NCBI GenBank assembly: GCA_945882415.1
Contig: CAMCWC010000004.1
Coordinates: 1 to 64,000 of the forward strand
DNA length: 64,000 nucleotides
Source: Chthonomonas calidirosea
GTDB taxonomy: Bacteria > Armatimonadota > Fimbriimonadia > Fimbriimonadales > Fimbriimonadaceae
Reading direction: 5' to 3'
The position numbers and the translations under genes were made by a program. Below, piece by piece: positions 1-64,000 of the stretch. The notes under the pieces are model-generated. The model was not told where the DNA came from. It worked only from the letters and a program-made list of their open reading frames with translations, and searched no databases. Every line of letters begins with the position of its first letter. Position 1 is the stretch's first letter.

Positions 1-3000
1 TCAGCGAAGCGAGTCACTAAGATGCAAGCAGGCTCGGCGATCTGGTCGTATACGTATTCGGCCTTCAGCACAGTCGAAGAATGGCCCAATGGCGCAAAAA
101 CGACCTATACGTACGATTCCGATGGTAACAACACCAAGACCGACCGGCCTGAAGGGTTTACGGTTACCAATGTTTACAACACGAACCGCTTGAAGGTCGC
201 AGAGATTACGCCAGCTGGAACCTACGGAAGCATCACGTATAACTCAAGGTGGTTGGTGAGTGTAGCGGAAGACCCGCTTGGAAACCGAACGACATTCCAG
301 TACGACTCCTTTGGAAACGTTACTACCCTGATTGAGGCCAATGGTGCCGTCACGACCTATGCATACGAAGGCACAGGCTCAACAAAGCGCGTGATCCGGG
401 TTACCGATCCGCTCGGCCGGGTATCCAGTTTCACGTATGACTCGGACGGATTGCTGAAAACCAGCACCGACCCAAGAGGACTGACGACAACCTTCAGCTA
501 CGATGCGATTGGCAACTTGGTCACCCAAGTCATGGCCGATGGTGCGGTCATCACCAACGTTTACGACTCGCTCAGCCGAGTAATCGCGACGATTGATCCG
601 CTTGGACGGGTGACTAGTTACGGTTATGACGCTGCTAACCACTTGGTGACGATCACGAACGCTCTAAATGAGGTCACGACGTACATTTACGATGGTTGTC
701 TCCTTCAAGCGGTCGTGGACCCGCTGAACAACCGGACAACGTACAGCTATGGTCGGTTTGAGCGAAGAACCGTGGTTGAGAACGCGCTTGGATTCAAAAC
801 CACCACGTCGTATGACAACATGGGCTACCCGGTCACGGTCATCAACGCTCGCGGGTTTATCACCACGACTCAATACGACATCGCCAAGCGAGTTGAGGCG
901 ACAATTGATGCTCTGGGTTACCGAACTACCACCGTCTATGACGATGCAGGCCGTCCATGGGCAGTTGAAGATGCCCGAGGTAACCGGACGACAAACGTTT
1001 ACAATGCGCGTGATCTGATCGCCAGCATTGACGCTCTGAACAATCGAACAACTGTCAGCTATGACAGCGTGGGCCGTCAGGTTTCGATGATCTCCAGCCT
1101 TGGCTTCATCACGACGAGGGTCTACGACCTCGCTGGTCAGGTTGAGGCGGTGGTGGATGCGCTCGGGAACCGGACTTCGTTTACTTACGATGCCAACGGT
1201 AACCAAGAGACGGTGAAGAACCCGCTTGGGTTTGTGTCGACGACGGTTTATGCGTCGACGAGCAACCGAGTGCTGGCGACGGTCGATCCGCTCGGGCACC
1301 GGACGACTTTCTCCTACGACCTTGCGGGTCAAGAGACCGCTCGCCAGGATGCGCGGGGTAACCGAATTACGTTTGCCTACGATCCGGTTGGCCGGCCGCG
1401 ATCGATTCAGAACGAGCTGGGAGCTTTTGCGACGACGAGCTACGATGCTGCCGGTAGGCCGGTGACGATGCTGGATGCAAATGGTTGGCTGAAGACGATC
1501 ACCTACGATGCGGCGGGGCAGCAGACGGGGATTTTGTACGCGGACAACACGAAGATGACCCTACAGTACGATCCGGTTGGAAATCTGACTACCACCCTGT
1601 ACCTCTCGGGTAGCGACCAGATTGTTAGTTTCACCGCTCGGAACGAGGTGGACGTTGTTCGGCTTTCCGGAAATATTCGGTACACGAACACCTACGACCA
1701 AGTTGGTAATCGCACGGTACTTCGCGATACCAGCGATGGTCGGCACACTTATAGCTACGATGCGCTGAACCGGGTGGCGAGCTTTGTGAGCACAGAGAGC
1801 CGGGTTTACACCTTCAGCTACGATGCGGATTCCCGGCGTACGACGGTGAACTACGGAACTGGTGACCGGTTGACGGCTTACGACGCGCTGAGTCGGGTGG
1901 TTACGCAGGTGGAGCGGGTGGGTGGATCCCCGATTCTTACGATCGTTGATGCCTATGATTCGGGAGGTCGAAAAATTTCTCAACTCCGAGACGCCGTTCT
2001 GACGTCGTATACATATGACTCGGCGGACCGGCTTACAGGGCAACAGGTTGCAGGCGCCTTCGCAACCTTTACGATGGACCCGGGCGGAAACATCACGGTG
2101 AAGAGTCAGCAGGGGTCTAGCCCGATTACGATGACTTACAACGCGGGTTCGCGGTTGGTGACTTCGGTTGAGGGGGCGGTGGTTTCTACTTACACCTTTG
2201 ATGCCAACGGGAACCAGACGGCGGTGAATGCGGGTGGGTCTCGGACTACTTATGCTTATGACTACGAGAACCGGATGCGGACGGCGATTGATCCGGGCGG
2301 AGCTCGGTCTACGATGGCCTATTGGGCGGATGGCATGCGTCGGTTCTTGGAAGTCGGGGGTACGCGAACGACCTTCGTCTGGGACGGCAGCGACTATCTG
2401 CAATCCCGCACGCCGAGCGAGGTAACTACCTTTAGTACCGTCGACGCGCAAATTTTGGATTCGGAGGTTGGCGGCAGCGAGTCGCTATTGGTGCCGGACC
2501 CGCTGGGTTCGGTGGTGAAGGTTCTGGATGCGAGCGGCAACCAAGTTTACGACGCGGCCTACTGGCCTTACGGAGAAATTCGGAACTCGATTGGAGTGAA
2601 CGATACTTCTTGGGGATACGGGGGTACTTGGGGTTACCACTTCGACATGTCGCGCCGGCTTTACATCCGGGCGCGAGTGCTGGATCCGGTTACTGGAAGG
2701 TGGTATTCCGTGGATCCGCTGTGGCCCCGTGAGCTCGGCTATGTGTATGTAAACGGACGTCCAACGAAATGGACTGACCCTTCTGGTCTGACAAGTCTGG
2801 AGGAAGTCGGATGCTGTCTTAAGAGTGCTGGTACTGCAGGACTGGTAGCTTGTTTGGCTACTGCTCCAGTCGGATGTCTCGCCTGTCTCGCTGCGGCGAC
2901 CATAACATGCACTACCAATCCACCCTTGTGCGCGCCAGCAATCATGATTTGTAAAGCCGCATGCTCTTTTGACATCATAAAATGCGTTGAAGTCGGACTA

Positions 3001-3255
3001 ACCGCTGCGGCAGCGTCTTTAGCGGAATGTTTCCTTTCAGGAAGATGTAGACCAACTGACCCTCCGTCAGGTGGTGGTGGTGGAGGTGGTGGAGGAGGAT
3101 CCCTTGACGGCTGCATGCAGACATGCAGTGTAGTGCCACCCGGCAAAGCTCACTATGAATGTTTATGCAGGTGTAGAGGCTTGCCATGTGGGCGACCGAA
3201 ACCAGTCCCGGCGCCTGTGCGGTTCCCGATCGTGGCCTGTGGGGTGGTGTTATGA
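1..3255 (+). CDS. RHS/YD-repeat protein, 5' truncated, with cysteine-rich C-terminal tail
   Basis: The frame is open to the window edge, so the first ATG at 22 is probably internal and the N-terminus is missing. The visible part is a long array of YD repeats (motifs such as YDSFGN, YDANGN, YDxxGR) that in known RHS proteins builds a hollow beta-cage around a C-terminal payload. The array ends in the RHS-associated core (GRWYSVDPLWPRELGY, then DPSGL near nt 2775-2789). After the core come about 154 residues unlike the rest: about 19 cysteines, hydrophobic Ala/Val/Leu stretches, a ten-glycine run, and a Cys-rich end. In polymorphic toxins this position holds the toxin; I do not recognise a toxin fold here. 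Codon use in the tail looks less GC-rich than in the repeats, as expected for an exchangeable module. The stop overlaps the next start as ATGA. The family call is secure; the toxin role is inferred. Confidence 0.9.
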   Translation, partial: SAKRVTKMQAGSAIWSYTYSAFSTVEEWPNGAKTTYTYDSDGNNTKTDRPEGFTVTNVYNTNRLKVAEITPAGTYGSITYNSRWLVSVAEDPLGNRTTFQYDSFGNVTTLIEANGAVTTYAYEGTGSTKRVIRVTDPLGRVSSFTYDSDGLLKTSTDPRGLTTTFSYDAIGNLVTQVMADGAVITNVYDSLSRVIATIDPLGRVTSYGYDAANHLVTITNALNEVTTYIYDGCLLQAVVDPLNNRTTYSYGRFERRTVVENALGFKTTTSYDNMGYPVTVINARGFITTTQYDIAKRVEATIDALGYRTTTVYDDAGRPWAVEDARGNRTTNVYNARDLIASIDALNNRTTVSYDSVGRQVSMISSLGFITTRVYDLAGQVEAVVDALGNRTSFTYDANGNQETVKNPLGFVSTTVYASTSNRVLATVDPLGHRTTFSYDLAGQETARQDARGNRITFAYDPVGRPRSIQNELGAFATTSYDAAGRPVTMLDANGWLKTITYDAAGQQTGILYADNTKMTLQYDPVGNLTTTLYLSGSDQIVSFTARNEVDVVRLSGNIRYTNTYDQVGNRTVLRDTSDGRHTYSYDALNRVASFVSTESRVYTFSYDADSRRTTVNYGTGDRLTAYDALSRVVTQVERVGGSPILTIVDAYDSGGRKISQLRDAVLTSYTYDSADRLTGQQVAGAFATFTMDPGGNITVKSQQGSSPITMTYNAGSRLVTSVEGAVVSTYTFDANGNQTAVNAGGSRTTYAYDYENRMRTAIDPGGARSTMAYWADGMRRFLEVGGTRTTFVWDGSDYLQSRTPSEVTTFSTVDAQILDSEVGGSESLLVPDPLGSVVKVLDASGNQVYDAAYWPYGEIRNSIGVNDTSWGYGGTWGYHFDMSRRLYIRARVLDPVTGRWYSVDPLWPRELGYVYVNGRPTKWTDPSGLTSLEEVGCCLKSAGTAGLVACLATAPVGCLACLAAATITCTTNPPLCAPAIMICKAACSFDIIKCVEVGLTAAAASLAECFLSGRCRPTDPPSGGGGGGGGGGSLDGCMQTCSVVPPGKAHYECLCRCRGLPCGRPKPVPAPVRFPIVACGVVL

Positions 3256-3626
3256 GTATCAAGCGGATAGGTCTTGCAGCAATCGAGGTCATACCGATTG
3301 TCAGTTGCTCAATCCTGTTGCCTACTGGGTACTACATTTCGTTGACAATCCTGGTTGCAAGTTTGTCAACGGCCCTCCAGGACTTGCCGAAAACTCAGTT
3401 TCGGCAAACGAAATTTAGTAGAATTCTTACATCCGCGATTTGCCTTCTGCTGATTGCTGCGATTGTGCAGTCATGGTCAGGCATTGTCGATAGCATAGCT
3501 GGAAAACTGTTGGATATGCCAGAAACAGTGGCTGAGGCTACTGCAAAGTCGTGTGTGGTAGTGTGCTTGTACGTTCTGCTGCGTTCTCTATTTTTCGTAG
3601 TGGTAACGACAGCAGAAATGGATTAA
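3252..3626 (+). CDS. Small membrane protein coupled to the RHS gene, possible immunity or partner protein
   Basis: This 124-residue protein starts at an ATG that overlaps the RHS stop by four bases (ATGA), so translation is probably coupled. I chose this start over an in-frame upstream one for that reason. Three or four hydrophobic segments are visible: residues about 7-27, 30-42, 60-78 and 98-118. The sequence is not from a family I recognise. Genes directly behind RHS C-terminal tails are often immunity proteins, and a membrane-embedded one would suit a hydrophobic, membrane-acting tail. It could instead help secrete or anchor the RHS protein. Existence as a gene is well supported by the overlap; the role is inference from position. 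Confidence 0.7.
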   Translation: MSIKRIGLAAIEVIPIVSCSILLPTGYYISLTILVASLSTALQDLPKTQFRQTKFSRILTSAICLLLIAAIVQSWSGIVDSIAGKLLDMPETVAEATAKSCVVVCLYVLLRSLFFVVVTTAEMD

Positions 3627-3933
3627 CGCTCTAAGATTCAAGTAGGCCACTTCCAGATAGTCTGGAAACTTACTGCCAAGGCTGTCCGATTGCAAAAAGC
3701 TAGGCCATGTGAACTTAGCAGTGACGGTCGAAATACTCGCACGCACTAGTTGAGGTCGATTGGGCAGTATAGGATTGTCTTCGAGGGCGTCATTTTTTGG
3801 CTTCGGATCATGGAAGTCCTCTGGACGGTTCAGGAAGAGTAAAGGTTGCCCGGAGTCACAAGACCTTTCTCCAGCTATCCAGAAACGAAACTAGGACGCC
3901 CGGAAGCGCTACGAAATCCGCCACAATCTCCCC
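3627..3933. other. Intergenic stretch without a convincing gene
   Basis: About 300 bases between the RHS unit and the oxidoreductase. I see only a short perfect hairpin at 3651-3667 (TTCCAGA, loop TAG, TCTGGAA) without a following T-run, so it is not a clear terminator. No promoter or start with a good ribosome site stands out. Confidence 0.5.
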
Positions 3934-5058
3934 ATGCGGTTTGGGGTGATTGGGTGGGGGTTGCGGGCTTCTATTGCGAAGATGGCGCATCAGCCGGGGA
4001 AGGGACATCGGTTGGTGGCGTTGGCCGATCCGGACGTGGCCGTTCACGCGGCTTTTAAAGAGTTTGCCGGGGAAGGTGCGCAGGTCTTCACCGACTTCGA
4101 GTCGCTGAAGTCGCTCGACCTCGATGCAATCTTCGTGCTCTCGCCGGACTACCTGCATGAAGAGCACGCGGTGAACCTCTTGCAATCGAATATCCCGATC
4201 TATCTGGAGAAGCCGATGGCGATCACGATTGAGGGGTGCGACCATATTCTGCGCACCGCGGCGGAGACCGGGACGAAGCTGTATCTGGGGCACAACATGC
4301 GGCACTTTGCGGTGATTCGGCAGATGCGCGAGTGCATTCAGAGCGGGATGATTGGCGAAGTGAAGACGGCGTGGTGCCGACACTTTGTGAGCTACGGCGG
4401 CGATGCTTACTTCTGCGACTGGCACGCCGACCGGAGCAAATCGACCGGCCTGCTGCTGCAAAAAGGGGCGCACGATATCGACGTGCTGCACTGGCTGTGC
4501 AACGGCTACACCAAGCGCGTGGTGGCAATGGGGAACAACATGGTTTACGGAAACGTGCCGAACCGCCGCCCGGAAGGATCGGAAATGCGCGCGCAGTTCC
4601 GCTACTCCTGGCCGCCGACGGAGATCACCGAACTGAACCCGGTGCTCGACGTGGAAGACGTGAGCATGATGCTGATGGAACTCGACAACGGGGTTTTGGC
4701 GACGTATCAGCAGTGCCACTTCACGCCGGATTCGGTGCGGAACTATACGGTCATCGGCACCCACGGTCGCATCGAGAACTTTGGCGACACGCCGGGCAAG
4801 AGCGTGATTCGGATTTGGAACCGACCGCGATACGGATATGAAGAACCCGCCGATATCGAGTTCCGCCCGGCAGAAGAGCGAGGCGGGCACGGCGGGTCGG
4901 ACACGCGGATTATCGAAGAGTTCCTGCGCTACATCGAGCACGGCGGCGAGACCGATACTTCTCCGCTCGCGGCCCGAATGAGCGTGGCAGCGGGGGTCTG
5001 CGCGACCCACTCGCTGCGCAACGGCTCGGTTCCGGTCGATGTTCCGGCGGTCGGCTAG
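3934..5058 (+). CDS. Gfo/Idh/MocA-family oxidoreductase, cytoplasmic
   Basis: A 374-residue NAD(P)-dependent sugar or cyclitol dehydrogenase-type protein. The N-terminal Rossmann glycine motif is GVIGWG (residues 4-9). The family's EKP signature is at 92-94, and the Asp/His catalytic region KGAHDIDVLHW lies at about 177-187. It has no signal peptide, unlike the two other family members in this window. Substrate cannot be read from sequence; relatives oxidise or reduce sugars and inositols, often at C3. It stands alone on the plus strand and converges with ilvD, overlapping its 3' end by four bases. No good Shine-Dalgarno sequence precedes the ATG. Confidence 0.88.
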   Translation: MRFGVIGWGLRASIAKMAHQPGKGHRLVALADPDVAVHAAFKEFAGEGAQVFTDFESLKSLDLDAIFVLSPDYLHEEHAVNLLQSNIPIYLEKPMAITIEGCDHILRTAAETGTKLYLGHNMRHFAVIRQMRECIQSGMIGEVKTAWCRHFVSYGGDAYFCDWHADRSKSTGLLLQKGAHDIDVLHWLCNGYTKRVVAMGNNMVYGNVPNRRPEGSEMRAQFRYSWPPTEITELNPVLDVEDVSMMLMELDNGVLATYQQCHFTPDSVRNYTVIGTHGRIENFGDTPGKSVIRIWNRPRYGYEEPADIEFRPAEERGGHGGSDTRIIEEFLRYIEHGGETDTSPLAARMSVAAGVCATHSLRNGSVPVDVPAVG

Positions 5059-6728
5059 ACCGTAACCGCGCCCGAGCAAGCCGGGCCGACTTGGGCGGCG
5101 TACTTCTTGAGGACGCCGGTAAGAACGCGCTCGGGAGCCACCCAATCGGCCCGTCTGGTCGCAAGTTCCTCCGGTGATACGGCGACGGAAATTTCACCGG
5201 TCGTCGCATCGACGGTGATCTGGTCGCCATCGCGGACAAGGGCGATCGGACCGCCGTCGTAGGCTTCCGGTCCAACATGCCCAACCATGAGGCCGCGCGT
5301 GGCACCGCTGAAGCGACCATCGGTGAGGAGGGCGACTTCGTAGCCAAGGCCCTGACCGACGATGGCGGAAGTGACACCGAGCATTTCGCGCATTCCCGGT
5401 CCGCCCTTAGGACCTTCGTAGCGGATTACGACAACATCGCCCGCGACCACCTCGCGCCGCTGAACCGCCGCCATCGCGAGTTCCTCGCTATCGAAGCACC
5501 GCGCCGGGCCGGTGTGGGAGAGGTTTGTTACGCCGGTGGTTTTAACGACTCCACCGTCTGGGGCGAGATTGCCCTTGAGAATCGCGAGGCCGCCGGTGGG
5601 ATAGAACGCGGAGGTGTGCGGGTGGACGACGTCTTGACCCTCGGGAATCTCGATTCCTACAAGGTTCTCGGCCATGGTTTTTCCGTTGACGGTGAGGCAG
5701 TCTCCGTGCAGGCAACCGGCATCGAGGAGGGCCTTGAGGACCACCGGGACGCCGCCGACGGCATGGAGGTCCAGCATCACGTACTTTCCGCCGGGTCGGA
5801 GGTTCGCGAGGGTCGGGGTGCGCTCGCTGACGGCTTGGATGTCGTCGAGGGTGAAGGTGATGCCGAGCTCGTGGGCGATGGCGGGGATGTGCAGGGCGAC
5901 GTTGGTGGACCCGCCAGTTGCGGCCGCAATCGCGACGGCGTTCTCCATCGACTTGCGGGTGATGACGTCGCGCGGGAGGATGCCGAGGCGGATGGTTTCA
6001 ACGATCTGTCGTCCGACTTCGGCGAGGAAAAGGGAGCGCTCGGTGGAAACGGCCGGCGGAGATGACGAGCCGGGAAGGGCCATACCGAGGGCTTCGGCGA
6101 CGCATGCCATGGTGTTGGCGGTGTATTGCCCGCCGCAGGCTCCGGCTCCGGGGCAGACGGCGCACTCGACGCTTTTCAGTTCGGTGGCGTCGATCTTTCC
6201 GGCGGCGAAGGCTCCGGCAGCTTCGAAGGCATCTTGAATGGTGACGTCCTTTCCGTGGATGTGGCCGGGGAGAATGGTGCCGCCGTAGAGGAAGATGCTC
6301 GGCACATTGAGGCGGGCCATGACCATCAGCATGCCGGGGAGGGATTTATCGCACCCGGCGACGCCGATGAGGGCATCGTAGCAGTGGCCGCGCATCATGA
6401 GCTCGACGGAATCGGCGATGACCTCTCGGCTCACGAGCGAGCATTTCATGCCCTGGTGGCCCATGGCAATGCCGTCGCTTACGGAGATGGTGTCGAACCG
6501 GCGCGGGGTTCCGCCGGAGGCGGCGACGGAGTTCGCGATGAAGCGGGCTTGCTCGTCCAGGTTCCAGTTGCACGGGGTGGCCTCGGACCAAACGCTGGCC
6601 ACGCCGACCCACGGCTGATCGTAGATTTCGCGATCTCCCAGGCCCATGGCGCGGAGCATGGCGCGGTTGGCGGTTTTGTCGGTGCCTTGGGCAATCGTTT
6701 TGGATTGGTGCTTCGGATCAAATGGCAT
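5055..6728 (-). CDS. ilvD: Dihydroxy-acid dehydratase
   Basis: Converts 2,3-dihydroxy-isovalerate and 2,3-dihydroxy-3-methylvalerate to the 2-keto acids, the third common step of valine and isoleucine synthesis. The 557-residue length is usual for the family. The three cysteines expected to bind the iron-sulfur cluster are visible: C53 (ATPCNWN), C126 (AGCDKS) and C198 (CPGAGACGG). This is the last gene of the leftward ilvB-N-C-A-D operon. Its ATG lies inside the end of ilvA, overlapping it by 11 bases, which suggests translational coupling. The call is secure. Confidence 0.97.
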   Translation of the reverse strand: MPFDPKHQSKTIAQGTDKTANRAMLRAMGLGDREIYDQPWVGVASVWSEATPCNWNLDEQARFIANSVAASGGTPRRFDTISVSDGIAMGHQGMKCSLVSREVIADSVELMMRGHCYDALIGVAGCDKSLPGMLMVMARLNVPSIFLYGGTILPGHIHGKDVTIQDAFEAAGAFAAGKIDATELKSVECAVCPGAGACGGQYTANTMACVAEALGMALPGSSSPPAVSTERSLFLAEVGRQIVETIRLGILPRDVITRKSMENAVAIAAATGGSTNVALHIPAIAHELGITFTLDDIQAVSERTPTLANLRPGGKYVMLDLHAVGGVPVVLKALLDAGCLHGDCLTVNGKTMAENLVGIEIPEGQDVVHPHTSAFYPTGGLAILKGNLAPDGGVVKTTGVTNLSHTGPARCFDSEELAMAAVQRREVVAGDVVVIRYEGPKGGPGMREMLGVTSAIVGQGLGYEVALLTDGRFSGATRGLMVGHVGPEAYDGGPIALVRDGDQITVDATTGEISVAVSPEELATRRADWVAPERVLTGVLKKYAAQVGPACSGAVTV

Positions 6729-8274
6729 ATTGATTTTTGTGGGTGAGAAATTCTTGGATGGCGGGTGACTCGGTCACTTCGCGCATCGGGAAAGGCTGGC
6801 AAACGGTGAATTGGTCGAAGTCGGTGGTGGTCTCCGTTGGCACTTGGAAGCCGACGAGGGCCCGACCGCGGTCGGCGCCGTGGTTTCGGTAGTGGAACAG
6901 CGAGATGTTCCAGCGCGATCCGAGCTGATCGAGGAACGCGGCCAGCGCACCGGCTCGTTCGGGGAAATCGACACGGAAGATTCGTTCGGGGGTCGGGTCC
7001 GGGTTGCGGCCGCCGACGAGGTGGCGGATGTGGAGCTTCGCGGTCTCGTCCTGGGTGAGGTCGGAATAGTGGAATTTGGCTTTGCTCAAGCCGTGCTTTA
7101 GGGCGTCGGCATCGGCAGGGCCAGATACGGAAATTCCGGCGAACACGGTGGCGTTGGTCGAATCGCCAAAGCGATAGTTGAACTCAGTGAGGTTGCGCTT
7201 GCCGATGGCGTGGCAGAGCCGAACGAAGCTGCCCGCTTGCTCGGGAATTTGGATGGACAGGACCATTTCTCGGCCTGAGCCGGTGGCGGTGCGCTCGGCG
7301 ATGAAGTGGAGTCGGTCGAAGTTGAGGTTCGCGCCGGAGATAATCGCGATGGCGTTTTGGCCGGGAGAGGCCGTTCGGGCCCATTTGGTGAGTCCGGCGA
7401 CGGCGAGAGCGCCAGCGGGTTCGGGGAGGGCTCGATGCTCTTCGAAGACGTCTTTGATGGCGGCGCAAATTTCGTCGCTGGAGACGGTCATCATGTCGTC
7501 GACGAACATTTGGGAGAGGCGGAAGGTCTCTTCGCCGACCTTCTTCACGGCACAGCCATCCGCAAAGGAGCCGACATAGGAGAGGGCGACGCGCTCGCCG
7601 GTGCGCATGGATTGGGTCATCGCATCGGCGTCGTCGGCTTCGACGCCGATGACTTTGGTGTTAGGCGAGAGTTGTTTGATGACGGCGGCGACGCCGGCGA
7701 TTAAGCCGCCGCCGCCCACGGGGACAAAGACGATGTCCGCGTTCTGAATCTGGTTGAAAATTTCGAGGCCAATCGTGCCCTGACCGATGATGGTGGCGGG
7801 GTGATCGTACGGGTGGATGAACTCGCGCCCGGTTCGGGTCGCGATCTCGGAAGCATGATGGTAGGCGTCGTCGTAGGTGTCGCCGAAGACCTCCAGGGTT
7901 GCCCCCATGGAGCGGATGGCGGACTGCTTGATCTCGGGAGTGGTTTCGGGGACGACGATGGTGGCAGAGGTGCCAAGTTCTCGAGCCGCCCAGGCGACGC
8001 CTTGGGCATGGTTCCCGGCACTGGCGGCAACGACGCCAAGCGCGAGGGCTTGCGAGTCGAGGCCGGTCATTCGCTGGTACGCACCGCGAATCTTAAAGCT
8101 ATGAATCGGCTGCAGGTCTTCGCGTTTGAACCAGACGTGCTGGCGCAGCCGCTGGCTGAGGCGCGGGGCGGCGTCAAGGGGCGTGACCTTTGCGACGTTG
8201 TAAACCGCAGAGGTGCGGATTCTCCGGAGGTATTCCTCCGGAGAAATTTCGGTGGCGAGCACGGTTCCGGTCAT
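6718..8274 (-). CDS. ilvA: Threonine deaminase, biosynthetic type
   Basis: PLP-dependent conversion of threonine to 2-oxobutanoate, the first committed step to isoleucine. At 518 residues it is the long, allosteric type. The PLP lysine sits in HSFKIRGAYQRM (K61), with the substrate loop SAGNHAQG at 85-92 and the phosphate-binding VGGGGLIAGV near 186-196. From about residue 330 on there are two ACT-like regulatory domains, which in relatives sense isoleucine and valine. It starts three bases after ilvC and overlaps ilvD. The call is secure. Confidence 0.96.
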   Translation of the reverse strand: MTGTVLATEISPEEYLRRIRTSAVYNVAKVTPLDAAPRLSQRLRQHVWFKREDLQPIHSFKIRGAYQRMTGLDSQALALGVVAASAGNHAQGVAWAARELGTSATIVVPETTPEIKQSAIRSMGATLEVFGDTYDDAYHHASEIATRTGREFIHPYDHPATIIGQGTIGLEIFNQIQNADIVFVPVGGGGLIAGVAAVIKQLSPNTKVIGVEADDADAMTQSMRTGERVALSYVGSFADGCAVKKVGEETFRLSQMFVDDMMTVSSDEICAAIKDVFEEHRALPEPAGALAVAGLTKWARTASPGQNAIAIISGANLNFDRLHFIAERTATGSGREMVLSIQIPEQAGSFVRLCHAIGKRNLTEFNYRFGDSTNATVFAGISVSGPADADALKHGLSKAKFHYSDLTQDETAKLHIRHLVGGRNPDPTPERIFRVDFPERAGALAAFLDQLGSRWNISLFHYRNHGADRGRALVGFQVPTETTTDFDQFTVCQPFPMREVTESPAIQEFLTHKNQYAI

Positions 8275-8277
8275 GTT

Positions 8278-9291
8278 TTAGGAGCCGGACGGAACTTCTT
8301 TGACGGCGAGGAACGGCATCATGCCGCGAAGCTCCTTGCCGACAGTTTCGATCTGGTGGGCGCGCTCTTCGGCCCGGCGAGCTTTCATAGTCGGGGCACC
8401 GTTTTCGCTTTCTTCGATCCACTTTTTGGCGAACGAACCGTCTTGGATGTCGGAAAGAAGTCCCTTCATTGCGGCACGGGACTCGGCCCCGATGACCTGA
8501 CGGCCAGCAACATAGTCACCCCATTCGGCGGTGTCGCTGATGCTGTAGCGCATGTAGCTGAGGCCACCTTCGTAGAGGAGGTCGACGATCAGCTTGGTTT
8601 CATGCAGGCATTCGAAGTAAGCGGCTTCGGGCTGATAGCCAGCTTCCACGAGGGTTTCAAATCCGGCCTTGATGAGTTCGGAGATGCCGCCGCAAAGGAC
8701 GGCTTGCTCGCCAAACAGGTCCGTTTCGGTCTCTTCCTTGAAGGTGGTTTCCAGTATTCCGGCTTGGGCACAGCCGATTCCCCAAGCATAGGCCAGTGCG
8801 CGCTCCTTGGCCTGGCGGGTGCCGTCTTGTTGAACGGCAACAAGGGCAGGCATTCCGGCGCCTCGGACGTATTCGGCGCGTAGTCGATGGCCGGGGCCCT
8901 TCGGCGCAATCATCGCGATGTCGACGTTTTCGGGAGCTTGGATGAAGCCATAGTGGACGTTGAAGCCGTGGGCGAAGAGGAGGGTGGTGCCGGGCTTCAG
9001 GTTCGGCGCGACGGCGTCGGAGTAGATTCCGCGCATCGGCACGTCGGGGGTGCAGAACATGATGACGTCGGCCCACTTGGTGGCTTCCTCGACGCTTAGG
9101 ACGGTTAGGCCGTCGGCTTCTGCCTTGGCGATGCTTTTGCTGGTCGGGTGAAGGGCGACGCGGACTTCGCAGCCGCTGTCTTTCAGGTTTTGCGCATGGG
9201 CGTGGCCTTGCGATCCGTAACCGATAACGACGATGTTGAGTGACTTAGCCAGCTCAGTATTGGTGTCTTGTGTGTAATAAACCTTTGCCAT
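8278..9291 (-). CDS. ilvC: Ketol-acid reductoisomerase, class I
   Basis: NAD(P)H- and Mg-dependent isomeroreductase acting on acetolactate and acetohydroxybutyrate. It has 337 residues, the short class I length. The nucleotide motif [13 protein letters not shown] is at 24-36; the cofactor-selectivity loop reads HPTSKS. The metal-binding acidic region follows ([19 protein letters not shown]). A clear Shine-Dalgarno sequence (GAGGAG) precedes the ATG and overlaps the ilvN stop region six bases upstream. Third gene of the operon. Confidence 0.97.
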
Positions 9292-9297
9292 GTTGAA

Positions 9298-9786
9298 TCA
9301 CTCCTCTGCGCTCATGGCAACCGTGCCAGAGCGAACTATTTTCTTGATACCGTAAGGTTCGAGAAGGCGGATTAGGCCCTGGATTTTGCGGGCGTTGGCG
9401 ACGACTTGAACGGTCATCGTTTTGAGCCCAAGGTGAACGATCTCACAGTTCAGCACCCGCGAGATGTCGATGATCTCGGATCGCTTTTCTGGCGGAGCTT
9501 CCACCTGGATGAAGGCGAGTTCGCGGTGAACGTATTCCTTGCCATCGAGCGACTCGACGGAGACGACGTCCACGGCTTTTTCGAGCTGCATGACGCATTG
9601 GCGGAGCATGTTGTCATCGGCGTTGACGACAATCGACATTCGGCTCAGGCCGGGTTCCTCGCAGTCTCCGACGGCGAGGCTGCTGAGCGAGAAGCCGCGG
9701 CGCCGGAAGAGGCTGATCATGCGGTTGAGGGTTCCGTGCTCGTTGTGTACGAGCGCGGTGACGGTGTGCTCTTGGGTGTGCCTCAT
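9298..9786 (-). CDS. ilvN: Acetolactate synthase, small regulatory subunit
   Basis: Regulatory subunit of acetohydroxyacid synthase, with 162 residues. An N-terminal ACT domain (from about residue 7, VTALVHNEHGTLNRMISLFRR) normally binds valine for feedback inhibition; the C-terminal half matches the ALS_ss_C type. The ATG overlaps the ilvB stop as ATGA, so the catalytic and regulatory subunits are probably made in coupled fashion. Confidence 0.95.
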   Translation of the reverse strand: MRHTQEHTVTALVHNEHGTLNRMISLFRRRGFSLSSLAVGDCEEPGLSRMSIVVNADDNMLRQCVMQLEKAVDVVSVESLDGKEYVHRELAFIQVEAPPEKRSEIIDISRVLNCEIVHLGLKTMTVQVVANARKIQGLIRLLEPYGIKKIVRSGTVAMSAEE

Positions 9787-11510
9787 GCTGGTATCCCCAT
9801 TGGGGCTTTGTCTTTCGGCAGGCCTGGGTCCATTTGCACCTGGTCGTTGGCTTTTCCGGCGGGGACCATCGGGAAGACGTTCTCTTCCATTTCCACCAAG
9901 AACTCCACGAGGACCGGGCCATCGGCGGCGCGGGCTTGCTCGAAGGTGTTCTCGAGATCTTCGCGAGTGGAGCAGCGGAAGAAGGTCACGCCGTAGGCTT
10001 CGGCAAGCTTGCCGAAGTCTGGGCTGCCCATTTCGACGTGGCTGTAGCGGTTCTCAAAGAACAGCTCTTGCCACTGGCGGACCATTCCGAGGTAGCCATT
10101 GTTGACGAGGCAGATTTTCACGTTGAGCTTATGCTCGACGGCGGTTTGGAGTTCTTGGAGGGTCATCTGGAACCCGCCGTCGCCGACGACCGCCCAAACT
10201 TCCTGCTTGGGGTTAGCAAAGGCAGCGCCCATGGCAGCAGGGAAGCCGAAGCCCATGGTGCCGAGTCCACCGCTGGAGAGCCACTGGAACGGGCGCTTGA
10301 AGCGATAAAGCTGGGCGGTCCACATCTGGTGCTGGCCCACGTCGGTGCTGATGATGGCGTCGCTGTTGGTGGTGCGGTCCAGCATTTGCAGAACGTGCCG
10401 GGCCATGAGTCCGGTGGAATCTGGAACGACAAGGGGAAATTCCTGTTGCCAGCCGCGGAGTTTGGCCCACCATTCCTCATTCACCTTTGGCTGTACGGCG
10501 GCGGTGAAGGCAGGCAGGGTCTCGCTCAGGTCGCCGGGAACGCAGAGGGTGGTTTCGACGACCTTAGCGAATTCGCTGGGGTCGAGGTCGAAGTGGATGA
10601 TTTTGGCGTTCGGAGCGAAACCGGCGACTTTTCCGGTGAGGCGGTCATCGAAGCGGATTCCGATGCCGATCAGGAGGTCGGCTTCTTGAACGGCGAGGGT
10701 GCCCACGGCTTCGCCGTGCATTCCCATCATGCCGAGGCTGCGTTCGTTTTGGCGATCGATGCTACCGAGGCCGAGGAGGGAGTTGATGATGGGGAGGTCG
10801 GCCTTTTCGGCAAGCTCGGCAAGAGCTTGGTTGGTTTCGGACCAAACGACGCCCGCACCCGCGATGATCACTGGCTTCTTAGCTTCTGCAACTAACTTGG
10901 CAGCGGCTTCAACTGCGGTGTCGTTGGTCGCGGCGGAAGCGCGGTATCCGCGACGGACAATCTCGGTCGGGAACGGAACGGAGGACATTGCGGTGAATAC
11001 GTCCTTCGGGATGTCGACAAGCACGGGGCCCTTTCTTCCGGTGTTGGCAAGGTGGAAGGCTTCGACCAGCGCGTGCGGCAGGTCATCGACGTCCATCACC
11101 AAATAGTTGTGTTTGGTAATAGGAATGGTGATTCCTTGAATGTCGGTTTCTTGGAACGCATCTGTACCGACGGCCCAAGAGTTGACTTGGCCGGTGATGG
11201 CGACCATCGGAATGCTGTCCATGATGGCGGTCGCAATTCCAGTGACGAGGTTGGTGGCGCCGGGGCCGCTGGTGGCGAGGCAAACGCCGACTTTGGCGGT
11301 CGAGCGGGCGTAGCCATCGGCCATGTGCGCTGCGCACTGCTCATGGCGAACTAGAACGTGTTGGATGGCGGGCCATCGTGTCATTTCGTCGTAGAGCGGC
11401 AAGACCACTCCTCCGGGGTATCCGAAGATGATGTCCACACCGTGCAGGGCCAACGCCTCCATCACGATCTGGGCGCCGCTTCTTGGCGCTACTGTCTGTT
11501 CAGATTGCAT
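9783..11510 (-). CDS. ilvB: Acetolactate synthase, large catalytic subunit
   Basis: ThDP-dependent condensation of pyruvate with pyruvate or 2-oxobutanoate, the first shared step of branched-chain amino acid synthesis. From the ATG at 11510 it has 575 residues. The catalytic glutamate of the ThDP site is in LVRHEQ (E57), and the ThDP/Mg motif begins GDGGFQMTLQEL in the C-terminal third. A GTG 51 bases upstream (11561) is in frame, but the family starts close to SGAQIVMEAL, so I prefer 11510. It is the first structural gene behind the attenuator at 11600-11778. Confidence 0.95.
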   Translation of the reverse strand: MQSEQTVAPRSGAQIVMEALALHGVDIIFGYPGGVVLPLYDEMTRWPAIQHVLVRHEQCAAHMADGYARSTAKVGVCLATSGPGATNLVTGIATAIMDSIPMVAITGQVNSWAVGTDAFQETDIQGITIPITKHNYLVMDVDDLPHALVEAFHLANTGRKGPVLVDIPKDVFTAMSSVPFPTEIVRRGYRASAATNDTAVEAAAKLVAEAKKPVIIAGAGVVWSETNQALAELAEKADLPIINSLLGLGSIDRQNERSLGMMGMHGEAVGTLAVQEADLLIGIGIRFDDRLTGKVAGFAPNAKIIHFDLDPSEFAKVVETTLCVPGDLSETLPAFTAAVQPKVNEEWWAKLRGWQQEFPLVVPDSTGLMARHVLQMLDRTTNSDAIISTDVGQHQMWTAQLYRFKRPFQWLSSGGLGTMGFGFPAAMGAAFANPKQEVWAVVGDGGFQMTLQELQTAVEHKLNVKICLVNNGYLGMVRQWQELFFENRYSHVEMGSPDFGKLAEAYGVTFFRCSTREDLENTFEQARAADGPVLVEFLVEMEENVFPMVPAGKANDQVQMDPGLPKDKAPMGIPA

Positions 11511-11599
11511 ACAAATTGTCCGTTTTTCCGCTGCCCAACCCGGACCGGGGAAGGTGTCCACCTTCGGCGGCTGAGCTCAGCGGCGCTGCTGGACCCAAC

Positions 11600-11631
11600 A
11601 AAAAAGCCTTCCCGGTTTCCCGGGAAGGCTT
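11600..11631 (-). terminator. Intrinsic terminator (attenuator) upstream of ilvB
   Basis: On the minus strand AAGCCTTCCCGG, a GAAA tetraloop and CCGGGAAGGCTT form a perfect 12-bp stem, followed at once by more T residues. This is a textbook Rho-independent terminator. It lies about 90 bases before the ilvB ATG, so it can act as an attenuator. Its 5' arm can also pair with an upstream segment (see the antiterminator). Confidence 0.92.
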
Positions 11632-11655
11632 CAGTCATTCTTTAGCTTCCCGGGA
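11618..11655 (-). promoter_or_regulatory. Predicted antiterminator hairpin of the ilv attenuator
   Basis: The segment TCCCGGGAAG (11655-11646) pairs perfectly over ten bases with CTTCCCGGGA (11627-11618). The second segment is part of the 5' arm of the terminator stem, so the two hairpins are mutually exclusive. The first segment begins at the base after the leader-peptide stop codon, so a ribosome resting on that stop would cover it and free the terminator. This is the classic 2:3 versus 3:4 arrangement; the pairing is seen, the mechanism is inferred. Confidence 0.8.
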
Positions 11656-11757
11656 CTAGGTCGGTCCAATAATAAGGAGGAGACCAAGAAGCGCAAGGAG
11701 GCCGACCAATACATCGTACTGGCTAGCCGCGCGCACTCCAAAGACCTGGGAAGACAT
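11656..11757 (-). CDS. ilv leader peptide rich in Leu, Val and Ile
   Basis: A 33-codon reading frame ends in TAG at 11658-11656. Residues 16-30 read VLVGLLALLGLLLII: eight Leu, two Val and two Ile in fifteen positions, ending three residues before the stop. Such a run just before a terminator and an ilv operon is the hallmark of ribosome-mediated attenuation. An in-frame ATG at 11778 would give 40 residues, but the putative -10 box lies between the two ATGs, so the transcript probably begins only a few bases before 11757. The hydrophobic run could also be read as a membrane segment, but the terminator and antiterminator favour a leader peptide. Confidence 0.8.
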   Translation of the reverse strand: MSSQVFGVRAASQYDVLVGLLALLGLLLIIGPT

Positions 11758-11769
11758 AGGAACGGCAGG

Positions 11770-11798
11770 ACTATACATCACTTTTCCGAAAAAGCCAA
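11770..11798 (-). promoter_or_regulatory. Predicted sigma-70-type promoter of the ilv operon
   Basis: On the minus strand TTGGCT (11798-11793) and TATAGT (11775-11770) are separated by 17 bases. The -10 differs from consensus at one position. Transcription would start around 11764, leaving a very short 5' UTR before the leader-peptide ATG at 11757. It lies in the gap between the esterase stop and the leader. Confidence 0.6.
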
Positions 11799-11827
11799 AG
11801 ATTTCGTCGCCTTTCGAAAAATTTTTA

Positions 11828-12559
11828 TCAGAAGTTTAGGTTTTTCCGGTGGAAGGCGATCGCCTCTTGGACGTGGGTATCCCAGTAACCCCACTCGTGG
11901 CTGCCGGGGAACTCCTCGTATTCGTGCTCGTACCCAATTTCGTTTAGGTGGGCGGTGTAGCGGCGATTTTCTTCTAGAAGGAAATCTTCGGTTCCGCAGT
12001 CGATGCGGATCTTGATCTGGTCCTTGTGCGTTTCTGCAAGCTGGAACAGATCATTGGGACCACCGTGGGGCGCGGTGCCGAAGGTTCGATACCACTCGAG
12101 GTCTTCTTGGGATCGGTCGAGGGCGATTCCTTCGCCGAACTTGATGAGGGCGCCGGAGTGGGAGACCGCCGACTTGAAGAGATCTGGATAGTTGAAGGCG
12201 GTCCGTAGTGCGCCGTAGCCGCCCATCGACAGACCGGTGATGCTCCACACATCTACGGTCGAGAACCAATTTCGGATGAGTGCGGGGAGTTCTTCTCCGA
12301 CGGCTTTGCCGTAGGAGTAGCCGTTATCCATGTCTACATAAAAGCCACGGTGACCATTTGGCATCACAACGATCAGTGGAAGGCCGTCGACGTAACGCTC
12401 AATGCTGGTGCGACGGGTCCAGATGGTGTGGTCATCGCTCCGGCCATGGAGCAGGAACATGACTTGGTATGGGCCGGGGGAGTCTTGCGGCAAAATGACG
12501 GTTGCGGCGGTTTGCATGCCAAGGGCATGACTGTAGTAGCGGAGATCCAGCAGGGCCAT
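11828..12559 (-). CDS. Alpha/beta-hydrolase esterase, esterase D-like
   Basis: A 243-residue cytoplasmic serine esterase of the putative-esterase type (PF00756: enterochelin esterase, S-formylglutathione hydrolase, acetyl-xylan esterase-like). The nucleophile elbow is GLSMGG with S111. The Asp is probably in CGTEDFLL and the His in GSHEWGYW near the end. LLHGRSDDHTIW near 37-48 supplies the oxyanion region. It has no signal peptide. The gene lies just upstream of the ilv promoter in the same direction. The substrate is unknown. Confidence 0.85.
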   Translation of the reverse strand: MALLDLRYYSHALGMQTAATVILPQDSPGPYQVMFLLHGRSDDHTIWTRRTSIERYVDGLPLIVVMPNGHRGFYVDMDNGYSYGKAVGEELPALIRNWFSTVDVWSITGLSMGGYGALRTAFNYPDLFKSAVSHSGALIKFGEGIALDRSQEDLEWYRTFGTAPHGGPNDLFQLAETHKDQIKIRIDCGTEDFLLEENRRYTAHLNEIGYEHEYEEFPGSHEWGYWDTHVQEAIAFHRKNLNF

Positions 12560-12595
12560 GGCTCACGTTACCAAAATCTCTGGCGGCCCAAAGTA

Positions 12596-12634
12596 AGACT
12601 GCTCCGAGCCGGGGGGCGGCTGCGGAGCAAGTCT
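12596..12634 (+). promoter_or_regulatory. Strong bulged hairpin before a short upstream ORF
   Basis: AGACT / AGTCT, GCTCCG / CGGAGC and AGCC / GGCT pair to give 15 base pairs with two single-base bulges and a GGGGGGC loop. No T-run follows, so it is unlikely to be a terminator. The stem ends directly against a strong Shine-Dalgarno sequence at 12635, placing it in the 5' leader of the downstream ORFs. Confidence 0.6.
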
Positions 12635-12647
12635 AGGAGGAGGAGTT

Positions 12648-12743
12648 ATGCTTCTGTCACCGGCAATTAGCCGATGGTTAATTGACCGCGTTGTGCTTTC
12701 TGGTGTTCCGATTGTCTGCAAAAGTCCTAGTCTCGTACACTAA
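12648..12743 (+). CDS. Short ORF (31 aa) with a very strong ribosome-binding site
   Basis: AGGAGGAGGAG at 12635-12645 lies just before ATG at 12648. The frame encodes 31 residues (begins MLLSPAISRWLIDRVV) and ends with TAA at 12741-12743, four bases before the GTG that best starts the next gene. The arrangement suggests a translated upstream ORF that couples to, or regulates, the gene at 12748. I know of no matching family; it may be a leader with no function as a peptide. Confidence 0.5.
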   Translation: MLLSPAISRWLIDRVVLSGVPIVCKSPSLVH

Positions 12744-12747
12744 TCAG

Positions 12748-13119
12748 GTGGCGGATGGAAGCTTAGAATCGAAAAGTGGGCCTTGGATCGGTTGGTGGAT
12801 CCAGGGGCCAGAAAAGGGGCATCAGCGGATGACCCTGCGATTCGGCGCGGGCGAAATTTCGGGTGAGGGGTCGGACAAGAGCGGCGGCTTTGGGGTCACC
12901 GGCGAGTACGACGGCGAGGACGTTTTTTTGATTAAGAACTACATGTTCTGGCAGGTTCGGTACACGGGCAAGTGGGATGGACAGATGATTAGCGGTCGCT
13001 GGACGATCCTCGACGGACAGTTTTTCGATGCGGGCGCATACGAAATTTGGCCGGAAACCGAGGCGGAATCGCTTGAGGCCATCTCAGACTTGCGAGAACT
13101 CTCGCTTTCTCCCTCGTAA
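12748..13119 (+). CDS. Hypothetical small protein, probably all-beta
   Basis: I start it at GTG 12748 (123 residues), four bases after the short upstream ORF; a TTG at 12682 in the same frame would add 22 residues but has no ribosome site. The protein is rich in Gly, Trp and aromatic residues in alternating strands (GPWIGWWIQG, MTLRFGAGEISGEG, FWQVRYTGKWDGQMISGRW), suggesting a small beta-barrel or sandwich, and ends in an acidic tail. No signal peptide or known domain is visible, and the function is unknown. Confidence 0.65.
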   Translation: MADGSLESKSGPWIGWWIQGPEKGHQRMTLRFGAGEISGEGSDKSGGFGVTGEYDGEDVFLIKNYMFWQVRYTGKWDGQMISGRWTILDGQFFDAGAYEIWPETEAESLEAISDLRELSLSPS

Positions 13120-13151
13120 ATTTTCTCCGTTCCCGCTAAACTGCCTCCGCT

Positions 13152-14465
13152 ATGTCGCAAGAAACCTCACGTCGCGATCTATTGAAGCTTGCCGGGGCGG
13201 CCGGAATTACGCTCGCCATGCCGCTGGCGGCGCGAGCCGAGCAGTCGGGCACGCGCAAGAAGGGCGATAAGCTCCGGGTCGCCTGCATTGGCATCGGTGG
13301 CCGAGGCGGCGCGAACTTGGCTTCGGCAGCGAAGCTTGGCGATGTCATCGCGCTGTGCGATGTCGATGCAGATCGGCGCGCGAAGGCGTTGATCGAGTAC
13401 CCAAGAGCAACCACCTTTACCGACTTCCGTGAGCTTTTGGAGAAGCTCGATAAAGACCTTGATGTCGTTATCGTCAGCACGCCGGACCACACTCATGCTC
13501 CAGCCGCCGCAATGGCGATGAAACTTGGCAAGCACGTTTATTGCGAAAAGCCATTGACACGCACTATTTTTGAGGCGCGACGGTTAGCAGAACTGGCGAA
13601 GCGACACAAGGTGCACACTCAGATGGGCAATCAGTCGACCTCGGACGATTCGGTACGACAGGTCGCCAACTTGATTCGAAGCAAGGCGTTTGGAGAAGTT
13701 AAAGAGATTCACTGCTGGACCAACCGAGCCGGCAACTTCTGGCCCCAGGGCATCAGTCGGCCAGCACCAAAGGAGCAACCGAAGCAAGTCGATTTTGATC
13801 TTTGGCTAGGGCCATCTCCAGAGCGACCGTATGCCGAGGGATACCACCCATTCGCTTGGCGCGGCTGGTGGGAGTTTGGTAGCGGCGCGCTGGGCGACAT
13901 TGGCTGCCACAACATGAACTTGCCGTTCATGGCGCTGGATTTGAACAATCCGGTTGCGGTTCAGGCGGAGACTTCGGGCCACAACAAGGACAGCTATCCG
14001 CTGTGGAGCATCGTGAAGTACGAGTTCGCGGCGAAAAGGAATCGACCTGCGGTCAACTTGCAGTGGTACGACGGTGGCAAGCTTCCGGCCCAGGAGCTCG
14101 CGCCGGGAGTGAAGTTTGGTCAGAACGGCATGATCATCGTTTGCGAAAAGGCGACGCTGGTTTGCGGAAATGAGTACGGCATTCGAACAACGATTCTCGG
14201 CGGAGCGCCGCTTCCAACTGTCGAGTTCGTGAAATCCCCCGGGCACATGGCGGAGTTGTTCCTCGCCGCAGAAGGCGGACCGGCGCCGATGTCGAATATT
14301 CCGAACTACAGCGGACCGCTGACCGAGATGGTTTTGCTCGGCAACCTTGCCGTTTGGGCAAACGGTCCACGGCTGGAGTACGACGCGAAAAAGATGTCGG
14401 TGAAGGGAACGAACGAATACGATTCGCTGATTAAGCCAGCCTATCGTGCCGGTTGGACGCTCTAG
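13152..14465 (+). CDS. Tat-exported Gfo/Idh/MocA-family oxidoreductase
   Basis: A 437-residue protein with a twin-arginine signal (SRRDLLKLAGAAG, residues 6-18, cleaved near ARA), so it probably works outside the cytoplasm with a cofactor bound before export. The Rossmann motif is GIGGRGG near 47-53 and the YCEKPLTRT signature is near 135. It closely resembles the gene at 25555-26859 in length, signal and motifs (both have MGNQST and FDLWLGP), so the two are paralogues. Some Tat-exported relatives act on 3-keto sugars or glycosides; the substrate here is unknown. The next gene, cysD, starts 24 bases downstream but is functionally unrelated. Confidence 0.9.
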   Translation: MSQETSRRDLLKLAGAAGITLAMPLAARAEQSGTRKKGDKLRVACIGIGGRGGANLASAAKLGDVIALCDVDADRRAKALIEYPRATTFTDFRELLEKLDKDLDVVIVSTPDHTHAPAAAMAMKLGKHVYCEKPLTRTIFEARRLAELAKRHKVHTQMGNQSTSDDSVRQVANLIRSKAFGEVKEIHCWTNRAGNFWPQGISRPAPKEQPKQVDFDLWLGPSPERPYAEGYHPFAWRGWWEFGSGALGDIGCHNMNLPFMALDLNNPVAVQAETSGHNKDSYPLWSIVKYEFAAKRNRPAVNLQWYDGGKLPAQELAPGVKFGQNGMIIVCEKATLVCGNEYGIRTTILGGAPLPTVEFVKSPGHMAELFLAAEGGPAPMSNIPNYSGPLTEMVLLGNLAVWANGPRLEYDAKKMSVKGTNEYDSLIKPAYRAGWTL

Positions 14466-14489
14466 ATCGGCTAACCTTCTGTTCGATTC

Positions 14490-15389
14490 ATGGTGCTAAA
14501 GTCGGGCCTCGAGGAGTTGGAAGCGGAAGCAATCTACATGCTTCGCGAGGCCGCCGCAAACTTTGATCGCGTCGCGATTCTGTTTTCGGGTGGAAAGGAC
14601 AGCATCGTGGTGGCGCACTTGGCGAAGCGGGCTTTCTGGCCGGCTTCGCCGCCTTTCTTTTTGCTCCACGTGGATACCGGGCACAACTTTCCCGAGACTC
14701 TCGTCTTTCGGGATCGCTTTGCTGCCGAGAACGGCTTTGACTTGCAGGTCCGGACGGTTCAGGCAAGCATCGATGCGGGGCGAGTGCAGGACGAAGTCGG
14801 CCCGAATGCCAGCCGGAACGGTTTGCAGACGGTGACGCTGCTCGACGCTATCGCCGAGTTTAGGTTAGACGCCGCCATCGGCGGCGCGCGGAGGGACGAA
14901 GAAAAGGCGCGAGCGAAGGAGAGGTTCTTCAGCCACCGCAACACGTTTGGCCAGTGGGACCCTCGAAATCAGCGGCCAGAGATCTGGCGGCTAATCAACG
15001 CCCGCAAGAAGCATGGCGAGCATTTTCGGGTCTTCCCGTTGAGCAACTGGACCGAGCTAGACGTTTGGGAGTTCATCCAAAAGTACGACCTGGCGGTGCC
15101 CGATATCTACTTTGCGCACGAGCGAGAGGTCGTGCGGCGCGGGTCGGTTTGGCTTGGGGTGACGCCTTTTGTCACTTTGCAACCTGACGATACGCCAGAG
15201 GTGCGAACAGTTCGGTTCCGGACCGTCGGCGACGCAACTTGTACCGGAGCCATCGACAGTTCGGCCAGCTCGATCCAGGAAGTGATTGATGAAGTCCGTG
15301 CCTCACGCCGAACCGAACGGAGCACGCGAGCGGATGATCAGCGATCGGACGCGGCGATGGAAGACCGCAAGTTGCAGGGGTACTTCTGA
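14490..15389 (+). CDS. cysD: Sulfate adenylyltransferase subunit 2
   Basis: PP-loop ATP pyrophosphatase subunit that, with CysN, makes adenosine phosphosulfate (APS) from sulfate and ATP. It has 299 residues. The PP-loop SGGKDS is at 33-38, and the family motifs HVDTGHNFPE and GGARRDEEKARAKER follow. The C-terminus is the usual sequence ending KLQGYF. The stop overlaps the cysN-cysC start by one base (TGATG). No cysH, cysI or sulfate transporter is next to it. Confidence 0.96.
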   Translation: MVLKSGLEELEAEAIYMLREAAANFDRVAILFSGGKDSIVVAHLAKRAFWPASPPFFLLHVDTGHNFPETLVFRDRFAAENGFDLQVRTVQASIDAGRVQDEVGPNASRNGLQTVTLLDAIAEFRLDAAIGGARRDEEKARAKERFFSHRNTFGQWDPRNQRPEIWRLINARKKHGEHFRVFPLSNWTELDVWEFIQKYDLAVPDIYFAHEREVVRRGSVWLGVTPFVTLQPDDTPEVRTVRFRTVGDATCTGAIDSSASSIQEVIDEVRASRRTERSTRADDQRSDAAMEDRKLQGYF

Positions 15390-17167
15390 TGGATTCGCGT
15401 CCCTTGGTCCGCGTCGCGACGGCGGGAAGCGTGGACGATGGCAAGAGCACTTTCTTGGGGCGACTCCTCTTTGAATGCGGCGCGATTCTGACTGATCAGT
15501 ACGAGGCAATTGAGAAAGCGAGTCTGCAGACCGGTGAAACCGAGGTCAACCTTGCGTTGCTTACGGACGGCTTGCGCGCCGAGCGGAGTCAGAAGATTAC
15601 GATCGACGTTGCTTACCGGCACTTCGCCACCGAGCGGCGGCGATTCTTGCTTGCCGATACGCCCGGTCACGCGCAATACACCCGGAACATGTTCACCGGG
15701 GCATCCACCGCCGACGTCGCGATTCTTTTGGTGGACGCAACGAAGGGGCCGACCGTGCAGACCTTCCGTCACGCCTTCATCGTTTCCCTCCTTCGGGTTC
15801 CGCACGTGCTGATCTTGATCAACAAGATGGACTTGGTCGCATATGACTCAGCCCAGTACGAAAAGTGGGTGGATGAGATCCGTCGGTACGTTACAAAGTT
15901 GGAATTTGCGGACCTACGCTTCATGCCCATCAGTGCTTTGGCCGGTACGAACCTTGTGACCCGCAGCGACTTGATGCCGTGGTATTCCGGGCCGTCGGTG
16001 CTGGAGTATCTGGATTCGGTTGAGCTTTCGCCGCGCCAGACTCCGGTTGAGTTTCGATTCCCAATTCAGCTTGCCATTCGGCCGTCGGCGAATTTTCGGG
16101 GGTATGCCGGGACGCCGGTTTCGGGGTCAATTCGGGTGGGCGACGAGGTTACGGCGCTCCCCGGTGGACAGAACTCTCGAGTAAAAGCCCTCTCGACGGC
16201 GGATGGCTCGATCTCGGAAGCAAGCACCGGACAGGCGATCGTTGTGGAGCTCGAGGATGAGCTGGACTTGGTGCGAGGGCAGACGCTCGTTCGGTCGCGA
16301 AATCCCTCCCCGGTGACGACCACTTTCGAAGGAACGGTCTGCTGGATGACAGACCGCGTGCATGAGCTTTCCTCACCGATTCTAGTGCTAGCAGGCACCC
16401 AGTCACAAGCTGGAATGATCTCAGAACTGGTCTACCGAATCAACCCTGAGACCCTGCACCGCGAGTACGTTTCGACATTGGGCCTCAACGAGATTGGCCG
16501 CCTGGTCATTCAGACCTCTTCGCCCCTTTCTCTTGATTTGTACGATCGAAACCGAGCTACGGGGGCGTTTCTTCTCGTCGACCCAGTGAGCAACGAGACT
16601 TTAGGGGCCGGAGTAGTCACGCGGATTTCGAGCGAGCAGGTCACGGCGAGTGCTGACGGATTGGTTCTTTGGATGACGGGCCTGAGTGGGGCCGGGAAGT
16701 CGACTTTGGCCGAGGCATTTGCCCGCGGCCGAGCCGGGGTTGTGATTTTGGATGGAGACGCCCTTCGGGCGGGAATGAACTCTGACCTCGGATTCTCCGA
16801 TGCGGACCGGACGGAGAACATTCGTCGTGTCGCGGAGCTTGCGAAGGTGCTAGCAGGGCAGGGATTGACGGTCGTTTGCTCGCTGATTTCGCCGATGCGT
16901 CATCAGCGGGAGTTGGCTCGGTCGATCGTGGGCGAGCCGTTTCGGGAAGTGTTTGTCCGGTGTTCGCTGGAAACGGTCGCCTTGCGGGATGTCAAGGGGC
17001 TTTATGCAAAGGCACGAGCCGGCGAAATCTCCAATTTCACGGGAATCACGGCGGCGTACGAGGAGCCAGAAGCGCCCGATTTGGTGATCGACACGGAGGT
17101 CGTTTCGGTCTCTGATGGGTTAGAACGGCTTCGCGAAGCCGTGGGCAAGTGGACCCGAAAAACCTAG
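15389..17167 (+). CDS. cysNC: Sulfate adenylyltransferase GTPase subunit fused to APS kinase
   Basis: A 592-residue bifunctional protein. The N-terminal EF-Tu-like GTPase shows GSVDDGKST (13-21), DTPGH (90-94) and NKMDL (about 146-150), followed by two beta-barrel domains. The C-terminal APS kinase begins near residue 425 with the P-loop GLSGAGKST and has LDGDALR and CSLISP, the usual kinase motifs. Together with CysD it converts sulfate to PAPS. The fusion is common in bacteria. PAPS can feed sulfate reduction or sulfotransfer; here a sulfotransferase lies 1.2 kb downstream. Confidence 0.96.
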   Translation: MDSRPLVRVATAGSVDDGKSTFLGRLLFECGAILTDQYEAIEKASLQTGETEVNLALLTDGLRAERSQKITIDVAYRHFATERRRFLLADTPGHAQYTRNMFTGASTADVAILLVDATKGPTVQTFRHAFIVSLLRVPHVLILINKMDLVAYDSAQYEKWVDEIRRYVTKLEFADLRFMPISALAGTNLVTRSDLMPWYSGPSVLEYLDSVELSPRQTPVEFRFPIQLAIRPSANFRGYAGTPVSGSIRVGDEVTALPGGQNSRVKALSTADGSISEASTGQAIVVELEDELDLVRGQTLVRSRNPSPVTTTFEGTVCWMTDRVHELSSPILVLAGTQSQAGMISELVYRINPETLHREYVSTLGLNEIGRLVIQTSSPLSLDLYDRNRATGAFLLVDPVSNETLGAGVVTRISSEQVTASADGLVLWMTGLSGAGKSTLAEAFARGRAGVVILDGDALRAGMNSDLGFSDADRTENIRRVAELAKVLAGQGLTVVCSLISPMRHQRELARSIVGEPFREVFVRCSLETVALRDVKGLYAKARAGEISNFTGITAAYEEPEAPDLVIDTEVVSVSDGLERLREAVGKWTRKT

Positions 17168-17232
17168 TATTTTACGTTCAGTTCTTAACCTTGACTTAAT
17201 GCGGGGTTCGTGCAATTTGGACGGAGCTTGTT

Positions 17233-18087
17233 ATGCGACGCGCTTTTACTCTTATTGAACTCTTGGTCGTCATCGCGATCATCGCAATTCTTGCGGCGAT
17301 CCTATTCCCAGTATTTGCGCAGGCCAAGTCTGCAGCGAAGATCACGTCTTCCCTCTCGGGTCTGAAGCAGGTTGCCCTCGGTCTCCAGATGTACTCGACC
17401 GACTTCGACGACATGGCGGTTCCTAACTATGGTTGGGTTGAAAACGCATCGGTTGAGCCGAACGTTTACCACTACAACAACACCTGGGTTGGTCGAACTT
17501 TCCCTTACGTGAAGAGCCAGTCGATCTACTTCGATAAGACGATCCCTGAGATCAATAACTACAACCGAACCTACCTCGACCCGTACTACCCATACGAGCC
17601 GTACACCTACACTTGGGCTTGGATCACCAGCTTCTCGATCAGCGTTGACGGTTACACCCAGACCGGATCGAGCAACAACCCTTGCACGCCAGAAGTTGAT
17701 TCGGTTCCAGCGGCAATGCGCTCGCTCACGTCCTTCGAGGACATCGCTGGTCGACTTGCGGTTACTCCAACCCGATATGGCAGCATCTCGAACTGGTCTT
17801 GGCTTCGGTTCGTGTTGCCAGCAGCATCGCAGCCAATCGCTGACCGATACACGGATACGTTCTCTTGGAACGCTCTCGTCTTCGACTCGCGACGAACCTA
17901 CGGTCAGAAGTTCATCGGTGCATTTGCTGACGGGCACGCAGGAAAGTACGGTCAAGAGAAGTTCGTGAAGCGATACGCGGACACGCCAGCGCGAAACGAG
18001 TACGATGGCAGCAACGCCAGCTACTGTGCCGCAATGACGAACCGAGATCTCTTCCGATTCTGGGGCGCTCCTTGGCTTCAAAACTGA
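17233..18087 (+). CDS. Type II secretion/type IV pilin-like protein (pseudopilin)
   Basis: A 284-residue protein with a class III signal: a short basic leader MRRA, then [20 protein letters not shown] and FPVFAQAK. It would be cut by a prepilin peptidase before Phe and assembled through the hydrophobic helix. The remainder, rich in Tyr, Asn and Trp, resembles the DUF1559-like pilins that are numerous in Armatimonadota and Planctomycetota. A good ribosome site (GGAG) precedes the ATG, and TTGACT at 17192 may be part of a -35. The downstream lipoprotein gene overlaps its end. Role in adhesion or secretion is not determinable. Confidence 0.88.
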
Positions 18088-18278
18088 TCTGCATTCTTTT
18101 CCTGGTCGCGGCAGCTTTTGCCGTGACCGGATGTGAGCAGCAAGTCGGACCGAACGACAAAACTGTAACCGGAAAGGAATACAAAGATCTCGTGAACCAA
18201 GGGGTTCCCGAGGACGAGAAAAACCAAACAAACACGATGCGCGACGCTGCTCTCACGGAGCCTGCGAACAAGCGATAA
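18072..18278 (+). CDS. Small lipoprotein
   Basis: A 68-residue protein beginning at TTG 18072, inside the pseudopilin gene and overlapping it by 16 bases. It has a short signal peptide ([13 protein letters not shown]) and a perfect lipobox VTGC, so the mature part is about 48 polar residues on a lipid anchor. Small lipoproteins behind DUF1559-like pilins occur in related genomes. A terminator-like hairpin follows 10 bases after the stop. The function is unknown; the start codon is inferred. Confidence 0.7.
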
Positions 18279-18287
18279 GTCAGGTTT

Positions 18288-18321
18288 ACTGCGGTCTTGC
18301 ACATTCGTGCAGGGCCGCAGT
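18288..18321 (+). terminator. Strong hairpin ending the pseudopilin-lipoprotein unit
   Basis: ACTGCGGTCTTGCAC, loop ATTC, GTGCAGGGCCGCAGT forms a 15-bp stem with two G-U pairs. It is followed by TTGCGTTTC, a T-rich but interrupted tail. It lies ten bases past the lipoprotein stop and before the sulfotransferase start, so a terminator is the simplest reading. Confidence 0.75.
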
Positions 18322-18342
18322 TTGCGTTTCAAGAGAGCAAAA

Positions 18343-20214
18343 ATGACAGAAACCAATGATGCCGACGCATTAAGAGAACTTGCTCTTCGACAGTTTCAAC
18401 AGAATCAGATTGCCCAAGCGGAACAGTCCATTCAATCGGCTCTGCGCATTGAGCCGTCGGACGTTTCGGCGCTAGTCATTTCAGCAATGATTGCTGCGCG
18501 CCAGCACCGAACTCCGGACGCAGAAGGTTTTCTCCGAAAAGCCCTCGAAATTGAGCCCTCATCCACGGAGTGCTTAATAGTTCTAAGTAAGCTCCTAGCT
18601 TCGACGCGACGCCTGCCAGAAGCGATCACTTACGCAGAAACGGCGGCACTTCTCAATCCCGAAGACGCCCCGGTTTGGGTGCATCTCGCCGATTTGCTTG
18701 AGCGCGCCAACCGAAAACCGGATGCGCTGCAGATCTTGCAAAAGGCCAAGGAGCAGACGCCGAGAGACATCATGCTGCTTCGACGAATTGCAGCATTGTG
18801 CGAACAGAGCGGTTCCAAGCCGCAGTTGCTAGCGGCGCTTGAGGAACTCCTTCAGCTTGACACGCGGAATCTCGAAGCCTGGTTGCTTTTGGCCCGGACT
18901 CAGCTAGAACTCGGAAAGTTCAAGGAGACGCTTCGAGCAGCCGACAAAGCGCTTCACTTAGAGAAGCGACATCCCGCGGCCAACCTTGCAAAAGCTCTAG
19001 CCCTTTCGGAACTTGGCCGCGGAGATGAGAGCGAAACATACTTAAGAAACACCATCAAGGTCCAGCCCGAAAACGGTATTGCCAACGCGGCCCTAGGCTA
19101 TCTGCTCCAAGAACAAGGAAAGTTTCCCGAGTCACTTCGATTTTTGGAGGCGTCAATCCGCTTAACTCCTCATCACGGTTTTGCCTTTTACAACTTACTT
19201 CGAGCCAAAAAAGCGCCGGAGGTTGCACCAGAAATTCTCGAAACGCTCCGGACTAACGTCCATTCGCCGCTGACGCCTTTACGAGATCGCGGAGAAATGC
19301 ACTATGCGCTTGGAAAGGCAAGTGAGGATCTGAAAGATTTTGAGTCGTCGATCCAGCATTACACCGAAGGAAACAAGATCGCGTACCAAACCTGGCTAAG
19401 CCAGGTTCCTTGGCGGACGGAAGATTATCAGGATCGCTTCTCGCGGACCATGGAGACGTTCACCCAGCCGAAGCTAGAGGAGCTTGCCGCTGAAGGGCTT
19501 GATACTCAGCTTCCGCTCATGATCGTGGGCATGATGCGCTCTGGAACCTCGCTTCTGGAGCAGATCCTTTCAAGCCATCCCGACGTGATCGGAGCCGGTG
19601 AGCTTCCGTTCTGGCACGATTTTGAGGAAGAAGCGTACGGCGATAACCACGTGCCGACCGCGCCGCGAATCCGAAAGCTCGGAGAGCGGTACCTCGCTGA
19701 CCTGAAGAAGCTGGGGCCGAAGGCGAAGCGGATCACCGATAAGCTTCCCCACAACTACGCGATGCTGGGGCTTATCCACACCGCTTTTCCCAAGGCAAAG
19801 ATCATCCACGTCAAACGAAGCCCGGCGGATAACTGTCTTTCCATCTTCACTACTGCCTATCAGCGCCCGCCGGTGTTTGCCCACGATCGAGACAACATCG
19901 TTTTTGCCTACAAGCAGTACCAGCGCATCATCGCCCACTGGCGCGAGGTTCTGCCGCCAGAGAGCTTCATGGAGATTCAGTACGAGGACTTGATCGCCGA
20001 CCGCGACAATCTGACGCGAAAGCTGATTGAGTTTGCCGGCCTGCCTTGGAACGAGGCGTGTTTGCATCACGAGAAGAACGAGCGGGCGGTGCGAACCCCG
20101 AGCCTGTGGCAAGTCCGGCAGCCGATCTACACAACTTCGATTGCTCGCTGGAAACGGTTTGAACCTTGGATCCCCGAGTTTACGGCCTTGCTTGAAGAAT
20201 CTGAGCGGCAATAG
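18343..20214 (+). CDS. TPR-repeat sulfotransferase
   Basis: A 623-residue protein: tetratricopeptide repeats over about the first 340 residues and a PAPS-dependent sulfotransferase domain at the end. The 5'-phosphosulfate loop is GMMRSGTSLLEQ (about 396-407) and the 3'-phosphate site HVKRSPADNCLS follows near 490. I start at ATG 18343, because the GTG at 18307 lies within the terminator hairpin. The architecture resembles bacterial TPR-sulfotransferases and tyrosylprotein-sulfotransferase-like enzymes, with repeats that may bind the acceptor. PAPS could come from the CysD/CysNC pair upstream. The acceptor is unknown. Its 3' end overlaps the opposing FAD gene by 35 bases. Confidence 0.9.
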   Translation: MTETNDADALRELALRQFQQNQIAQAEQSIQSALRIEPSDVSALVISAMIAARQHRTPDAEGFLRKALEIEPSSTECLIVLSKLLASTRRLPEAITYAETAALLNPEDAPVWVHLADLLERANRKPDALQILQKAKEQTPRDIMLLRRIAALCEQSGSKPQLLAALEELLQLDTRNLEAWLLLARTQLELGKFKETLRAADKALHLEKRHPAANLAKALALSELGRGDESETYLRNTIKVQPENGIANAALGYLLQEQGKFPESLRFLEASIRLTPHHGFAFYNLLRAKKAPEVAPEILETLRTNVHSPLTPLRDRGEMHYALGKASEDLKDFESSIQHYTEGNKIAYQTWLSQVPWRTEDYQDRFSRTMETFTQPKLEELAAEGLDTQLPLMIVGMMRSGTSLLEQILSSHPDVIGAGELPFWHDFEEEAYGDNHVPTAPRIRKLGERYLADLKKLGPKAKRITDKLPHNYAMLGLIHTAFPKAKIIHVKRSPADNCLSIFTTAYQRPPVFAHDRDNIVFAYKQYQRIIAHWREVLPPESFMEIQYEDLIADRDNLTRKLIEFAGLPWNEACLHHEKNERAVRTPSLWQVRQPIYTTSIARWKRFEPWIPEFTALLEESERQ

Positions 20215-21373
20215 CGGCCGCTTGGTTCCGAATGTCGGGTACGGCGGTGCATTCCCAATGGGTGCCGAGGGTCAACGTGCCAATGGCGTGCAAGCCTGGA
20301 TTCAAGGAAAAGGGATCTAACCCAAGGCTGAGCTCGTCATAGCTGGCTAAGCCGCGTTCAACGAGAGATTCGATGACGGGAACCGCTCGGCTGGCCAATC
20401 GCTGGTTCGGCCCAGTGGCGTTGAATATCCAATCGAAACTGGACTGACCAGGATCGAAATTAGCCGCGAGCTGGATGCTCAGTTGTCCGGTACGAATCCA
20501 GTCCTGCGCGAGTTGGTAGGTCTGTGCGGGGGCGCGGTGCCGGTGGACCTCCCAGTAAGGTCGTGCATGGCGCAGGAATTGCCGCTTTTCCCGAAGGGAG
20601 AACTCTTTCCAAATTTTTTGCGAAGTCGGACGGAGCCCATCAATTGCAGCGCGCCAATCCTCGGCTTTTCGGATGTACTTTAGGATCGTCCGCAGGGTAG
20701 TCGTTCCGGTGTAAGGCACGGGCGTCGTTGGTTGGTGCGGTTGGGGCAAGAAGCCGTGCCGCGATACGGCGGTGACTTGGCCCCGGAAGCCACGGGCCGA
20801 AAGTTCGCAGAGAGCATCCAGCATCGTAAGCCCAGTTCCGATGATGAGCACGTGATCCTCGGATCGAATTTCCGCCGGGAGGTTTCGCCAAGGGGAATTT
20901 CGAAAGCCTGGGTGATCTTGGAAGCGCGCGAATTGAGGCGGCAAAGTCGGTTCCGCATTTCCGAGGGCCAGCACAAGATGGTCAAAATCTCGGTCACCTA
21001 TCTTGAATTGACCGGATTGAAACTCAATGAGGCTCACGTCTTCTGAGATCACCGACACGCCTTGGATCAGTTCCCGAAGATACTGGCCGTACCACTGTCT
21101 CGCCACAAATTTGGCCGAAACTTCGCCCTCGATCCCTAACCCTCGTTGCACAAGCCAGTCAGCGAAGTGGCCAGGCTCGTCCGGATAGGCGCTCATTTTT
21201 CCGGCCGGAACGTTCAGTAAGTAGTTCTGAGTCGATGCCCCATATGCCGCCCCGGAACCAACTAAACCCGCTCGGTCGAAGATCGAAATGGCATCTTTCG
21301 GGAGTCCGGATCTAACGAGATGCGCCGCGACCAAAGCCCCCGACGCGCCGCCCCCAACGATTCCGATTTTCAT
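20180..21373 (-). CDS. FAD/NAD(P)-binding protein (NAD_binding_9/YdhS-like)
   Basis: A 397-residue flavoprotein-type enzyme. The dinucleotide fold is at the N-terminus (IGIVGGGASGALVAAHL), and a second nucleotide motif occurs as IIGTGLTMLDAL. I start at the ATG at 21373, which has an AAGG ribosome site and opens directly into the Rossmann fold; the 70 upstream codons look non-coding. No signal peptide. Relatives are annotated as FAD-dependent oxidoreductases with unclear substrates. It is divergent from the VOC gene 38 bases away. Confidence 0.8.
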   Translation of the reverse strand: MKIGIVGGGASGALVAAHLVRSGLPKDAISIFDRAGLVGSGAAYGASTQNYLLNVPAGKMSAYPDEPGHFADWLVQRGLGIEGEVSAKFVARQWYGQYLRELIQGVSVISEDVSLIEFQSGQFKIGDRDFDHLVLALGNAEPTLPPQFARFQDHPGFRNSPWRNLPAEIRSEDHVLIIGTGLTMLDALCELSARGFRGQVTAVSRHGFLPQPHQPTTPVPYTGTTTLRTILKYIRKAEDWRAAIDGLRPTSQKIWKEFSLREKRQFLRHARPYWEVHRHRAPAQTYQLAQDWIRTGQLSIQLAANFDPGQSSFDWIFNATGPNQRLASRAVPVIESLVERGLASYDELSLGLDPFSLNPGLHAIGTLTLGTHWECTAVPDIRNQAAAIAAQILQARP

Positions 21374-21411
21374 ACCTTTCCCTTGCGTGATATTTCCGTT
21401 AAGCTGACGTG

Positions 21412-21792
21412 ATGGAAATGACTCAACACTCCCTGTCATGGTTCGAAATTCCAACCGTGGACTTCGAACGCGCTCGTGCATTTTACGGTGCGATCTTCGA
21501 CTTCGACATGCCGGTGATGGAAATGGGGACGAGCCTGATGGGATTTTTCCTCCACGATCGAGAGAACGGCGTTGGTGGAGCAATTATTCGCGCCGATGGT
21601 CACGTGCCATCCGTTGAAGGAACGGTCGTCTACCTCAGTGGCGGTGCGGACCTTTCGGTTGTGCTGAATCGCGTCGAACCAGCAGGTGGGAAGATCGAGC
21701 TGGGCAAAACGGAGATCGCACCGGGAATGGGCTTCTTCGCAATCTTTCACGATACTGAGGGGAATCGTGTCGGCTTACACTCGATGGGCTAA
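21412..21792 (+). CDS. VOC-family (glyoxalase/bleomycin-resistance fold) protein
   Basis: A 126-residue single-domain protein with the fold's typical start, LSWFEIPTVDFERARAFYGAIF, and end, GMGFFAIFHDTEGNRVGLHS. Members bind a metal and act as lyases, dioxygenases or resistance proteins. Sequence alone does not give the substrate. The start could be ATG 21412 or 21418. Confidence 0.85.
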   Translation: MEMTQHSLSWFEIPTVDFERARAFYGAIFDFDMPVMEMGTSLMGFFLHDRENGVGGAIIRADGHVPSVEGTVVYLSGGADLSVVLNRVEPAGGKIELGKTEIAPGMGFFAIFHDTEGNRVGLHSMG

Positions 21793-21901
21793 GGGAACAA
21801 ATTTAATCGTCAATTTTGCGACGGCATTGTCGAGTTAATCCTCAATTTGGCTTGTTAGTTTTCCGCCTATGTCAGATAATAGGTTTGAGGTTGCTTTGTT
21901 T

Positions 21902-23710
21902 ATGAAAGGATGGTTCGGACTGTTGATTTTTGGTTTGGTCGCCGGCGCTTCGGCGCAGTGGGACTTGACGCCGGTGCCCGTATCGGTCCCGGAGAGCATG
22001 CGCTGGTGGCCGTTTGATTTAGCAAGGACGCTCAACGTTCCGCCGAATACGAGCGTTGAAGTCGTAGCTCGGGTCGGCGGAGCGCGCTTTATGGCGGTGG
22101 CGCCAAATGGCGATATTTTCGTGTCGAAACCATGGGAAGGCAAGGTGGTCGTCGTTCGACCCCAAGCAGGTTCTGATCCACTCATTTTTGACTACGCCAC
22201 CGGCCTCAACTTGCCCCACGACGTCGTCTTTCATACGATCGGGCAAACCACCTATGTGTACATCGCCGAGACGAATCGGATTGCACGCTACACGTACACG
22301 ACCGGAAACACCACAGGGCAGAACCGACAGGTCGTGGTCGATAACCTTCCCGATTCAAGTCTGCCAGAGCTCGGCGGAAACTACGGCCACGCGCTCAAGA
22401 ACATCGCCCTCGATTCTTCAAATCGGTTGTACGTTTCCATTGCGAGTAGCAGTAACGCATGGGCGGGGGATGCGACAAGTGACCCAATTCGGTGCGCAAT
22501 TTATCGCTACAATGCGGACGGCACGGGCAGAACGCTGTTTGCCCGTGGATTGCGCAACGCCGAGGGGTTAGCCTTCTACCCAGGCACGAGCACGCTTTGG
22601 GCGACCATCAACCATCGCGATAACGTCAAGTATCCGCACAACGATTCCACGGGCAATTTTGGGTTCGAAGTCGGAAGTTACATCGACAACCATCCACCAG
22701 ACGGCTTTACGCGCGTTGCCCAGGGTGCAAACTACGGGTGGCCGTATGCTAACCCGAGTCCAGACTCACTGAGCCATTTGAACTTTCCACCCTACGACCC
22801 GGACTTTGACAATAATCCGCTCTGGGCAAACTTCCCGCAGGTGAACTTCGCGCGGATTTCGAAGGGAATTCAAGCGCACAGCGCGCCCTTAGGGCTCACC
22901 TTCTTCACCGGAACCCAAGCGCCCGCCTCTTGGCGAAACGGGGCCGCCGTTGCCTTGCACGGTTCCTGGAATCGCGGAGCCAAGACAGGTTACAAGGTAA
23001 CTTATTATCCATCTCATGCGGACTCGAAAAACCTCATGGGTTACAGCGATTTCGTAACCGGTTGGCTGGACGAAGCGAGTCAGGATCAGTGGGGTCGGCC
23101 CGTCGATATTGCGGTTGAACCGACCGGTGGAGTGCTGATCAGCGACGACTACAGCGGAACTATTTATCGGCTTCGGCACACGCCGCCTACTAACACGTCA
23201 TGGGTGGAAGCGGTTGTTGAAGAGACCACGGGACCAGCAACCATTGGGCGCAACCGGGAACGAGAGTGGTCAATCTTCACCACGAACGTTGTGAAAAATC
23301 CTGGCTCGAAAGTTGTTTCGGAACTCGCGGCAGTGGGGGACTTTGAAACGAAGGGTCTCACCCGAATCCGCCGAATTTTCTATCCGGGCGGAAACACCAA
23401 TGGTGGACTGCAAATCCAGGGCACAGACGGAGGGTTCAGCTTTAGCGTTGCCGCTGATACCACGTTGCAGACGATCCGCTTCTACCTTGGCGCTGTTGGT
23501 TCGTCGGGGCGGTTGCGCTTGAAGCTTTCGGATTCCGCCACGGAGTACGAAGTTCCGGCCAAGAACCTACCGACTTCGTTCTACGGCTATGCCCAAATCA
23601 CATTCCGCGCGTCGTCGCCCGGTCAGCGCCTGCAGGTGTCTTGGACGAACAGAAGTTCGAACGGAAATGTAGTTGTTCAAGGGGTCTCGTTGTTGCCGGC
23701 CCGCCGATAA
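21902..23710 (+). CDS. Secreted glucose/sorbosone dehydrogenase-like beta-propeller protein
   Basis: From ATG 21902 the 602-residue protein has a clear Sec signal (MKGWFGLLIFGLVAGASAQ); an in-frame ATG at 21869 would bury it. The first 420 or so residues match the sorbosone/glucose dehydrogenase beta-propeller, with strands such as RFMAVAPNGDIFVSKPWEGKV, NLPHDVVF and GLRNAEGLAFYPGT. The last 170 residues form a separate beta-rich domain. Family members oxidise sugars with PQQ, but I cannot confirm the PQQ ligands here. It stands alone, after a T-rich gap. Confidence 0.82.
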   Translation: MKGWFGLLIFGLVAGASAQWDLTPVPVSVPESMRWWPFDLARTLNVPPNTSVEVVARVGGARFMAVAPNGDIFVSKPWEGKVVVVRPQAGSDPLIFDYATGLNLPHDVVFHTIGQTTYVYIAETNRIARYTYTTGNTTGQNRQVVVDNLPDSSLPELGGNYGHALKNIALDSSNRLYVSIASSSNAWAGDATSDPIRCAIYRYNADGTGRTLFARGLRNAEGLAFYPGTSTLWATINHRDNVKYPHNDSTGNFGFEVGSYIDNHPPDGFTRVAQGANYGWPYANPSPDSLSHLNFPPYDPDFDNNPLWANFPQVNFARISKGIQAHSAPLGLTFFTGTQAPASWRNGAAVALHGSWNRGAKTGYKVTYYPSHADSKNLMGYSDFVTGWLDEASQDQWGRPVDIAVEPTGGVLISDDYSGTIYRLRHTPPTNTSWVEAVVEETTGPATIGRNREREWSIFTTNVVKNPGSKVVSELAAVGDFETKGLTRIRRIFYPGGNTNGGLQIQGTDGGFSFSVAADTTLQTIRFYLGAVGSSGRLRLKLSDSATEYEVPAKNLPTSFYGYAQITFRASSPGQRLQVSWTNRSSNGNVVVQGVSLLPARR

Positions 23711-23750
23711 TTTCTGGAACTTAATGGAGGACCGGGGGCTTTAGGCTAGC

Positions 23751-24344
23751 GTGATCCCGGTCCTTCCATACGTCCAAGTTCAGAATCCGCAGGAACCCAT
23801 TCCGCTCGCAGATGGCAGCAAGGTTTTCTGCCCGATCTGTGTTGCGAACGGTTACGCCAGCGGCATCGAATCGCCGAAGAAGTGGTTTTTCACTGCGAAC
23901 TCGGTTGGCGCGGCGCTTTGGAACGTTTCTATTCCGCGAGTCCAGATCGGCGCAACCTTTCATGGATCGTCGCGCGGAGTGCGGGGGCTGTTTGCCTACC
24001 AGGCCGTATTGGAACGCGAAAAGCTACCGGGATTGAATCTATCCTACGGACTCCAAAGTCAAGAGACCGGGGCGACCGGCTCGGCGGTCACGCTCGAAAA
24101 GAATTTCCGCTTTGGCGAAAACCGAATCAATGTGTTTGGCGGCGCATCGCGGCAGACGAACGAGACGAAACTCCGCACGGTGTTTGGCACAAAGTACAGC
24201 CCCGACGGCAAGTGGTTTGTCGGAAATCAGTTCGATGGCCGGGCGCACAATCCGTTTGTTCAATACGTGAGGGGCGATTATTCGGTTGGATTACTTCTAG
24301 TTTCCGCGAAGGATCTAACGCTCACGTTTGGCGTCACCTTCTGA
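23751..24344 (+). CDS. Hypothetical protein, possibly a small beta-barrel
   Basis: A 197-residue protein starting at GTG. The C-terminal 120 residues alternate polar and aromatic or hydrophobic positions in short strands with Gly/Asn turns and end in Phe (LTLTFGVTF), like outer-membrane barrels. No signal peptide is visible at this start, which weakens that reading. It contains a CPIC pair near the N-terminus. I recognise no family. Confidence 0.55.
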   Translation: MIPVLPYVQVQNPQEPIPLADGSKVFCPICVANGYASGIESPKKWFFTANSVGAALWNVSIPRVQIGATFHGSSRGVRGLFAYQAVLEREKLPGLNLSYGLQSQETGATGSAVTLEKNFRFGENRINVFGGASRQTNETKLRTVFGTKYSPDGKWFVGNQFDGRAHNPFVQYVRGDYSVGLLLVSAKDLTLTFGVTF

Positions 24345-24363
24345 CGGGTACCTTTCGGTCCGA

Positions 24364-24885
24364 ATGAGCATTCGACTGTTGACGCCCGAGGACGCCGAAA
24401 TCTTTCAGGCGGTGCGGCTTCGCGGGTTGTTGGAGGATCCGACCGCGTTCGCGAGCGACCATAGTGAAGAAGTGGATCGCGAGATTGGCGACGTGAGGGA
24501 ACGTCTGGTCGCCACGGAAGGTTCAGCCGTCTTCGGAGCTTTTGTCAATGGCGCCCTCGCGGGAGTCACCGGCGTGTATCAAGAGAAATCGGCTCGTCTA
24601 AAGCATAAGGTTTGGGTTTGGGGAGTGTATGTTCAGCCGGAATTCCGCGGTCAAGGGCTGGCTCGCTCGCTCATCTCTGCTGCAATGGAGCACGCGTACG
24701 AGTGGCCCGAAGTTTTGCAAGTGAACCTTGGCGTCAACGCGAGCAACCACGTGGCACGACGGCTATACGAGTTGCTCGGCTTCCAAGAGTTCAGCTATGA
24801 GCACCGGTTTATGATCGTGAACGGTGAAGCCCAAGACGAAATTCTGATGGTGCACCAGAAGGAAGCTCGTCCTGCGCTAACATAG
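24364..24885 (+). CDS. GNAT-family N-acetyltransferase
   Basis: A 173-residue acetyl-CoA-dependent acyltransferase. Strand beta-4 and the acetyl-CoA motif are visible as VWGVYVQPEFRGQGLARSLI (about 84-103), followed by LQVNLGVNASNHVARRLYELLGF, the usual GNAT end. I start at ATG 24364, where the fold begins (SIRLLTPEDAEIF). Substrate unknown. The DUF1080 gene follows after four bases. Confidence 0.9.
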   Translation: MSIRLLTPEDAEIFQAVRLRGLLEDPTAFASDHSEEVDREIGDVRERLVATEGSAVFGAFVNGALAGVTGVYQEKSARLKHKVWVWGVYVQPEFRGQGLARSLISAAMEHAYEWPEVLQVNLGVNASNHVARRLYELLGFQEFSYEHRFMIVNGEAQDEILMVHQKEARPALT

Positions 24886-24889
24886 TCAA

Positions 24890-25549
24890 ATGCTCGCCGC
24901 CGTAGCCGTCTTCGCCATCGCCCAATTGCCCATGCTAACCGCCGAAGAGAAGCGCGCGGGTTGGAAGTTGCTCTTTGACGGCAAAACCAGTGCCGGTTGG
25001 AAGAACTTCAAGTCCGACAAGCTCAGCGCCGGTTGGCAGATCAAAGATGGCGTTCTCACCATCGCCGATGCCGGCACCGCCGGAGACATCGTCTCCGATG
25101 AAAAGTTCGAGTGGTTCGAGCTCAAGCTCGAGTTCAACCTTGGCAAGGGCCAGAACAGTGGCGTGATGTACCACGTCGCCGATGACGGCGATGCCGTTTG
25201 GCACAGCGGCCCAGAGATTCAGCTTTACGACCACCCGAAGCAGGAAGGCATTCAGACCTCGGGCATGCTTTATGAACTCTATAGCTCACCAGTAGACACC
25301 GCCAAGCCATCGGGGCAGTGGAACGAACTCCGGATCCTCGTGAGCCCGAAAGTTTGCACCACCTGGGTCAACGGAACCAAGTACTACGACTACGTTTTGG
25401 GTAGCGAGGACTTCAAGGCGCGAGTGGCCAAGAGCAAGTTTGCGCAGTATCCGAACTTTGGCAAGCTCGGAAAGGGCCGAATCGCGATTCAGGGAGACCA
25501 CGGCAACGTGTCCTTCCGCAACATCAAGATTCGGCCAATCAAGAATTAA
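24890..25549 (+). CDS. DUF1080 protein (3-keto-disaccharide hydrolase-like)
   Basis: A 219-residue secreted protein with a short signal-like N-terminus. The domain begins at GWKLLFDGKTSAGWKNF and shows the family motifs IKDGVLTIA, FELKLEFNLGKGQNSGVMYHV and GPEIQLYDH. The fold is a jelly-roll related to concanavalin-like lectins. Members have been linked to cleavage of 3-keto glycosides produced by Gfo/Idh/MocA-type enzymes. A Tat-exported member of that family lies head-on at 25555, only five bases away, which supports a shared job, although the two genes converge. Confidence 0.88.
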   Translation: MLAAVAVFAIAQLPMLTAEEKRAGWKLLFDGKTSAGWKNFKSDKLSAGWQIKDGVLTIADAGTAGDIVSDEKFEWFELKLEFNLGKGQNSGVMYHVADDGDAVWHSGPEIQLYDHPKQEGIQTSGMLYELYSSPVDTAKPSGQWNELRILVSPKVCTTWVNGTKYYDYVLGSEDFKARVAKSKFAQYPNFGKLGKGRIAIQGDHGNVSFRNIKIRPIKN

Positions 25550-25554
25550 CTGAG

Positions 25555-26859
25555 TTAGACGGCCCAGCCAGGTCGGAATTTGGGGCGGATGAGTTCATCG
25601 AACTCGTTCGTCCCTTTTACTTTCATCGCCTTGGCATCCCATTCCAGCTTCGGACCATCTGCCCAAATGGCGAGGTTGCCGAGGAGCACGGTTTCCGTGA
25701 GCGGACCGGAATACTCCGGAATGTTGGATCGTGCCGGCTTTCCACCGAGAGCAGCCCGCGCAAACTCGGCCATGTGACCCGGGCTCTCTTCGACCTGGAT
25801 GTCCGGCAACTCACCGCCGCCAACCAGCAAGAAGCGCGTGTTAGATTCGTCTGGGCTGTAGATCGTGCCTTTCTCACAAACGACGATGCTGCCGTTTCCG
25901 CCGAAATCGAATCCGCGTGCGAGGCTGGCGGCCGGTTTCTTTCCGCCGTCGTACCAGTGAACCTGCAGGGCGTCGCGATCCTTTCGCTTCGGAAACTCGT
26001 AGTGGACAATCGCCCAATCCGGGAAGCTGTCGCGGTTGTGTCCGCTGGTTTCGGCTTGCACGGTCAGCGGGTCCTTCAGGTCGAGCGCCATGTAGGACAT
26101 GTTGAAAATGTGGCAGCCCATGTCGCCAAGGGCGCCGGTGCCGAAGTCCCAGAATCCGCGCCAAGCAAATGGGTGATACCCCTCGCCGTACGGTCGGTAT
26201 GGACGAGGGCCGAGCCAAAGGTCAAAGTCGACCGTCTTTGGTGCGCGAGCGAGTGGCGGTCGGGGGATGCCCTGTCGCCAGTAGGCGGCGGCACGGTCGG
26301 TCCAGAGGTGAACTTCTTTCACCGCGCCGTACGTTCCTGCTCGCACGTGAGCTGCGGCTTTGCGCATGTTGGTGCTCGCCGTGCTCTGGTTGCCCATCTG
26401 GGTAGCCACTCGCTGTCGCTTCGCGATCTCCGCGAGTTGTCGAGCTTCCCAAATGGTGCGGGTGAGCGGCTTTTCGCAGTAGCAGTGAAGGCCCTGTTTC
26501 ATCGCAAGCGCGCTGGCGATGGCGTGATGGTGGTCGGGAGTGCTAACGACCACGGCGTTGATCTCGCCTTTCATCGCTTCCAGCATCTTGCGATAGTCGT
26601 CGAAAGTTGCGGCCTTCGGGTGCTCGACCATGCCGCGGGCGCGCTCCTTTGCGTCGATGTCGCAAATGGCGACGATGTCGCCGAATTGGGCGGCATCTTG
26701 CATTCCGCTCCAGCCTTTTCCGCCGCAGCCAATGATGCCGAGCTTCAAGCGGTCAGGTGCGGGTTTCTCGGCGGCCGAGCCTTTGGCAAGCAGGCCACCA
26801 ACCGCCACGGCGGCGGTGCCACGGAGGACGTCACGACGGGAAAGTTCGTTTCTATTCAC
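25555..26859 (-). CDS. Tat-exported Gfo/Idh/MocA-family oxidoreductase
   Basis: A 434-residue paralogue of the protein at 13152-14465. The twin-arginine signal is SRRDVLRGTAAVAVGG (7-22). The Rossmann motif is GIIGCGGKGWSG and the EKP signature is in YCEKPLTRT. It likely acts on a sugar in the periplasm with a tightly bound NAD(P). It converges with DUF1080, a possible partner in 3-keto-glycoside breakdown. Divergent from the GH30 gene. Confidence 0.9.
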   Translation of the reverse strand: MNRNELSRRDVLRGTAAVAVGGLLAKGSAAEKPAPDRLKLGIIGCGGKGWSGMQDAAQFGDIVAICDIDAKERARGMVEHPKAATFDDYRKMLEAMKGEINAVVVSTPDHHHAIASALAMKQGLHCYCEKPLTRTIWEARQLAEIAKRQRVATQMGNQSTASTNMRKAAAHVRAGTYGAVKEVHLWTDRAAAYWRQGIPRPPLARAPKTVDFDLWLGPRPYRPYGEGYHPFAWRGFWDFGTGALGDMGCHIFNMSYMALDLKDPLTVQAETSGHNRDSFPDWAIVHYEFPKRKDRDALQVHWYDGGKKPAASLARGFDFGGNGSIVVCEKGTIYSPDESNTRFLLVGGGELPDIQVEESPGHMAEFARAALGGKPARSNIPEYSGPLTETVLLGNLAIWADGPKLEWDAKAMKVKGTNEFDELIRPKFRPGWAV

Positions 26860-27003
26860 GTTGCGGACAGTCTAGCGGGAAATGGGGGCATTGTCGATTT
26901 CAATCGCGGCGATCCCTCAAAATTTGCGTTTGGATTCGAAAATGCTTGCGCAGAGAATCTCTCAACCCGATGAAATGGCTATGATGTATCGGTAGATCAA
27001 GTG

Positions 27004-28473
27004 ATGACAATGATGACTCACCTTTTAGCTGGTAGCAGCTTCGCCATCGGCGCCCTCTCGATTTTTGGACTCCCACAAACTCCCGCGCCGCAAGAGCCGA
27101 TTGCCGTTCAGATCGACCTTTCGAAGACGCACCAGCCGATGCTCGGCTTCGGCGGAACCCAGACCTACAACGGCGACGCGGTGCTCGCTTACGGCGAGCG
27201 CGACCGGGTCTACCGCGCCCTTTTTTCGGACCTCAAACTCGACTTTCTCCGGCTCCGAAACTTCCACGACTATCCGGGCCAGCAGGCGACGTTTGAGAAC
27301 ATGCTCCGCGACTATGTTGCCGGAGCGACGAAGTACAGCGACGCGGCATCTCGCGGGAAAAAGGGACAGGTCAAGCTGCTCTTTACGTCGTGGTCGCCGC
27401 CGGGACGCCTCAAGAACAACGGATTGCTGAGCGGGCGATCCGACGGGACAGACAAAGGACTCGCCAATGTCACCCTGAAGCGAGGTACCGACGGGAAGTA
27501 CGTCTACGGCGAGTTCGCCGAGTGGTGGAAGGAGAGTCTGCTGAAGTTCAAATCAGTCACTGGTCGCTTGCCCGACCTGATAACCCTGCAAAACGAGCTC
27601 GACATCGCGGTTGCGTACGAAGGCTGCGAGTTCCTCGCGACCGAAGGGAAGACGCCAGAAGGTTACGAAATGGCAGGCTACGCGGAAACCCTAACTGCAA
27701 CCCATGCCGTGCTCAAGAAAGAGTTCGGCGCCGCCATGCCGGGAATCACTGGCCCAGAAACGTTTACGATTCGGCTAGACAGCGGCGATTCGCAGGTAAA
27801 GCGGCTGCTTGATCCCGAGACGGACGCCGGTAAGAAGGCACTTGGACTGTTGCAGAACATCTCGTTCCACATCTACGGAAACGGGGCAGAAGAGGCATCC
27901 CCTACCAAGTACCGCACCGCGCTTGCCCGATTGAAAGGAGTCTATGGCGAAACCGCCCGCCAGAAGCCCTTCATGCAAACCGAGTTTCTAGAAGGAGTCG
28001 ACATGGTTCAGCAGGCGAGCATGATCTCGGATGCTTTCGCATTTGGCGACGTGAGCGCTTACTTTGTGTGGATCGCCGCGCGAGGCGTGCACCAGCCTGG
28101 AAATGCGTTGGTCTACTACAACCAGCTGGATGGCAGCGTCGAGCGGCGAGGCCGGTTCTATGCGATCAAGCACTTTTCGAACTTCATCGGTGCAGGCTGG
28201 CATCGAGTCGATGCTTCGACAACTGATGCAGATGTCCGCGTCTCGGCTTACAAAAAGGATGACAATTCGGAGGCGGCCCTTGTCCTGGTGAATCCGGGAA
28301 CCAAGCCGTTGACTTTTAAGTTGCCACCCGCAGCATCCGGGTTCAAAAATCCCAAGCTATATCGATCAACTGAAACGGAAGCGGGAGAGAAGTTCCGCGA
28401 GCTAGGCGAGGTCAAAGATGGCGTGGTCACGCTTCCGGGCCGGGGCGTCGCAACGCTGCATTGGGAGAAATAA
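27004..28473 (+). CDS. Glycoside hydrolase family 30, secreted
   Basis: A roughly 489-residue enzyme with an N-terminal signal (MTHLLAGSSFAIGALS). The (beta/alpha)8 barrel has the GH30 signs: GFGGTQTYNGD near 50, the acid/base glutamate in LQNELD and the nucleophile in MQTEFLEG. A C-terminal beta-sandwich ends with GRGVATLHWEK. GH30 includes glucuronoxylanases and glucosylceramidases; the CE15 and GH8 neighbours favour xylan. GTG 27001, ATG 27004 and ATG 27013 are all possible starts. The CE15 gene starts two bases after its stop. Confidence 0.88.
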   Translation: MTMMTHLLAGSSFAIGALSIFGLPQTPAPQEPIAVQIDLSKTHQPMLGFGGTQTYNGDAVLAYGERDRVYRALFSDLKLDFLRLRNFHDYPGQQATFENMLRDYVAGATKYSDAASRGKKGQVKLLFTSWSPPGRLKNNGLLSGRSDGTDKGLANVTLKRGTDGKYVYGEFAEWWKESLLKFKSVTGRLPDLITLQNELDIAVAYEGCEFLATEGKTPEGYEMAGYAETLTATHAVLKKEFGAAMPGITGPETFTIRLDSGDSQVKRLLDPETDAGKKALGLLQNISFHIYGNGAEEASPTKYRTALARLKGVYGETARQKPFMQTEFLEGVDMVQQASMISDAFAFGDVSAYFVWIAARGVHQPGNALVYYNQLDGSVERRGRFYAIKHFSNFIGAGWHRVDASTTDADVRVSAYKKDDNSEAALVLVNPGTKPLTFKLPPAASGFKNPKLYRSTETEAGEKFRELGEVKDGVVTLPGRGVATLHWEK

Positions 28474-28474
28474 G

Positions 28475-29773
28475 ATGCTAACGCCAATCCTGTTTATCGC
28501 CATGGCTCAAGGTCAAAACGGGCGCGCGGCCACCGAAGCAGACCATGCGCTGCTGCTGAAAACGCTCAACATCACTTCGCTTCGTGGCGGTGCGGACGGC
28601 ATGAATCCGAATGCACCCAACGCGGCGAATACGGACGAGAGCAAGGCCAATCCGTACCCCAACATCCCGCCGCTCCTCACTTTCGCCAACGGCAAACCAG
28701 TGAAATCGGCCCGAGATTGGTCTCGCCGACGGGCAGAGATTGCCGAGCTTCTAGATCGGGAAATCTACGGACGAACCCCGAAGAACTTGCCAAAAGTCGA
28801 GTGGACGGTGGAATCGGAAGCGGACACAACGGTCGGTGGATTCGAGACCAAGACCAAGAAGTTGGTCGGGAAAGTCGATAACCGGGGGTACCCGGCCATC
28901 GAAGTCAATATCCGCATGACCCTGGTCACGCCGCGGCAAGCCAAAAAAGTGCCGGTGATCATGGAGTTCGGCTTCTCCTTCCCCCAACGTCCCGGCGCGC
29001 CGACTCCGCCGGTCCCCGAGTGGCAGTCGATGGTCATCAAGGAAGGCTGGGGCTTCGCGATTCTTGAGCCCGGCTCGTATCAAGCGGACAACGGCGGCGG
29101 CCTTCGCGCGGGAATCATCGGTCTCGTTAACAAGGGCGAGCCAAGAAAGCCAGAGGATTGGGGCGCGCTCAAGGCATGGGGCTGGGGCGCTTCGAGAGCG
29201 CTGGACTACTTGGAGCGAGACCCACAGACCGACGCCAAGCGCGTCGTGATTGAGGGCCTTTCGCGATATGGCAAAGCAGCCGCAGTGACCATGGCCTACG
29301 AGCCGCGTTTCGCCATCGGATTCATTGGATCGTCCGGTCAAGGCGGGGTAAAAATCTGGCGCCGCAACTCGGGCGAACAGGTCGAGAACGTCGCTTCAAG
29401 TGGCGAGTACCACTGGATGGCCGGGAACTACGTCAAGTACGCGGGGCCGCTGACACCCGGAGATATGCCGGTAGACGGCCACCAACTTCTTGCCATGAGC
29501 GCGCCGAGACCGGCCTTCGTCGGCGTCGGCAGCCCACGCGTGGAAGGCACTTGGATCGACAGCCGCGGCACTTTCATCGCAACCCAGCTCGCATCACCCG
29601 TCTGGGAACTGCTCGGCAAGAAAGGGCTCTCGGCCACCGAAATGCCGCCAGAAGGCACCCCTGCGCAAGCAGGCGATCTCGCCTTTAGCCAACACACCGG
29701 CGGCCACACCAACGGCCCCAACTGGGCAAACTTCATCGCCTTCGCCAAGCGGTACTTCGATCAGAGACGCTGA
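28475..29773 (+). CDS. Carbohydrate esterase family 15 (glucuronoyl esterase-like)
   Basis: A 432-residue protein with a short signal (MLTPILFIAMAQG). The nucleophile motif GLSRYGKAA, the oxyanion-side sequence SSGQGG and the late histidine in SQHTGGHT match CE15, which cleaves ester links between glucuronic acid on xylan and lignin alcohols. DMPVDGHQLLAMSAPRP is also typical. The ribosome site GGGAG precedes ATG 28475. It forms an operon with the GH30 gene. The CE15 family call is good; the exact substrate is inferred. Confidence 0.87.
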   Translation: MLTPILFIAMAQGQNGRAATEADHALLLKTLNITSLRGGADGMNPNAPNAANTDESKANPYPNIPPLLTFANGKPVKSARDWSRRRAEIAELLDREIYGRTPKNLPKVEWTVESEADTTVGGFETKTKKLVGKVDNRGYPAIEVNIRMTLVTPRQAKKVPVIMEFGFSFPQRPGAPTPPVPEWQSMVIKEGWGFAILEPGSYQADNGGGLRAGIIGLVNKGEPRKPEDWGALKAWGWGASRALDYLERDPQTDAKRVVIEGLSRYGKAAAVTMAYEPRFAIGFIGSSGQGGVKIWRRNSGEQVENVASSGEYHWMAGNYVKYAGPLTPGDMPVDGHQLLAMSAPRPAFVGVGSPRVEGTWIDSRGTFIATQLASPVWELLGKKGLSATEMPPEGTPAQAGDLAFSQHTGGHTNGPNWANFIAFAKRYFDQRR

Positions 29774-29784
29774 GCTTAGTGATC

Positions 29785-29826
29785 AGGAGATGGATCGAAT
29801 TGAGCGGTATTCTCAATTCGATTCAT
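29785..29826 (+). promoter_or_regulatory. Shine-Dalgarno separated from hen1 start by a hairpin
   Basis: AGGAG at 29785-29789 is the only good ribosome site before hen1, but it is 35 bases upstream of the ATG at 29825. Between them ATGGATCGAATTGAG (29790-29804) and CTCAATTCGATTCAT (29812-29826) form an inverted repeat of 15 positions, 14 matched and the other a G-U in RNA, with loop CGGTATT. The right arm includes the first two bases of the start codon. Folded, the helix brings AGGAG next to the start; fully paired it also covers the AT of the ATG. Confidence 0.65.
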
Positions 29827-31168
29827 GCTCCTCATCCGCACCGATTATCGACCGGCAACTGACTTGGGCTTTCTGTTGCACAAGCATCCGGGGCGGATGC
29901 ATGTTGCGGAGATGCCGTTCGGCACGGCGCGCCTGCTCTTTACGGAAGCCAGCGATGAAGCTTGTGCCGTGGCGGTCATCGTCGAGATTGACCCAATTGG
30001 ATTGGTGCGTGGCAGCGGCACGAATGGACAAGATCAGTACGTTAACGATCGTCCATACGTGGCTTCGTCGTATCTCTCAAGCACTTTGGTCGAGTTCTTT
30101 TCTACCGCGATGTCGGGCCGCAGCAAGGAGCGACCCGAGCTCGCTGCGATACCGATTCCGCTTGAATTCCAAATTCCGGCCATTCGTTGCCGGGGCGGGG
30201 AAGGATTCCTACGGAGCCTGTTCGAGCCTCTGGGTTATGTCGTGACCTGTGAGCCACTTGGCTCCGGCAGCCTGTTTGCGGTGACTCTCAAAGGGGAAGT
30301 TCGCATTGCCGAAGCATTGCTACACCTCACCGTACTCGTACCGGTTCTGGACGATGATAAACACTACTTTGTCGACCAGACGGAAATCGACAAGTTGTTT
30401 CGGCGAGGCGCTGGCTGGCTCTCGGCGCATCCAAAAAGCGAGGAGATCACGCGCCGGTACTTAAAGCATCAGGGGCGGCTTACCCGCGAGGCACTGACTC
30501 GACTTGCTGAACTCGATGGTTTTCCCGAGACGGAAGAGGAACCGGAATTCATTGCCCGGCAAGATCGCCCGAACCTGCATGATGCCCGGCTCGATACGGT
30601 CGCCGCCGAAATCATCGCCTCTGGTGCCTCAAGAATCCTGGACCTCGGGTGCGGGGAAGGAAAACTCATTCAGCGCCTGATGAAAAGTCCGCAAATCTCG
30701 GAAATCGTTGGAGTGGACATCTCGGTCCAGGTTCTGGAGTCGGCAAAGCGACGACTTCGTCTGGGTGAAGTCATGGACAAAGTTCACGAAAAGGTGCGGC
30801 TGGTCCACGGCTCTCTCACCTACCGAGACCAAGCGCTTTCTGGCTACGATGCGGCTGCCCTCGTTGAGGTTATCGAGCATTTGGATGCCTATCGACTCGA
30901 GAGTCTCGGGAAGGTGGTTTTCGGGGAAATGGCCCCGAAAACCGTGGTAGTGACGACGCCAAACTCCGAGTACAACGTCTTGTTCCCAGGCTTAGCAGCT
31001 GGAAAGTTCAGGCATCCCGACCATCGTTTCGAGTGGACGCGGGCGCAGTTTAACGCGTGGTGCGAAGACCTCGGGCAGCGCTGGGGCTACCGATTCCGCA
31101 CGGAGCCAGTAGGACCCGTGTTCGAAGATCTTGGCGCCCCGACCCAAATGGCGGTGTTCTCCCGATGA
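29825..31168 (+). CDS. hen1: Bacterial Hen1, 3'-terminal RNA ribose 2'-O-methyltransferase
   Basis: A 447-residue protein of the bacterial RNA-repair system. The N-terminal half matches the Hen1_N (ligase-activating) domain. The C-terminal methyltransferase has the SAM site ILDLGCGEGKL (about 272-282) and the metal-binding motif EVIEHLD, with TTPNSEYN and RHPDHRFEW downstream giving the further histidine ligands. Bacterial Hen1 methylates the 2'-OH at the 3' end of cleaved RNA so that repaired molecules resist being cut again. Its stop overlaps pnkp as ATGA. The call is secure. Confidence 0.95.
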   Translation: MLLIRTDYRPATDLGFLLHKHPGRMHVAEMPFGTARLLFTEASDEACAVAVIVEIDPIGLVRGSGTNGQDQYVNDRPYVASSYLSSTLVEFFSTAMSGRSKERPELAAIPIPLEFQIPAIRCRGGEGFLRSLFEPLGYVVTCEPLGSGSLFAVTLKGEVRIAEALLHLTVLVPVLDDDKHYFVDQTEIDKLFRRGAGWLSAHPKSEEITRRYLKHQGRLTREALTRLAELDGFPETEEEPEFIARQDRPNLHDARLDTVAAEIIASGASRILDLGCGEGKLIQRLMKSPQISEIVGVDISVQVLESAKRRLRLGEVMDKVHEKVRLVHGSLTYRDQALSGYDAAALVEVIEHLDAYRLESLGKVVFGEMAPKTVVVTTPNSEYNVLFPGLAAGKFRHPDHRFEWTRAQFNAWCEDLGQRWGYRFRTEPVGPVFEDLGAPTQMAVFSR

Positions 31169-33714
31169 ACGTGAAAATACCGAACCTGTCCCTCGTCGTC
31201 CTGATCGGGACTTCGGGAAGCGGTAAATCGACTTTCGCACGTAAGCAGTTCCTGCCCACGGAAACCGTTTCCAGCGATCAATGTCGTTCGTTGATTTCTG
31301 ATAATGAGAACGACGTCACCGTTACGAAGGAGGCATTCGAACTCGTTCACTACATGATCGCGAAGCGCCTGAAGCTCGGCAAGTTCACCGTGGTCGATGC
31401 CACAAACGTTCAATCTTCCGCGCGGAAACCGCTGGTCGATCTTGCGAAGCAGTTTCACGTGCTGCCCGTTGCCATCGTCTTCAAAGTCCCAGAATCGGTT
31501 TGCCAACAACGGAACGATCAGCGCACCGATCGAAACATGGGCGGGCATGTCATCCGGAACCAGAACCGGGACTTGCTTCAATCCATCCGCTCGCTCAAGC
31601 GTGAAGGCTTTCGGCACATCTTTGTCCTGGATTCGGTAGCGGAGATTGATTCCGTCACGATTGAGAGAACCCCGCTTTGGAACGATCGCCGAAGCGATCA
31701 CGGTCCGTTTGACATCATCGGAGACGTCCACGGTTGCCTAGATGAGCTTCTGGAGTTGCTGCATCAGCTGGGCTACACGGTCACTGATTCGGAACTGTCT
31801 GCTCCAGACGGTCGGAAAGCCGTGTTCCTTGGCGACCTCGTGGACCGCGGTCCCGCCTCGCCCCAAGTTGTCCTCCTGGTAAAGCGAATGGTCGAAGCTG
31901 GTCTCGCGATTGGCGTGCCAGGAAACCACGATTCCAAGCTCGTCAAAAAGCTCTCGGGACGAGACGTAAACATCGGTCATGGCCTCGAACAGACCTTAGA
32001 ACAACTCAGCCACGAAACTCCGGCAGTCCACCGGGAGATTCGCGAGTTCTTGGATTCATTGGTCAGCCACTACGTGCTGGACGGCGGGAAGTTGGTGGTC
32101 GCCCATGCCGGTATGCGCGAGGACATGCAGGGTCGCGGGTCGGGAGCGGTTCGAGACTTCGCGCTCTACGGCGAGACCACCGGCGAAACCGATGAGTTCG
32201 GCCTGCCCGTGCGCGTGAAGTGGGCCGAAGAGTATCGAGGAAGCGCGATGGTCGTGTACGGGCACACCCCCGTTCCGCAACCCAAGTTCCTGAACAATAC
32301 GGTTTGCATCGATACGGGATGCGTGTTTGGCGGAAAGCTGACGGCGTTGCGATATCCAGAAATGGAGTTTGTTTCGGTCGACGCGAAAGAGACGTACTGC
32401 GAACCCGTTCGGCCGGTTGTGTCCCCGGACTCGGAAGAGCAGTTCGGAACCGCTCAGCAAGCGCACGACTCGCTCCTCGACATTGCAGATGTTCGTGGGC
32501 GTCAGCACGTTCTCTGCGACGGCTTCGGCACGGTGATCATTCCCGAAGAGAATGCCGCCGCCGCGATGGAAATCATGAGCCGCTTCGGCGCAGATCCTCG
32601 TTGGCTGGTCTATCTGCCGCCAACGATGAGTCCAGCGGAGACCTCCGATCTGCCTGACTATCTAGTGCACCCGGCAGAGGTGCTGAGCTACTTCCGAAAG
32701 CAAGGCGCGACCCACGTGGTGGCCGAAGAAAAGCACATGGGTTCGCGATCGGTAGTCGTGGTTGGGAAAGACGCCGAGGCGATTCGGCGCAAATTTGGCG
32801 TGGACGGTGGTCTGGGCGTGGTTTTGTCGCGTTCTGGTCGTCGATTCTTTGATGAAATTGAACTGGAGCAAGCTCTACTCGCCCGTTTATCAAACGCGAT
32901 GGACCGTGCAGGATTTTGGTCTGACCTCCGAACCGATTGGGCGGTCCTTGATACAGAGCTGATGCCGTGGAACGCGAAGGCGCAGCAGCTCATCCAATCC
33001 CAATACGCGCCCGTTCGGGACGGAGCCACTGCTAGCCTATCTGCTCGGCGCGACTGGATTGCGGCAGCCGCCGCCCGCCTGCCCGAAGTGGATTTGTCAG
33101 AACTGCAGGCAAAAACGGACTTCCAGCTCGATGCCGCGCAACGGTTTGGCGAGGCCTTTTCGAGATACTGCTGGCCCGTCGAAAAGTTGGAGGATTACAA
33201 ACTTGCGCCTTTCCATATCCTGGCCACCGAAGGTGCCGTGCACTTCGACAAGAATCACGAGTGGCACATGCAGACCATCGCAGCATTCGGCGCTGAAGAT
33301 GCGGCGGTACTACGAGCCACGCCATGGCGAAAGGTTGACCTTTCGAACGCCGAAGAATGTGAAAGCCTGATCGACTGGTGGATAACCCACACGAATGCCG
33401 GTGGCGAAGGAATGGTGATCAAACCGTTGGACTTTATCCACAAAGGGAAGAACGGCATGATTCAGCCAGCCCTCAAATGTCGAGGTCGGGAGTACCTGCG
33501 CATCATCTACGGTCCCGAGTATTTGCTTCCCGAGAATCTAGAGCGACTTCGGAAGCGAGGACTCTCCAAGAAGCGATCGCTCGCCCTCCGCGAGTTTAAC
33601 CTCGGACTCGAGGGCCTGCGTCGATTCGTCGCGGGTCAACCGTTACGCAAAGTCCACCAATGCGCGTTCGGCGTATTGGCGCTCGAGAGCGAACCGGTTG
33701 ACCCTCGACTTTAA
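31165..33714 (+). CDS. pnkp: Polynucleotide kinase-phosphatase-ligase of RNA repair
   Basis: An 849-residue, three-domain enzyme. The kinase P-loop GTSGSGKST is at 15-23. The metallophosphatase has GDVHGCLDEL near 184, GDLVDRG near 224 and GNHD near 252. The ligase/adenylyltransferase carries its nucleotide-binding lysine in EEKHMGSRS near 523. It trims the 2',3'-cyclic phosphate, phosphorylates the 5'-OH and, with Hen1, seals cleaved RNA such as tRNA cut by ribotoxins. I start at the ATG overlapping the hen1 stop. No standalone toxin is adjacent. Confidence 0.95.
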   Translation: MNVKIPNLSLVVLIGTSGSGKSTFARKQFLPTETVSSDQCRSLISDNENDVTVTKEAFELVHYMIAKRLKLGKFTVVDATNVQSSARKPLVDLAKQFHVLPVAIVFKVPESVCQQRNDQRTDRNMGGHVIRNQNRDLLQSIRSLKREGFRHIFVLDSVAEIDSVTIERTPLWNDRRSDHGPFDIIGDVHGCLDELLELLHQLGYTVTDSELSAPDGRKAVFLGDLVDRGPASPQVVLLVKRMVEAGLAIGVPGNHDSKLVKKLSGRDVNIGHGLEQTLEQLSHETPAVHREIREFLDSLVSHYVLDGGKLVVAHAGMREDMQGRGSGAVRDFALYGETTGETDEFGLPVRVKWAEEYRGSAMVVYGHTPVPQPKFLNNTVCIDTGCVFGGKLTALRYPEMEFVSVDAKETYCEPVRPVVSPDSEEQFGTAQQAHDSLLDIADVRGRQHVLCDGFGTVIIPEENAAAAMEIMSRFGADPRWLVYLPPTMSPAETSDLPDYLVHPAEVLSYFRKQGATHVVAEEKHMGSRSVVVVGKDAEAIRRKFGVDGGLGVVLSRSGRRFFDEIELEQALLARLSNAMDRAGFWSDLRTDWAVLDTELMPWNAKAQQLIQSQYAPVRDGATASLSARRDWIAAAAARLPEVDLSELQAKTDFQLDAAQRFGEAFSRYCWPVEKLEDYKLAPFHILATEGAVHFDKNHEWHMQTIAAFGAEDAAVLRATPWRKVDLSNAEECESLIDWWITHTNAGGEGMVIKPLDFIHKGKNGMIQPALKCRGREYLRIIYGPEYLLPENLERLRKRGLSKKRSLALREFNLGLEGLRRFVAGQPLRKVHQCAFGVLALESEPVDPRL

Positions 33715-33721
33715 CTTCGTT

Positions 33722-35806
33722 TCATTCGAGCACAAAGTACGTCCAGCCTTGGGCTGGGACCGTGGTCGAGAAGGTTGCTGAGCCGGTCTTGGTGTTCAAG
33801 GTTTTCGGCTTTGCTTCCTTCTCACGAATTCGGACTGAACTTGGACTGCCCGCATAGTAAAGGGGCACCGTTATGGTTTCGGTTCGGGCGGCGGACGTTG
33901 GGTTGTAAACAACGAGCATCGCTTTCTCCTTCAGATTCGGATTCGCATGGAGAACGTAGTCCAGCTGACGGCCATCGGGACGGCGAAGGTGAACAACGTC
34001 GGACTCAAGAATCTGCCGGTACCGCTTAAACCAAGCGACCATTCGCTGCACCATCGCTTTCGTCTCGGGTGCGTCATACAGCCGAAGACCTCGCCAGCAT
34101 GCTTGCGCGCCGTAACCGAGCGTGTTGGCAAAGTGCAATTCGTAATCGCTAAGGTGTTCTTTGAGCGGTTCAATCGTCGCGGCCGCTCCGCCGCCTTGGT
34201 ATTCAACCAAAGGCACGAACATCCAACCCATCGACGGCGCTTTGTCAAAGGTGCCGTCGAACAGGTTCTGCCGGGAATGAAGGTGCTGCTGATTGCGGGG
34301 AAGGGACCAGTTGGTCTCCCGGTAGCCCATGCCAGTTTTGTTGGAACCCGCGAGGAAGTAGTAGTCCGGCACGTTCAGGTAGATGTCCCGCTCTCGGCAC
34401 CAAGCGTAGAACTCTTCGATTTTCGCGTACTGCTTCCACTGTGAATCGGCAAGGTCACGGTGGCCCGGATGCGAGGTTGACGCGCATGGGTCGCCAGGAT
34501 AAGAGCCATCGTGCTCCAGCACCCGGAACCCGGTCCCCTCAAGAAACTTCTGAACCCGCTCGAAGTAGCCAACGCCCCATTTGCTGCAGAGGCAGGGCGA
34601 GTTTCCGAAGATCGCACCGCCCGTTTTGCCAGTTTTGGGGTTGATCACGTCATTCTCGTCATCGATCCGCCTACTGGCCAACAAGGAGTACCCGCCGAGC
34701 CGGAGTCCCTTGGACTCTGCGTAATCGTTCAAAGCCCGATACTTGGCGATGCTTGCCGGTGAGACATCTTCCATGTCGAGGCCGCTTCCGAAGCTCAGGA
34801 TGACCAGCTCAAATCCACATTCGGCGGCTTGATCGATCGCCTCGCGAACGGCCTTATCTTCCACCGTTCGGATATGCAGGATGAGTGGATTGTCCTCGAC
34901 CCAGGGCGCGAGTTTTCGAAACATTGTGCGAACGCTTCGGCTGCGCCGGTCGCGCTCTTCCGTGTCGTGCAGCATCACATAGGACCGGAGTGAGTTCAGC
35001 GTCTTTCCGGGAGCAAGATCGACTCCCGGACCGATTGGAGGATGCACGTCGAGCACGCAGGGCGTTAACCGTTCGTAATTCACCTGGGTCTCAAAGCCAG
35101 GATCCACTTCCCAGTGGACGGCCTTGTTGGCCCCCTCGACCGTCATCCCGCCAAACGCCATGCTGGTCGCAACCGTGACGTTCGGCAGTCGCCAGCGATT
35201 GATCATGTCCACGGAGCTCTCGCCCTCAACCACGCTGAGCCGCTCGGAGGAGAACTTATCGACCCGAACGGACGTTTCGCTGATGTTCTTGAGGCTGATT
35301 TGCTTGCCGATGACCGGCAAGTTATCGTAAATTTCGAGGCGAACCTTTGCCTCCAAGCTGGTCGACTTGAAGGTGAGCAGAACCCCTTTGCCCTTCGGCG
35401 GCCAGCTTTGGCCAGGCATCGACTTGTAAGGAATTGGCTTGTCCACCGGACAAACTTCGATACTCGAAAGCGCCATTGCGTTGCTCGCCGGCTTCAACTG
35501 AGCGATCCACTCCTCAAGGAGATAGGCCCGATTAGGTGGCGACGTTGAGCCACCAATCAGAATTTCCTTCCCATCGACGATAAGCTTGCCTTCCGGCTCA
35601 ACCGATCTCAAGAACTCTTGGGAAGTGTCGATGCGCCGAAAGCTGGTCGAGGAAACGAAAGGCGCAATCCGGAGGCGACGTTCCACCAAGCCGTTCGTCA
35701 GGACGACTTCTGTATCAGTGCGAACGATTTTTGCCGGATAGCTTGCTCCCAGCAACCAATCAATGGCCGGAAGCGGTTCGAAGTTTGAGACCGTGGATAG
35801 CAGCAT
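33722..35806 (-). CDS. GH36/alpha-galactosidase-like protein
   Basis: A 694-residue protein with an N-terminal beta-supersandwich, a central TIM-barrel-like part (LGGYSLLASRRID, then a catalytic-Asp candidate in VLEHDGSYPGDP) and a C-terminal beta domain (MLVVYNPT, GWTYFVLE). This order is like GH36-type alpha-galactosidases, but similarity is by architecture and a few motifs, so the reaction is unsure. No signal peptide is visible. It follows the CE7-like gene by four bases, in a leftward GH8-CE7-GH36 unit. Confidence 0.68.
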   Translation of the reverse strand: MLLSTVSNFEPLPAIDWLLGASYPAKIVRTDTEVVLTNGLVERRLRIAPFVSSTSFRRIDTSQEFLRSVEPEGKLIVDGKEILIGGSTSPPNRAYLLEEWIAQLKPASNAMALSSIEVCPVDKPIPYKSMPGQSWPPKGKGVLLTFKSTSLEAKVRLEIYDNLPVIGKQISLKNISETSVRVDKFSSERLSVVEGESSVDMINRWRLPNVTVATSMAFGGMTVEGANKAVHWEVDPGFETQVNYERLTPCVLDVHPPIGPGVDLAPGKTLNSLRSYVMLHDTEERDRRSRSVRTMFRKLAPWVEDNPLILHIRTVEDKAVREAIDQAAECGFELVILSFGSGLDMEDVSPASIAKYRALNDYAESKGLRLGGYSLLASRRIDDENDVINPKTGKTGGAIFGNSPCLCSKWGVGYFERVQKFLEGTGFRVLEHDGSYPGDPCASTSHPGHRDLADSQWKQYAKIEEFYAWCRERDIYLNVPDYYFLAGSNKTGMGYRETNWSLPRNQQHLHSRQNLFDGTFDKAPSMGWMFVPLVEYQGGGAAATIEPLKEHLSDYELHFANTLGYGAQACWRGLRLYDAPETKAMVQRMVAWFKRYRQILESDVVHLRRPDGRQLDYVLHANPNLKEKAMLVVYNPTSAARTETITVPLYYAGSPSSVRIREKEAKPKTLNTKTGSATFSTTVPAQGWTYFVLE

Positions 35807-35810
35807 TGGA

Positions 35811-37121
35811 CTATCGTGCCGAAATCGGCTCTCCCTTGCGAATGGCGTCCAGCCAGGCCGCTTCGCGATCCACGAACGGCTTCTGTTGAGCCGCTGTCGC
35901 TTGGTGATTGTGCGGCGAGTCGATCATTGGCACCAATTCCTTTTTGCCCGTAGCAGGCATGCCAGGAATCGCGTTGAAGGTTGCCTGGATTCCGGTAGGA
36001 GCACAAACGGTGTCCACCCAGCCAAAGCCGATGAGCACTTTCGACTTGATGTCCTGAGCGAAGTTGTTGACATCGACGTACGGCGCAACCGCCGCAGCCT
36101 TTGGATTTGTTACCGGCAGAAACGGATAAGAAGCACTCCGGTTATAGTTAATCGCACTTAAATCGCTACCCGCCGGAACGTTGGCGATGCTGTGGGTGAT
36201 CGCGGGGTGCAAGCCAGAAACGGCGAGAGTCTGCTGTCCGCCCATACTCGTTCCGATCACGATGAGCGTCTTGCCGTCCCAGTCCGGGTGCTGGGTAACA
36301 AAGTCAACGCTCCGAACCGCGCGCAGATACATCTCAACGAAGTAATTGTTTTCCAGATCGTCGGTACCGATTCCGCTGTAACCCTTGATTGCCGCCGGTA
36401 GGGCGTCATAGTACGATTTGGGTTCTGTCGGCAGCACGTTGTGCGCCTGTGAATTGAAGATCAGATATCCCTGCTCCGCGCGCCAAGTGATCCAGTTTGG
36501 ATCCAGCGGGTATGGCCCCCCTGCCCACTGAAACTGAATGATGGCGGGGTACTTACCCTTCGCCTTTGGCTTAGCCATCTGTCCGTAGATATGCTCGCCC
36601 TTGATGAAATCGAGTTGGTACGTGCCGTACTCAATGCTTTCTCGATTGGTTGGTTTCGGCGTGATGACGGGATGCAAGGACACTTTTCTGGCGTCGGCAA
36701 TGCGTCGATCCCAAAACTTTCGAAAGTCTGCGGGACGCGCAAAAGCCTCGATCTTTGCTGGCGAAATTGCCGCGGCTAGAGCCAGTGGCTTAGCCCCTTC
36801 TGTCGTTAGTTCGACATAAAGGAAAGAGGGCTGATCGCCGAGAACTTCCAGTTTGGCCTCTCCGTTCTGAAACTGCAAAGTGCCAGATGCCACCACGCCC
36901 GCGTTGTCCCGTTTCGCCGTGTACTTGACCGAGCTCAGGGTTGGCGATTTGATGGTCCAAGTCGCCTTTTCGCCAACTTTATAGGTGGCGCTCGGTACGC
37001 TTGGCGTCGCCGAGAGAACCGGAGCATCTTGCCCACGGTCCCGAGCGACAGATACGCAGCCGACCGCCAGCACGACGGCGGAGAGCGCGAAAACGGAAAC
37101 ATTCGAACGGTTAAATTTCAT
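35811..37121 (-). CDS. Cephalosporin-C deacetylase/acetyl-xylan esterase-like lipoprotein (CE7-like)
   Basis: A 436-residue protein with a signal peptide ending in a lipobox-like AVGC, so probably membrane-anchored outside the cytoplasm. An N-terminal beta domain precedes an alpha/beta-hydrolase: FWDRRI, IQFQWAGGPYP, the nucleophile elbow IGTSMGG, IGFGWVDTVCAPTG with the Asp, and SPHNHQ with the His. This order matches acetyl-xylan esterases of CE7, which deacetylate xylo-oligosaccharides. Middle gene of a leftward GH8-CE7-GH36 unit. Confidence 0.8.
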   Translation of the reverse strand: MKFNRSNVSVFALSAVVLAVGCVSVARDRGQDAPVLSATPSVPSATYKVGEKATWTIKSPTLSSVKYTAKRDNAGVVASGTLQFQNGEAKLEVLGDQPSFLYVELTTEGAKPLALAAAISPAKIEAFARPADFRKFWDRRIADARKVSLHPVITPKPTNRESIEYGTYQLDFIKGEHIYGQMAKPKAKGKYPAIIQFQWAGGPYPLDPNWITWRAEQGYLIFNSQAHNVLPTEPKSYYDALPAAIKGYSGIGTDDLENNYFVEMYLRAVRSVDFVTQHPDWDGKTLIVIGTSMGGQQTLAVSGLHPAITHSIANVPAGSDLSAINYNRSASYPFLPVTNPKAAAVAPYVDVNNFAQDIKSKVLIGFGWVDTVCAPTGIQATFNAIPGMPATGKKELVPMIDSPHNHQATAAQQKPFVDREAAWLDAIRKGEPISAR

Positions 37122-37168
37122 ATTGAGAATGTGTTCATCCTAGACCATTTGGGAAGCTTTGTAAACGG

Positions 37169-38464
37169 CTAGCGGCCCGCTTTCGGAGCCCAAATTCGGT
37201 ACTGGCCGCTGGCATGCAAGAGCCCGAACATGTAAAGCATGCCGTCGTAATACCGCCACTGTCCGTTCGGCACCTGGGCATCCCAAAGGTCTTTCACAAA
37301 TCGCTTCGAGACCGGCGAAGTGCTGGCCAAAGCACTGGCCGCATTCATCGCCCGGAGCCCCGTGGGGGTGTATTCCACCAATGGCTTGCCATCGAGGCTG
37401 TAGCTGCCCACGTAGGTCGGTTTTTGGGAGTCGAAGAATTCCAGCATGCGGTTTGACTGCTGAACCTGCCAGGGGTCGGCGGCAAACCAGGCGTGGTCCA
37501 TGGCAATGTTTCCACCCACGCGAACGGCATCAAACAAGAAGTTGTCAGATCGATTGTTCGGATCCCACGGAGCCTTCATCGGCTTTCCGTCGAAGCTTGA
37601 ATAGTCCGGGGTGAGCCCCGTCACCGGGTGCGCGGCTTTTCGGAAGTACTTTCGGCTGGTGATAGCCGCTTCCTTCCAAAATGCCCGATCCTTCTTGGCC
37701 CAGCGCGACCAAAGTTCATAGAAGGCGGGAAGGTGGTAGGAAGGGTCGGTGAACGTGGCGGCGGTGCCGTTCGGGACAAACACCACCTGCTTCTCCTTTC
37801 GATTGAACATGTTTGTCACGGTGTCCGACTTGCCACCGTTGTCCTCTACCTTGTGCAGCATGTGATGCAAAATCGCATCCGCCTCGGAACGATAGTTGTA
37901 GATTCCGGAGCCCGATCCCCAGCGGCCGGCCGCGAAGAATAGGGCCGTGGCAAAGTACTCCTCTCCATCGGAAGCCGGCGCGTTTGCGAGCTTCTTACCG
38001 GCATCGTTGCACTGCCACGCAAAGTAGCCCTTCCACGGCCCGCTCGCGTGCTGCATGTTGGTCTTTGACCACTTCCAAAGCCGATCGAACTCAGCTTTTC
38101 TGCCGTATTGCACGGCCAGCATCATGCCGTAAGACATGCCTTCGCTCCGCACATCATTGTTGCCAATGTCCTTGATGTAGGCCATGTCCGGGCCGACTTC
38201 GAAGTAGACACGCTCGCTCGACGGGTTGCCTAGGAACAACTTGTTCCACGCCTCGTTCAGCTTCGCCGCAATGTCCATGTCCGCCTTCCCGATCTCGCGG
38301 AAGAGGCTGCGGTACTTGCCAGTCTTGAATGAGTTGGGGCTCTTCTTTGCTGGAGCATCTGCCGGGGCCAACTTCGTAAACGGGCGGGCTTGGGCAAATG
38401 CACTCCCGGAAATCACGAGGCATGTGACGGCAACGACGGCGGCTTTGTGGGGCATAGGATTCAT
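37169..38464 (-). CDS. Glycoside hydrolase family 8 (exo-oligoxylanase-like), secreted
   Basis: A 431-residue protein with a Sec signal (cut near SAFAQA). The GH8 signature [12 protein letters not shown] supplies the acid glutamate. The (alpha/alpha)6 barrel carries other family sites ([44 protein letters not shown]). It resembles reducing-end xylose-releasing exo-oligoxylanases. It heads the leftward GH8-CE7-GH36 unit and is divergent from recQ. GH8 also contains endoglucanases and chitosanases; the neighbours favour xylan. Confidence 0.87.
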
Positions 38465-38528
38465 CTTATTCTGTTCCTGACGCTCATCCTGCGCAACGGA
38501 GTCGGACCTTAATATTTCACTACGAGTG

Positions 38529-38558
38529 TTGGCAAATGGGTAGTCGCTTGTCTATACT
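38529..38558 (+). promoter_or_regulatory. Predicted recQ promoter
   Basis: TTGGCA (38529-38534) and TATACT (38553-38558) are separated by 18 bases, 21 bases before the recQ ATG. Both hexamers are one base from the sigma-70 consensus. The promoter sits in the 115-base gap between GH8 and recQ. Confidence 0.6.
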
Positions 38559-38579
38559 AAAGGCGCGAGAAAGATAGAC

Positions 38580-40745
38580 ATGGCAGCACCGGTGATGGAG
38601 CAAGAAGGCGTTTCGGCGGCGCTGAACCGCGTATGGGGTTTCAACGAGTTACGCCCACTGCAGAGTGAAGTGGTCAGCGCTTCACTCAAGAATCGCGACG
38701 CCGTGGTGGTCATGCCGACTGGCGGCGGAAAGAGCCTTTGCTTCCAACTGCCCGCGATTGTGACCAACACCCTCACCGTCGTGATTTCTCCCCTCATCGC
38801 CTTAATGAAGGACCAGGTCGATTCGCTTTCGGTTGTCGGCGTTCCAGCGGCCGCGCTGAACTCGTCCTTGAGCCCAGAGGAAGAGGCGAACATTGTTGCG
38901 AAGCTTCGCGCCGGTGATCTCCGCCTGCTTTATGTCAGCCCGGAGAGACTCCTGCTTCCGGCAACTTTGAACTTGCTAAAGCAGGGCCGAGGGGTCGCTC
39001 GATTTGCCATAGACGAAGCCCACTGTATCAGCGCTTGGGGCCACGACTTCCGGCCCGAGTTCCGACTATTGCATCGCATTAAAGATGCTTTCCCGGGGGT
39101 GCCGGTACAGGCGTTCACCGCCACCGCCACGCCGAAAGTGCAACGCGACATCGCAATTCAGCTTGGCCTTGAGAGGCCCTTGAAATTCGTCGGAATCTTT
39201 GACCGTCCCAACCTGACCTACCGGATCGTATCGAAAGACGACACGGTCGGCCGCATTGCGGAAGCGGTCGGCCGCTATCCCGATGAAGGCGTGATCGTCT
39301 ATTGCCTGGCGCGGAAAGATACGGAGAGCATCGCGAATGCTCTAGTCGCTCGCGGAATCAGCGCGGTTGCCTACCATGCTGGTCTGCCAAACGATGTTCG
39401 GCGAAAAGTCAGCGAAAACTTCGCCCAGGAAAAGGTGAACGTCATCGTCGCGACCGTCGCCTTCGGCATGGGCATTGACCGTGGAAACGTTCGCTGCGTC
39501 ATCCATGAGTGCATCCCAAAGAGCATGGAGGGCTATCAACAAGAAACGGGCCGCGCAGGCCGAGACGGGCAGCCGAGCGAATGTGTGTTGCTGTATAGCC
39601 ACGGCGACGTGCTTCGGCTGAAGCGCCTGCTTGCCGGTGGCGACCCGCACCACCTCACGCTTCTCGAAGAGGTGCGGCGGTTTGCGACCTCGCACGAGTG
39701 TCGGCACAAGGCGCTGAGCGAGCACTTTGGTCAGGAATATCCGGTTTCAGATGGCGGGTGCGGCGCGTGTGACGTGTGTACCGGCGGAATGAAACGGCTG
39801 GGCAACTCTCAGGCCGTGGCGACCCGAATCTTGGAGACGGCGATTGCCCTCTCCGAAGGGGAAAAGAGCTTCGGGGTCGGCGTTTTGGCCGGTGTCCTTC
39901 TCGGCTCGCGAGTGAAGATGATTCTGGAACGCGGGGCTGACCGCGCACCGGGGTTCGGGGCATTCGCCTCCGAAGAAAAGGAACGCGTGTCCTCTTGGAT
40001 TCACCAAATGGTGGATCTGGGACTGCTCCAGGTGTCCGGCGGGGACTATCCGGTGCTCTCGTTAACCGAGGCTGGGCGAGAGGTCTTGGAGACCGGAGCC
40101 GAAGTTAGCCTGATCGAGAATGTGGCCCTTGTGCGTTCGGTGAAGGCAACCGGCACCGATCTCGACGCCGTTTCTGAGGAACTGTATGTCAAGTTTCGAA
40201 CCTGGCGCCGGGCAACTTCGGCGGAGAAAGGCGTCCCGGCCTACGTCATCTTCCACGATGCCACGCTCATGCGAGTCGCCAGCATTCGACCCTCGACGCC
40301 AGAGAATCTCCGTGCGATCTCGGGGGTTGGCGATAAGCAGGCCGCCGAGTACGGTTCCAGCCTGCTGCGAATGATCCGCGAGTTCGCGGAAGAAACCGGT
40401 GCCGGGCTCGATACCGGCGCGACGCCGGTCATCCAGAGCACCAAGGCATTGCCGAAGAATGGCAGCTATGCCGACCACTTCGAAGCACACGCCAGTATCG
40501 AGGACATTTGCCGCATCGCCAGCGTCAAGCCGACGACGGTGTGGGGGCATCTCACCACCTGGGTCGCAACGACGAAGCCCAAATCCATCGAACCCTGGCT
40601 TGATGCAGAAACGATTGCACGGGTCAAAGCCGCACTTGCCGCAGTCGGCGGAACCCAGTTGAAACCGGTCTTTGAGTATCTGAGCGAAACCGTGCCGTAC
40701 GATAAAATCCGCGTCGTCCGTGCGTTTCTAGAAACGGAGAGTTAA
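38580..40745 (+). CDS. recQ: RecQ-family ATP-dependent DNA helicase
   Basis: A 721-residue 3'-5' helicase. The Walker A site is GGGKSLCFQLPA near 47-58; DEAHCISAWGHDFRPEF near 145 gives the DEAH box and aromatic loop; the second RecA domain contains ETGRAGRDG. A zinc-binding region with C-x2-C (CGACDVC) and a winged-helix RQC-like part follow, then an HRDC-like helical region near residues 530-600 and an extra C-terminal helical segment. It acts in recombination and fork repair. The AAA ATPase starts three bases after its stop. Confidence 0.95.
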   Translation: MAAPVMEQEGVSAALNRVWGFNELRPLQSEVVSASLKNRDAVVVMPTGGGKSLCFQLPAIVTNTLTVVISPLIALMKDQVDSLSVVGVPAAALNSSLSPEEEANIVAKLRAGDLRLLYVSPERLLLPATLNLLKQGRGVARFAIDEAHCISAWGHDFRPEFRLLHRIKDAFPGVPVQAFTATATPKVQRDIAIQLGLERPLKFVGIFDRPNLTYRIVSKDDTVGRIAEAVGRYPDEGVIVYCLARKDTESIANALVARGISAVAYHAGLPNDVRRKVSENFAQEKVNVIVATVAFGMGIDRGNVRCVIHECIPKSMEGYQQETGRAGRDGQPSECVLLYSHGDVLRLKRLLAGGDPHHLTLLEEVRRFATSHECRHKALSEHFGQEYPVSDGGCGACDVCTGGMKRLGNSQAVATRILETAIALSEGEKSFGVGVLAGVLLGSRVKMILERGADRAPGFGAFASEEKERVSSWIHQMVDLGLLQVSGGDYPVLSLTEAGREVLETGAEVSLIENVALVRSVKATGTDLDAVSEELYVKFRTWRRATSAEKGVPAYVIFHDATLMRVASIRPSTPENLRAISGVGDKQAAEYGSSLLRMIREFAEETGAGLDTGATPVIQSTKALPKNGSYADHFEAHASIEDICRIASVKPTTVWGHLTTWVATTKPKSIEPWLDAETIARVKAALAAVGGTQLKPVFEYLSETVPYDKIRVVRAFLETES

Positions 40746-40748
40746 GCC

Positions 40749-41864
40749 TTGCAGGTTCGATCTTTCAGCGTTTCAAAGTACCGGTCGATCTACGATCTCG
40801 AAGTGCGGCTGAAGCACATCAACGTCGTAACCGGCGCAAACGGCTGTGGAAAGAGCAACCTGTTCAACGCCTTTCGGCTGGTGAAGGAGACGATTCTCGG
40901 AAGGCTAAACGAGCGACTCGTGGCCGAAGGCGGCCTTGGGTCCGTCTTCTGGGCAGGCCCTCGAAAAGTCGCGCCAAACCAGCGGATCGGCTTACACGTG
41001 GTCAGCGACGATTTTGAGTACGAAGTCGAGTTTGGCTTTCAAACTCAAACTACCGCTGCGAACAAGCCGGCCTGGGGAATGGTGCCGCCAATGTTTCCCA
41101 TGGACCCGATGGTCAAAAAGGAAATGATTAAGCTCGGTGGCCGCGTCATGGTCGACCGAGGCAGCCGTTCCGCGATGCTGCGAAAACTGACGGGCGAGCA
41201 AGTCAAGCATCCAGAGATTATCGAAACCCTTTCGATCTTTGCGCAGATTGAAAACGCGGAGGACTATCCGTACCTGCAAGCCATTCGACAAGCGGCTGAG
41301 CGGTGGGTCCTTTATCACGAGTTTCGAACCGACGAGAGCTCTCCGGCTCGCGCTCTGAGCGCAGATACGTACCCGCGTCGGTTTGCCTCGGACGGGAGCA
41401 ATCTCGGGGCCTCGCTCTATCTCATCAATGAAATCGGGAACTACGATGCACTCGTCGACTGCGTCAAGGAAGCCTTGCCAGAATCTGACCTGACCATTGA
41501 TCGGATCCGATTCAAGATGCTCCATCAGGGCCTCATGCGCCCGACAGAACCACACGAACTCTCCGACGGCACCCTAAAGTTCCTCTGCCTCGCCGCCGCC
41601 TGCTATCACCCGCACCCGCCGCAACTCATGTTCTTCAACGAGCCCGAAGCCAGCCTCAACTCTGCCGCCATCGCGCCGCTCGCGAGAATGCTCGAGTACG
41701 CCTCCATGTCAAGCCAAATCTGGGTAACCACCCACTCCACCGAACTCGCCCAACACCTGAAACGAATGCCCGAAGTGAAGTTCCTGCCGCTAGAAAAGAA
41801 CGACGGCGAAACCGTCCTCGTCGGCGGAAGCCGACGAGGGAAGTACGTCTTGGACGAAGAATGA
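40749..41864 (+). CDS. AAA family ATPase (COG4637-like predicted ATPase)
   Basis: A 371-residue SMC/RecF-like ATPase beginning with TTG. The N-terminal FSVSKYRSIYDLEV and the Walker A GANGCGKSN (about 33-41) are typical. Walker B is LMFFNEPEASL with Asn where most have Asp, which is usual for this subgroup; ELSDGTLKFLCLA is the signature and WVTTHSTELA the H-loop. Such proteins appear singly or with nucleases. Here it follows recQ closely, suggesting a nucleic-acid role, but nothing more specific can be read. Confidence 0.88.
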   Translation: MQVRSFSVSKYRSIYDLEVRLKHINVVTGANGCGKSNLFNAFRLVKETILGRLNERLVAEGGLGSVFWAGPRKVAPNQRIGLHVVSDDFEYEVEFGFQTQTTAANKPAWGMVPPMFPMDPMVKKEMIKLGGRVMVDRGSRSAMLRKLTGEQVKHPEIIETLSIFAQIENAEDYPYLQAIRQAAERWVLYHEFRTDESSPARALSADTYPRRFASDGSNLGASLYLINEIGNYDALVDCVKEALPESDLTIDRIRFKMLHQGLMRPTEPHELSDGTLKFLCLAAACYHPHPPQLMFFNEPEASLNSAAIAPLARMLEYASMSSQIWVTTHSTELAQHLKRMPEVKFLPLEKNDGETVLVGGSRRGKYVLDEE

Positions 41865-41924
41865 ATGTCCGTCCGGACCGGTCATGCGGTCCGTTTGCGC
41901 TCGACAGGTAACGTAGCGGCGTCG

Positions 41925-42188
41925 ATGGTTTGGATTCTGCTCGTTCTGAGTAACGTTGTTTCGTTTGGGTTGATCTACCTAGACAAGCAATTGGCCCAGC
42001 AGGGCAGGCGGCGCATCTCCGAAAAGAACCTGCTCCTTGCCGCTGCTCTCGGCGGGTGGCCGGCATCGTTCCTGGCGCAGCAGCTGTTCCGGCACAAGAC
42101 CAAGAAGGGCTCCTTCAAAGTCGCATTCTGGATTACCGCCGCGATAAGCGTTCTGCTTTTCGTTGCCTTAATCAGTCAGATGAGATAG
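41925..42188 (+). CDS. DUF1294 family small membrane protein
   Basis: An 87-residue protein with two or three transmembrane segments. The DUF1294 hallmarks are visible: YLDKQLAQQGRRRISEKNLL, GGWPASFLAQQLFRHKTKKGSF and a final hydrophobic helix. I prefer ATG 41925 because the family begins directly with the first helix; an ATG at 41865, right after the AAA stop, would add 20 residues. The function is unknown. Confidence 0.8.
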   Translation: MVWILLVLSNVVSFGLIYLDKQLAQQGRRRISEKNLLLAAALGGWPASFLAQQLFRHKTKKGSFKVAFWITAAISVLLFVALISQMR

Positions 42189-42190
42189 CC

Positions 42191-43813
42191 CTAGAACACC
42201 TTGCGCCCCGCAACATAAGTCGCCTTCGCGCGAAGATTCTTGGTGCCGTTCTTTGCATAGGGCCAGCCATCAAGCAAAACGAAGTCCGCCTGATATCCCG
42301 GCGCTAGCCGACCAAGGTCCTTCTCGCGAAAAATCGCGTATGCGCTCGTCCGAGTGTAAGCATCCAGTGCCTGGTCGAAGCTGATGTTCTGCTCTGGCAT
42401 CCAGATCGAACCGCCCAAAATTTCCCCGGTAACGGCCGTGTGGATACCGACCCAAGGATCGATCGTCACGACCGGAAAGTCACTGCCGAAGGTCAGTTTT
42501 GCTCCGGACTTGAGGAAGGTCTTAAACGTGTAGCTGCTCTGGCTGCGCTCGGTTCCGATCACGTCATCGCAATATCGGCCGTCGTCCGCCTTATGGAACG
42601 GCTGCATGGATGGCAACACCCCGAGCTTAGCGAACCGGCCAACTTCCGAGGGTAACAAGTGCTGAGCGTGTTCAATCCGAAACCGCCGACTAGCGAGCGA
42701 AGGCACCTGAGCGTACAGGTCCAGCGCATCTTTGTTCGCTTGATCCCCAATGGCATGGGTGATGACCTGGAGGTTCGCGTCCGCTGCGCTTTTGATCAAC
42801 TGGGCATACAGTCCGTTCGTCGCCCCAATTCGCGGCAGGCCCCGCCAGTCCGCGGGTTGAGTCGGCAGCGGTTTCGTGAATGGCGCGGCCATGAAGGCAC
42901 TACGAGAACCGAGAGAGCCATCCATATACAACTTGATCCCGCGCGGCTCGAACCAGCCCGGAATCGGCTTGGCCTGAGTTGCCATACCTACAACCATCGG
43001 CGACTCGGATTGCAAGTAAACGCCAAACCGGATTGACCGATTCGGGCTCGACGCATACTCGCGAACCGTCGCAACCGCCAGCGGGTCCATGATGTCGCCG
43101 ACGGCAGTAACTCCAAATCGGTTAGCCTCTGCCACCACCGCCTTCAGCCCTTCGCGAAGTTGTAGTGGCGTAGCCGACGGAGTCTGGATGAGCGGCATCG
43201 CCGCATCCACCAAAATTCCGGTCGGTTCTCCGGTTTTCGGATCACGTTCAATGCTTCCACCCGGCGGGTCGGCGGGTCCGTCCTTCGTAATCCCGGCGAG
43301 CCGAAGGGCAGCGGAGTTAGCAAGCAGGCTGTGCCCGTCCATCCGCGTCAGCACCGCAGGGCGATCTCCGGTCACGGCATCAATCCAGTTCCGGTGCGGG
43401 GTCTCCTTAACCTTGTAGCTCTCAGTCGACCACCCGCGTCCGCTCAGCCAGGCGCCTTCCGGCAAGGTAGCTACCTTCATGCGAACCAACTCGATGAACT
43501 GTGCCTTCGACGTCGCAACCCGCAGGTCCAGGCCGTACTTGAAACCGACCCCGGCCCGGGCAAGATGCGTGTGGGCATCAATAATTCCGGGTGTGAGCAG
43601 GCGCCCCTTCGCATCAAGCACCTGCGTCTTTGGCCCGCGCAGTCCCTGCGTGCTCTTGCCAACGTAAACAATCTTTCCCGCCCGCACGCCGAGAACCGAG
43701 TTCTGGGTCAGCGCACCGTCCGTCCAAATCTTTGCGTTGACGACCAACAGGTCGGCAGTCGGCGGAGGAAGAATGGCGGCGGTGAAGAGCATGAGCAAGT
43801 TTTGCACATTCAA
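42191..43813 (-). CDS. Amidohydrolase family protein (YtcJ-like)
   Basis: A roughly 540-residue metal-dependent hydrolase. Signatures: the metal-binding DAHTHL near residue 80, LSGRGW, GVTAVGDIMDP, RFRIEHAQHL and FGSDFPVVTIDPW. A hydrophobic N-terminus (LLMLFTAAIL) may be a signal peptide. TTG 43813, GTG 43807 and ATG 43792 are possible starts. YtcJ-like enzymes hydrolyse formamide or N-substituted substrates. It follows GH43 by 18 bases in the same direction, but a shared function is not evident. Confidence 0.87.
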   Translation of the reverse strand: MNVQNLLMLFTAAILPPPTADLLVVNAKIWTDGALTQNSVLGVRAGKIVYVGKSTQGLRGPKTQVLDAKGRLLTPGIIDAHTHLARAGVGFKYGLDLRVATSKAQFIELVRMKVATLPEGAWLSGRGWSTESYKVKETPHRNWIDAVTGDRPAVLTRMDGHSLLANSAALRLAGITKDGPADPPGGSIERDPKTGEPTGILVDAAMPLIQTPSATPLQLREGLKAVVAEANRFGVTAVGDIMDPLAVATVREYASSPNRSIRFGVYLQSESPMVVGMATQAKPIPGWFEPRGIKLYMDGSLGSRSAFMAAPFTKPLPTQPADWRGLPRIGATNGLYAQLIKSAADANLQVITHAIGDQANKDALDLYAQVPSLASRRFRIEHAQHLLPSEVGRFAKLGVLPSMQPFHKADDGRYCDDVIGTERSQSSYTFKTFLKSGAKLTFGSDFPVVTIDPWVGIHTAVTGEILGGSIWMPEQNISFDQALDAYTRTSAYAIFREKDLGRLAPGYQADFVLLDGWPYAKNGTKNLRAKATYVAGRKVF

Positions 43814-43831
43814 AACCGAAGGAATTCGTTC

Positions 43832-45409
43832 CTAAGGTCTTGCAGAAAGCTCGGTGCTGACCCGATAAAAGTCAAAGTCGGCATGCCCGCCCGCAGACTT
43901 CGTCGCGTAGTTAAACAGCCCAAATCGGCAGCCCATGAAGTGAGTTAGATCGTAACGCAGCTTCACCGGCTTGCCGACAGCGTTCCAAGTTTTGCCGTCA
44001 AGGCTGTAAAAGAAAGTCGCCTCATCGCGACCGTCGCGAAAGTCGCACTCAATCTTGAGATAGACCCAGCTAGAACCAACCCGGACCGACTCCACTTCCA
44101 CCGGCGAGCCCGATTCTGCGCTGACCACGACGACGGAAAACTCATCGCCTGATCGCTTCACCCCGACGTAGCCATAGCGCCCCATCAACGCCACCAGCCC
44201 GGCGACGTCTCCATCCTTCAACCCCTGAGCATCAAGCCGCGTCGTCGCGGAACTCACCGGCCCGAAAGTGCGCTGAGTCAACGTGTTTCTGGCTTCCACC
44301 ACCGACGAATCCACCCGCCCAGTTATCAACCGCAAGAACCCCGGCCGAGCACTTAGTGACCAGGTATCGCGGTCCGGATTGTGATTCCACTGCCAAGCCA
44401 AAGGCAGTGCGCGCTGGCCGCGACGCCGGGAGAATTCATCTGAAGCGACAATTCCGGAGACTCCGAGCTTCGCCCCGGGCAAGTCCAAGGTCGCCGGAGC
44501 TTTGCCGTCAATCCCAACCACCGGCCAGCCATCCTCCCACGTCATCGGCACCAACCATGGGATCCGGCCAACCGCCTCCGTATCTCGGAACAGGTAACTA
44601 AACCATCGCCCGTCTGGCGTATCCACAATCCCGCCCTGGGCGATGCCCTGATCGTTAAACATCACTCGACCTTCGTACGGACCATCAATCGTGTCCGCAC
44701 GATGGACCAACTCCATCCTAATCCCGCCTCTCGGCCAGGTGATGTTGCAAATGTAGTACTTGCCTCTGACCTTGAACAACTGCGAGCCTTCCGCCGGCAA
44801 CCCCGGCTGACCACCCGCGACCGCCGTCGCGTTCCTGATGATCACCTTGTTGGTCCCGCCCGGTTTAACCCCCGAGAGATCCTCGTTCAGTTCGACGAGC
44901 CGAATATCCCCCGCTCCGTACACCAAATACACTCGCCCATCGTCGTCGAAGAAAAGCGAATGATCGTGAAAAGACGGGGAGAAAGAGACCTCTTTCCACG
45001 GTTCCTTTTCGGGATTCTTAGTTGTGAAAATGTAAGTCTTTCCGGTCGTCGAGGAAAAAGTCGTCGCGTAAAACGTGCCCTTGTGATAGCGCAAACTCGG
45101 TGCCCAAGAGCCCTTTCCATAGGCGTTCTTCCCGTTTTGCAAGGTCAACGCGTCGTTGTCGCCCAGCGTCTCGTAGGCGTAACTCACCAACTTCCAATTC
45201 ACCAGGTCGGTCGACTTCATGATTGGCAGCCCCGGGCTCATGTGCATCGTCGTGCTGGCCATGTAGTAAGCCTTGCCAACTCGGACGATCGAGACATCCG
45301 GCACGTCGGCCCAAAGAATCGGATTTTTAGGTTTTGCGGTTTCCATTTTCAGCTCCGTGGTCGAAAACGCAAGCGCCGCCGCGCCGCAGATGCAGAGGGT
45401 GAGCAACAT
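43832..45409 (-). CDS. Glycoside hydrolase family 43 (beta-xylosidase/arabinofuranosidase-like), secreted
   Basis: A 525-residue protein starting at ATG 45409 with a signal peptide (MLLTLCICGAAALAFS); an upstream TTG at 45430 is less likely. The five-bladed propeller has the catalytic base in DVPDVSIVRVG, the pKa-tuning Asp in FHDHSLFFDDDG and the acid glutamate in PAEGSQLFKV. The C-terminal beta-sandwich (from about 335) is the accessory domain common in xylan-active GH43. It probably releases xylose or arabinose from xylo-oligosaccharides. Two inverted repeats lie upstream. Confidence 0.9.
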   Translation of the reverse strand: MLLTLCICGAAALAFSTTELKMETAKPKNPILWADVPDVSIVRVGKAYYMASTTMHMSPGLPIMKSTDLVNWKLVSYAYETLGDNDALTLQNGKNAYGKGSWAPSLRYHKGTFYATTFSSTTGKTYIFTTKNPEKEPWKEVSFSPSFHDHSLFFDDDGRVYLVYGAGDIRLVELNEDLSGVKPGGTNKVIIRNATAVAGGQPGLPAEGSQLFKVRGKYYICNITWPRGGIRMELVHRADTIDGPYEGRVMFNDQGIAQGGIVDTPDGRWFSYLFRDTEAVGRIPWLVPMTWEDGWPVVGIDGKAPATLDLPGAKLGVSGIVASDEFSRRRGQRALPLAWQWNHNPDRDTWSLSARPGFLRLITGRVDSSVVEARNTLTQRTFGPVSSATTRLDAQGLKDGDVAGLVALMGRYGYVGVKRSGDEFSVVVVSAESGSPVEVESVRVGSSWVYLKIECDFRDGRDEATFFYSLDGKTWNAVGKPVKLRYDLTHFMGCRFGLFNYATKSAGGHADFDFYRVSTELSARP

Positions 45410-45445
45410 ATATTTTGGACGGGCTACCAACCCGTCAATGGCTCC

Positions 45446-45461
45446 TATTTACCCGTAAATA
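45446..45461. promoter_or_regulatory. Perfect inverted repeat upstream of GH43
   Basis: TATTTAC-CC-GTAAATA is a perfect 7-bp inverted repeat, 36 bases before the GH43 ATG and about 98 before the divergent SWIM gene start. Its size and position suit an operator. A second, weaker repeat (GACGGG/CCCGTC) lies closer to the gene at 45419-45437. Confidence 0.5.
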
Positions 45462-45558
45462 TCACTCCCGCCCTCGTCATCCCAACGGCGAAATTTTACG
45501 CCGCGAGATTTATGGATCCCCTGCTGCAAACTGGTTGTGAGAGTGTAATACTAAGTTG

Positions 45559-46833
45559 ATGCCCCGCCTAACCCCGGAACAAGTGATCGCGCTTGCCCCG
45601 GACGCATCGGCGGCCAGCGCCGGGCGAGAACTTGCAAGCCCGGCAAAGTGGGCGAGCATCGGCGAGAACGACCTCGCCGCGTGGGGAGAAGCAAAGGGCA
45701 GCGGCAAGAACCCTTACCAAACCGCCGTTGATCTGAAGGACCTCGCGTACAAGTGCTCCTGCCCCAGCCGAAAACTCCCGTGCAAGCACGCCCTCGGACT
45801 CCTCTTTCGCCACGCTAAGAGCGAAATCGAACCGGGAACCCCGCCAACCTGGGTCCAAGACTGGCTGGACAAGCGAGCGGAGCGATCTGAGCAAAAGGCC
45901 GAGAAAGCCGCCGCCACCCCCGCCGCGTCTCCCGCAGACGCCGAAAAGCGAACCGAAAAGCGCTGGAGCAAAATCCTCGCCGGGATCGAAGAGTGCGAGT
46001 CGTTCCTTGAAGACGCGGTCTCCCAAGGACTCTATGCGTCGCAATCTGCCCGAAGCTGGGACCAAATGGCCGCGCGCATGGTCGACGCCCAAGCTCCCGG
46101 AATCGCAACCAGACTTAAGCGAATTGGAAACGCCATCGGCGTTGGTGAGACCTGGGGCCCAACCGTCGCCGGGCAACTCGGCAACCTAACCCTACTCTTA
46201 GAAGCCGCGAAGCGAATCGAAACCCTCCCCGAAGGTTTGAAGGCCGATGTCCGCACTGCCGTCGGCATCCCGTTCCGAAAGGAGGACCTCTCCGGCGAAC
46301 CGGTCGAAGACGTTTGGGATGTGCTCGGAAGCTCAATCGAAACTGAAGATCGCATCACCACCTGCCGAAGCTGGCTCCAGGCACGCTCAACCGGCAAGTG
46401 GGCCCTGCACCTCGCGTTCTCCGCCGCCGGACAACCGTTCGATTTTCAACCACTCACTGGAACGGCATTCCATGCGAAAGCGCAGTACTACCCGTCCGCC
46501 TACCCCCTTCGGGTCAACCTAACCGAAATCGAACCTCAACCCTTCCAGCCCCGCAAAGGCGGCCTCATTGCGGAAGGCTTAGAGTTCGCGGCGGATGTCT
46601 GGGCCCAGAATCCATGGGCGGAGCGCGTCCCGATTCCGATCACCGCGGGAAGCTTCGGACGAAAAGAATCCGACTGGTTCGTCATCGACTCCGCAGGTCG
46701 AGCCCTTCCCTTAAAGGCAGAAGACCCTTGGTATCTCGTGGCCCTATTTGGCAATCAACCCATCGAAATCGTTGGCGAATGGAACGGCTCCAGCCTGAAC
46801 GTTCTGTGCAGTTCCGACGATCCTTGGACGTAA
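45559..46833 (+). CDS. SWIM zinc-finger protein
   Basis: A 424-residue protein, first gene of a five-gene cassette. The SWIM finger is CSC-x6-CKH at C66, C68, C75 and H77, the expected CxCxnCxH pattern. A charged linker follows (about 105-140), then a domain of unknown fold with alternating aromatic and hydrophobic positions. SWIM fingers bind DNA or protein. Similar proteins sit at the head of SWIM/DUF5691/MoxR/DUF5682/VWA clusters in other bacteria. The start is ATG 45559, just after a TTG. The next gene begins four bases downstream. Confidence 0.88.
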   Translation: MPRLTPEQVIALAPDASAASAGRELASPAKWASIGENDLAAWGEAKGSGKNPYQTAVDLKDLAYKCSCPSRKLPCKHALGLLFRHAKSEIEPGTPPTWVQDWLDKRAERSEQKAEKAAATPAASPADAEKRTEKRWSKILAGIEECESFLEDAVSQGLYASQSARSWDQMAARMVDAQAPGIATRLKRIGNAIGVGETWGPTVAGQLGNLTLLLEAAKRIETLPEGLKADVRTAVGIPFRKEDLSGEPVEDVWDVLGSSIETEDRITTCRSWLQARSTGKWALHLAFSAAGQPFDFQPLTGTAFHAKAQYYPSAYPLRVNLTEIEPQPFQPRKGGLIAEGLEFAADVWAQNPWAERVPIPITAGSFGRKESDWFVIDSAGRALPLKAEDPWYLVALFGNQPIEIVGEWNGSSLNVLCSSDDPWT

Positions 46834-46837
46834 TGCA

Positions 46838-48220
46838 ATGAAGACATTTAACGAAGTTGCAAGCGTCATCCAAGTGGGCACCCAGCGCGCCACGCTTCCT
46901 AGCGTCGACTTCCTTCCCGAAACGGGCGGTGAGAAGCCAGAAAAGCGCGCGTTATTTCTAGCTGGCACCCTTGAGCTGATGCGCCGCGCCGGTGTCGTCG
47001 GCATAGATTCAGTTAAACCGCTCCCAACCGCACCGCAAGAAAATCGCCGCGTGGCCGAAGCATCTGAGGTACCGCTCAGCGAGGCCCTAGATAAGAAGAT
47101 GACCCCCGTCGTCCTGGAATGGGCCGCGAAAGCGAAGCAGCTTCGGGCGGTCCTGCCGCCAGCCTTGCTCACCGCCATCCTTTCCCTCGTTAAGAAGCAT
47201 CGAGAGGAATTGCTTCCCGTCATCGGCGAGCGAGGCCTCTGGCTCGCCCAACTTCAAGGGCTTGAGCTCTCCCCATCCGAGGACGAAAAGTTCGCCGTAA
47301 AGCGCACCGAAGACCCCGCCGCCTATCGCGAATGGCTCACGGCAGAGTCCGAAGCGATGGATTGGAAAGAGCGCCTAAAAGCCGTCAAGCAACTGCAAAT
47401 CCAACTCAGCATCCACGACGAACCCATCCTAGAAGTCGCACTGAAGGATCGCCGAAAAGAGGTCCGCGAGGCGGCACTCGAGCTCCTCACGTCCCAAGCA
47501 TCGTTCAAAGTAGCGCACGAACTGGCCATGCTCGCGGCCCCGATCCTAAACTGGAAGAAATCGTTCCTGAGCACAAGCCTTATCATCGAAGCCCCAGAGC
47601 GAAGTGAGCTTCCAAAGTGGCTGCCCAAATCGCCTGAAATCGATGGAATGGGCCCGAAGGCCATGGCTCTCATTGATGTCGTCAGCTATGTCCCACCGTC
47701 TACATGGGTCACCAACGGGTCCCGCGAGAAGTTCTTTGAGCACATGAGTAAGTCTGACTATCATAGGGCGATGCTGGAGGGTCTCATCGTTGCCGCCGTT
47801 CGCTTTAAGGATCAGCCTTGGCTCGATGCTTTGTACGAATTGCTCGTTTCTCGCACGGACATCTACAAGTTCAAGGGAAGAGCGCTTGCCGCCTACGCCA
47901 GTCCGGAAATGTTCGAGCGAATTGCCCTCAAGGGTCTTCGCGGCGTGGAGTATCAATCGGACTTGATCGTGCAGATGATCATTGCGTCAAAGCGTCCCCT
48001 ATCCTTCGAGCTCTCCTGCGCCTTAATTGACACTTTGAAAACGAGCAGCAGTTCCCACGTCATTCTTACTTTCTTCGCCCTCAATATGCACGTCGATGCG
48101 ATCTCGCGGACCGAGGTGCCAATCGAAGAGCACCACGTCTTCGAAGACACCCGCCTCGAAGTGCGCAACATTTTGAGCCTCCGAAAACGCCTGCTATCCA
48201 GCCTAGATTCCCTCGCCTAG
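46838..48220 (+). CDS. DUF5691 protein
   Basis: A 460-residue, mostly alpha-helical protein resembling HEAT-like repeats (EVALKDRRKEVREAALELLTSQ). This family is known from clusters with SWIM, MoxR, DUF5682 and VWA proteins. No catalytic motif or signal peptide is visible. It probably serves as a scaffold, but this is inference. Confidence 0.75.
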   Translation: MKTFNEVASVIQVGTQRATLPSVDFLPETGGEKPEKRALFLAGTLELMRRAGVVGIDSVKPLPTAPQENRRVAEASEVPLSEALDKKMTPVVLEWAAKAKQLRAVLPPALLTAILSLVKKHREELLPVIGERGLWLAQLQGLELSPSEDEKFAVKRTEDPAAYREWLTAESEAMDWKERLKAVKQLQIQLSIHDEPILEVALKDRRKEVREAALELLTSQASFKVAHELAMLAAPILNWKKSFLSTSLIIEAPERSELPKWLPKSPEIDGMGPKAMALIDVVSYVPPSTWVTNGSREKFFEHMSKSDYHRAMLEGLIVAAVRFKDQPWLDALYELLVSRTDIYKFKGRALAAYASPEMFERIALKGLRGVEYQSDLIVQMIIASKRPLSFELSCALIDTLKTSSSSHVILTFFALNMHVDAISRTEVPIEEHHVFEDTRLEVRNILSLRKRLLSSLDSLA

Positions 48221-48252
48221 ACCTCCCCGCCTATTTCTCTGAGTAAAGAACC

Positions 48253-49335
48253 ATGAATGAACCTATCCTCCGCCAACACGCCGAACAGGCCTTTCAGTCC
48301 GAACTCATCGAGCTAGGCAAGGCCGACGACCGGCCGCGTCCGCCAAGCTGGAAGCTGTCCCCCTGGGCGGTGGCAACGTACATTCTCGGCGGCACCCTGC
48401 CAAACGGCTTCGAAGTCACACCAAAGTACATCGGCAAGCGGACGATTGTCGAAGTCGCCATCGCAACCCTCGCGACCGATCGCGCGTTGCTCCTGCTCGG
48501 CGTCCCCGGAACCGCTAAGACCTGGCTCGCCGAGCACCTCGCTGCTGCGACCTCCGGCGACTCCACCCTCCTGGTCCAAGGCACCTCCGGCACCAGCGAA
48601 GAAACCCTGCGTTACGGCTGGAACTACGCCAAGCTCCTCGCGGAAGGTCCATCCCGCTCCGCCCTCGTCCCCTCGCCCATCATGCGCGCGATGGAAACCG
48701 GCAAGATCGCCCGCGTCGAAGAACTCACGCGAATTCCGTCCGACGTCCAAGACGCCCTCATCACCGTCCTTTCGGAAAAATCGCTGCCGATCCCCGAGCT
48801 GAACGACGAAGTCCAGGCGAGAAAAGGCTTCAACGTCATCGCCACCGCCAACGACCGAGACCGCGGCGTCAACGACCTTTCTTCGGCCTTAAGACGTCGC
48901 TTCAACACCGTCCACCTGCCCCTTCCGGAAACCTTCGAAGAAGAAGCCGAGATCGTGCGCCAGCGCACCGAAGCCATCGGTCGCGCTCTCGAACTTCCCG
49001 CTGAACCGCCGGCGCTAGAAGACATCAAGCGCCTCGTCACCATCTTCCGCGAGCTCCGCGATGGCATGACGCTTGACAAGAAAACGAAACTGAAGGTCCC
49101 CTCCGGAACCCTCAGTACCGCTGAGGCGATCTCCGTCCTAAACAGCGGACTCGCCATGGCCGCCCATTTTGGCGACGGCAAGCTCCGCGCCACCGATCTC
49201 GCCAGCGCCCTCACCGGAGCCGTGATCAAAGACTCCAGCCAAGACACCCTGGCCTGGAAGGAGTATCTCGAAACCGTGGTGAAGGAACGGGGCGAGTGGA
49301 AGGACCTTTATCGCGCATGTCGAGAACTTCTGTAA
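48253..49335 (+). CDS. MoxR-type AAA+ ATPase
   Basis: A 360-residue cytoplasmic AAA+ ATPase. Walker A is GVPGTAKT (83-90). At the Walker B position the sequence reads KIARVEELTRIPSDVQDALI (about 151-170), with VEE where FDE or IDE is common; RGFNVIATANDRDRGVNDLSSALRRRF carries sensor 1 and the arginine finger region. MoxR ATPases remodel partner proteins, usually with a VWA protein, and one is encoded two genes on. It overlaps the DUF5682 gene by 19 bases. Confidence 0.92.
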   Translation: MNEPILRQHAEQAFQSELIELGKADDRPRPPSWKLSPWAVATYILGGTLPNGFEVTPKYIGKRTIVEVAIATLATDRALLLLGVPGTAKTWLAEHLAAATSGDSTLLVQGTSGTSEETLRYGWNYAKLLAEGPSRSALVPSPIMRAMETGKIARVEELTRIPSDVQDALITVLSEKSLPIPELNDEVQARKGFNVIATANDRDRGVNDLSSALRRRFNTVHLPLPETFEEEAEIVRQRTEAIGRALELPAEPPALEDIKRLVTIFRELRDGMTLDKKTKLKVPSGTLSTAEAISVLNSGLAMAAHFGDGKLRATDLASALTGAVIKDSSQDTLAWKEYLETVVKERGEWKDLYRACRELL

Positions 49336-51557
49336 GCGATTCGGTTCGCCTGTTCGGAATTCGGCACCACGGGCCCGGCTCCGCGCGTTCGCTCGTTGCC
49401 GCCCTCGATGAGTGGCAGCCGCAAGTCGTCCTCGTCGAAGGCCCATCCGGCTCCGAATCGCTGATCCCATTCCTGCTCGACCCGGCCGTGGAAACCCCGG
49501 TCGCGATGCTGGAATACGCCCTAGAAACCCCCAGACTCGCCTCCTACTATCCCCTCGCCGAGTTCTCGCCGGAGCTCCAAGCCTTCCGCTGGGCCGCCGC
49601 GCACGAAGTGCCGGTGACCTTCATGGACCTGCCCGCCGCGACCATGCTCGCCCTGCGCGTAGTCGGCAAGCCGAACTCGGACGCCATGGAGCAAATCGCC
49701 ACCGCCGCCGGATTCGACGACGGCGAGGACTGGTGGGAACATCTCGTCGAGCACCGATCCGACGCGAGCGAACTCTTCGCCGGAATCGACACCCTCATGT
49801 GCGCGCTCCGAGAAGCATCGAGCCAAGACGCGACCGAAGACGAAGAAACTAACGGAGACGATGACCGCCGCAAAGTCACCGACGCCGAATTCAATGACCT
49901 CCGCGAAGCCTTAATGCGGCGCACCATCCGCGCCGCCCTCGCCGCCGGATACCAGCGCATCGCCGTCGTCTGCGGAGCCTGGCACGTGCCCGCGCTGAAA
50001 GAACTGAAAACTGCAAAACCAGATGACGCCCTCCTCAAGGGACTGCCAAAGCTGAAAGTTGGCTCGACCATCGTCCCCTGGACCTACGAACGACTCACTT
50101 TCGCCTCCGGCTACGGTGCCGGCGCAAGATCGCCCGCCTTTTACGACCTGATTTGGAAGTCAGAGCCGCAAGACATCTCCGCAAACTGGCTGCTCTCCGT
50201 AGCCCGCCTGATGCGAGAAGAAGACCTCGACGCCTCCCCCGCCAGCGTCATCGAAGCCGTCCGCCTTGCCGACGCTCTCGCCTCCCTCCGGGGCCGCCCG
50301 AAGCCCGGGCTGCGCGAGCTTCGCGACGCCGCAAACTCGGTACTCATCCGAGATTCCGTCGTCTGGAACCTCATCGGAAAGCGCCTCATCGTCGGCGAGC
50401 GCATGGGCCACGTGCCCGATTTCGTCCCGATGATTCCGCTGCAGGCCAACCTCACCGCCCTCCAAAAGCGACTGCGAATGAAGGTGAGCGACGGCGAGCA
50501 GAGGCTGGAACTCGACCTCCGCAACGCCACCGACCTCGAACGCAGCCAGCTCCTACACCGTCTGGCGCTGCTGAAGGTCGACTGGGGCATTCCCGAACAA
50601 GCAAAAGGGAAGCGCGGCACGTTCCACGAGCACTGGCTCCTGCGATGGACGCCCGAACTCACAATTGCCCTCATCGAAGCGAGCCTCTACGGAAACACCG
50701 TCGAATCTGCCGCGACCAGCTGCGCTATCGCCAATGCTAGCGAAGCCGAGAGCCTTGCCGAAATCGCCCGGTTAGTCGAGCGCGTGCTCGAGGCCGATCT
50801 TGCCGGAGCAATCGAGGCCACCGTCAGCAAGCTCCAGGCCGTTTCTGCCGTAACCGCCGACGTGGCTGACCTCGCCAGCGCCCTGCCGCCCCTTGCTGCC
50901 GTGGTCCGGTACGGCTCGGTCCGAGGCACCCGATCCGACCTCGTCGTCCCTGTGCTAGATGCCATTTTCACCCGGCTTTGCATCGGACTCCCGCCCGCCT
51001 GCCACTCGCTCGATGACGCTGCCGCCCGCGTGATGGCCGAACGCATCAGCGGCGTGACCGGCGTCGTCGCCCTCTTTGGCGACCCAGCAAAAACCGACCT
51101 CTGGCTAGAATCGCTCCGACAAATCGCGGAGCTGCACGGCATCCACCGCCTCGTGCAAGGCAAGGCCGAACGCGTCCGATTCGATCTCGGCGCCATCGAA
51201 GGAGACCAGCTTGCCATCCGCCTCGGCCAAGAGGCATCCTCTGGCGCAACCGCCCTCGAAACCGCGATGTTCGTAGAGGGCCTTCTCGACGGTCCTGGCA
51301 CCATTTTGCTCCACCAAACCCCGCTTCTCGAAGCGGTCGATGCCTGGGTAACCGACCTCGACACCGAGACCGTGGACGAAATCCTTCCGCTCATCCGGCG
51401 GACCTTCTCCCTGTTCACCAAGCCAGAACGACGCCAAATCGGCGAGCGCCTGACCGGCGGAATCTCGGTACAGGTGCAAGAATCGGACATCGATGAAGCT
51501 CGGGCAAACCGCGTCCTTCCCGTGATCCGACAAATTTTGGGGCTTACAAATGTCTGA
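49317..51557 (+). CDS. DUF5682 protein
   Basis: A 746-residue protein. The N-terminus has the family motif VRLFGIRHHGPGSARSL, then VVLVEGPSGSESL, VTFMDLPA and AVVCGAWHVPAL; the rest is helical. The HHGPG and GAWH elements recur in the family and may form a catalytic or metal site, possibly TraB/ChaN-like, but this is unproven. I start at ATG 49317 rather than a GTG at 49296. Its end overlaps the VWA start by eight bases. Confidence 0.8.
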   Translation: MSRTSVSDSVRLFGIRHHGPGSARSLVAALDEWQPQVVLVEGPSGSESLIPFLLDPAVETPVAMLEYALETPRLASYYPLAEFSPELQAFRWAAAHEVPVTFMDLPAATMLALRVVGKPNSDAMEQIATAAGFDDGEDWWEHLVEHRSDASELFAGIDTLMCALREASSQDATEDEETNGDDDRRKVTDAEFNDLREALMRRTIRAALAAGYQRIAVVCGAWHVPALKELKTAKPDDALLKGLPKLKVGSTIVPWTYERLTFASGYGAGARSPAFYDLIWKSEPQDISANWLLSVARLMREEDLDASPASVIEAVRLADALASLRGRPKPGLRELRDAANSVLIRDSVVWNLIGKRLIVGERMGHVPDFVPMIPLQANLTALQKRLRMKVSDGEQRLELDLRNATDLERSQLLHRLALLKVDWGIPEQAKGKRGTFHEHWLLRWTPELTIALIEASLYGNTVESAATSCAIANASEAESLAEIARLVERVLEADLAGAIEATVSKLQAVSAVTADVADLASALPPLAAVVRYGSVRGTRSDLVVPVLDAIFTRLCIGLPPACHSLDDAAARVMAERISGVTGVVALFGDPAKTDLWLESLRQIAELHGIHRLVQGKAERVRFDLGAIEGDQLAIRLGQEASSGATALETAMFVEGLLDGPGTILLHQTPLLEAVDAWVTDLDTETVDEILPLIRRTFSLFTKPERRQIGERLTGGISVQVQESDIDEARANRVLPVIRQILGLTNV

Positions 51558-52674
51558 AACAGAACGAATTCGGCGATGGAGGCTCATCTTGGGCGGAAGC
51601 GATGCAGACGGCACGGGTTTCACCCTCGCCGGAAGAGATGCCCAACTCGACCAAGCCATGGAAGCGCTTTACGATAGCGAGCAACGCGGCGGACTCGGAC
51701 CATCCTCGCCAAATGTCGCGCGTTGGCTCGGCGATATCCGCGAATACTTCCCGCAAACCGTCGTCCAAATCATGCAGCGGGACGCGATGGACCGGTTGAA
51801 CCTCCACAAAATGCTCCTAGAACCCGAGTGCCTCGCCGCCGTCGAGCCCGATGTCCACTTGGTCGCAACCCTGATGTCCTTCAGCCACGTTTTGCCGGCG
51901 AAAACTCGCGATACCGCCCGGATGGTCGTGCGCAAAGTGGTCGAAGACCTCGAGAAACGACTGGCTAATCCGCTGCGCCAAGCCGTCGGCGGAAGCATCT
52001 CAAAGTCGGTCCGAAACCTGCGGCCAAAGCTGCGCGAGATGGACTGGAACCGCACCATCCGCGCCAACCTCCGGCACTACCAAGCTGATTACAAAACCAT
52101 CATCCCCGAGACGTTGGTAGGCTACGGCAGAACTGGCCGCGCCCTCCGCGATGTCATTCTCTGCCTGGACCAAAGCGGATCGATGGCGTCCTCCATCGTC
52201 TACGCCGGCGTCTTCGGTGCCACGTTGGCGTCAATCCGCGCCGTGAACACGCAAGTCATCGCGTTCGATACGTCGGTCGTCAATCTGACCTCCGTCGTCG
52301 AAGATCCGGTGGACATGCTGTTCAGCGTTCAACTCGGTGGCGGCACCGATATCGAGCAGGCGCTCCGCTATGCCCAGGGCCTCGTCCGCGCCCCCAGCGA
52401 CACCATCATGATCCTCATCAGCGACCTCATCGAAGGTGGCGAAAACGAGCAATTCCTCAAGCGCGCCGCCAACATCAAAGCGTCGGGCGTAAACCTCATC
52501 TGCCTCCTCGCTCTAAGCGATGAGGGGGCACCGATGTACGACAAAGACAACGCCGCGTTCCTCGCTTCCATCGATATTCCGACCTTCGCGTGCACGCCCG
52601 AAATGTTCCCGGAACTCATGGCAAAGGCGATCAAAGGTCAGCGGTTGGATTCAATCGCCGGCACAAGCCCGTAA
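51550..52674 (+). CDS. VWA-domain (CoxE-like) protein
   Basis: A 374-residue protein with an N-terminal helical region and a C-terminal von Willebrand A domain. The MIDAS metal site is DQSGS (207-211), with GGGTD near 258 and the Asp in MILISDLIEGG. VWA proteins of this class pair with MoxR ATPases for insertion of cofactors or remodelling of complexes. Last gene of the SWIM-to-VWA cassette. Its 3' end overlaps the opposing HxlR gene by 24 bases. Confidence 0.92.
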   Translation: MSETERIRRWRLILGGSDADGTGFTLAGRDAQLDQAMEALYDSEQRGGLGPSSPNVARWLGDIREYFPQTVVQIMQRDAMDRLNLHKMLLEPECLAAVEPDVHLVATLMSFSHVLPAKTRDTARMVVRKVVEDLEKRLANPLRQAVGGSISKSVRNLRPKLREMDWNRTIRANLRHYQADYKTIIPETLVGYGRTGRALRDVILCLDQSGSMASSIVYAGVFGATLASIRAVNTQVIAFDTSVVNLTSVVEDPVDMLFSVQLGGGTDIEQALRYAQGLVRAPSDTIMILISDLIEGGENEQFLKRAANIKASGVNLICLLALSDEGAPMYDKDNAAFLASIDIPTFACTPEMFPELMAKAIKGQRLDSIAGTSP

Positions 52675-53043
52675 CCGCTCCCGCTGCTCCGCCCAAAGCA
52701 AAATCGCGTCCAGCGCCGGACACAGGGCTTTGCCGACCTCCGTCAACGAATAGTCGACCTTCGGCGGAACCTGCGGATAAATGTGCCGCGAGACCACTCC
52801 GTCCGCCTCAAGCTGGCGCAACTGCTGAATCAGCATCTTCTCCGAAATCTCCGGAATTGCCCGCGACAGTTCGGAAAAGCGGAGCGTTCCCTTGTCGAAC
52901 AGGTGAAACAGGATGGAGAGCTTCCATCGCCCTTCCAAAATCCGCACCGCCTCCATCACTCCCCGCGCGGCCGTTTCCGGCGTGTAATCGGGCCGCGCGA
53001 CGGCCGTATCCAAGGCACTTACTTTTTGGTGAGTACTTGACAT
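52651..53043 (-). CDS. HxlR-family transcriptional regulator
   Basis: A 130-residue winged-helix repressor. The domain begins at EAVRILEGRWKLSILFHLFDKGTLRFSEL and continues with ISEKMLIQQLRQLEADGVVSR, the recognition helix and wing. It lacks the early cysteine common in redox-sensing HxlR regulators such as YodB. I start at ATG 53043. It is divergent from the SnoaL-like gene, a likely target. Confidence 0.9.
   Translation of the reverse strand: MSSTHQKVSALDTAVARPDYTPETAARGVMEAVRILEGRWKLSILFHLFDKGTLRFSELSRAIPEISEKMLIQQLRQLEADGVVSRHIYPQVPPKVDYSLTEVGKALCPALDAILLWAEQRERLRACAGD
53017..53036. promoter_or_regulatory. Candidate HxlR operator
   Basis: TACT and AGTA arms (53020-53023 and 53032-53035) are separated by eight bases, inside the imperfect palindrome ACTTAC...GTGAGT. 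HxlR regulators such as YodB bind TACT-N7-AGTA. The site lies within the first ten codons of the HxlR gene and 46 bases before the divergent SnoaL-like ATG, so it could control both. Confidence 0.4.
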
Positions 53044-53081
53044 AAAGAAATCATAGCGCACAACATCAAACCACAACGACC

Positions 53082-53414
53082 ATGAGCATCGAACTTAAAG
53101 AACCCATCGCCACGTACTTCCGCGCCAAGTCCTCCGGTCAGCACGATGAAGTGCTCGCTAGCTTTTCCGATAATGCCGTTGTGAACGACACTGGCGAGAA
53201 CGCCGAGCTGACCGGGAAGGACCAGATCCTCCAATGGCTATCCGGAACCGTCGCCGACTACAACCTTTCGACCGAAGTTATTCGGCACGAAGACCAAGGT
53301 GAAACAACCACCGTGACCGTCCTCGTTTCTGGCGATTTCCCCGGTAGCCCGATCGAGTTTGACTACGATTTTGTGCTGCAAGAAGGGAAGATCGAACGGC
53401 TGACGATTCGTTAG
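53082..53414 (+). CDS. SnoaL-like/NTF2-fold small protein
   Basis: A 110-residue protein with the NTF2-like pattern: IATYFRAKSSGQHDEVLASFSDNAVVND, then GKDQILQWLS and a run of beta strands to VLQEGKIERLTIR. Members bind small molecules or act as isomerases and hydrolases, or as stress-response proteins. It is divergent from an HxlR regulator, a common arrangement. Confidence 0.82.
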   Translation: MSIELKEPIATYFRAKSSGQHDEVLASFSDNAVVNDTGENAELTGKDQILQWLSGTVADYNLSTEVIRHEDQGETTTVTVLVSGDFPGSPIEFDYDFVLQEGKIERLTIR

Positions 53415-53445
53415 GCGCGTGGTCGGAGCCTGTCAATATTGAGGA

Positions 53446-53853
53446 ATGCTGGACGCGTTCCACGGCCAATGGCACTTGGAAAACCAAGTTAGCTTCACTG
53501 CCCATACGCTGGCCGAACTCAACAACTTGGTCAAGCAGCTCGCCGCGGCTCCGTCCGTCAGTAGCTACCGAACCGGCGCAAGTGGCCACCATGCTTGGAT
53601 CATCGCGACCAATCACGAGTTCAATTTGGAGATCTACTTCGGAGAAAGCACTGGCAATGACGCGGTGGTCAGCTTCGTGCTCTATGGCCCATACACCCCG
53701 GAAGACGCGGGCAGCATCTTCGACGGTCGCGGTTTGTCCGGGGAAATGACCACCGATGCCGTGTGTGAGTTGCTCGCTATCCTAGACGAGAAAAAGTCAC
53801 CGTTAGCCTTCGTCCACCAGTCTGCACTCGAAGTGGCTGTGGTCACCGATTAG
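53446..53853 (+). CDS. Hypothetical protein
   Basis: A 135-residue acidic protein starting at ATG 53446 with AGGA close before it. Aromatic and Ser/Thr-rich strands (HAWIIATNHEFNLEIYF, VVSFVLYGPY) suggest an alpha/beta fold. No domain is recognised. Nothing here ties it to a function; it could be part of the preceding transcription unit. Confidence 0.6.
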   Translation: MLDAFHGQWHLENQVSFTAHTLAELNNLVKQLAAAPSVSSYRTGASGHHAWIIATNHEFNLEIYFGESTGNDAVVSFVLYGPYTPEDAGSIFDGRGLSGEMTTDAVCELLAILDEKKSPLAFVHQSALEVAVVTD

Positions 53854-53903
53854 AGGGAATTACCAACCCAATTCACCAGAGACCCATTGCGTAAAATGCA
53901 CGC

Positions 53904-54425
53904 ATGTGGCCGTGGAAGAAAGAGAAGCCTCAGAGCTCGTGGGTGTGTAGGGTGTGCGGGCTGTCTCATGAAGGTGCCCCATCGGACTTCGGTTGGGAAC
54001 TCCCCGATGAGGTATGGGCCATGGGACCCGAACATCGGCAAAAAATGCTCGAGTGGTCAACCGAAATGTCGTATCACGACGGCCGCTGGTTTCTTCGCGG
54101 AGTCCTTGAATTGCCACATACCTACGACACTGGATGCTGGGGCTGGGGCGTCTGGGCCGAAGTCGATGAGTCCGTGATGAAAAAGTACTCCGAACTCGCA
54201 CAAGTCGATGGCTCAAACGAGCCCCGAATGTTCGGCAAGCTAGCCTGCAAAATTCCCCTCTACCCAGACTCCATCAACCTCCCACTAGAAATCCAATTCA
54301 CCACCCCCGACCTACGCCCTGAGTTCTATCTTCCGGCAGATTCGCTTCATCTGCTGGCGAAGGAGCAGCGGAACGGAATCGACGAGATGCGCTACCACGA
54401 AATCGTCGCGGCGATCGTGGGCTGA
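53904..54425 (+). CDS. DUF2199 protein
   Basis: A 173-residue protein with the DUF2199 start: a CRVCGLSHEGAP zinc-knuckle-like pair followed by FGWELPDEVWAM, and later FLRGVLELP and WGWGVWAEV. The family is widespread and uncharacterised. No signal peptide. Confidence 0.8.
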   Translation: MWPWKKEKPQSSWVCRVCGLSHEGAPSDFGWELPDEVWAMGPEHRQKMLEWSTEMSYHDGRWFLRGVLELPHTYDTGCWGWGVWAEVDESVMKKYSELAQVDGSNEPRMFGKLACKIPLYPDSINLPLEIQFTTPDLRPEFYLPADSLHLLAKEQRNGIDEMRYHEIVAAIVG

Positions 54426-54728
54426 CTCGGACTCAGGTTCCCTCTGGTCGTCAACTGGGAGATTTTGGAGATTCCGATTCCACCAACGTCCATACGCTCC
54501 CGTTGTGTCCGGCACGGCCAAGCATCGTGATGCTTTAAAGTTCTGATGGTCCTTTCAGGTCTGCGTCGAATTCCCTAAACTAGTTAGGAAATGAGCATCC
54601 CGTTAGAGGCGCCTGAATGGACTTCACGCTGTTTTGAGCCCAAATACAGCCAGGATATTGCAGGGTGGATTCGGTCAATTCACAGTCTTAATACAAAGGA
54701 TACTAATGGCATGAGGAAAACATTCGAA
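54426..54728. other. Intergenic region with small inverted repeats only
   Basis: No convincing gene. AAGCATC-GT-GATGCTT at 54520-54535 may be a weak terminator for DUF2199, but lacks a T-run. TTCCCTAA and TTAGGAA flank ACTAG at 54571-54590 as an imperfect palindrome. An open frame from 54591 to 54824 runs through the operator repeats and shows no domain or good ribosome site; I do not treat it as a gene. Confidence 0.5.
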
Positions 54729-54805
54729 AAATTCTGTGCTGAGGTCAAATGTTTGAGCAAATTCTGTGCCAAAATTCGTTCCCATCAGGTCAAATGTTTG
54801 AGCAA
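54729..54805. promoter_or_regulatory. Tandem LacI-type operators before the lacI-family gene
   Basis: The 19-mer AGGTCAAATGTTTGAGCAA occurs twice, at 54742-54760 and 54787-54805, 45 bases apart. Its core TCAAA-TG-TTTGA is an inverted repeat like LacI-family operators, although the centre is TG rather than CG. AAATTCTGTGC also repeats at 54729 and 54759. The second copy ends two bases before the regulator's first ATG, so binding could also block initiation. Confidence 0.7.
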
Positions 54806-54807
54806 CG

Positions 54808-55866
54808 ATGATGATGCCAACTGATAGAGACAAAAATCGACCGACGCTCTCAAGTGTCGCAATTGCGGCCGGCGTTTCAGTTTCTACGGCATCCCTTGTT
54901 CTGAGTGGAAAATCAACCGAGAGACGAATCTCTGAAGCTACGGCCAACAAGATCCGAGCCGCCGCTGCCCTTCAGGGATTTGCTCCCAACATGCTCACGA
55001 GATCCCTTCGAAAGGGCAGAACGCATATTGTTTCGCTCTACAGCACATTCCGCCATCGCGAGTGGGGGGACATTTACATGGACCAGATCTCCTCGGCGGT
55101 TGAAACCGCATGCGGCGAAATTGGCTACGACGTACTGATCCAGTGCAACTTCAACCGAAGTATTCAAGAAACGTTTGAGTTCTTGAACGGTGGCATCGCT
55201 GAAGGGGTGCTCATGTTCGCACCTGCTGCAGATGACCCATTGGTTGCGCTGCTGCGGAGCTCGATCACTCCCGTGGTCATTCTGAACAGTCACGATCCAC
55301 TAGGTCAGTACAGTTCCGTCGCAGACGATGTCTACTCTGGCATGGAATCGGTGGCGGACCAGATCGTTCGGGAAGGGCACCGATCTGTCCTTGCCGTGAC
55401 ATCGGACCACTCGGATATCCGGGATGCTGACCTGCGAATTCGACTTTTAAGCTCGCGTCTTGAAAAGGAAGGTGTCGTCACCCACGTCGCGTGTTGGAAC
55501 GGTGAGTCGGAACAGATGCGCCAGCAACTCTCCGAGATGCAAGAGTCCAACACGCTTCCCACCGCCGCATTCTGCTGGCATGACCGGCGAGCTTACGCCT
55601 TCATTGAAGTCTGTGAAGAGCTAGGAATCGAAATTCCAGATCAGCTAGCCGTATTTGGCTACGACGCCATTCATTGGCCATCCACTTCAAGACACGTTGT
55701 GTCTTCGGTTTCCGTCAATCTACGGCACCTCGCCCAAGTCGGGGCAAAGCTGTTAGACGACGTCATTCTCAACCCTTACTGCCCGGTACGCCACGAACTG
55801 TCCCCGGTTCATTTCGTGCAGGGCACAACGAGCGGAACGTCACGCATGACGAACAGTGAATCATGA
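54808..55866 (+). CDS. LacI-family transcriptional regulator
   Basis: A 352-residue repressor. The N-terminal helix-turn-helix is LSSVAIAAGVSVSTASLVLS (about 15-34), with the hinge helix NMLTRSLRKGRT before the periplasmic-binding-like sensor domain. Three consecutive ATG codons (54808, 54811, 54814) could start it. The two operators just upstream suggest autoregulation. It probably senses the sugar imported by the following ABC system. Confidence 0.93.
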   Translation: MMMPTDRDKNRPTLSSVAIAAGVSVSTASLVLSGKSTERRISEATANKIRAAAALQGFAPNMLTRSLRKGRTHIVSLYSTFRHREWGDIYMDQISSAVETACGEIGYDVLIQCNFNRSIQETFEFLNGGIAEGVLMFAPAADDPLVALLRSSITPVVILNSHDPLGQYSSVADDVYSGMESVADQIVREGHRSVLAVTSDHSDIRDADLRIRLLSSRLEKEGVVTHVACWNGESEQMRQQLSEMQESNTLPTAAFCWHDRRAYAFIEVCEELGIEIPDQLAVFGYDAIHWPSTSRHVVSSVSVNLRHLAQVGAKLLDDVILNPYCPVRHELSPVHFVQGTTSGTSRMTNSES

Positions 55867-56106
55867 CGGCTCAACTTCACTACAGCCGTACCCTGGCATT
55901 TCAATCGCGCTTGACCGTCGCTTTTGACGGAGAAATATCGGAGATAAATACGCTGCAAAATGGCCTCAGCAAGTGTTTACGGTTGCTGGCCAACATAACA
56001 TCCATTCGTCAATCCTCGGACTTCTGCTCATCGCACACCCATTGCCGATATTCTCTGGGTTATGAATTAACAGAATGCCGAAGTCTTGGTGCTCTAGGCT
56101 GCTCTC
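55867..56106. other. Intergenic region with one hairpin
   Basis: A 240-base gap between the LacI-type regulator and the binding-protein gene. TGGCC-TC-AGCAA (55961-55972) and TTGCTGGCCA (55983-55992) form a ten-pair stem with a two-base bulge and a GTGTTTACGG loop. It has no T-run, so it may be an operator or an RNA element. A frame open from 55863 to 56114 lacks a ribosome site and a domain, so I do not call it a gene. No copy of the upstream operator is present here. Confidence 0.5.
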
Positions 56107-57417
56107 ATGAATAACGTACTACCAGCCGTACTCTGTGTCCTCCTTGGGATCGCATGCGCATGCGGGCTTGAGTCGTCCCAGGTGTCTGTGAGCAAAACCG
56201 ATAGGATCGAGGTTCAGTACTGGGAAAAGTGGACGGGAGAGGAGATGGAGGCGATGAAGCGGATCGTCGATAAATTTAACGCTTCCCAATCTGAAATTCA
56301 CGTCAAGTACTTGAGCGTTTCTGGAATTGCGGACAAGACGCTCCTCGCAACGAGTGGCGGCACACCGCCAGACATCGCTGGGCTCTGGGGAGATCAGGTG
56401 GTGCAGTTCGTTGACCTTAATGCTCTAACCGATCTTTCCGATCTGGCGAAAGACGCTGGGGTTGTTGAAGAGAACTATATTCCGGCTTACTGGAGCATCT
56501 GCTCGGCCTACGGTCGCTTGTATGCGCTGCCGACATCTCCCGGGTCGGGTGCGCTGTATGTAAACCGTCAACTGGTTCCGCCTCAATACGCAAGTCCGGA
56601 GACTTTCCCCAAAACGATCTCGGAGTTTAATAAGTTTGCGGAGCAAACTGACCGGCGAGATCCTTCCGGCAAACTGCTGGTTGCGTCGTTTATGCCGCGC
56701 GATGGCTGGGGCCTTTGGAATATGCCTTATGTCTTTGGCGATGGTTTCTTACAAGATGGCCAGATCAATGTTAATGGCAAGGATGATCTAGAAGCGTGGA
56801 CGTGGGTAAAGAGTTTTACCGACCGTTATGGAGTGACGGAAACAAAGTCCTTTCGGAGTGGATTTGGAAACTACTCCTCGCCGCAGAACCCGTTCTTGAG
56901 TGGAAAGCTAGCTACCTATGCTGATGGGCCCTGGTTTAGTAACTACATCCGAATGTTTAAACCTTCGATGGACTGGTTCGCTGTGCCATTTCCATACCCC
57001 GATAACCACCCCGAACTTGCAGGATTTTCAACGATGAATCTCAACACGCTCGTCATTCCAAAGGGCGCAAAGCATGCGCGCGAAGCCTTTCGGTTTCTGG
57101 CTTTTGTGCAGGAACAGAAGAACATGGAACAACTGTGCATGGATCAGCAGTGCAACTCACCACTATCCAACTCAAGCCAGAAGTTCTTAACCAGTCATCC
57201 GAACAAAGCCATCGCTCTCTTCGATAAGCTAGCCAAGAGTTCGCGGGCGGTTCCACCCGTACCGCTCGGAATTAGAGCCCAGATTGGTTCCGAAGTTGGA
57301 AATGCGGTTGACCAAATGGAACTCGGTGAACTCACTCCCCAAGCCGCCTTAGATCAAGCGCAGTCGAGGCTGGTTGCCATGTGGGCCAAGTATCAACAGC
57401 AGGTCTTGGGTAAATGA
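56107..57417 (+). CDS. ABC sugar transporter, substrate-binding lipoprotein
   Basis: A 436-residue family-1 solute-binding protein with a lipoprotein-type signal (VLLGIAC-AC). The two-lobe fold is visible from IEVQYWEKWTGEEMEAMKRIVDKFNAS onward; ATSGGTPPDIAGLW and KLATYADGPWF are typical of maltose- or multiple-sugar-type binding proteins. It works with the two permeases that follow; the ATPase is not in the window, so a shared MsmX-like ATPase may serve. Confidence 0.93.
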   Translation: MNNVLPAVLCVLLGIACACGLESSQVSVSKTDRIEVQYWEKWTGEEMEAMKRIVDKFNASQSEIHVKYLSVSGIADKTLLATSGGTPPDIAGLWGDQVVQFVDLNALTDLSDLAKDAGVVEENYIPAYWSICSAYGRLYALPTSPGSGALYVNRQLVPPQYASPETFPKTISEFNKFAEQTDRRDPSGKLLVASFMPRDGWGLWNMPYVFGDGFLQDGQINVNGKDDLEAWTWVKSFTDRYGVTETKSFRSGFGNYSSPQNPFLSGKLATYADGPWFSNYIRMFKPSMDWFAVPFPYPDNHPELAGFSTMNLNTLVIPKGAKHAREAFRFLAFVQEQKNMEQLCMDQQCNSPLSNSSQKFLTSHPNKAIALFDKLAKSSRAVPPVPLGIRAQIGSEVGNAVDQMELGELTPQAALDQAQSRLVAMWAKYQQQVLGK

Positions 57418-58295
57418 GAAGCAACCGCCAAAACGTCATTGGGCTGTTGTTTGCCAGCCCGTGGATTCTTGGGATGGGAATATTCTTGTTCTATCCGGTG
57501 ATATCCTCATTGTACTTTAGCTTTACTAGCTATTCGATCCTGAAGCCACCAGTCTGGATTGGGCTGAGTAACTATCAGGAGTTGATGCACGATGAAATCT
57601 TCCTGAAAGCGCTATCTAACACGCTGATCATTTGTGCCGCAAGTGTCCCTCTCACAACCGCGCTTGCCATTTGTCTCGCCTTGTTGCTCAATACGAAACG
57701 GAAAGGGATCAGCCTATATCGAACCCTGTTCTATATTCCGTCTCTCGTCCCGACGGTTGCCTTGGCGGTCCTTTGGCTCTGGATATTTAATGGTCAATAT
57801 GGATTGCTCAATGAGGGGCTATCAAAGTTCGGAATCAAAGCGGTTCCTTGGTTAACTGATCCAAGCTGGGCCAAAGCTACCCTCATCATGATTTCGATGT
57901 GGGGCTGCGGAAATGCCATGGTGATCTACTTAGCTGGTTTACAGGACGTTCCGCAATCTCTCTATGAGGCTGGCGAGCTTGACGGTGCTTCGGCGTGGCA
58001 AAAGACGAAGAGCATCACGCTACCAATGATCTCTCCCGTCATTCAGTTCAACGTGATCATGGGCATCATTGGGTCACTGCAAACCTTCGCTCTGCCTTTC
58101 GTCATGTTCCCGGGAGGTCAACCGGCCCGCTCAACTTACGTCGTGGCAATGTACTTGTACGACAATGCATTCCTCTATCAGCGAATGGGATATGCGAGCG
58201 CCATGGGTTGGGTGCTCTTCCTTGCCACGATGATCCTCTCTTTGGTCTCCCTTCGATTGGGAGATCGGCATGTCCACTACGGAGGTGGCGCGTAA
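57414..58295 (+). CDS. ABC sugar transporter permease (MalF type)
   Basis: A 293-residue membrane protein with about six helices. The EAA loop that contacts the ATPase is YEAGELDGASAWQKTKSITLP near 190. It overlaps the binding-protein gene as ATGA and the next permease by one base (TAATG). Confidence 0.93.
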   Translation: MRSNRQNVIGLLFASPWILGMGIFLFYPVISSLYFSFTSYSILKPPVWIGLSNYQELMHDEIFLKALSNTLIICAASVPLTTALAICLALLLNTKRKGISLYRTLFYIPSLVPTVALAVLWLWIFNGQYGLLNEGLSKFGIKAVPWLTDPSWAKATLIMISMWGCGNAMVIYLAGLQDVPQSLYEAGELDGASAWQKTKSITLPMISPVIQFNVIMGIIGSLQTFALPFVMFPGGQPARSTYVVAMYLYDNAFLYQRMGYASAMGWVLFLATMILSLVSLRLGDRHVHYGGGA

Positions 58296-59155
58296 TGCTT
58301 TCAAAGCAACAAAAAATACTTTTAACAAAGGCTCTTCAGCTTGGAGCGCTGCTCGTTCTAGCTTTCCTGTTTGCGCTTCCGCTCGTTTGGATGGTTGTGA
58401 CGTCTTTAAAGCCGCTGGATGAGACGATGACGAGTCCGCCAAAGTGGATCCCGGACAAAATTCAGGTTTCGAACTACTCCGACGCGGTGACGTACGGTTC
58501 CAAAGAGTTGGGATACATCCCGTTTCTGCGCTATGCACAGAACTCCGTTCTTTTAGCGATTCTGTGCATCACCGGGTCGGTGATCTCAAACAGTCTCGTT
58601 GGATATGCGTTTGGATGCCTTGAGTGGAAAGGGAAGAGATGGCTCTTCGCCTTAACCTTGGCAACCATGATGGTTCCGGGTCCGATTCTAATTGTTCCTC
58701 TCTATAAGCTGTTTCGCGACTTCGGTTGGATTGGAACTTTCAGGCCTCTGTGGGTTCCTACCTTCTTCGGTAGTGCCTTTAACATCTTCCTCCTTCGCCA
58801 GTTCTTCATGGCAATTCCGAAGGAGCTAAGCGAGGCTGCCGTCCTTGACGGTGCCAGCCCGTTTGGTGTGTTTCTGAAAGTCATCATCCCGCTTGCTAAG
58901 CCCGCACTTACCGTCGTGGCCGTCTTCACGTTCCTTTGGTCTTGGAACGACTTCCTTGGACCCCTACTTTATCTAACAGATCAGCGAAACTTCACCGTCT
59001 CGCTCGGATTGCAAGCTTTCCAGAATCAGCACACTGGAACGCCCTGGAACCTTCTGATGGCGGCGTCTCTGATGGTCATCGCGCCAGTAATTGTTGTTTA
59101 CTTCGTCGCCCAAAAGGCATTTGTGCAAGGCATTTCCACCACGGGATTAAAATGA
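58295..59155 (+). CDS. ABC sugar transporter permease (MalG type)
   Basis: A 286-residue membrane protein, starting at ATG 58295 directly on the stop of its partner. The typical opening MVVTSLKPLDE and the EAA loop SEAAVLDGASPFGVFLKVIIP are present, with about six helices. Codons upstream of 58295 belong to the other permease in a different frame. It overlaps the DUF5107 gene as ATGA. Confidence 0.93.
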   Translation: MLSKQQKILLTKALQLGALLVLAFLFALPLVWMVVTSLKPLDETMTSPPKWIPDKIQVSNYSDAVTYGSKELGYIPFLRYAQNSVLLAILCITGSVISNSLVGYAFGCLEWKGKRWLFALTLATMMVPGPILIVPLYKLFRDFGWIGTFRPLWVPTFFGSAFNIFLLRQFFMAIPKELSEAAVLDGASPFGVFLKVIIPLAKPALTVVAVFTFLWSWNDFLGPLLYLTDQRNFTVSLGLQAFQNQHTGTPWNLLMAASLMVIAPVIVVYFVAQKAFVQGISTTGLK

Positions 59156-62100
59156 TGACTTCCAAAGATCAGGTCACCGCGAAAGCACATACCGTAACGT
59201 TCGACACGTACTCGGTTGGCGCTCCTGAGCAAGCTCCAATGTTCCTTGAAACCCGGGTGTATCAGGGAAGCAGTGGACGAGTCTATCCTCTTCCATTCTA
59301 TAGTTCAGTCTCAACAACCAAGCGTCCCAAGAGCTATGAAGCGCTCTCGCTCGCGAATAAGTACGTCGAGTTAATGATCCTTCCTGAGATTGGAGGACGC
59401 ATCCACATCGGATATGACAAGGTTTCGAATTACGACTTCTTCTATCGACAGGAAGTGATTAAGCCTGCTCTCGTCGGACTTGCGGGTCCTTGGATCTCGG
59501 GTGGTGTCGAATTCAACTGGCCCCAACATCACCGTCCGAGCACCTACATGCCATGCGAATGGTGCCTTGAGGTTGAAGAAGATGGTTCGAAGATCTACTG
59601 GCTAAGTGAGCACGAGCCGATGAATCGAATGAAAGGGATGCATGGTCTCAAGTTGCGACCTGAGAGTAGCCTCATTGAGCTCAAGGCAAGGCTCTACAAT
59701 CGAACGCCGCTAACGCAGACCTTTCTTTGGTGGGCAAACGTGGCAGCCCGCGTTCACGAGTTCTATCAATCGTTCTTTCCGAAAGATGTTGCGTCGGTTG
59801 CCGATCATGCAAAGCGAGCTACCTCAAGCTTTCCTGCCTGTGATACATCGTACTATGGCGTAGCTTACGGCGAGCGTCCTTCAAACGGGATTCCGGAGAA
59901 CGAGGTGCCAAGTCACTTCAATCCCCTCGCAAACGTTGATCCGAATCGACTTGACTGGTACGCCAATATTCCCGTTCCCACATCGTACATGGTAACGGCG
60001 ACCGACTTTGAGTTCTTCGGTGGCTACGATCATCAGGCTGAAGCTGGGTTTATCCACGTAGCCGACCGAGCAATCTCGCCCGGCAAGAAGCAATGGACGT
60101 GGGGAAATCACGAGTTCGGATACGCGTGGGATCGGAACTTAACCGATGAAGGTGGGCCCTACGTTGAGCTAATGGCGGGTGTATACACTGACAACCAACC
60201 CGACTTTTCTTTCATTGCGCCATACGAGACAAAGGTATTCAGTCAGTTTTGGTACCCTATCCGCAAAATCGGACCAGCTGCAAACGCAACCCGACATGCT
60301 GCCCTATCTGTCGACGGTAATCGTCTAGGAATCTGCCCTTCCGCTCCCGTAACAGGAGCGCTCCTCACCGTGCGATATGGAGATCAGACTCGGGAAGAGA
60401 CGGTAAATGTATCGCTAGAGGATCCGCTCCTCCGGACCTTCGATTCCGAAATTCTCTCAGCATCATTGGTGTCCGCAGACGGAGTCGATCTCGTTTCCTT
60501 TGACTTTTCAAAGCTGAGTGAGCAGCCCGCTACGGTGCAGGCTCAAGAGCCAAAATTACCGTCAGAAGTTGATTCCGTTTCTGAGCTTCATCGCATTGCA
60601 GTTCATCTAGACCAGTACCGCCACGCGACTCGAGCACCTGAGGACTACTGGCACGAGGCTCTCCGTCGTGACCCTGGACATGTTGAGAGTCACGTGAGCC
60701 TTGGTAAACGAGCCCTACAGCGAGGTTTGTGGGCGGAAGCTAAGACTCGGTTCAAATCTGCGATTGAATTACAGACAAAACTGAACCCGAACCCAAATTC
60801 TGGAGATGCCTACTATCTGCTCGGGGTAACGGAGGAGCTGTGTGGCGAATTTCGGACCGCCTACAACCACTTTGGCAAAGCCGCCTGGAACTACGCAACG
60901 AAAGGAGCTTCGCATATGGCAATGGCACGTATTGCAATGCGAGAAGGCAAGTACGATCATGCACTAAGCCTTCTTTCCACCGCGAAGCTCTCTCTCGCAG
61001 ATGCGAACGACTTGCATTGCATGGAAGCTCATTGCCACCGCAAACTCGGTGAGCAAGCCAAGTCAAAAGAAGTTCTCGACTCTGTACTCAGAGTCGATCC
61101 GCTTGACCATTGGGCGCTCTATGAACTCCACATGCTCCCGGATTCGACCACGGATGAGATCACGCGGCGTTATAACACCGCCGTGCTGGATAACTTCCAA
61201 TCACGTTTAGACTTGGCGATTAATCTAGAAGAAGTAGGTGCCGAATCCGAAGCCCGCGAACTCATCGGACAAGTCGCTGACCAAGATCCGATGGCTAAAG
61301 TGTTTCTTGGCGAAAGGTGTCCACACACGGCGAAGCTGGCTGACCTTTTCCCAAATCGGCTTCAAGAACTTAAGAAACTTGAATCCCACGTCGAGCGATA
61401 TCCAGTCGACGCCGTCGCCCTGATGTTGCTCGGAAACTTCTACTACGACCGTCGGCGACACCTTGAGGGCATCGCATGTTGGGAAAGGGCAGTAGAAGCA
61501 AACCCAAGTTTGGCCGTTGCCTGGAGGAACCTTGGAATCGGCAAGTTCAATATCCAAGGTGACGCAGCCGCATCCATGACGTGCTATGAAAAAGCGATGG
61601 AGGCCGAGCCAGCAGAAGCACGATTCCTCTACGAACGAGACCAGCTAGATAAACGACTAGGATCGGCCGCCGTAGAACGACTAGCCCGCTTGGAATCGAA
61701 GGCGAATCTCATCTCAAAGCGAGATGATCTAACGCTCGAGTACGCCACTCTTCTCAACGTCACTGGCAATCCGCGTCGAGCCGTAGAGGTTCTGAGTAGC
61801 AAGACTTTCACCCCCTGGGAAGGCGGAGAAGGTATCGCCCTTGGTGCCTGGGCAAGAGCACAAGAGCTTTTAAGCCGAGAAGCCGAGGCACCTGAGCAAA
61901 AACTCCAACATATTCTTGCCGCAATCAATCCCCCCGAGAATCTCGGCGAAAGTCGACATGCACTCGCCAACGCCAGCAACCTCTGGTATCAAGCTGCGAC
62001 CCACTACGCGGCACTGGGAGACCATGTGGCGGCTCGTAGCCACTATGAACGAGCAGCCAACTTCAAGGGCGACTTTCAAGAAATGAGCGTTCTACAGCAC

Positions 62101-62427
62101 TCGGAACTCTCCTACTTCCAAGCAAGGTCTCTGCAAGCACTCGGGAGAGCGGTGGAAGCAGAAGAGATGCTTCTAGCCCTGAAGAACTACGCCATTCAGC
62201 TCCGGAACACGACGGCCAAAATCGACTACTTCGCAACATCTCTACCAACAATGCTTCTGTTTAAAGACAATCTACAGGCTAGACAAAACAAGTCTGCCGA
62301 TCTTATGCTTGCTCAAGCCTATGCCGGATTAGGCAACTTTGAATCTGCACGGCTAGCGCTGAACTTAGCACTAGCATACGATCCATACTGCCCATTCGCC
62401 CTCGATCTCTCACAGGAGCTAAGATAG
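59152..62427 (+). CDS. DUF5107 and tetratricopeptide-repeat protein
   Basis: A 1091-residue protein. Residues about 25-350 are the DUF5107 domain, with FLETRVYQGSSGRVYPLPFY, GPWISGGVEFNWPQHHRPST, LWWANVAARVHEFYQSFFPKD and AGFIHVADR, resembling the galactose-mutarotase-like fold of sugar-active proteins. From about 480 on are many TPR units (HVESHVSLGKRALQRGLWAEA, YYLLGVTEELCGEFRTAYNH). No signal peptide is present. DUF5107-TPR proteins occur beside sugar transporters and glycosidases; a carbohydrate-sensing or processing role is inferred. The stop overlaps the GH2 start (TAGTG). Confidence 0.9.
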   Translation: MMTSKDQVTAKAHTVTFDTYSVGAPEQAPMFLETRVYQGSSGRVYPLPFYSSVSTTKRPKSYEALSLANKYVELMILPEIGGRIHIGYDKVSNYDFFYRQEVIKPALVGLAGPWISGGVEFNWPQHHRPSTYMPCEWCLEVEEDGSKIYWLSEHEPMNRMKGMHGLKLRPESSLIELKARLYNRTPLTQTFLWWANVAARVHEFYQSFFPKDVASVADHAKRATSSFPACDTSYYGVAYGERPSNGIPENEVPSHFNPLANVDPNRLDWYANIPVPTSYMVTATDFEFFGGYDHQAEAGFIHVADRAISPGKKQWTWGNHEFGYAWDRNLTDEGGPYVELMAGVYTDNQPDFSFIAPYETKVFSQFWYPIRKIGPAANATRHAALSVDGNRLGICPSAPVTGALLTVRYGDQTREETVNVSLEDPLLRTFDSEILSASLVSADGVDLVSFDFSKLSEQPATVQAQEPKLPSEVDSVSELHRIAVHLDQYRHATRAPEDYWHEALRRDPGHVESHVSLGKRALQRGLWAEAKTRFKSAIELQTKLNPNPNSGDAYYLLGVTEELCGEFRTAYNHFGKAAWNYATKGASHMAMARIAMREGKYDHALSLLSTAKLSLADANDLHCMEAHCHRKLGEQAKSKEVLDSVLRVDPLDHWALYELHMLPDSTTDEITRRYNTAVLDNFQSRLDLAINLEEVGAESEARELIGQVADQDPMAKVFLGERCPHTAKLADLFPNRLQELKKLESHVERYPVDAVALMLLGNFYYDRRRHLEGIACWERAVEANPSLAVAWRNLGIGKFNIQGDAAASMTCYEKAMEAEPAEARFLYERDQLDKRLGSAAVERLARLESKANLISKRDDLTLEYATLLNVTGNPRRAVEVLSSKTFTPWEGGEGIALGAWARAQELLSREAEAPEQKLQHILAAINPPENLGESRHALANASNLWYQAATHYAALGDHVAARSHYERAANFKGDFQEMSVLQHSELSYFQARSLQALGRAVEAEEMLLALKNYAIQLRNTTAKIDYFATSLPTMLLFKDNLQARQNKSADLMLAQAYAGLGNFESARLALNLALAYDPYCPFALDLSQELR

Positions 62428-64000
62428 TGCAGATATCACTCGCCGGAAGCTGGCAAGTTGCACTCGATCCCAAAGGGGAGTTTCGCGAAAGTCAAATCAA
62501 GAATGTTCCAACGCAATCGGCCATGTTGCCTGGCTCATTGGATGAGAGCGGAATTGGTGAAGTCAATCTCGAACAAGGGTATCTAGGAGGACTCTCTCGA
62601 AAGGTCTCCTATGTTGGTCCAGCCTGGTTTACCAAAACCGTAGCAGTTCCCGACGAGATTCGTAACCAAACGGTCGAGTTAGTGTTAGAACGGTGCCACT
62701 GGTTCTCCGATCTTTGGGTCAATGGTGTGCACATGGGACGCAGAGAAAGCCTGAGCGTCGCGCATCACTATGAATTTGAACTAACAGAAAGTGAGCAAGT
62801 AGAGCTCACGATGAGGATTGACAACACGCCAATCATTCCTATCGGTCGTATTGGACATGCACTCACAGACTGGACCCAAACAAATTGGAACGGCATCATC
62901 GGCGAAATGAGCATAAAGCCGATTGATAACCGAATCAAACTAAAGAGTGTCAGCCGGACCCAAAGCGATTTCTCCATTCGTGGCAAGGCTACCGGGGAGG
63001 TTCACATTGCGTTGTCCGGTGGCGAAACCCTGTACTCAAAGCCGACCGATAGTGATGAATTTCAGATCGACATACCGCTGAACAAATTGCCTGAGTGGAG
63101 CGACGAAAACCCGTCGCTAAATCACCTTCGACTGACTAGCGCAACCGAATCTTGTTCACTTTCCTTGGGACAGAGGACCTTCGTCGCCGAGGGCCGATTC
63201 TTCAAGTTGAATGACCAATTCGTCTTCCTCCGCGGCACTCTTGAGTGCTGCATATTCCCTAAGACTGGCTATCCTCCGATGGATACCGAGTCATGGACCG
63301 GACTCTTTAAGAGAGTGAAAGAGTTCGGTCTCAACCACGTTCGGTTCCATTCTTGGTGCCCGCCAGAAGCCGCTTTCCTCGCTGCAGATGAAGTAGGAGT
63401 CCTGCTTCAAGTCGAATGCCCACTGTGGACCGGTCACTGGGCGCTTAGCTCCGATCCCGAGGTGATGCGCTTCATCCGAGAAGAAGCCTTCCGAATTTTG
63501 GAAGCCTATTCCCACCATCCCTCGTTCGTCCTCTTCTGCCTTGGGAACGAGATGTCATTCTATGGCGAAGAGCCTCCGGTAGATGAACTAATAAATTCTC
63601 TAAAGGCGAAGTATCCGCATATTCTCTTCAACTTCTCGAGCCACGGAACGCATCTGAGTCCGGCTTGCGATTACTATGTGCAAGCCGACAACGGTAAGCC
63701 CGGGGCCGAGAATGAGCCACTACGCGGCAGTACCTGGTTCGGCGTTGGTTCAAGGTTCGACCGCGAAGCGCCAAGTTCCATCCTCAATTGTGATAAGGCA
63801 GCAAATCAGTTTGATCGGCCGGTTATTGCGCATGAAGTTGGCGAATGGGCCGTTTTCCCTGATCTTGCTGAGATACCAAAGTACGACGGTGTTCTGGAAC
63901 CAAGGAATTTTAAGAAGATCGCCGAGCAACTAAAGGAGCGGGGCATGATTGACCAAGCCGCCGACTTCACCAACGCCTCTGGCCATCTAAGCGCGAAGCT
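62427..64000 (+). CDS. Glycoside hydrolase family 2-like enzyme, 3' truncated by window end
   Basis: Starts at GTG 62427, overlapping the DUF5107 stop by one base, and stays open to the window end (about 524 codons). The N-terminal jelly-roll shows GPAWFTKTVAVPDEI and HWFSDLWVNGVHMGR; a middle beta domain follows. The TIM barrel begins near FFKLNDQFVFLRGTLEC; HVRFHSWCPPEAAFLAADEVG is typical; the acid/base glutamate is in LGNEM near 372 and the nucleophile candidate in HEVGEW near 470. No signal peptide is visible, so it may act in the cytoplasm on imported oligosaccharide. The substrate is unknown; GH2 covers beta-galactosidase, -glucuronidase and -mannosidase. Confidence 0.9.
   Translation, partial: MQISLAGSWQVALDPKGEFRESQIKNVPTQSAMLPGSLDESGIGEVNLEQGYLGGLSRKVSYVGPAWFTKTVAVPDEIRNQTVELVLERCHWFSDLWVNGVHMGRRESLSVAHHYEFELTESEQVELTMRIDNTPIIPIGRIGHALTDWTQTNWNGIIGEMSIKPIDNRIKLKSVSRTQSDFSIRGKATGEVHIALSGGETLYSKPTDSDEFQIDIPLNKLPEWSDENPSLNHLRLTSATESCSLSLGQRTFVAEGRFFKLNDQFVFLRGTLECCIFPKTGYPPMDTESWTGLFKRVKEFGLNHVRFHSWCPPEAAFLAADEVGVLLQVECPLWTGHWALSSDPEVMRFIREEAFRILEAYSHHPSFVLFCLGNEMSFYGEEPPVDELINSLKAKYPHILFNFSSHGTHLSPACDYYVQADNGKPGAENEPLRGSTWFGVGSRFDREAPSSILNCDKAANQFDRPVIAHEVGEWAVFPDLAEIPKYDGVLEPRNFKKIAEQLKERGMIDQAADFTNASGHLSAK

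Follow-up and report, generated by a model that had tools for sequence, protein, structure and literature searches.

The 64,000-nucleotide stretch of DNA analysed here (the window) comes from a genome assigned to Chthonomonas calidirosea of the phylum Armatimonadota, and it carries on its minus strand a set of genes that the original prediction had named ilvBNCAD. NCBIfam models give the same names to all five. The first gene of the operon is ilvB (9783-11510; TIGR00118), which encodes the acetolactate synthase large subunit, and it is accompanied by ilvN for the acetolactate synthase small subunit (9298-9786; TIGR00119), ilvC for ketol-acid reductoisomerase (8278-9291; NF004017/TIGR00465), ilvA for threonine ammonia-lyase (6718-8274; TIGR01124) and ilvD for dihydroxy-acid dehydratase (5055-6728; TIGR00110). 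There is an esterase-like gene (11828-12559) upstream of the leader region. The ilvB gene lacks a clear Shine-Dalgarno sequence within positions 11511-11600 of the window, in contrast to relatives that have GGAG ahead of the start codon.

The leader preceding ilvB is also encoded on the minus strand. A -35-like hexamer, TTGGCT (11793-11798), is followed after 17 bases by the -10 hexamer TATAGT (11770-11775), which is located 12 nucleotides ahead of the leader ATG. The leader open reading frame (ORF) of 33 codons and a TAG stop codon (11656-11757; MSSQVFGVRAASQYDVLVGLLALLGLLLIIGPT) includes a run of putative regulatory codons (11668-11712; VLVGLLALLGLLLII), recognized by its sequence and codon bias, wherein 12 of the 15 residues are Leu, Val or Ile. 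There is no Shine-Dalgarno sequence in the 20 nucleotides located 5' of this ORF in the window genome. The 5' arm of the antiterminator, termed segment 2 (TCCCGGGAAG, 11646-11655), begins on the base that directly follows the TAG codon, just as had been claimed. Its partner is segment 3 (CTTCCCGGGA, 11618-11627), which can alternatively form part of a 12-bp intrinsic terminator hairpin composed of segments 3 and 4 (AAGCCTTCCCGG-GAAA-CCGGGAAGGCTT, 11604-11631) that ends in a T-run (11600-11605). Thus, the promoter pair, the ORF rich in Leu, Val and Ile, the stop codon, segment 2, the GAAA-loop terminator and the T-run of the original prediction could each be located. The interval of 11600-11778 assigned to them needs to be extended, because it ends short of the -35 hexamer.

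Both alternative structures are more stable than expected from their composition. The folding energy of the antiterminator (2:3) in the window is -20.4 kcal/mol (z -4.7) and that of the terminator is -25.2 kcal/mol (z -6.1), and no shuffled sequence equalled either value. The combination of elements is also rare. A search of 400 kb of the window genome yielded 3558 ORFs with lengths of 15-60 codons. At least 10 Leu, Ile or Val residues in a stretch of 15 are found in only 4 of these, and only one of the 3558, the ilvB leader, also has a terminator within 90 nucleotides.

Conservation and covariation across the host family

Orthologues of ilvB were collected from 16 of 20 genomes of the host genus and from 14 more genomes of the host family. 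These yielded 29 loci with readable upstream DNA (16 and 13, respectively), and one more locus ended at a contig edge. The complete device, consisting of leader ORF, stop codon, segment 2 and hairpin, is present in all 29 of these host-family genomes, which represent eight genera. Every member of the alignment of relatives for which the original prediction had called thus has the leader frame with its run of Leu, Val and Ile, and keeps the terminator as well as the 2:3 pairing; the loss of the frame or of the 2:3 pairing among relatives, named there as evidence against the proposal, is not seen in any of the 29. The leader ORFs range from 31 to 47 codons, and segment 2 always overlaps the stop codon or comes just after it, with the 5' arm of the hairpin able to pair with it. 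Outside the Leu/Ile/Val run the peptides are divergent, and their N-terminal halves are not conserved.

Three genomes of the host genus (G011, G015 and G009) have no ilvB that we could find, even though leuA is present. The first two are 97-98% complete, and therefore such species may be unable to make branched-chain amino acids from pyruvate. The attenuator was not seen in front of leuA or trpE at the genus loci examined.

Covariation was assessed in a MAFFT alignment of 26 leaders, from which three with a shifted register were excluded. In the terminator, 98.4% of the alignment cells are paired, and changes on both sides occur in 7 of the 12 pairs, compared with a mean of 2.5 in shuffles. 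Similarly, 88% of the cells are paired in the antiterminator, wherein both sides have changed in 6 of the 9 pairs (shuffle mean 2.2). The covariation proposed as a check on the two hairpins is therefore found in each. When the arms are slid by one column, pairing falls to 64-70% and the signals of both helices are destroyed. Individual leaders illustrate how different the paired sequences have become: segment 2 of L013 (CCCCAGGAAG) pairs with a segment 3 that reads CTTCCTGGGG, and in L003 the corresponding partners are GGGAAGACC and GGTCTTCCC. Among all 29 leaders, the 2:3 duplex is better than mononucleotide shuffles in 25, for which no more than 14 of 300 shuffles are as good.

A covariance model, also built from 26 leaders and thus without L010, L011 and L116, recovers L010 (3e-7) and L116 (1e-6), both at the correct position, and gives a weak match to L011 (0.013). 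Matches below 1e-6 in 85 genomes of the host family are all located at ilvB, except for one that represents a terminator after another gene. Weaker matches away from ilvB are mostly ordinary terminators that follow genes, among them one on contig C20 of genome G138 (E 2e-8), which is preceded by a long gene.

There is a convincing intrinsic terminator between the esterase-like gene and ilvB, and it could be argued that this hairpin simply ends the transcript of the former gene, that the ORF has arisen by chance and that the ilvB promoter lies further downstream. However, the sequence located 5' of the promoter differs among relatives, and the leader and its hairpins remain with ilvB. Moreover, the combination of a short ORF of this composition with a terminator is unique in the 400 kb searched, and a simple terminator has no need of segment 2, yet this segment is conserved with compensatory changes. 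We consider this explanation extremely improbable.

The codon run deserves similar scrutiny, since 15-20 residues of Leu, Ile and Val could span a membrane. The ORF could then encode a real small membrane peptide whose transmembrane segment is the run, and the terminator would merely end its transcript. Composition argues against such a peptide, because the run is nearly free of Phe, Met, Trp and Tyr: these residues make up 0.8% of the run, compared with 5.7% in other genome windows that are equally rich in Leu, Ile and Val. The transmembrane reading was rejected on this test. It is also opposed by the lack of conservation in the N-terminal half, by the near-constant distance of the run from the stop codon and segment 2 in the family leaders, and by an alternative 2:3 pairing that covaries and is always located ahead of ilvB, and hence we assign it a negligible likelihood. 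The run is biased in its codon choice as well. CTT accounts for 49% of the leader Leu codons (22% in the genome) and ATT for 78% of the leader Ile codons (34% in the genome).

Predicted translation start and mode of action

The -10 hexamer is located close to the leader ORF in nearly all members of the family. The gap between the two, 12 nucleotides in the window, is 4-13 nucleotides in 28 of the 29 leaders, and the hexamer is TANNNT or a close match to it, with L122 as a weaker exception. A Shine-Dalgarno-like tetramer is absent from 22 of the 29 leaders, and where one is present, it coincides in several cases with part of the -10 hexamer. This proximity of the -10 hexamer to the start codon, mostly unaccompanied by a Shine-Dalgarno sequence, suggests that translation of the leader starts at, or very close to, the 5' end of the transcript. 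Leaderless mRNAs appear to be common in the host genus, as judged from a peak of TANNNT hexamers six nucleotides 5' of the first start codon in long ORFs (22 of 303, compared with 2-3 per position elsewhere) in 400 kb of the window genome. This peak was computed on contigs C4 and C5 of G000. TATAAT-like boxes are also found right before leuA and trpE at genus loci (L183-L220), and both genes appear to begin a few nucleotides past the -10 element. Taken together, the -10 spacing, the genome-wide peak and the likeness to leuA and trpE make it probable that ribosomes are loaded right at the 5' end of the ilvB leader transcript.

These comparisons demonstrate the parts of the device and how they are arranged, and they show that the parts are conserved and that both helices covary. 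Conservation in all 29 genomes and compensatory changes in both helices strongly favour the claim of ribosome-mediated ilv attenuation in the original prediction, and very likely the locus is a leader-peptide-type transcription attenuator of ilvBNCAD. For transcription start, translation, termination and amino acid response, we infer the following course of events. RNA polymerase would start about 0-6 nucleotides 5' of the leader ATG, and a ribosome would load on the 5' end of the leaderless or nearly leaderless transcript. When charged Leu, Ile and Val tRNAs are ample, the ribosome would reach the stop codon, where its footprint would cover segment 2, such that segment 3 would pair with segment 4 and transcription would end before ilvB. 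When a branched-chain aminoacyl-tRNA is in short supply, the ribosome would come to a halt within the Leu/Ile/Val run, 5' of segment 2. Segment 2, left free, would then form the 2:3 helix, thereby blocking the terminator and allowing the operon to be transcribed.

The spacing of the elements is compatible with this scheme. Counted from the first base of the stop codon, segment 2 ends at 16 nucleotides in the window leader and at 13-21 nucleotides in 28 of the 29 leaders, which is approximately the downstream reach of a ribosome positioned at a stop codon. The last Ile codon of the window leader is 14 nucleotides from segment 2. Thus, as far as geometry can indicate, segment 2 would be masked by a ribosome at the stop codon and released when the ribosome is stalled within the run. 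In some relatives the last Leu, Ile or Val codon is merely 3-8 nucleotides ahead of segment 2, and therefore only earlier codons of the run could act in these leaders. By a crude count, up to 13 of the 29 relatives have a weak U-tract, with fewer than five T in the eight nucleotides that follow the core stem; this count is wrong for at least L010, which has an intact T-run. Termination efficiency is uncertain in relatives with weak U-tracts, of which there are roughly ten, and basal termination may therefore differ between species. A caution comes from a similar-looking ilvB leader of Streptomyces coelicolor, wherein mutation of the candidate codons gave no response (PMC1262725), and therefore anatomy alone has misled before.

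Some attenuators include a 1:2 protector hairpin, and a candidate for segment 1 is CTTCTTGG, which is part of the Leu codons, can pair with segment 2 and occurs in 10 of the 29 leaders. Among the 29 leaders, this hairpin does not exceed chance under nulls that vary codon order or synonymous codons.

Comparison with T-boxes and known leader peptides

Amino acid attenuators of Proteobacteria include those of Escherichia coli ilvGMEDA, ilvBN and leuABCD, in which the regulatory codons correspond to the products of the pathway and 2:3 and 3:4 pairings compete. The proteobacterial ilv and leu leaders use a Shine-Dalgarno sequence and a 1:2 protector. The leader described here appears to differ on both counts, in that its start is predicted to be leaderless or nearly so and its 1:2 pairing is not beyond chance. 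Members of Rfam amino acid leader families were not recovered above the gathering threshold; the best match, with relaxed thresholds also tried, was to Phe_leader at 26.2 bits compared with a threshold of 55.

The best parallel for a leaderless leader is ilvBNC of Corynebacterium glutamicum, which is transcribed from a position just one nucleotide away from the start codon of its leader and is thus leaderless (PMC11857589). Both systems have a leader peptide with Ile, Val and Leu and a terminator before ilvB, and the ilvB leader of the host family is, as in C. glutamicum, probably leaderless or nearly so. In contrast, the peptide of C. glutamicum has 15 residues (MTIIRLVVVTARRLP; PMC11857589), whereas that of the window has 33 with a long run and those of relatives have 31-47. 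In addition, an antiantiterminator hairpin has been proposed for C. glutamicum (PMC11857589), whereas no conserved 1:2 hairpin was found among the leaders studied here, and the operon is ilvBNC rather than ilvBNCAD. The ilvB1NC leader of Mycobacterium tuberculosis likewise has an upstream ORF rich in branched-chain residues and alternative terminator and antiterminator structures, and a ribosome positioned at the stop codon masks the antiterminator (PMC13236596). It differs by its conventional 166-nucleotide leader and by belonging to another phylum (PMC13236596).

Attenuation of the ilv type has been reported for Actinobacteria (PMC1262725, PMC13236596) and Firmicutes (PMC5794164, PMC5864092). 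The original prediction had given Proteobacteria and Actinobacteria as its best-known range, which holds for both groups but has to be widened to include Firmicutes. The accompanying remark that no description from an Armatimonadota-like genome was known to its author agrees with the open-access literature, in which we found no description of a leader peptide from this phylum (subscription papers were outside the scope of this search). Thus, the kind of attenuator is already known, and what is new is its occurrence in Armatimonadota and the apparent lineage-specific replacement of a sensor. The documented range of ribosome-mediated amino acid attenuation gains a phylum as a result.

The sensor that it would replace is the T-box (RF00230), which also responds to amino acid supply and controls ilvB in other Armatimonadota. 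It differs in reading tRNA directly, with no need for a translated ORF. T-boxes are found at E <=1e-4 in 151 of 291 genomes across the phylum and in none of the 85 host-family genomes. There is no T-box match in the window, at the family loci or in these 85 genomes under the stricter filters, which weak T-boxes could escape. For comparison outside the family, we read 46 regions upstream of ilvB in other families, together with one locus from the same order (L017). A comparable leader is present in none of the 46 regions and not at L017, and a T-box core occurs within 900 bp of ilvB in 14 of the 46, eight of which exceed the Rfam cut-off. It looks as if the leader device stands in, within the host family, for the T-boxes found ahead of ilvB elsewhere in the phylum. 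That a T-box and a leader peptide can be exchanged for each other at a single gene is known, for example, from hisS (PMC2965389).

This contrast within a phylum, wherein the same operon is located behind a T-box in many families and behind a leader peptide throughout one family without detectable T-boxes, is one reason for interest in the locus. Another is that leaderless genes appear to be common in the lineage, and so the locus illustrates how a leader peptide of the leaderless type can become established family-wide. In addition, the 29 diverged natural leaders provide a ready mutational series for studying the mechanism.

A second RNA element and other candidate leaders

A second conserved structure follows the attenuator terminator and precedes the ilvB start codon in 26 of the 29 relatives (L003-L016 and L110-L123; for example, positions 1439-1500 on the plus strand of L012). 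It consists of two tandem 5-bp hairpins with 6-nucleotide RNNGNN loops, and it is located just 5' of the ilvB Shine-Dalgarno sequence. Pairing is found in 89.8% of the alignment cells, and both sides have changed in 8 of the 10 pairs, compared with 3.9 in shuffles. The element was not recognized in the window genome or in G014, has no match in Rfam and was not found upstream of ilvB in other families. The idea that it is a genome-wide repeat was rejected, as strong model matches occur solely at ilvB.

Most relatives have this covarying element at the ribosome-binding site of ilvB, and some have weak U-tracts, which would allow other outputs. These features raise the question of whether the leader acts otherwise, for example by translational coupling, Rho-dependent termination or protein sensing at the hairpins. 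However, the T-run is intact in the window genome, where the second element is not recognized, and the mutually exclusive 2:3 and 3:4 helices directly fit attenuation. We therefore regard these other modes of control as quite unlikely and retain transcription attenuation as the preferred reading.

A broader proposal can be offered only tentatively, and we are inclined to doubt that all of its parts will hold. The ilvB mRNA of the family might combine the attenuator with a novel type of structured RNA that is present in most members and acts on translation. The leaderless design might also have diversified to Phe and Trp codons before stand-alone ilvN-like genes, within a lineage where T-boxes are not detectable.

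There are five attenuator-like leaders rich in Phe, Trp and Tyr, with motifs such as FWWFF, GFWWSF, YFFGFWWY and FGFVFFW, and one that is rich in Val and Ile. The former (L236 on G019:C43, L237 on G013:C46, L238 on G004:C21, L254 on G017:C114 and L270 on G012:C41) have a terminator and a post-stop antiterminator arm. The genes that follow the Phe/Trp/Tyr-rich leaders are stand-alone and match the C-terminal domain of the acetolactate synthase small subunit or its ACT domain. The Val/Ile-rich leader (MIEVVTNHPIIRAHLACAPSIQVVVIIVAPPS) is located with a terminator before a separate ACT-domain gene at approximately positions 300-760 of L239 (G017:C39), and the genome that contains it also carries the ilvB attenuator.
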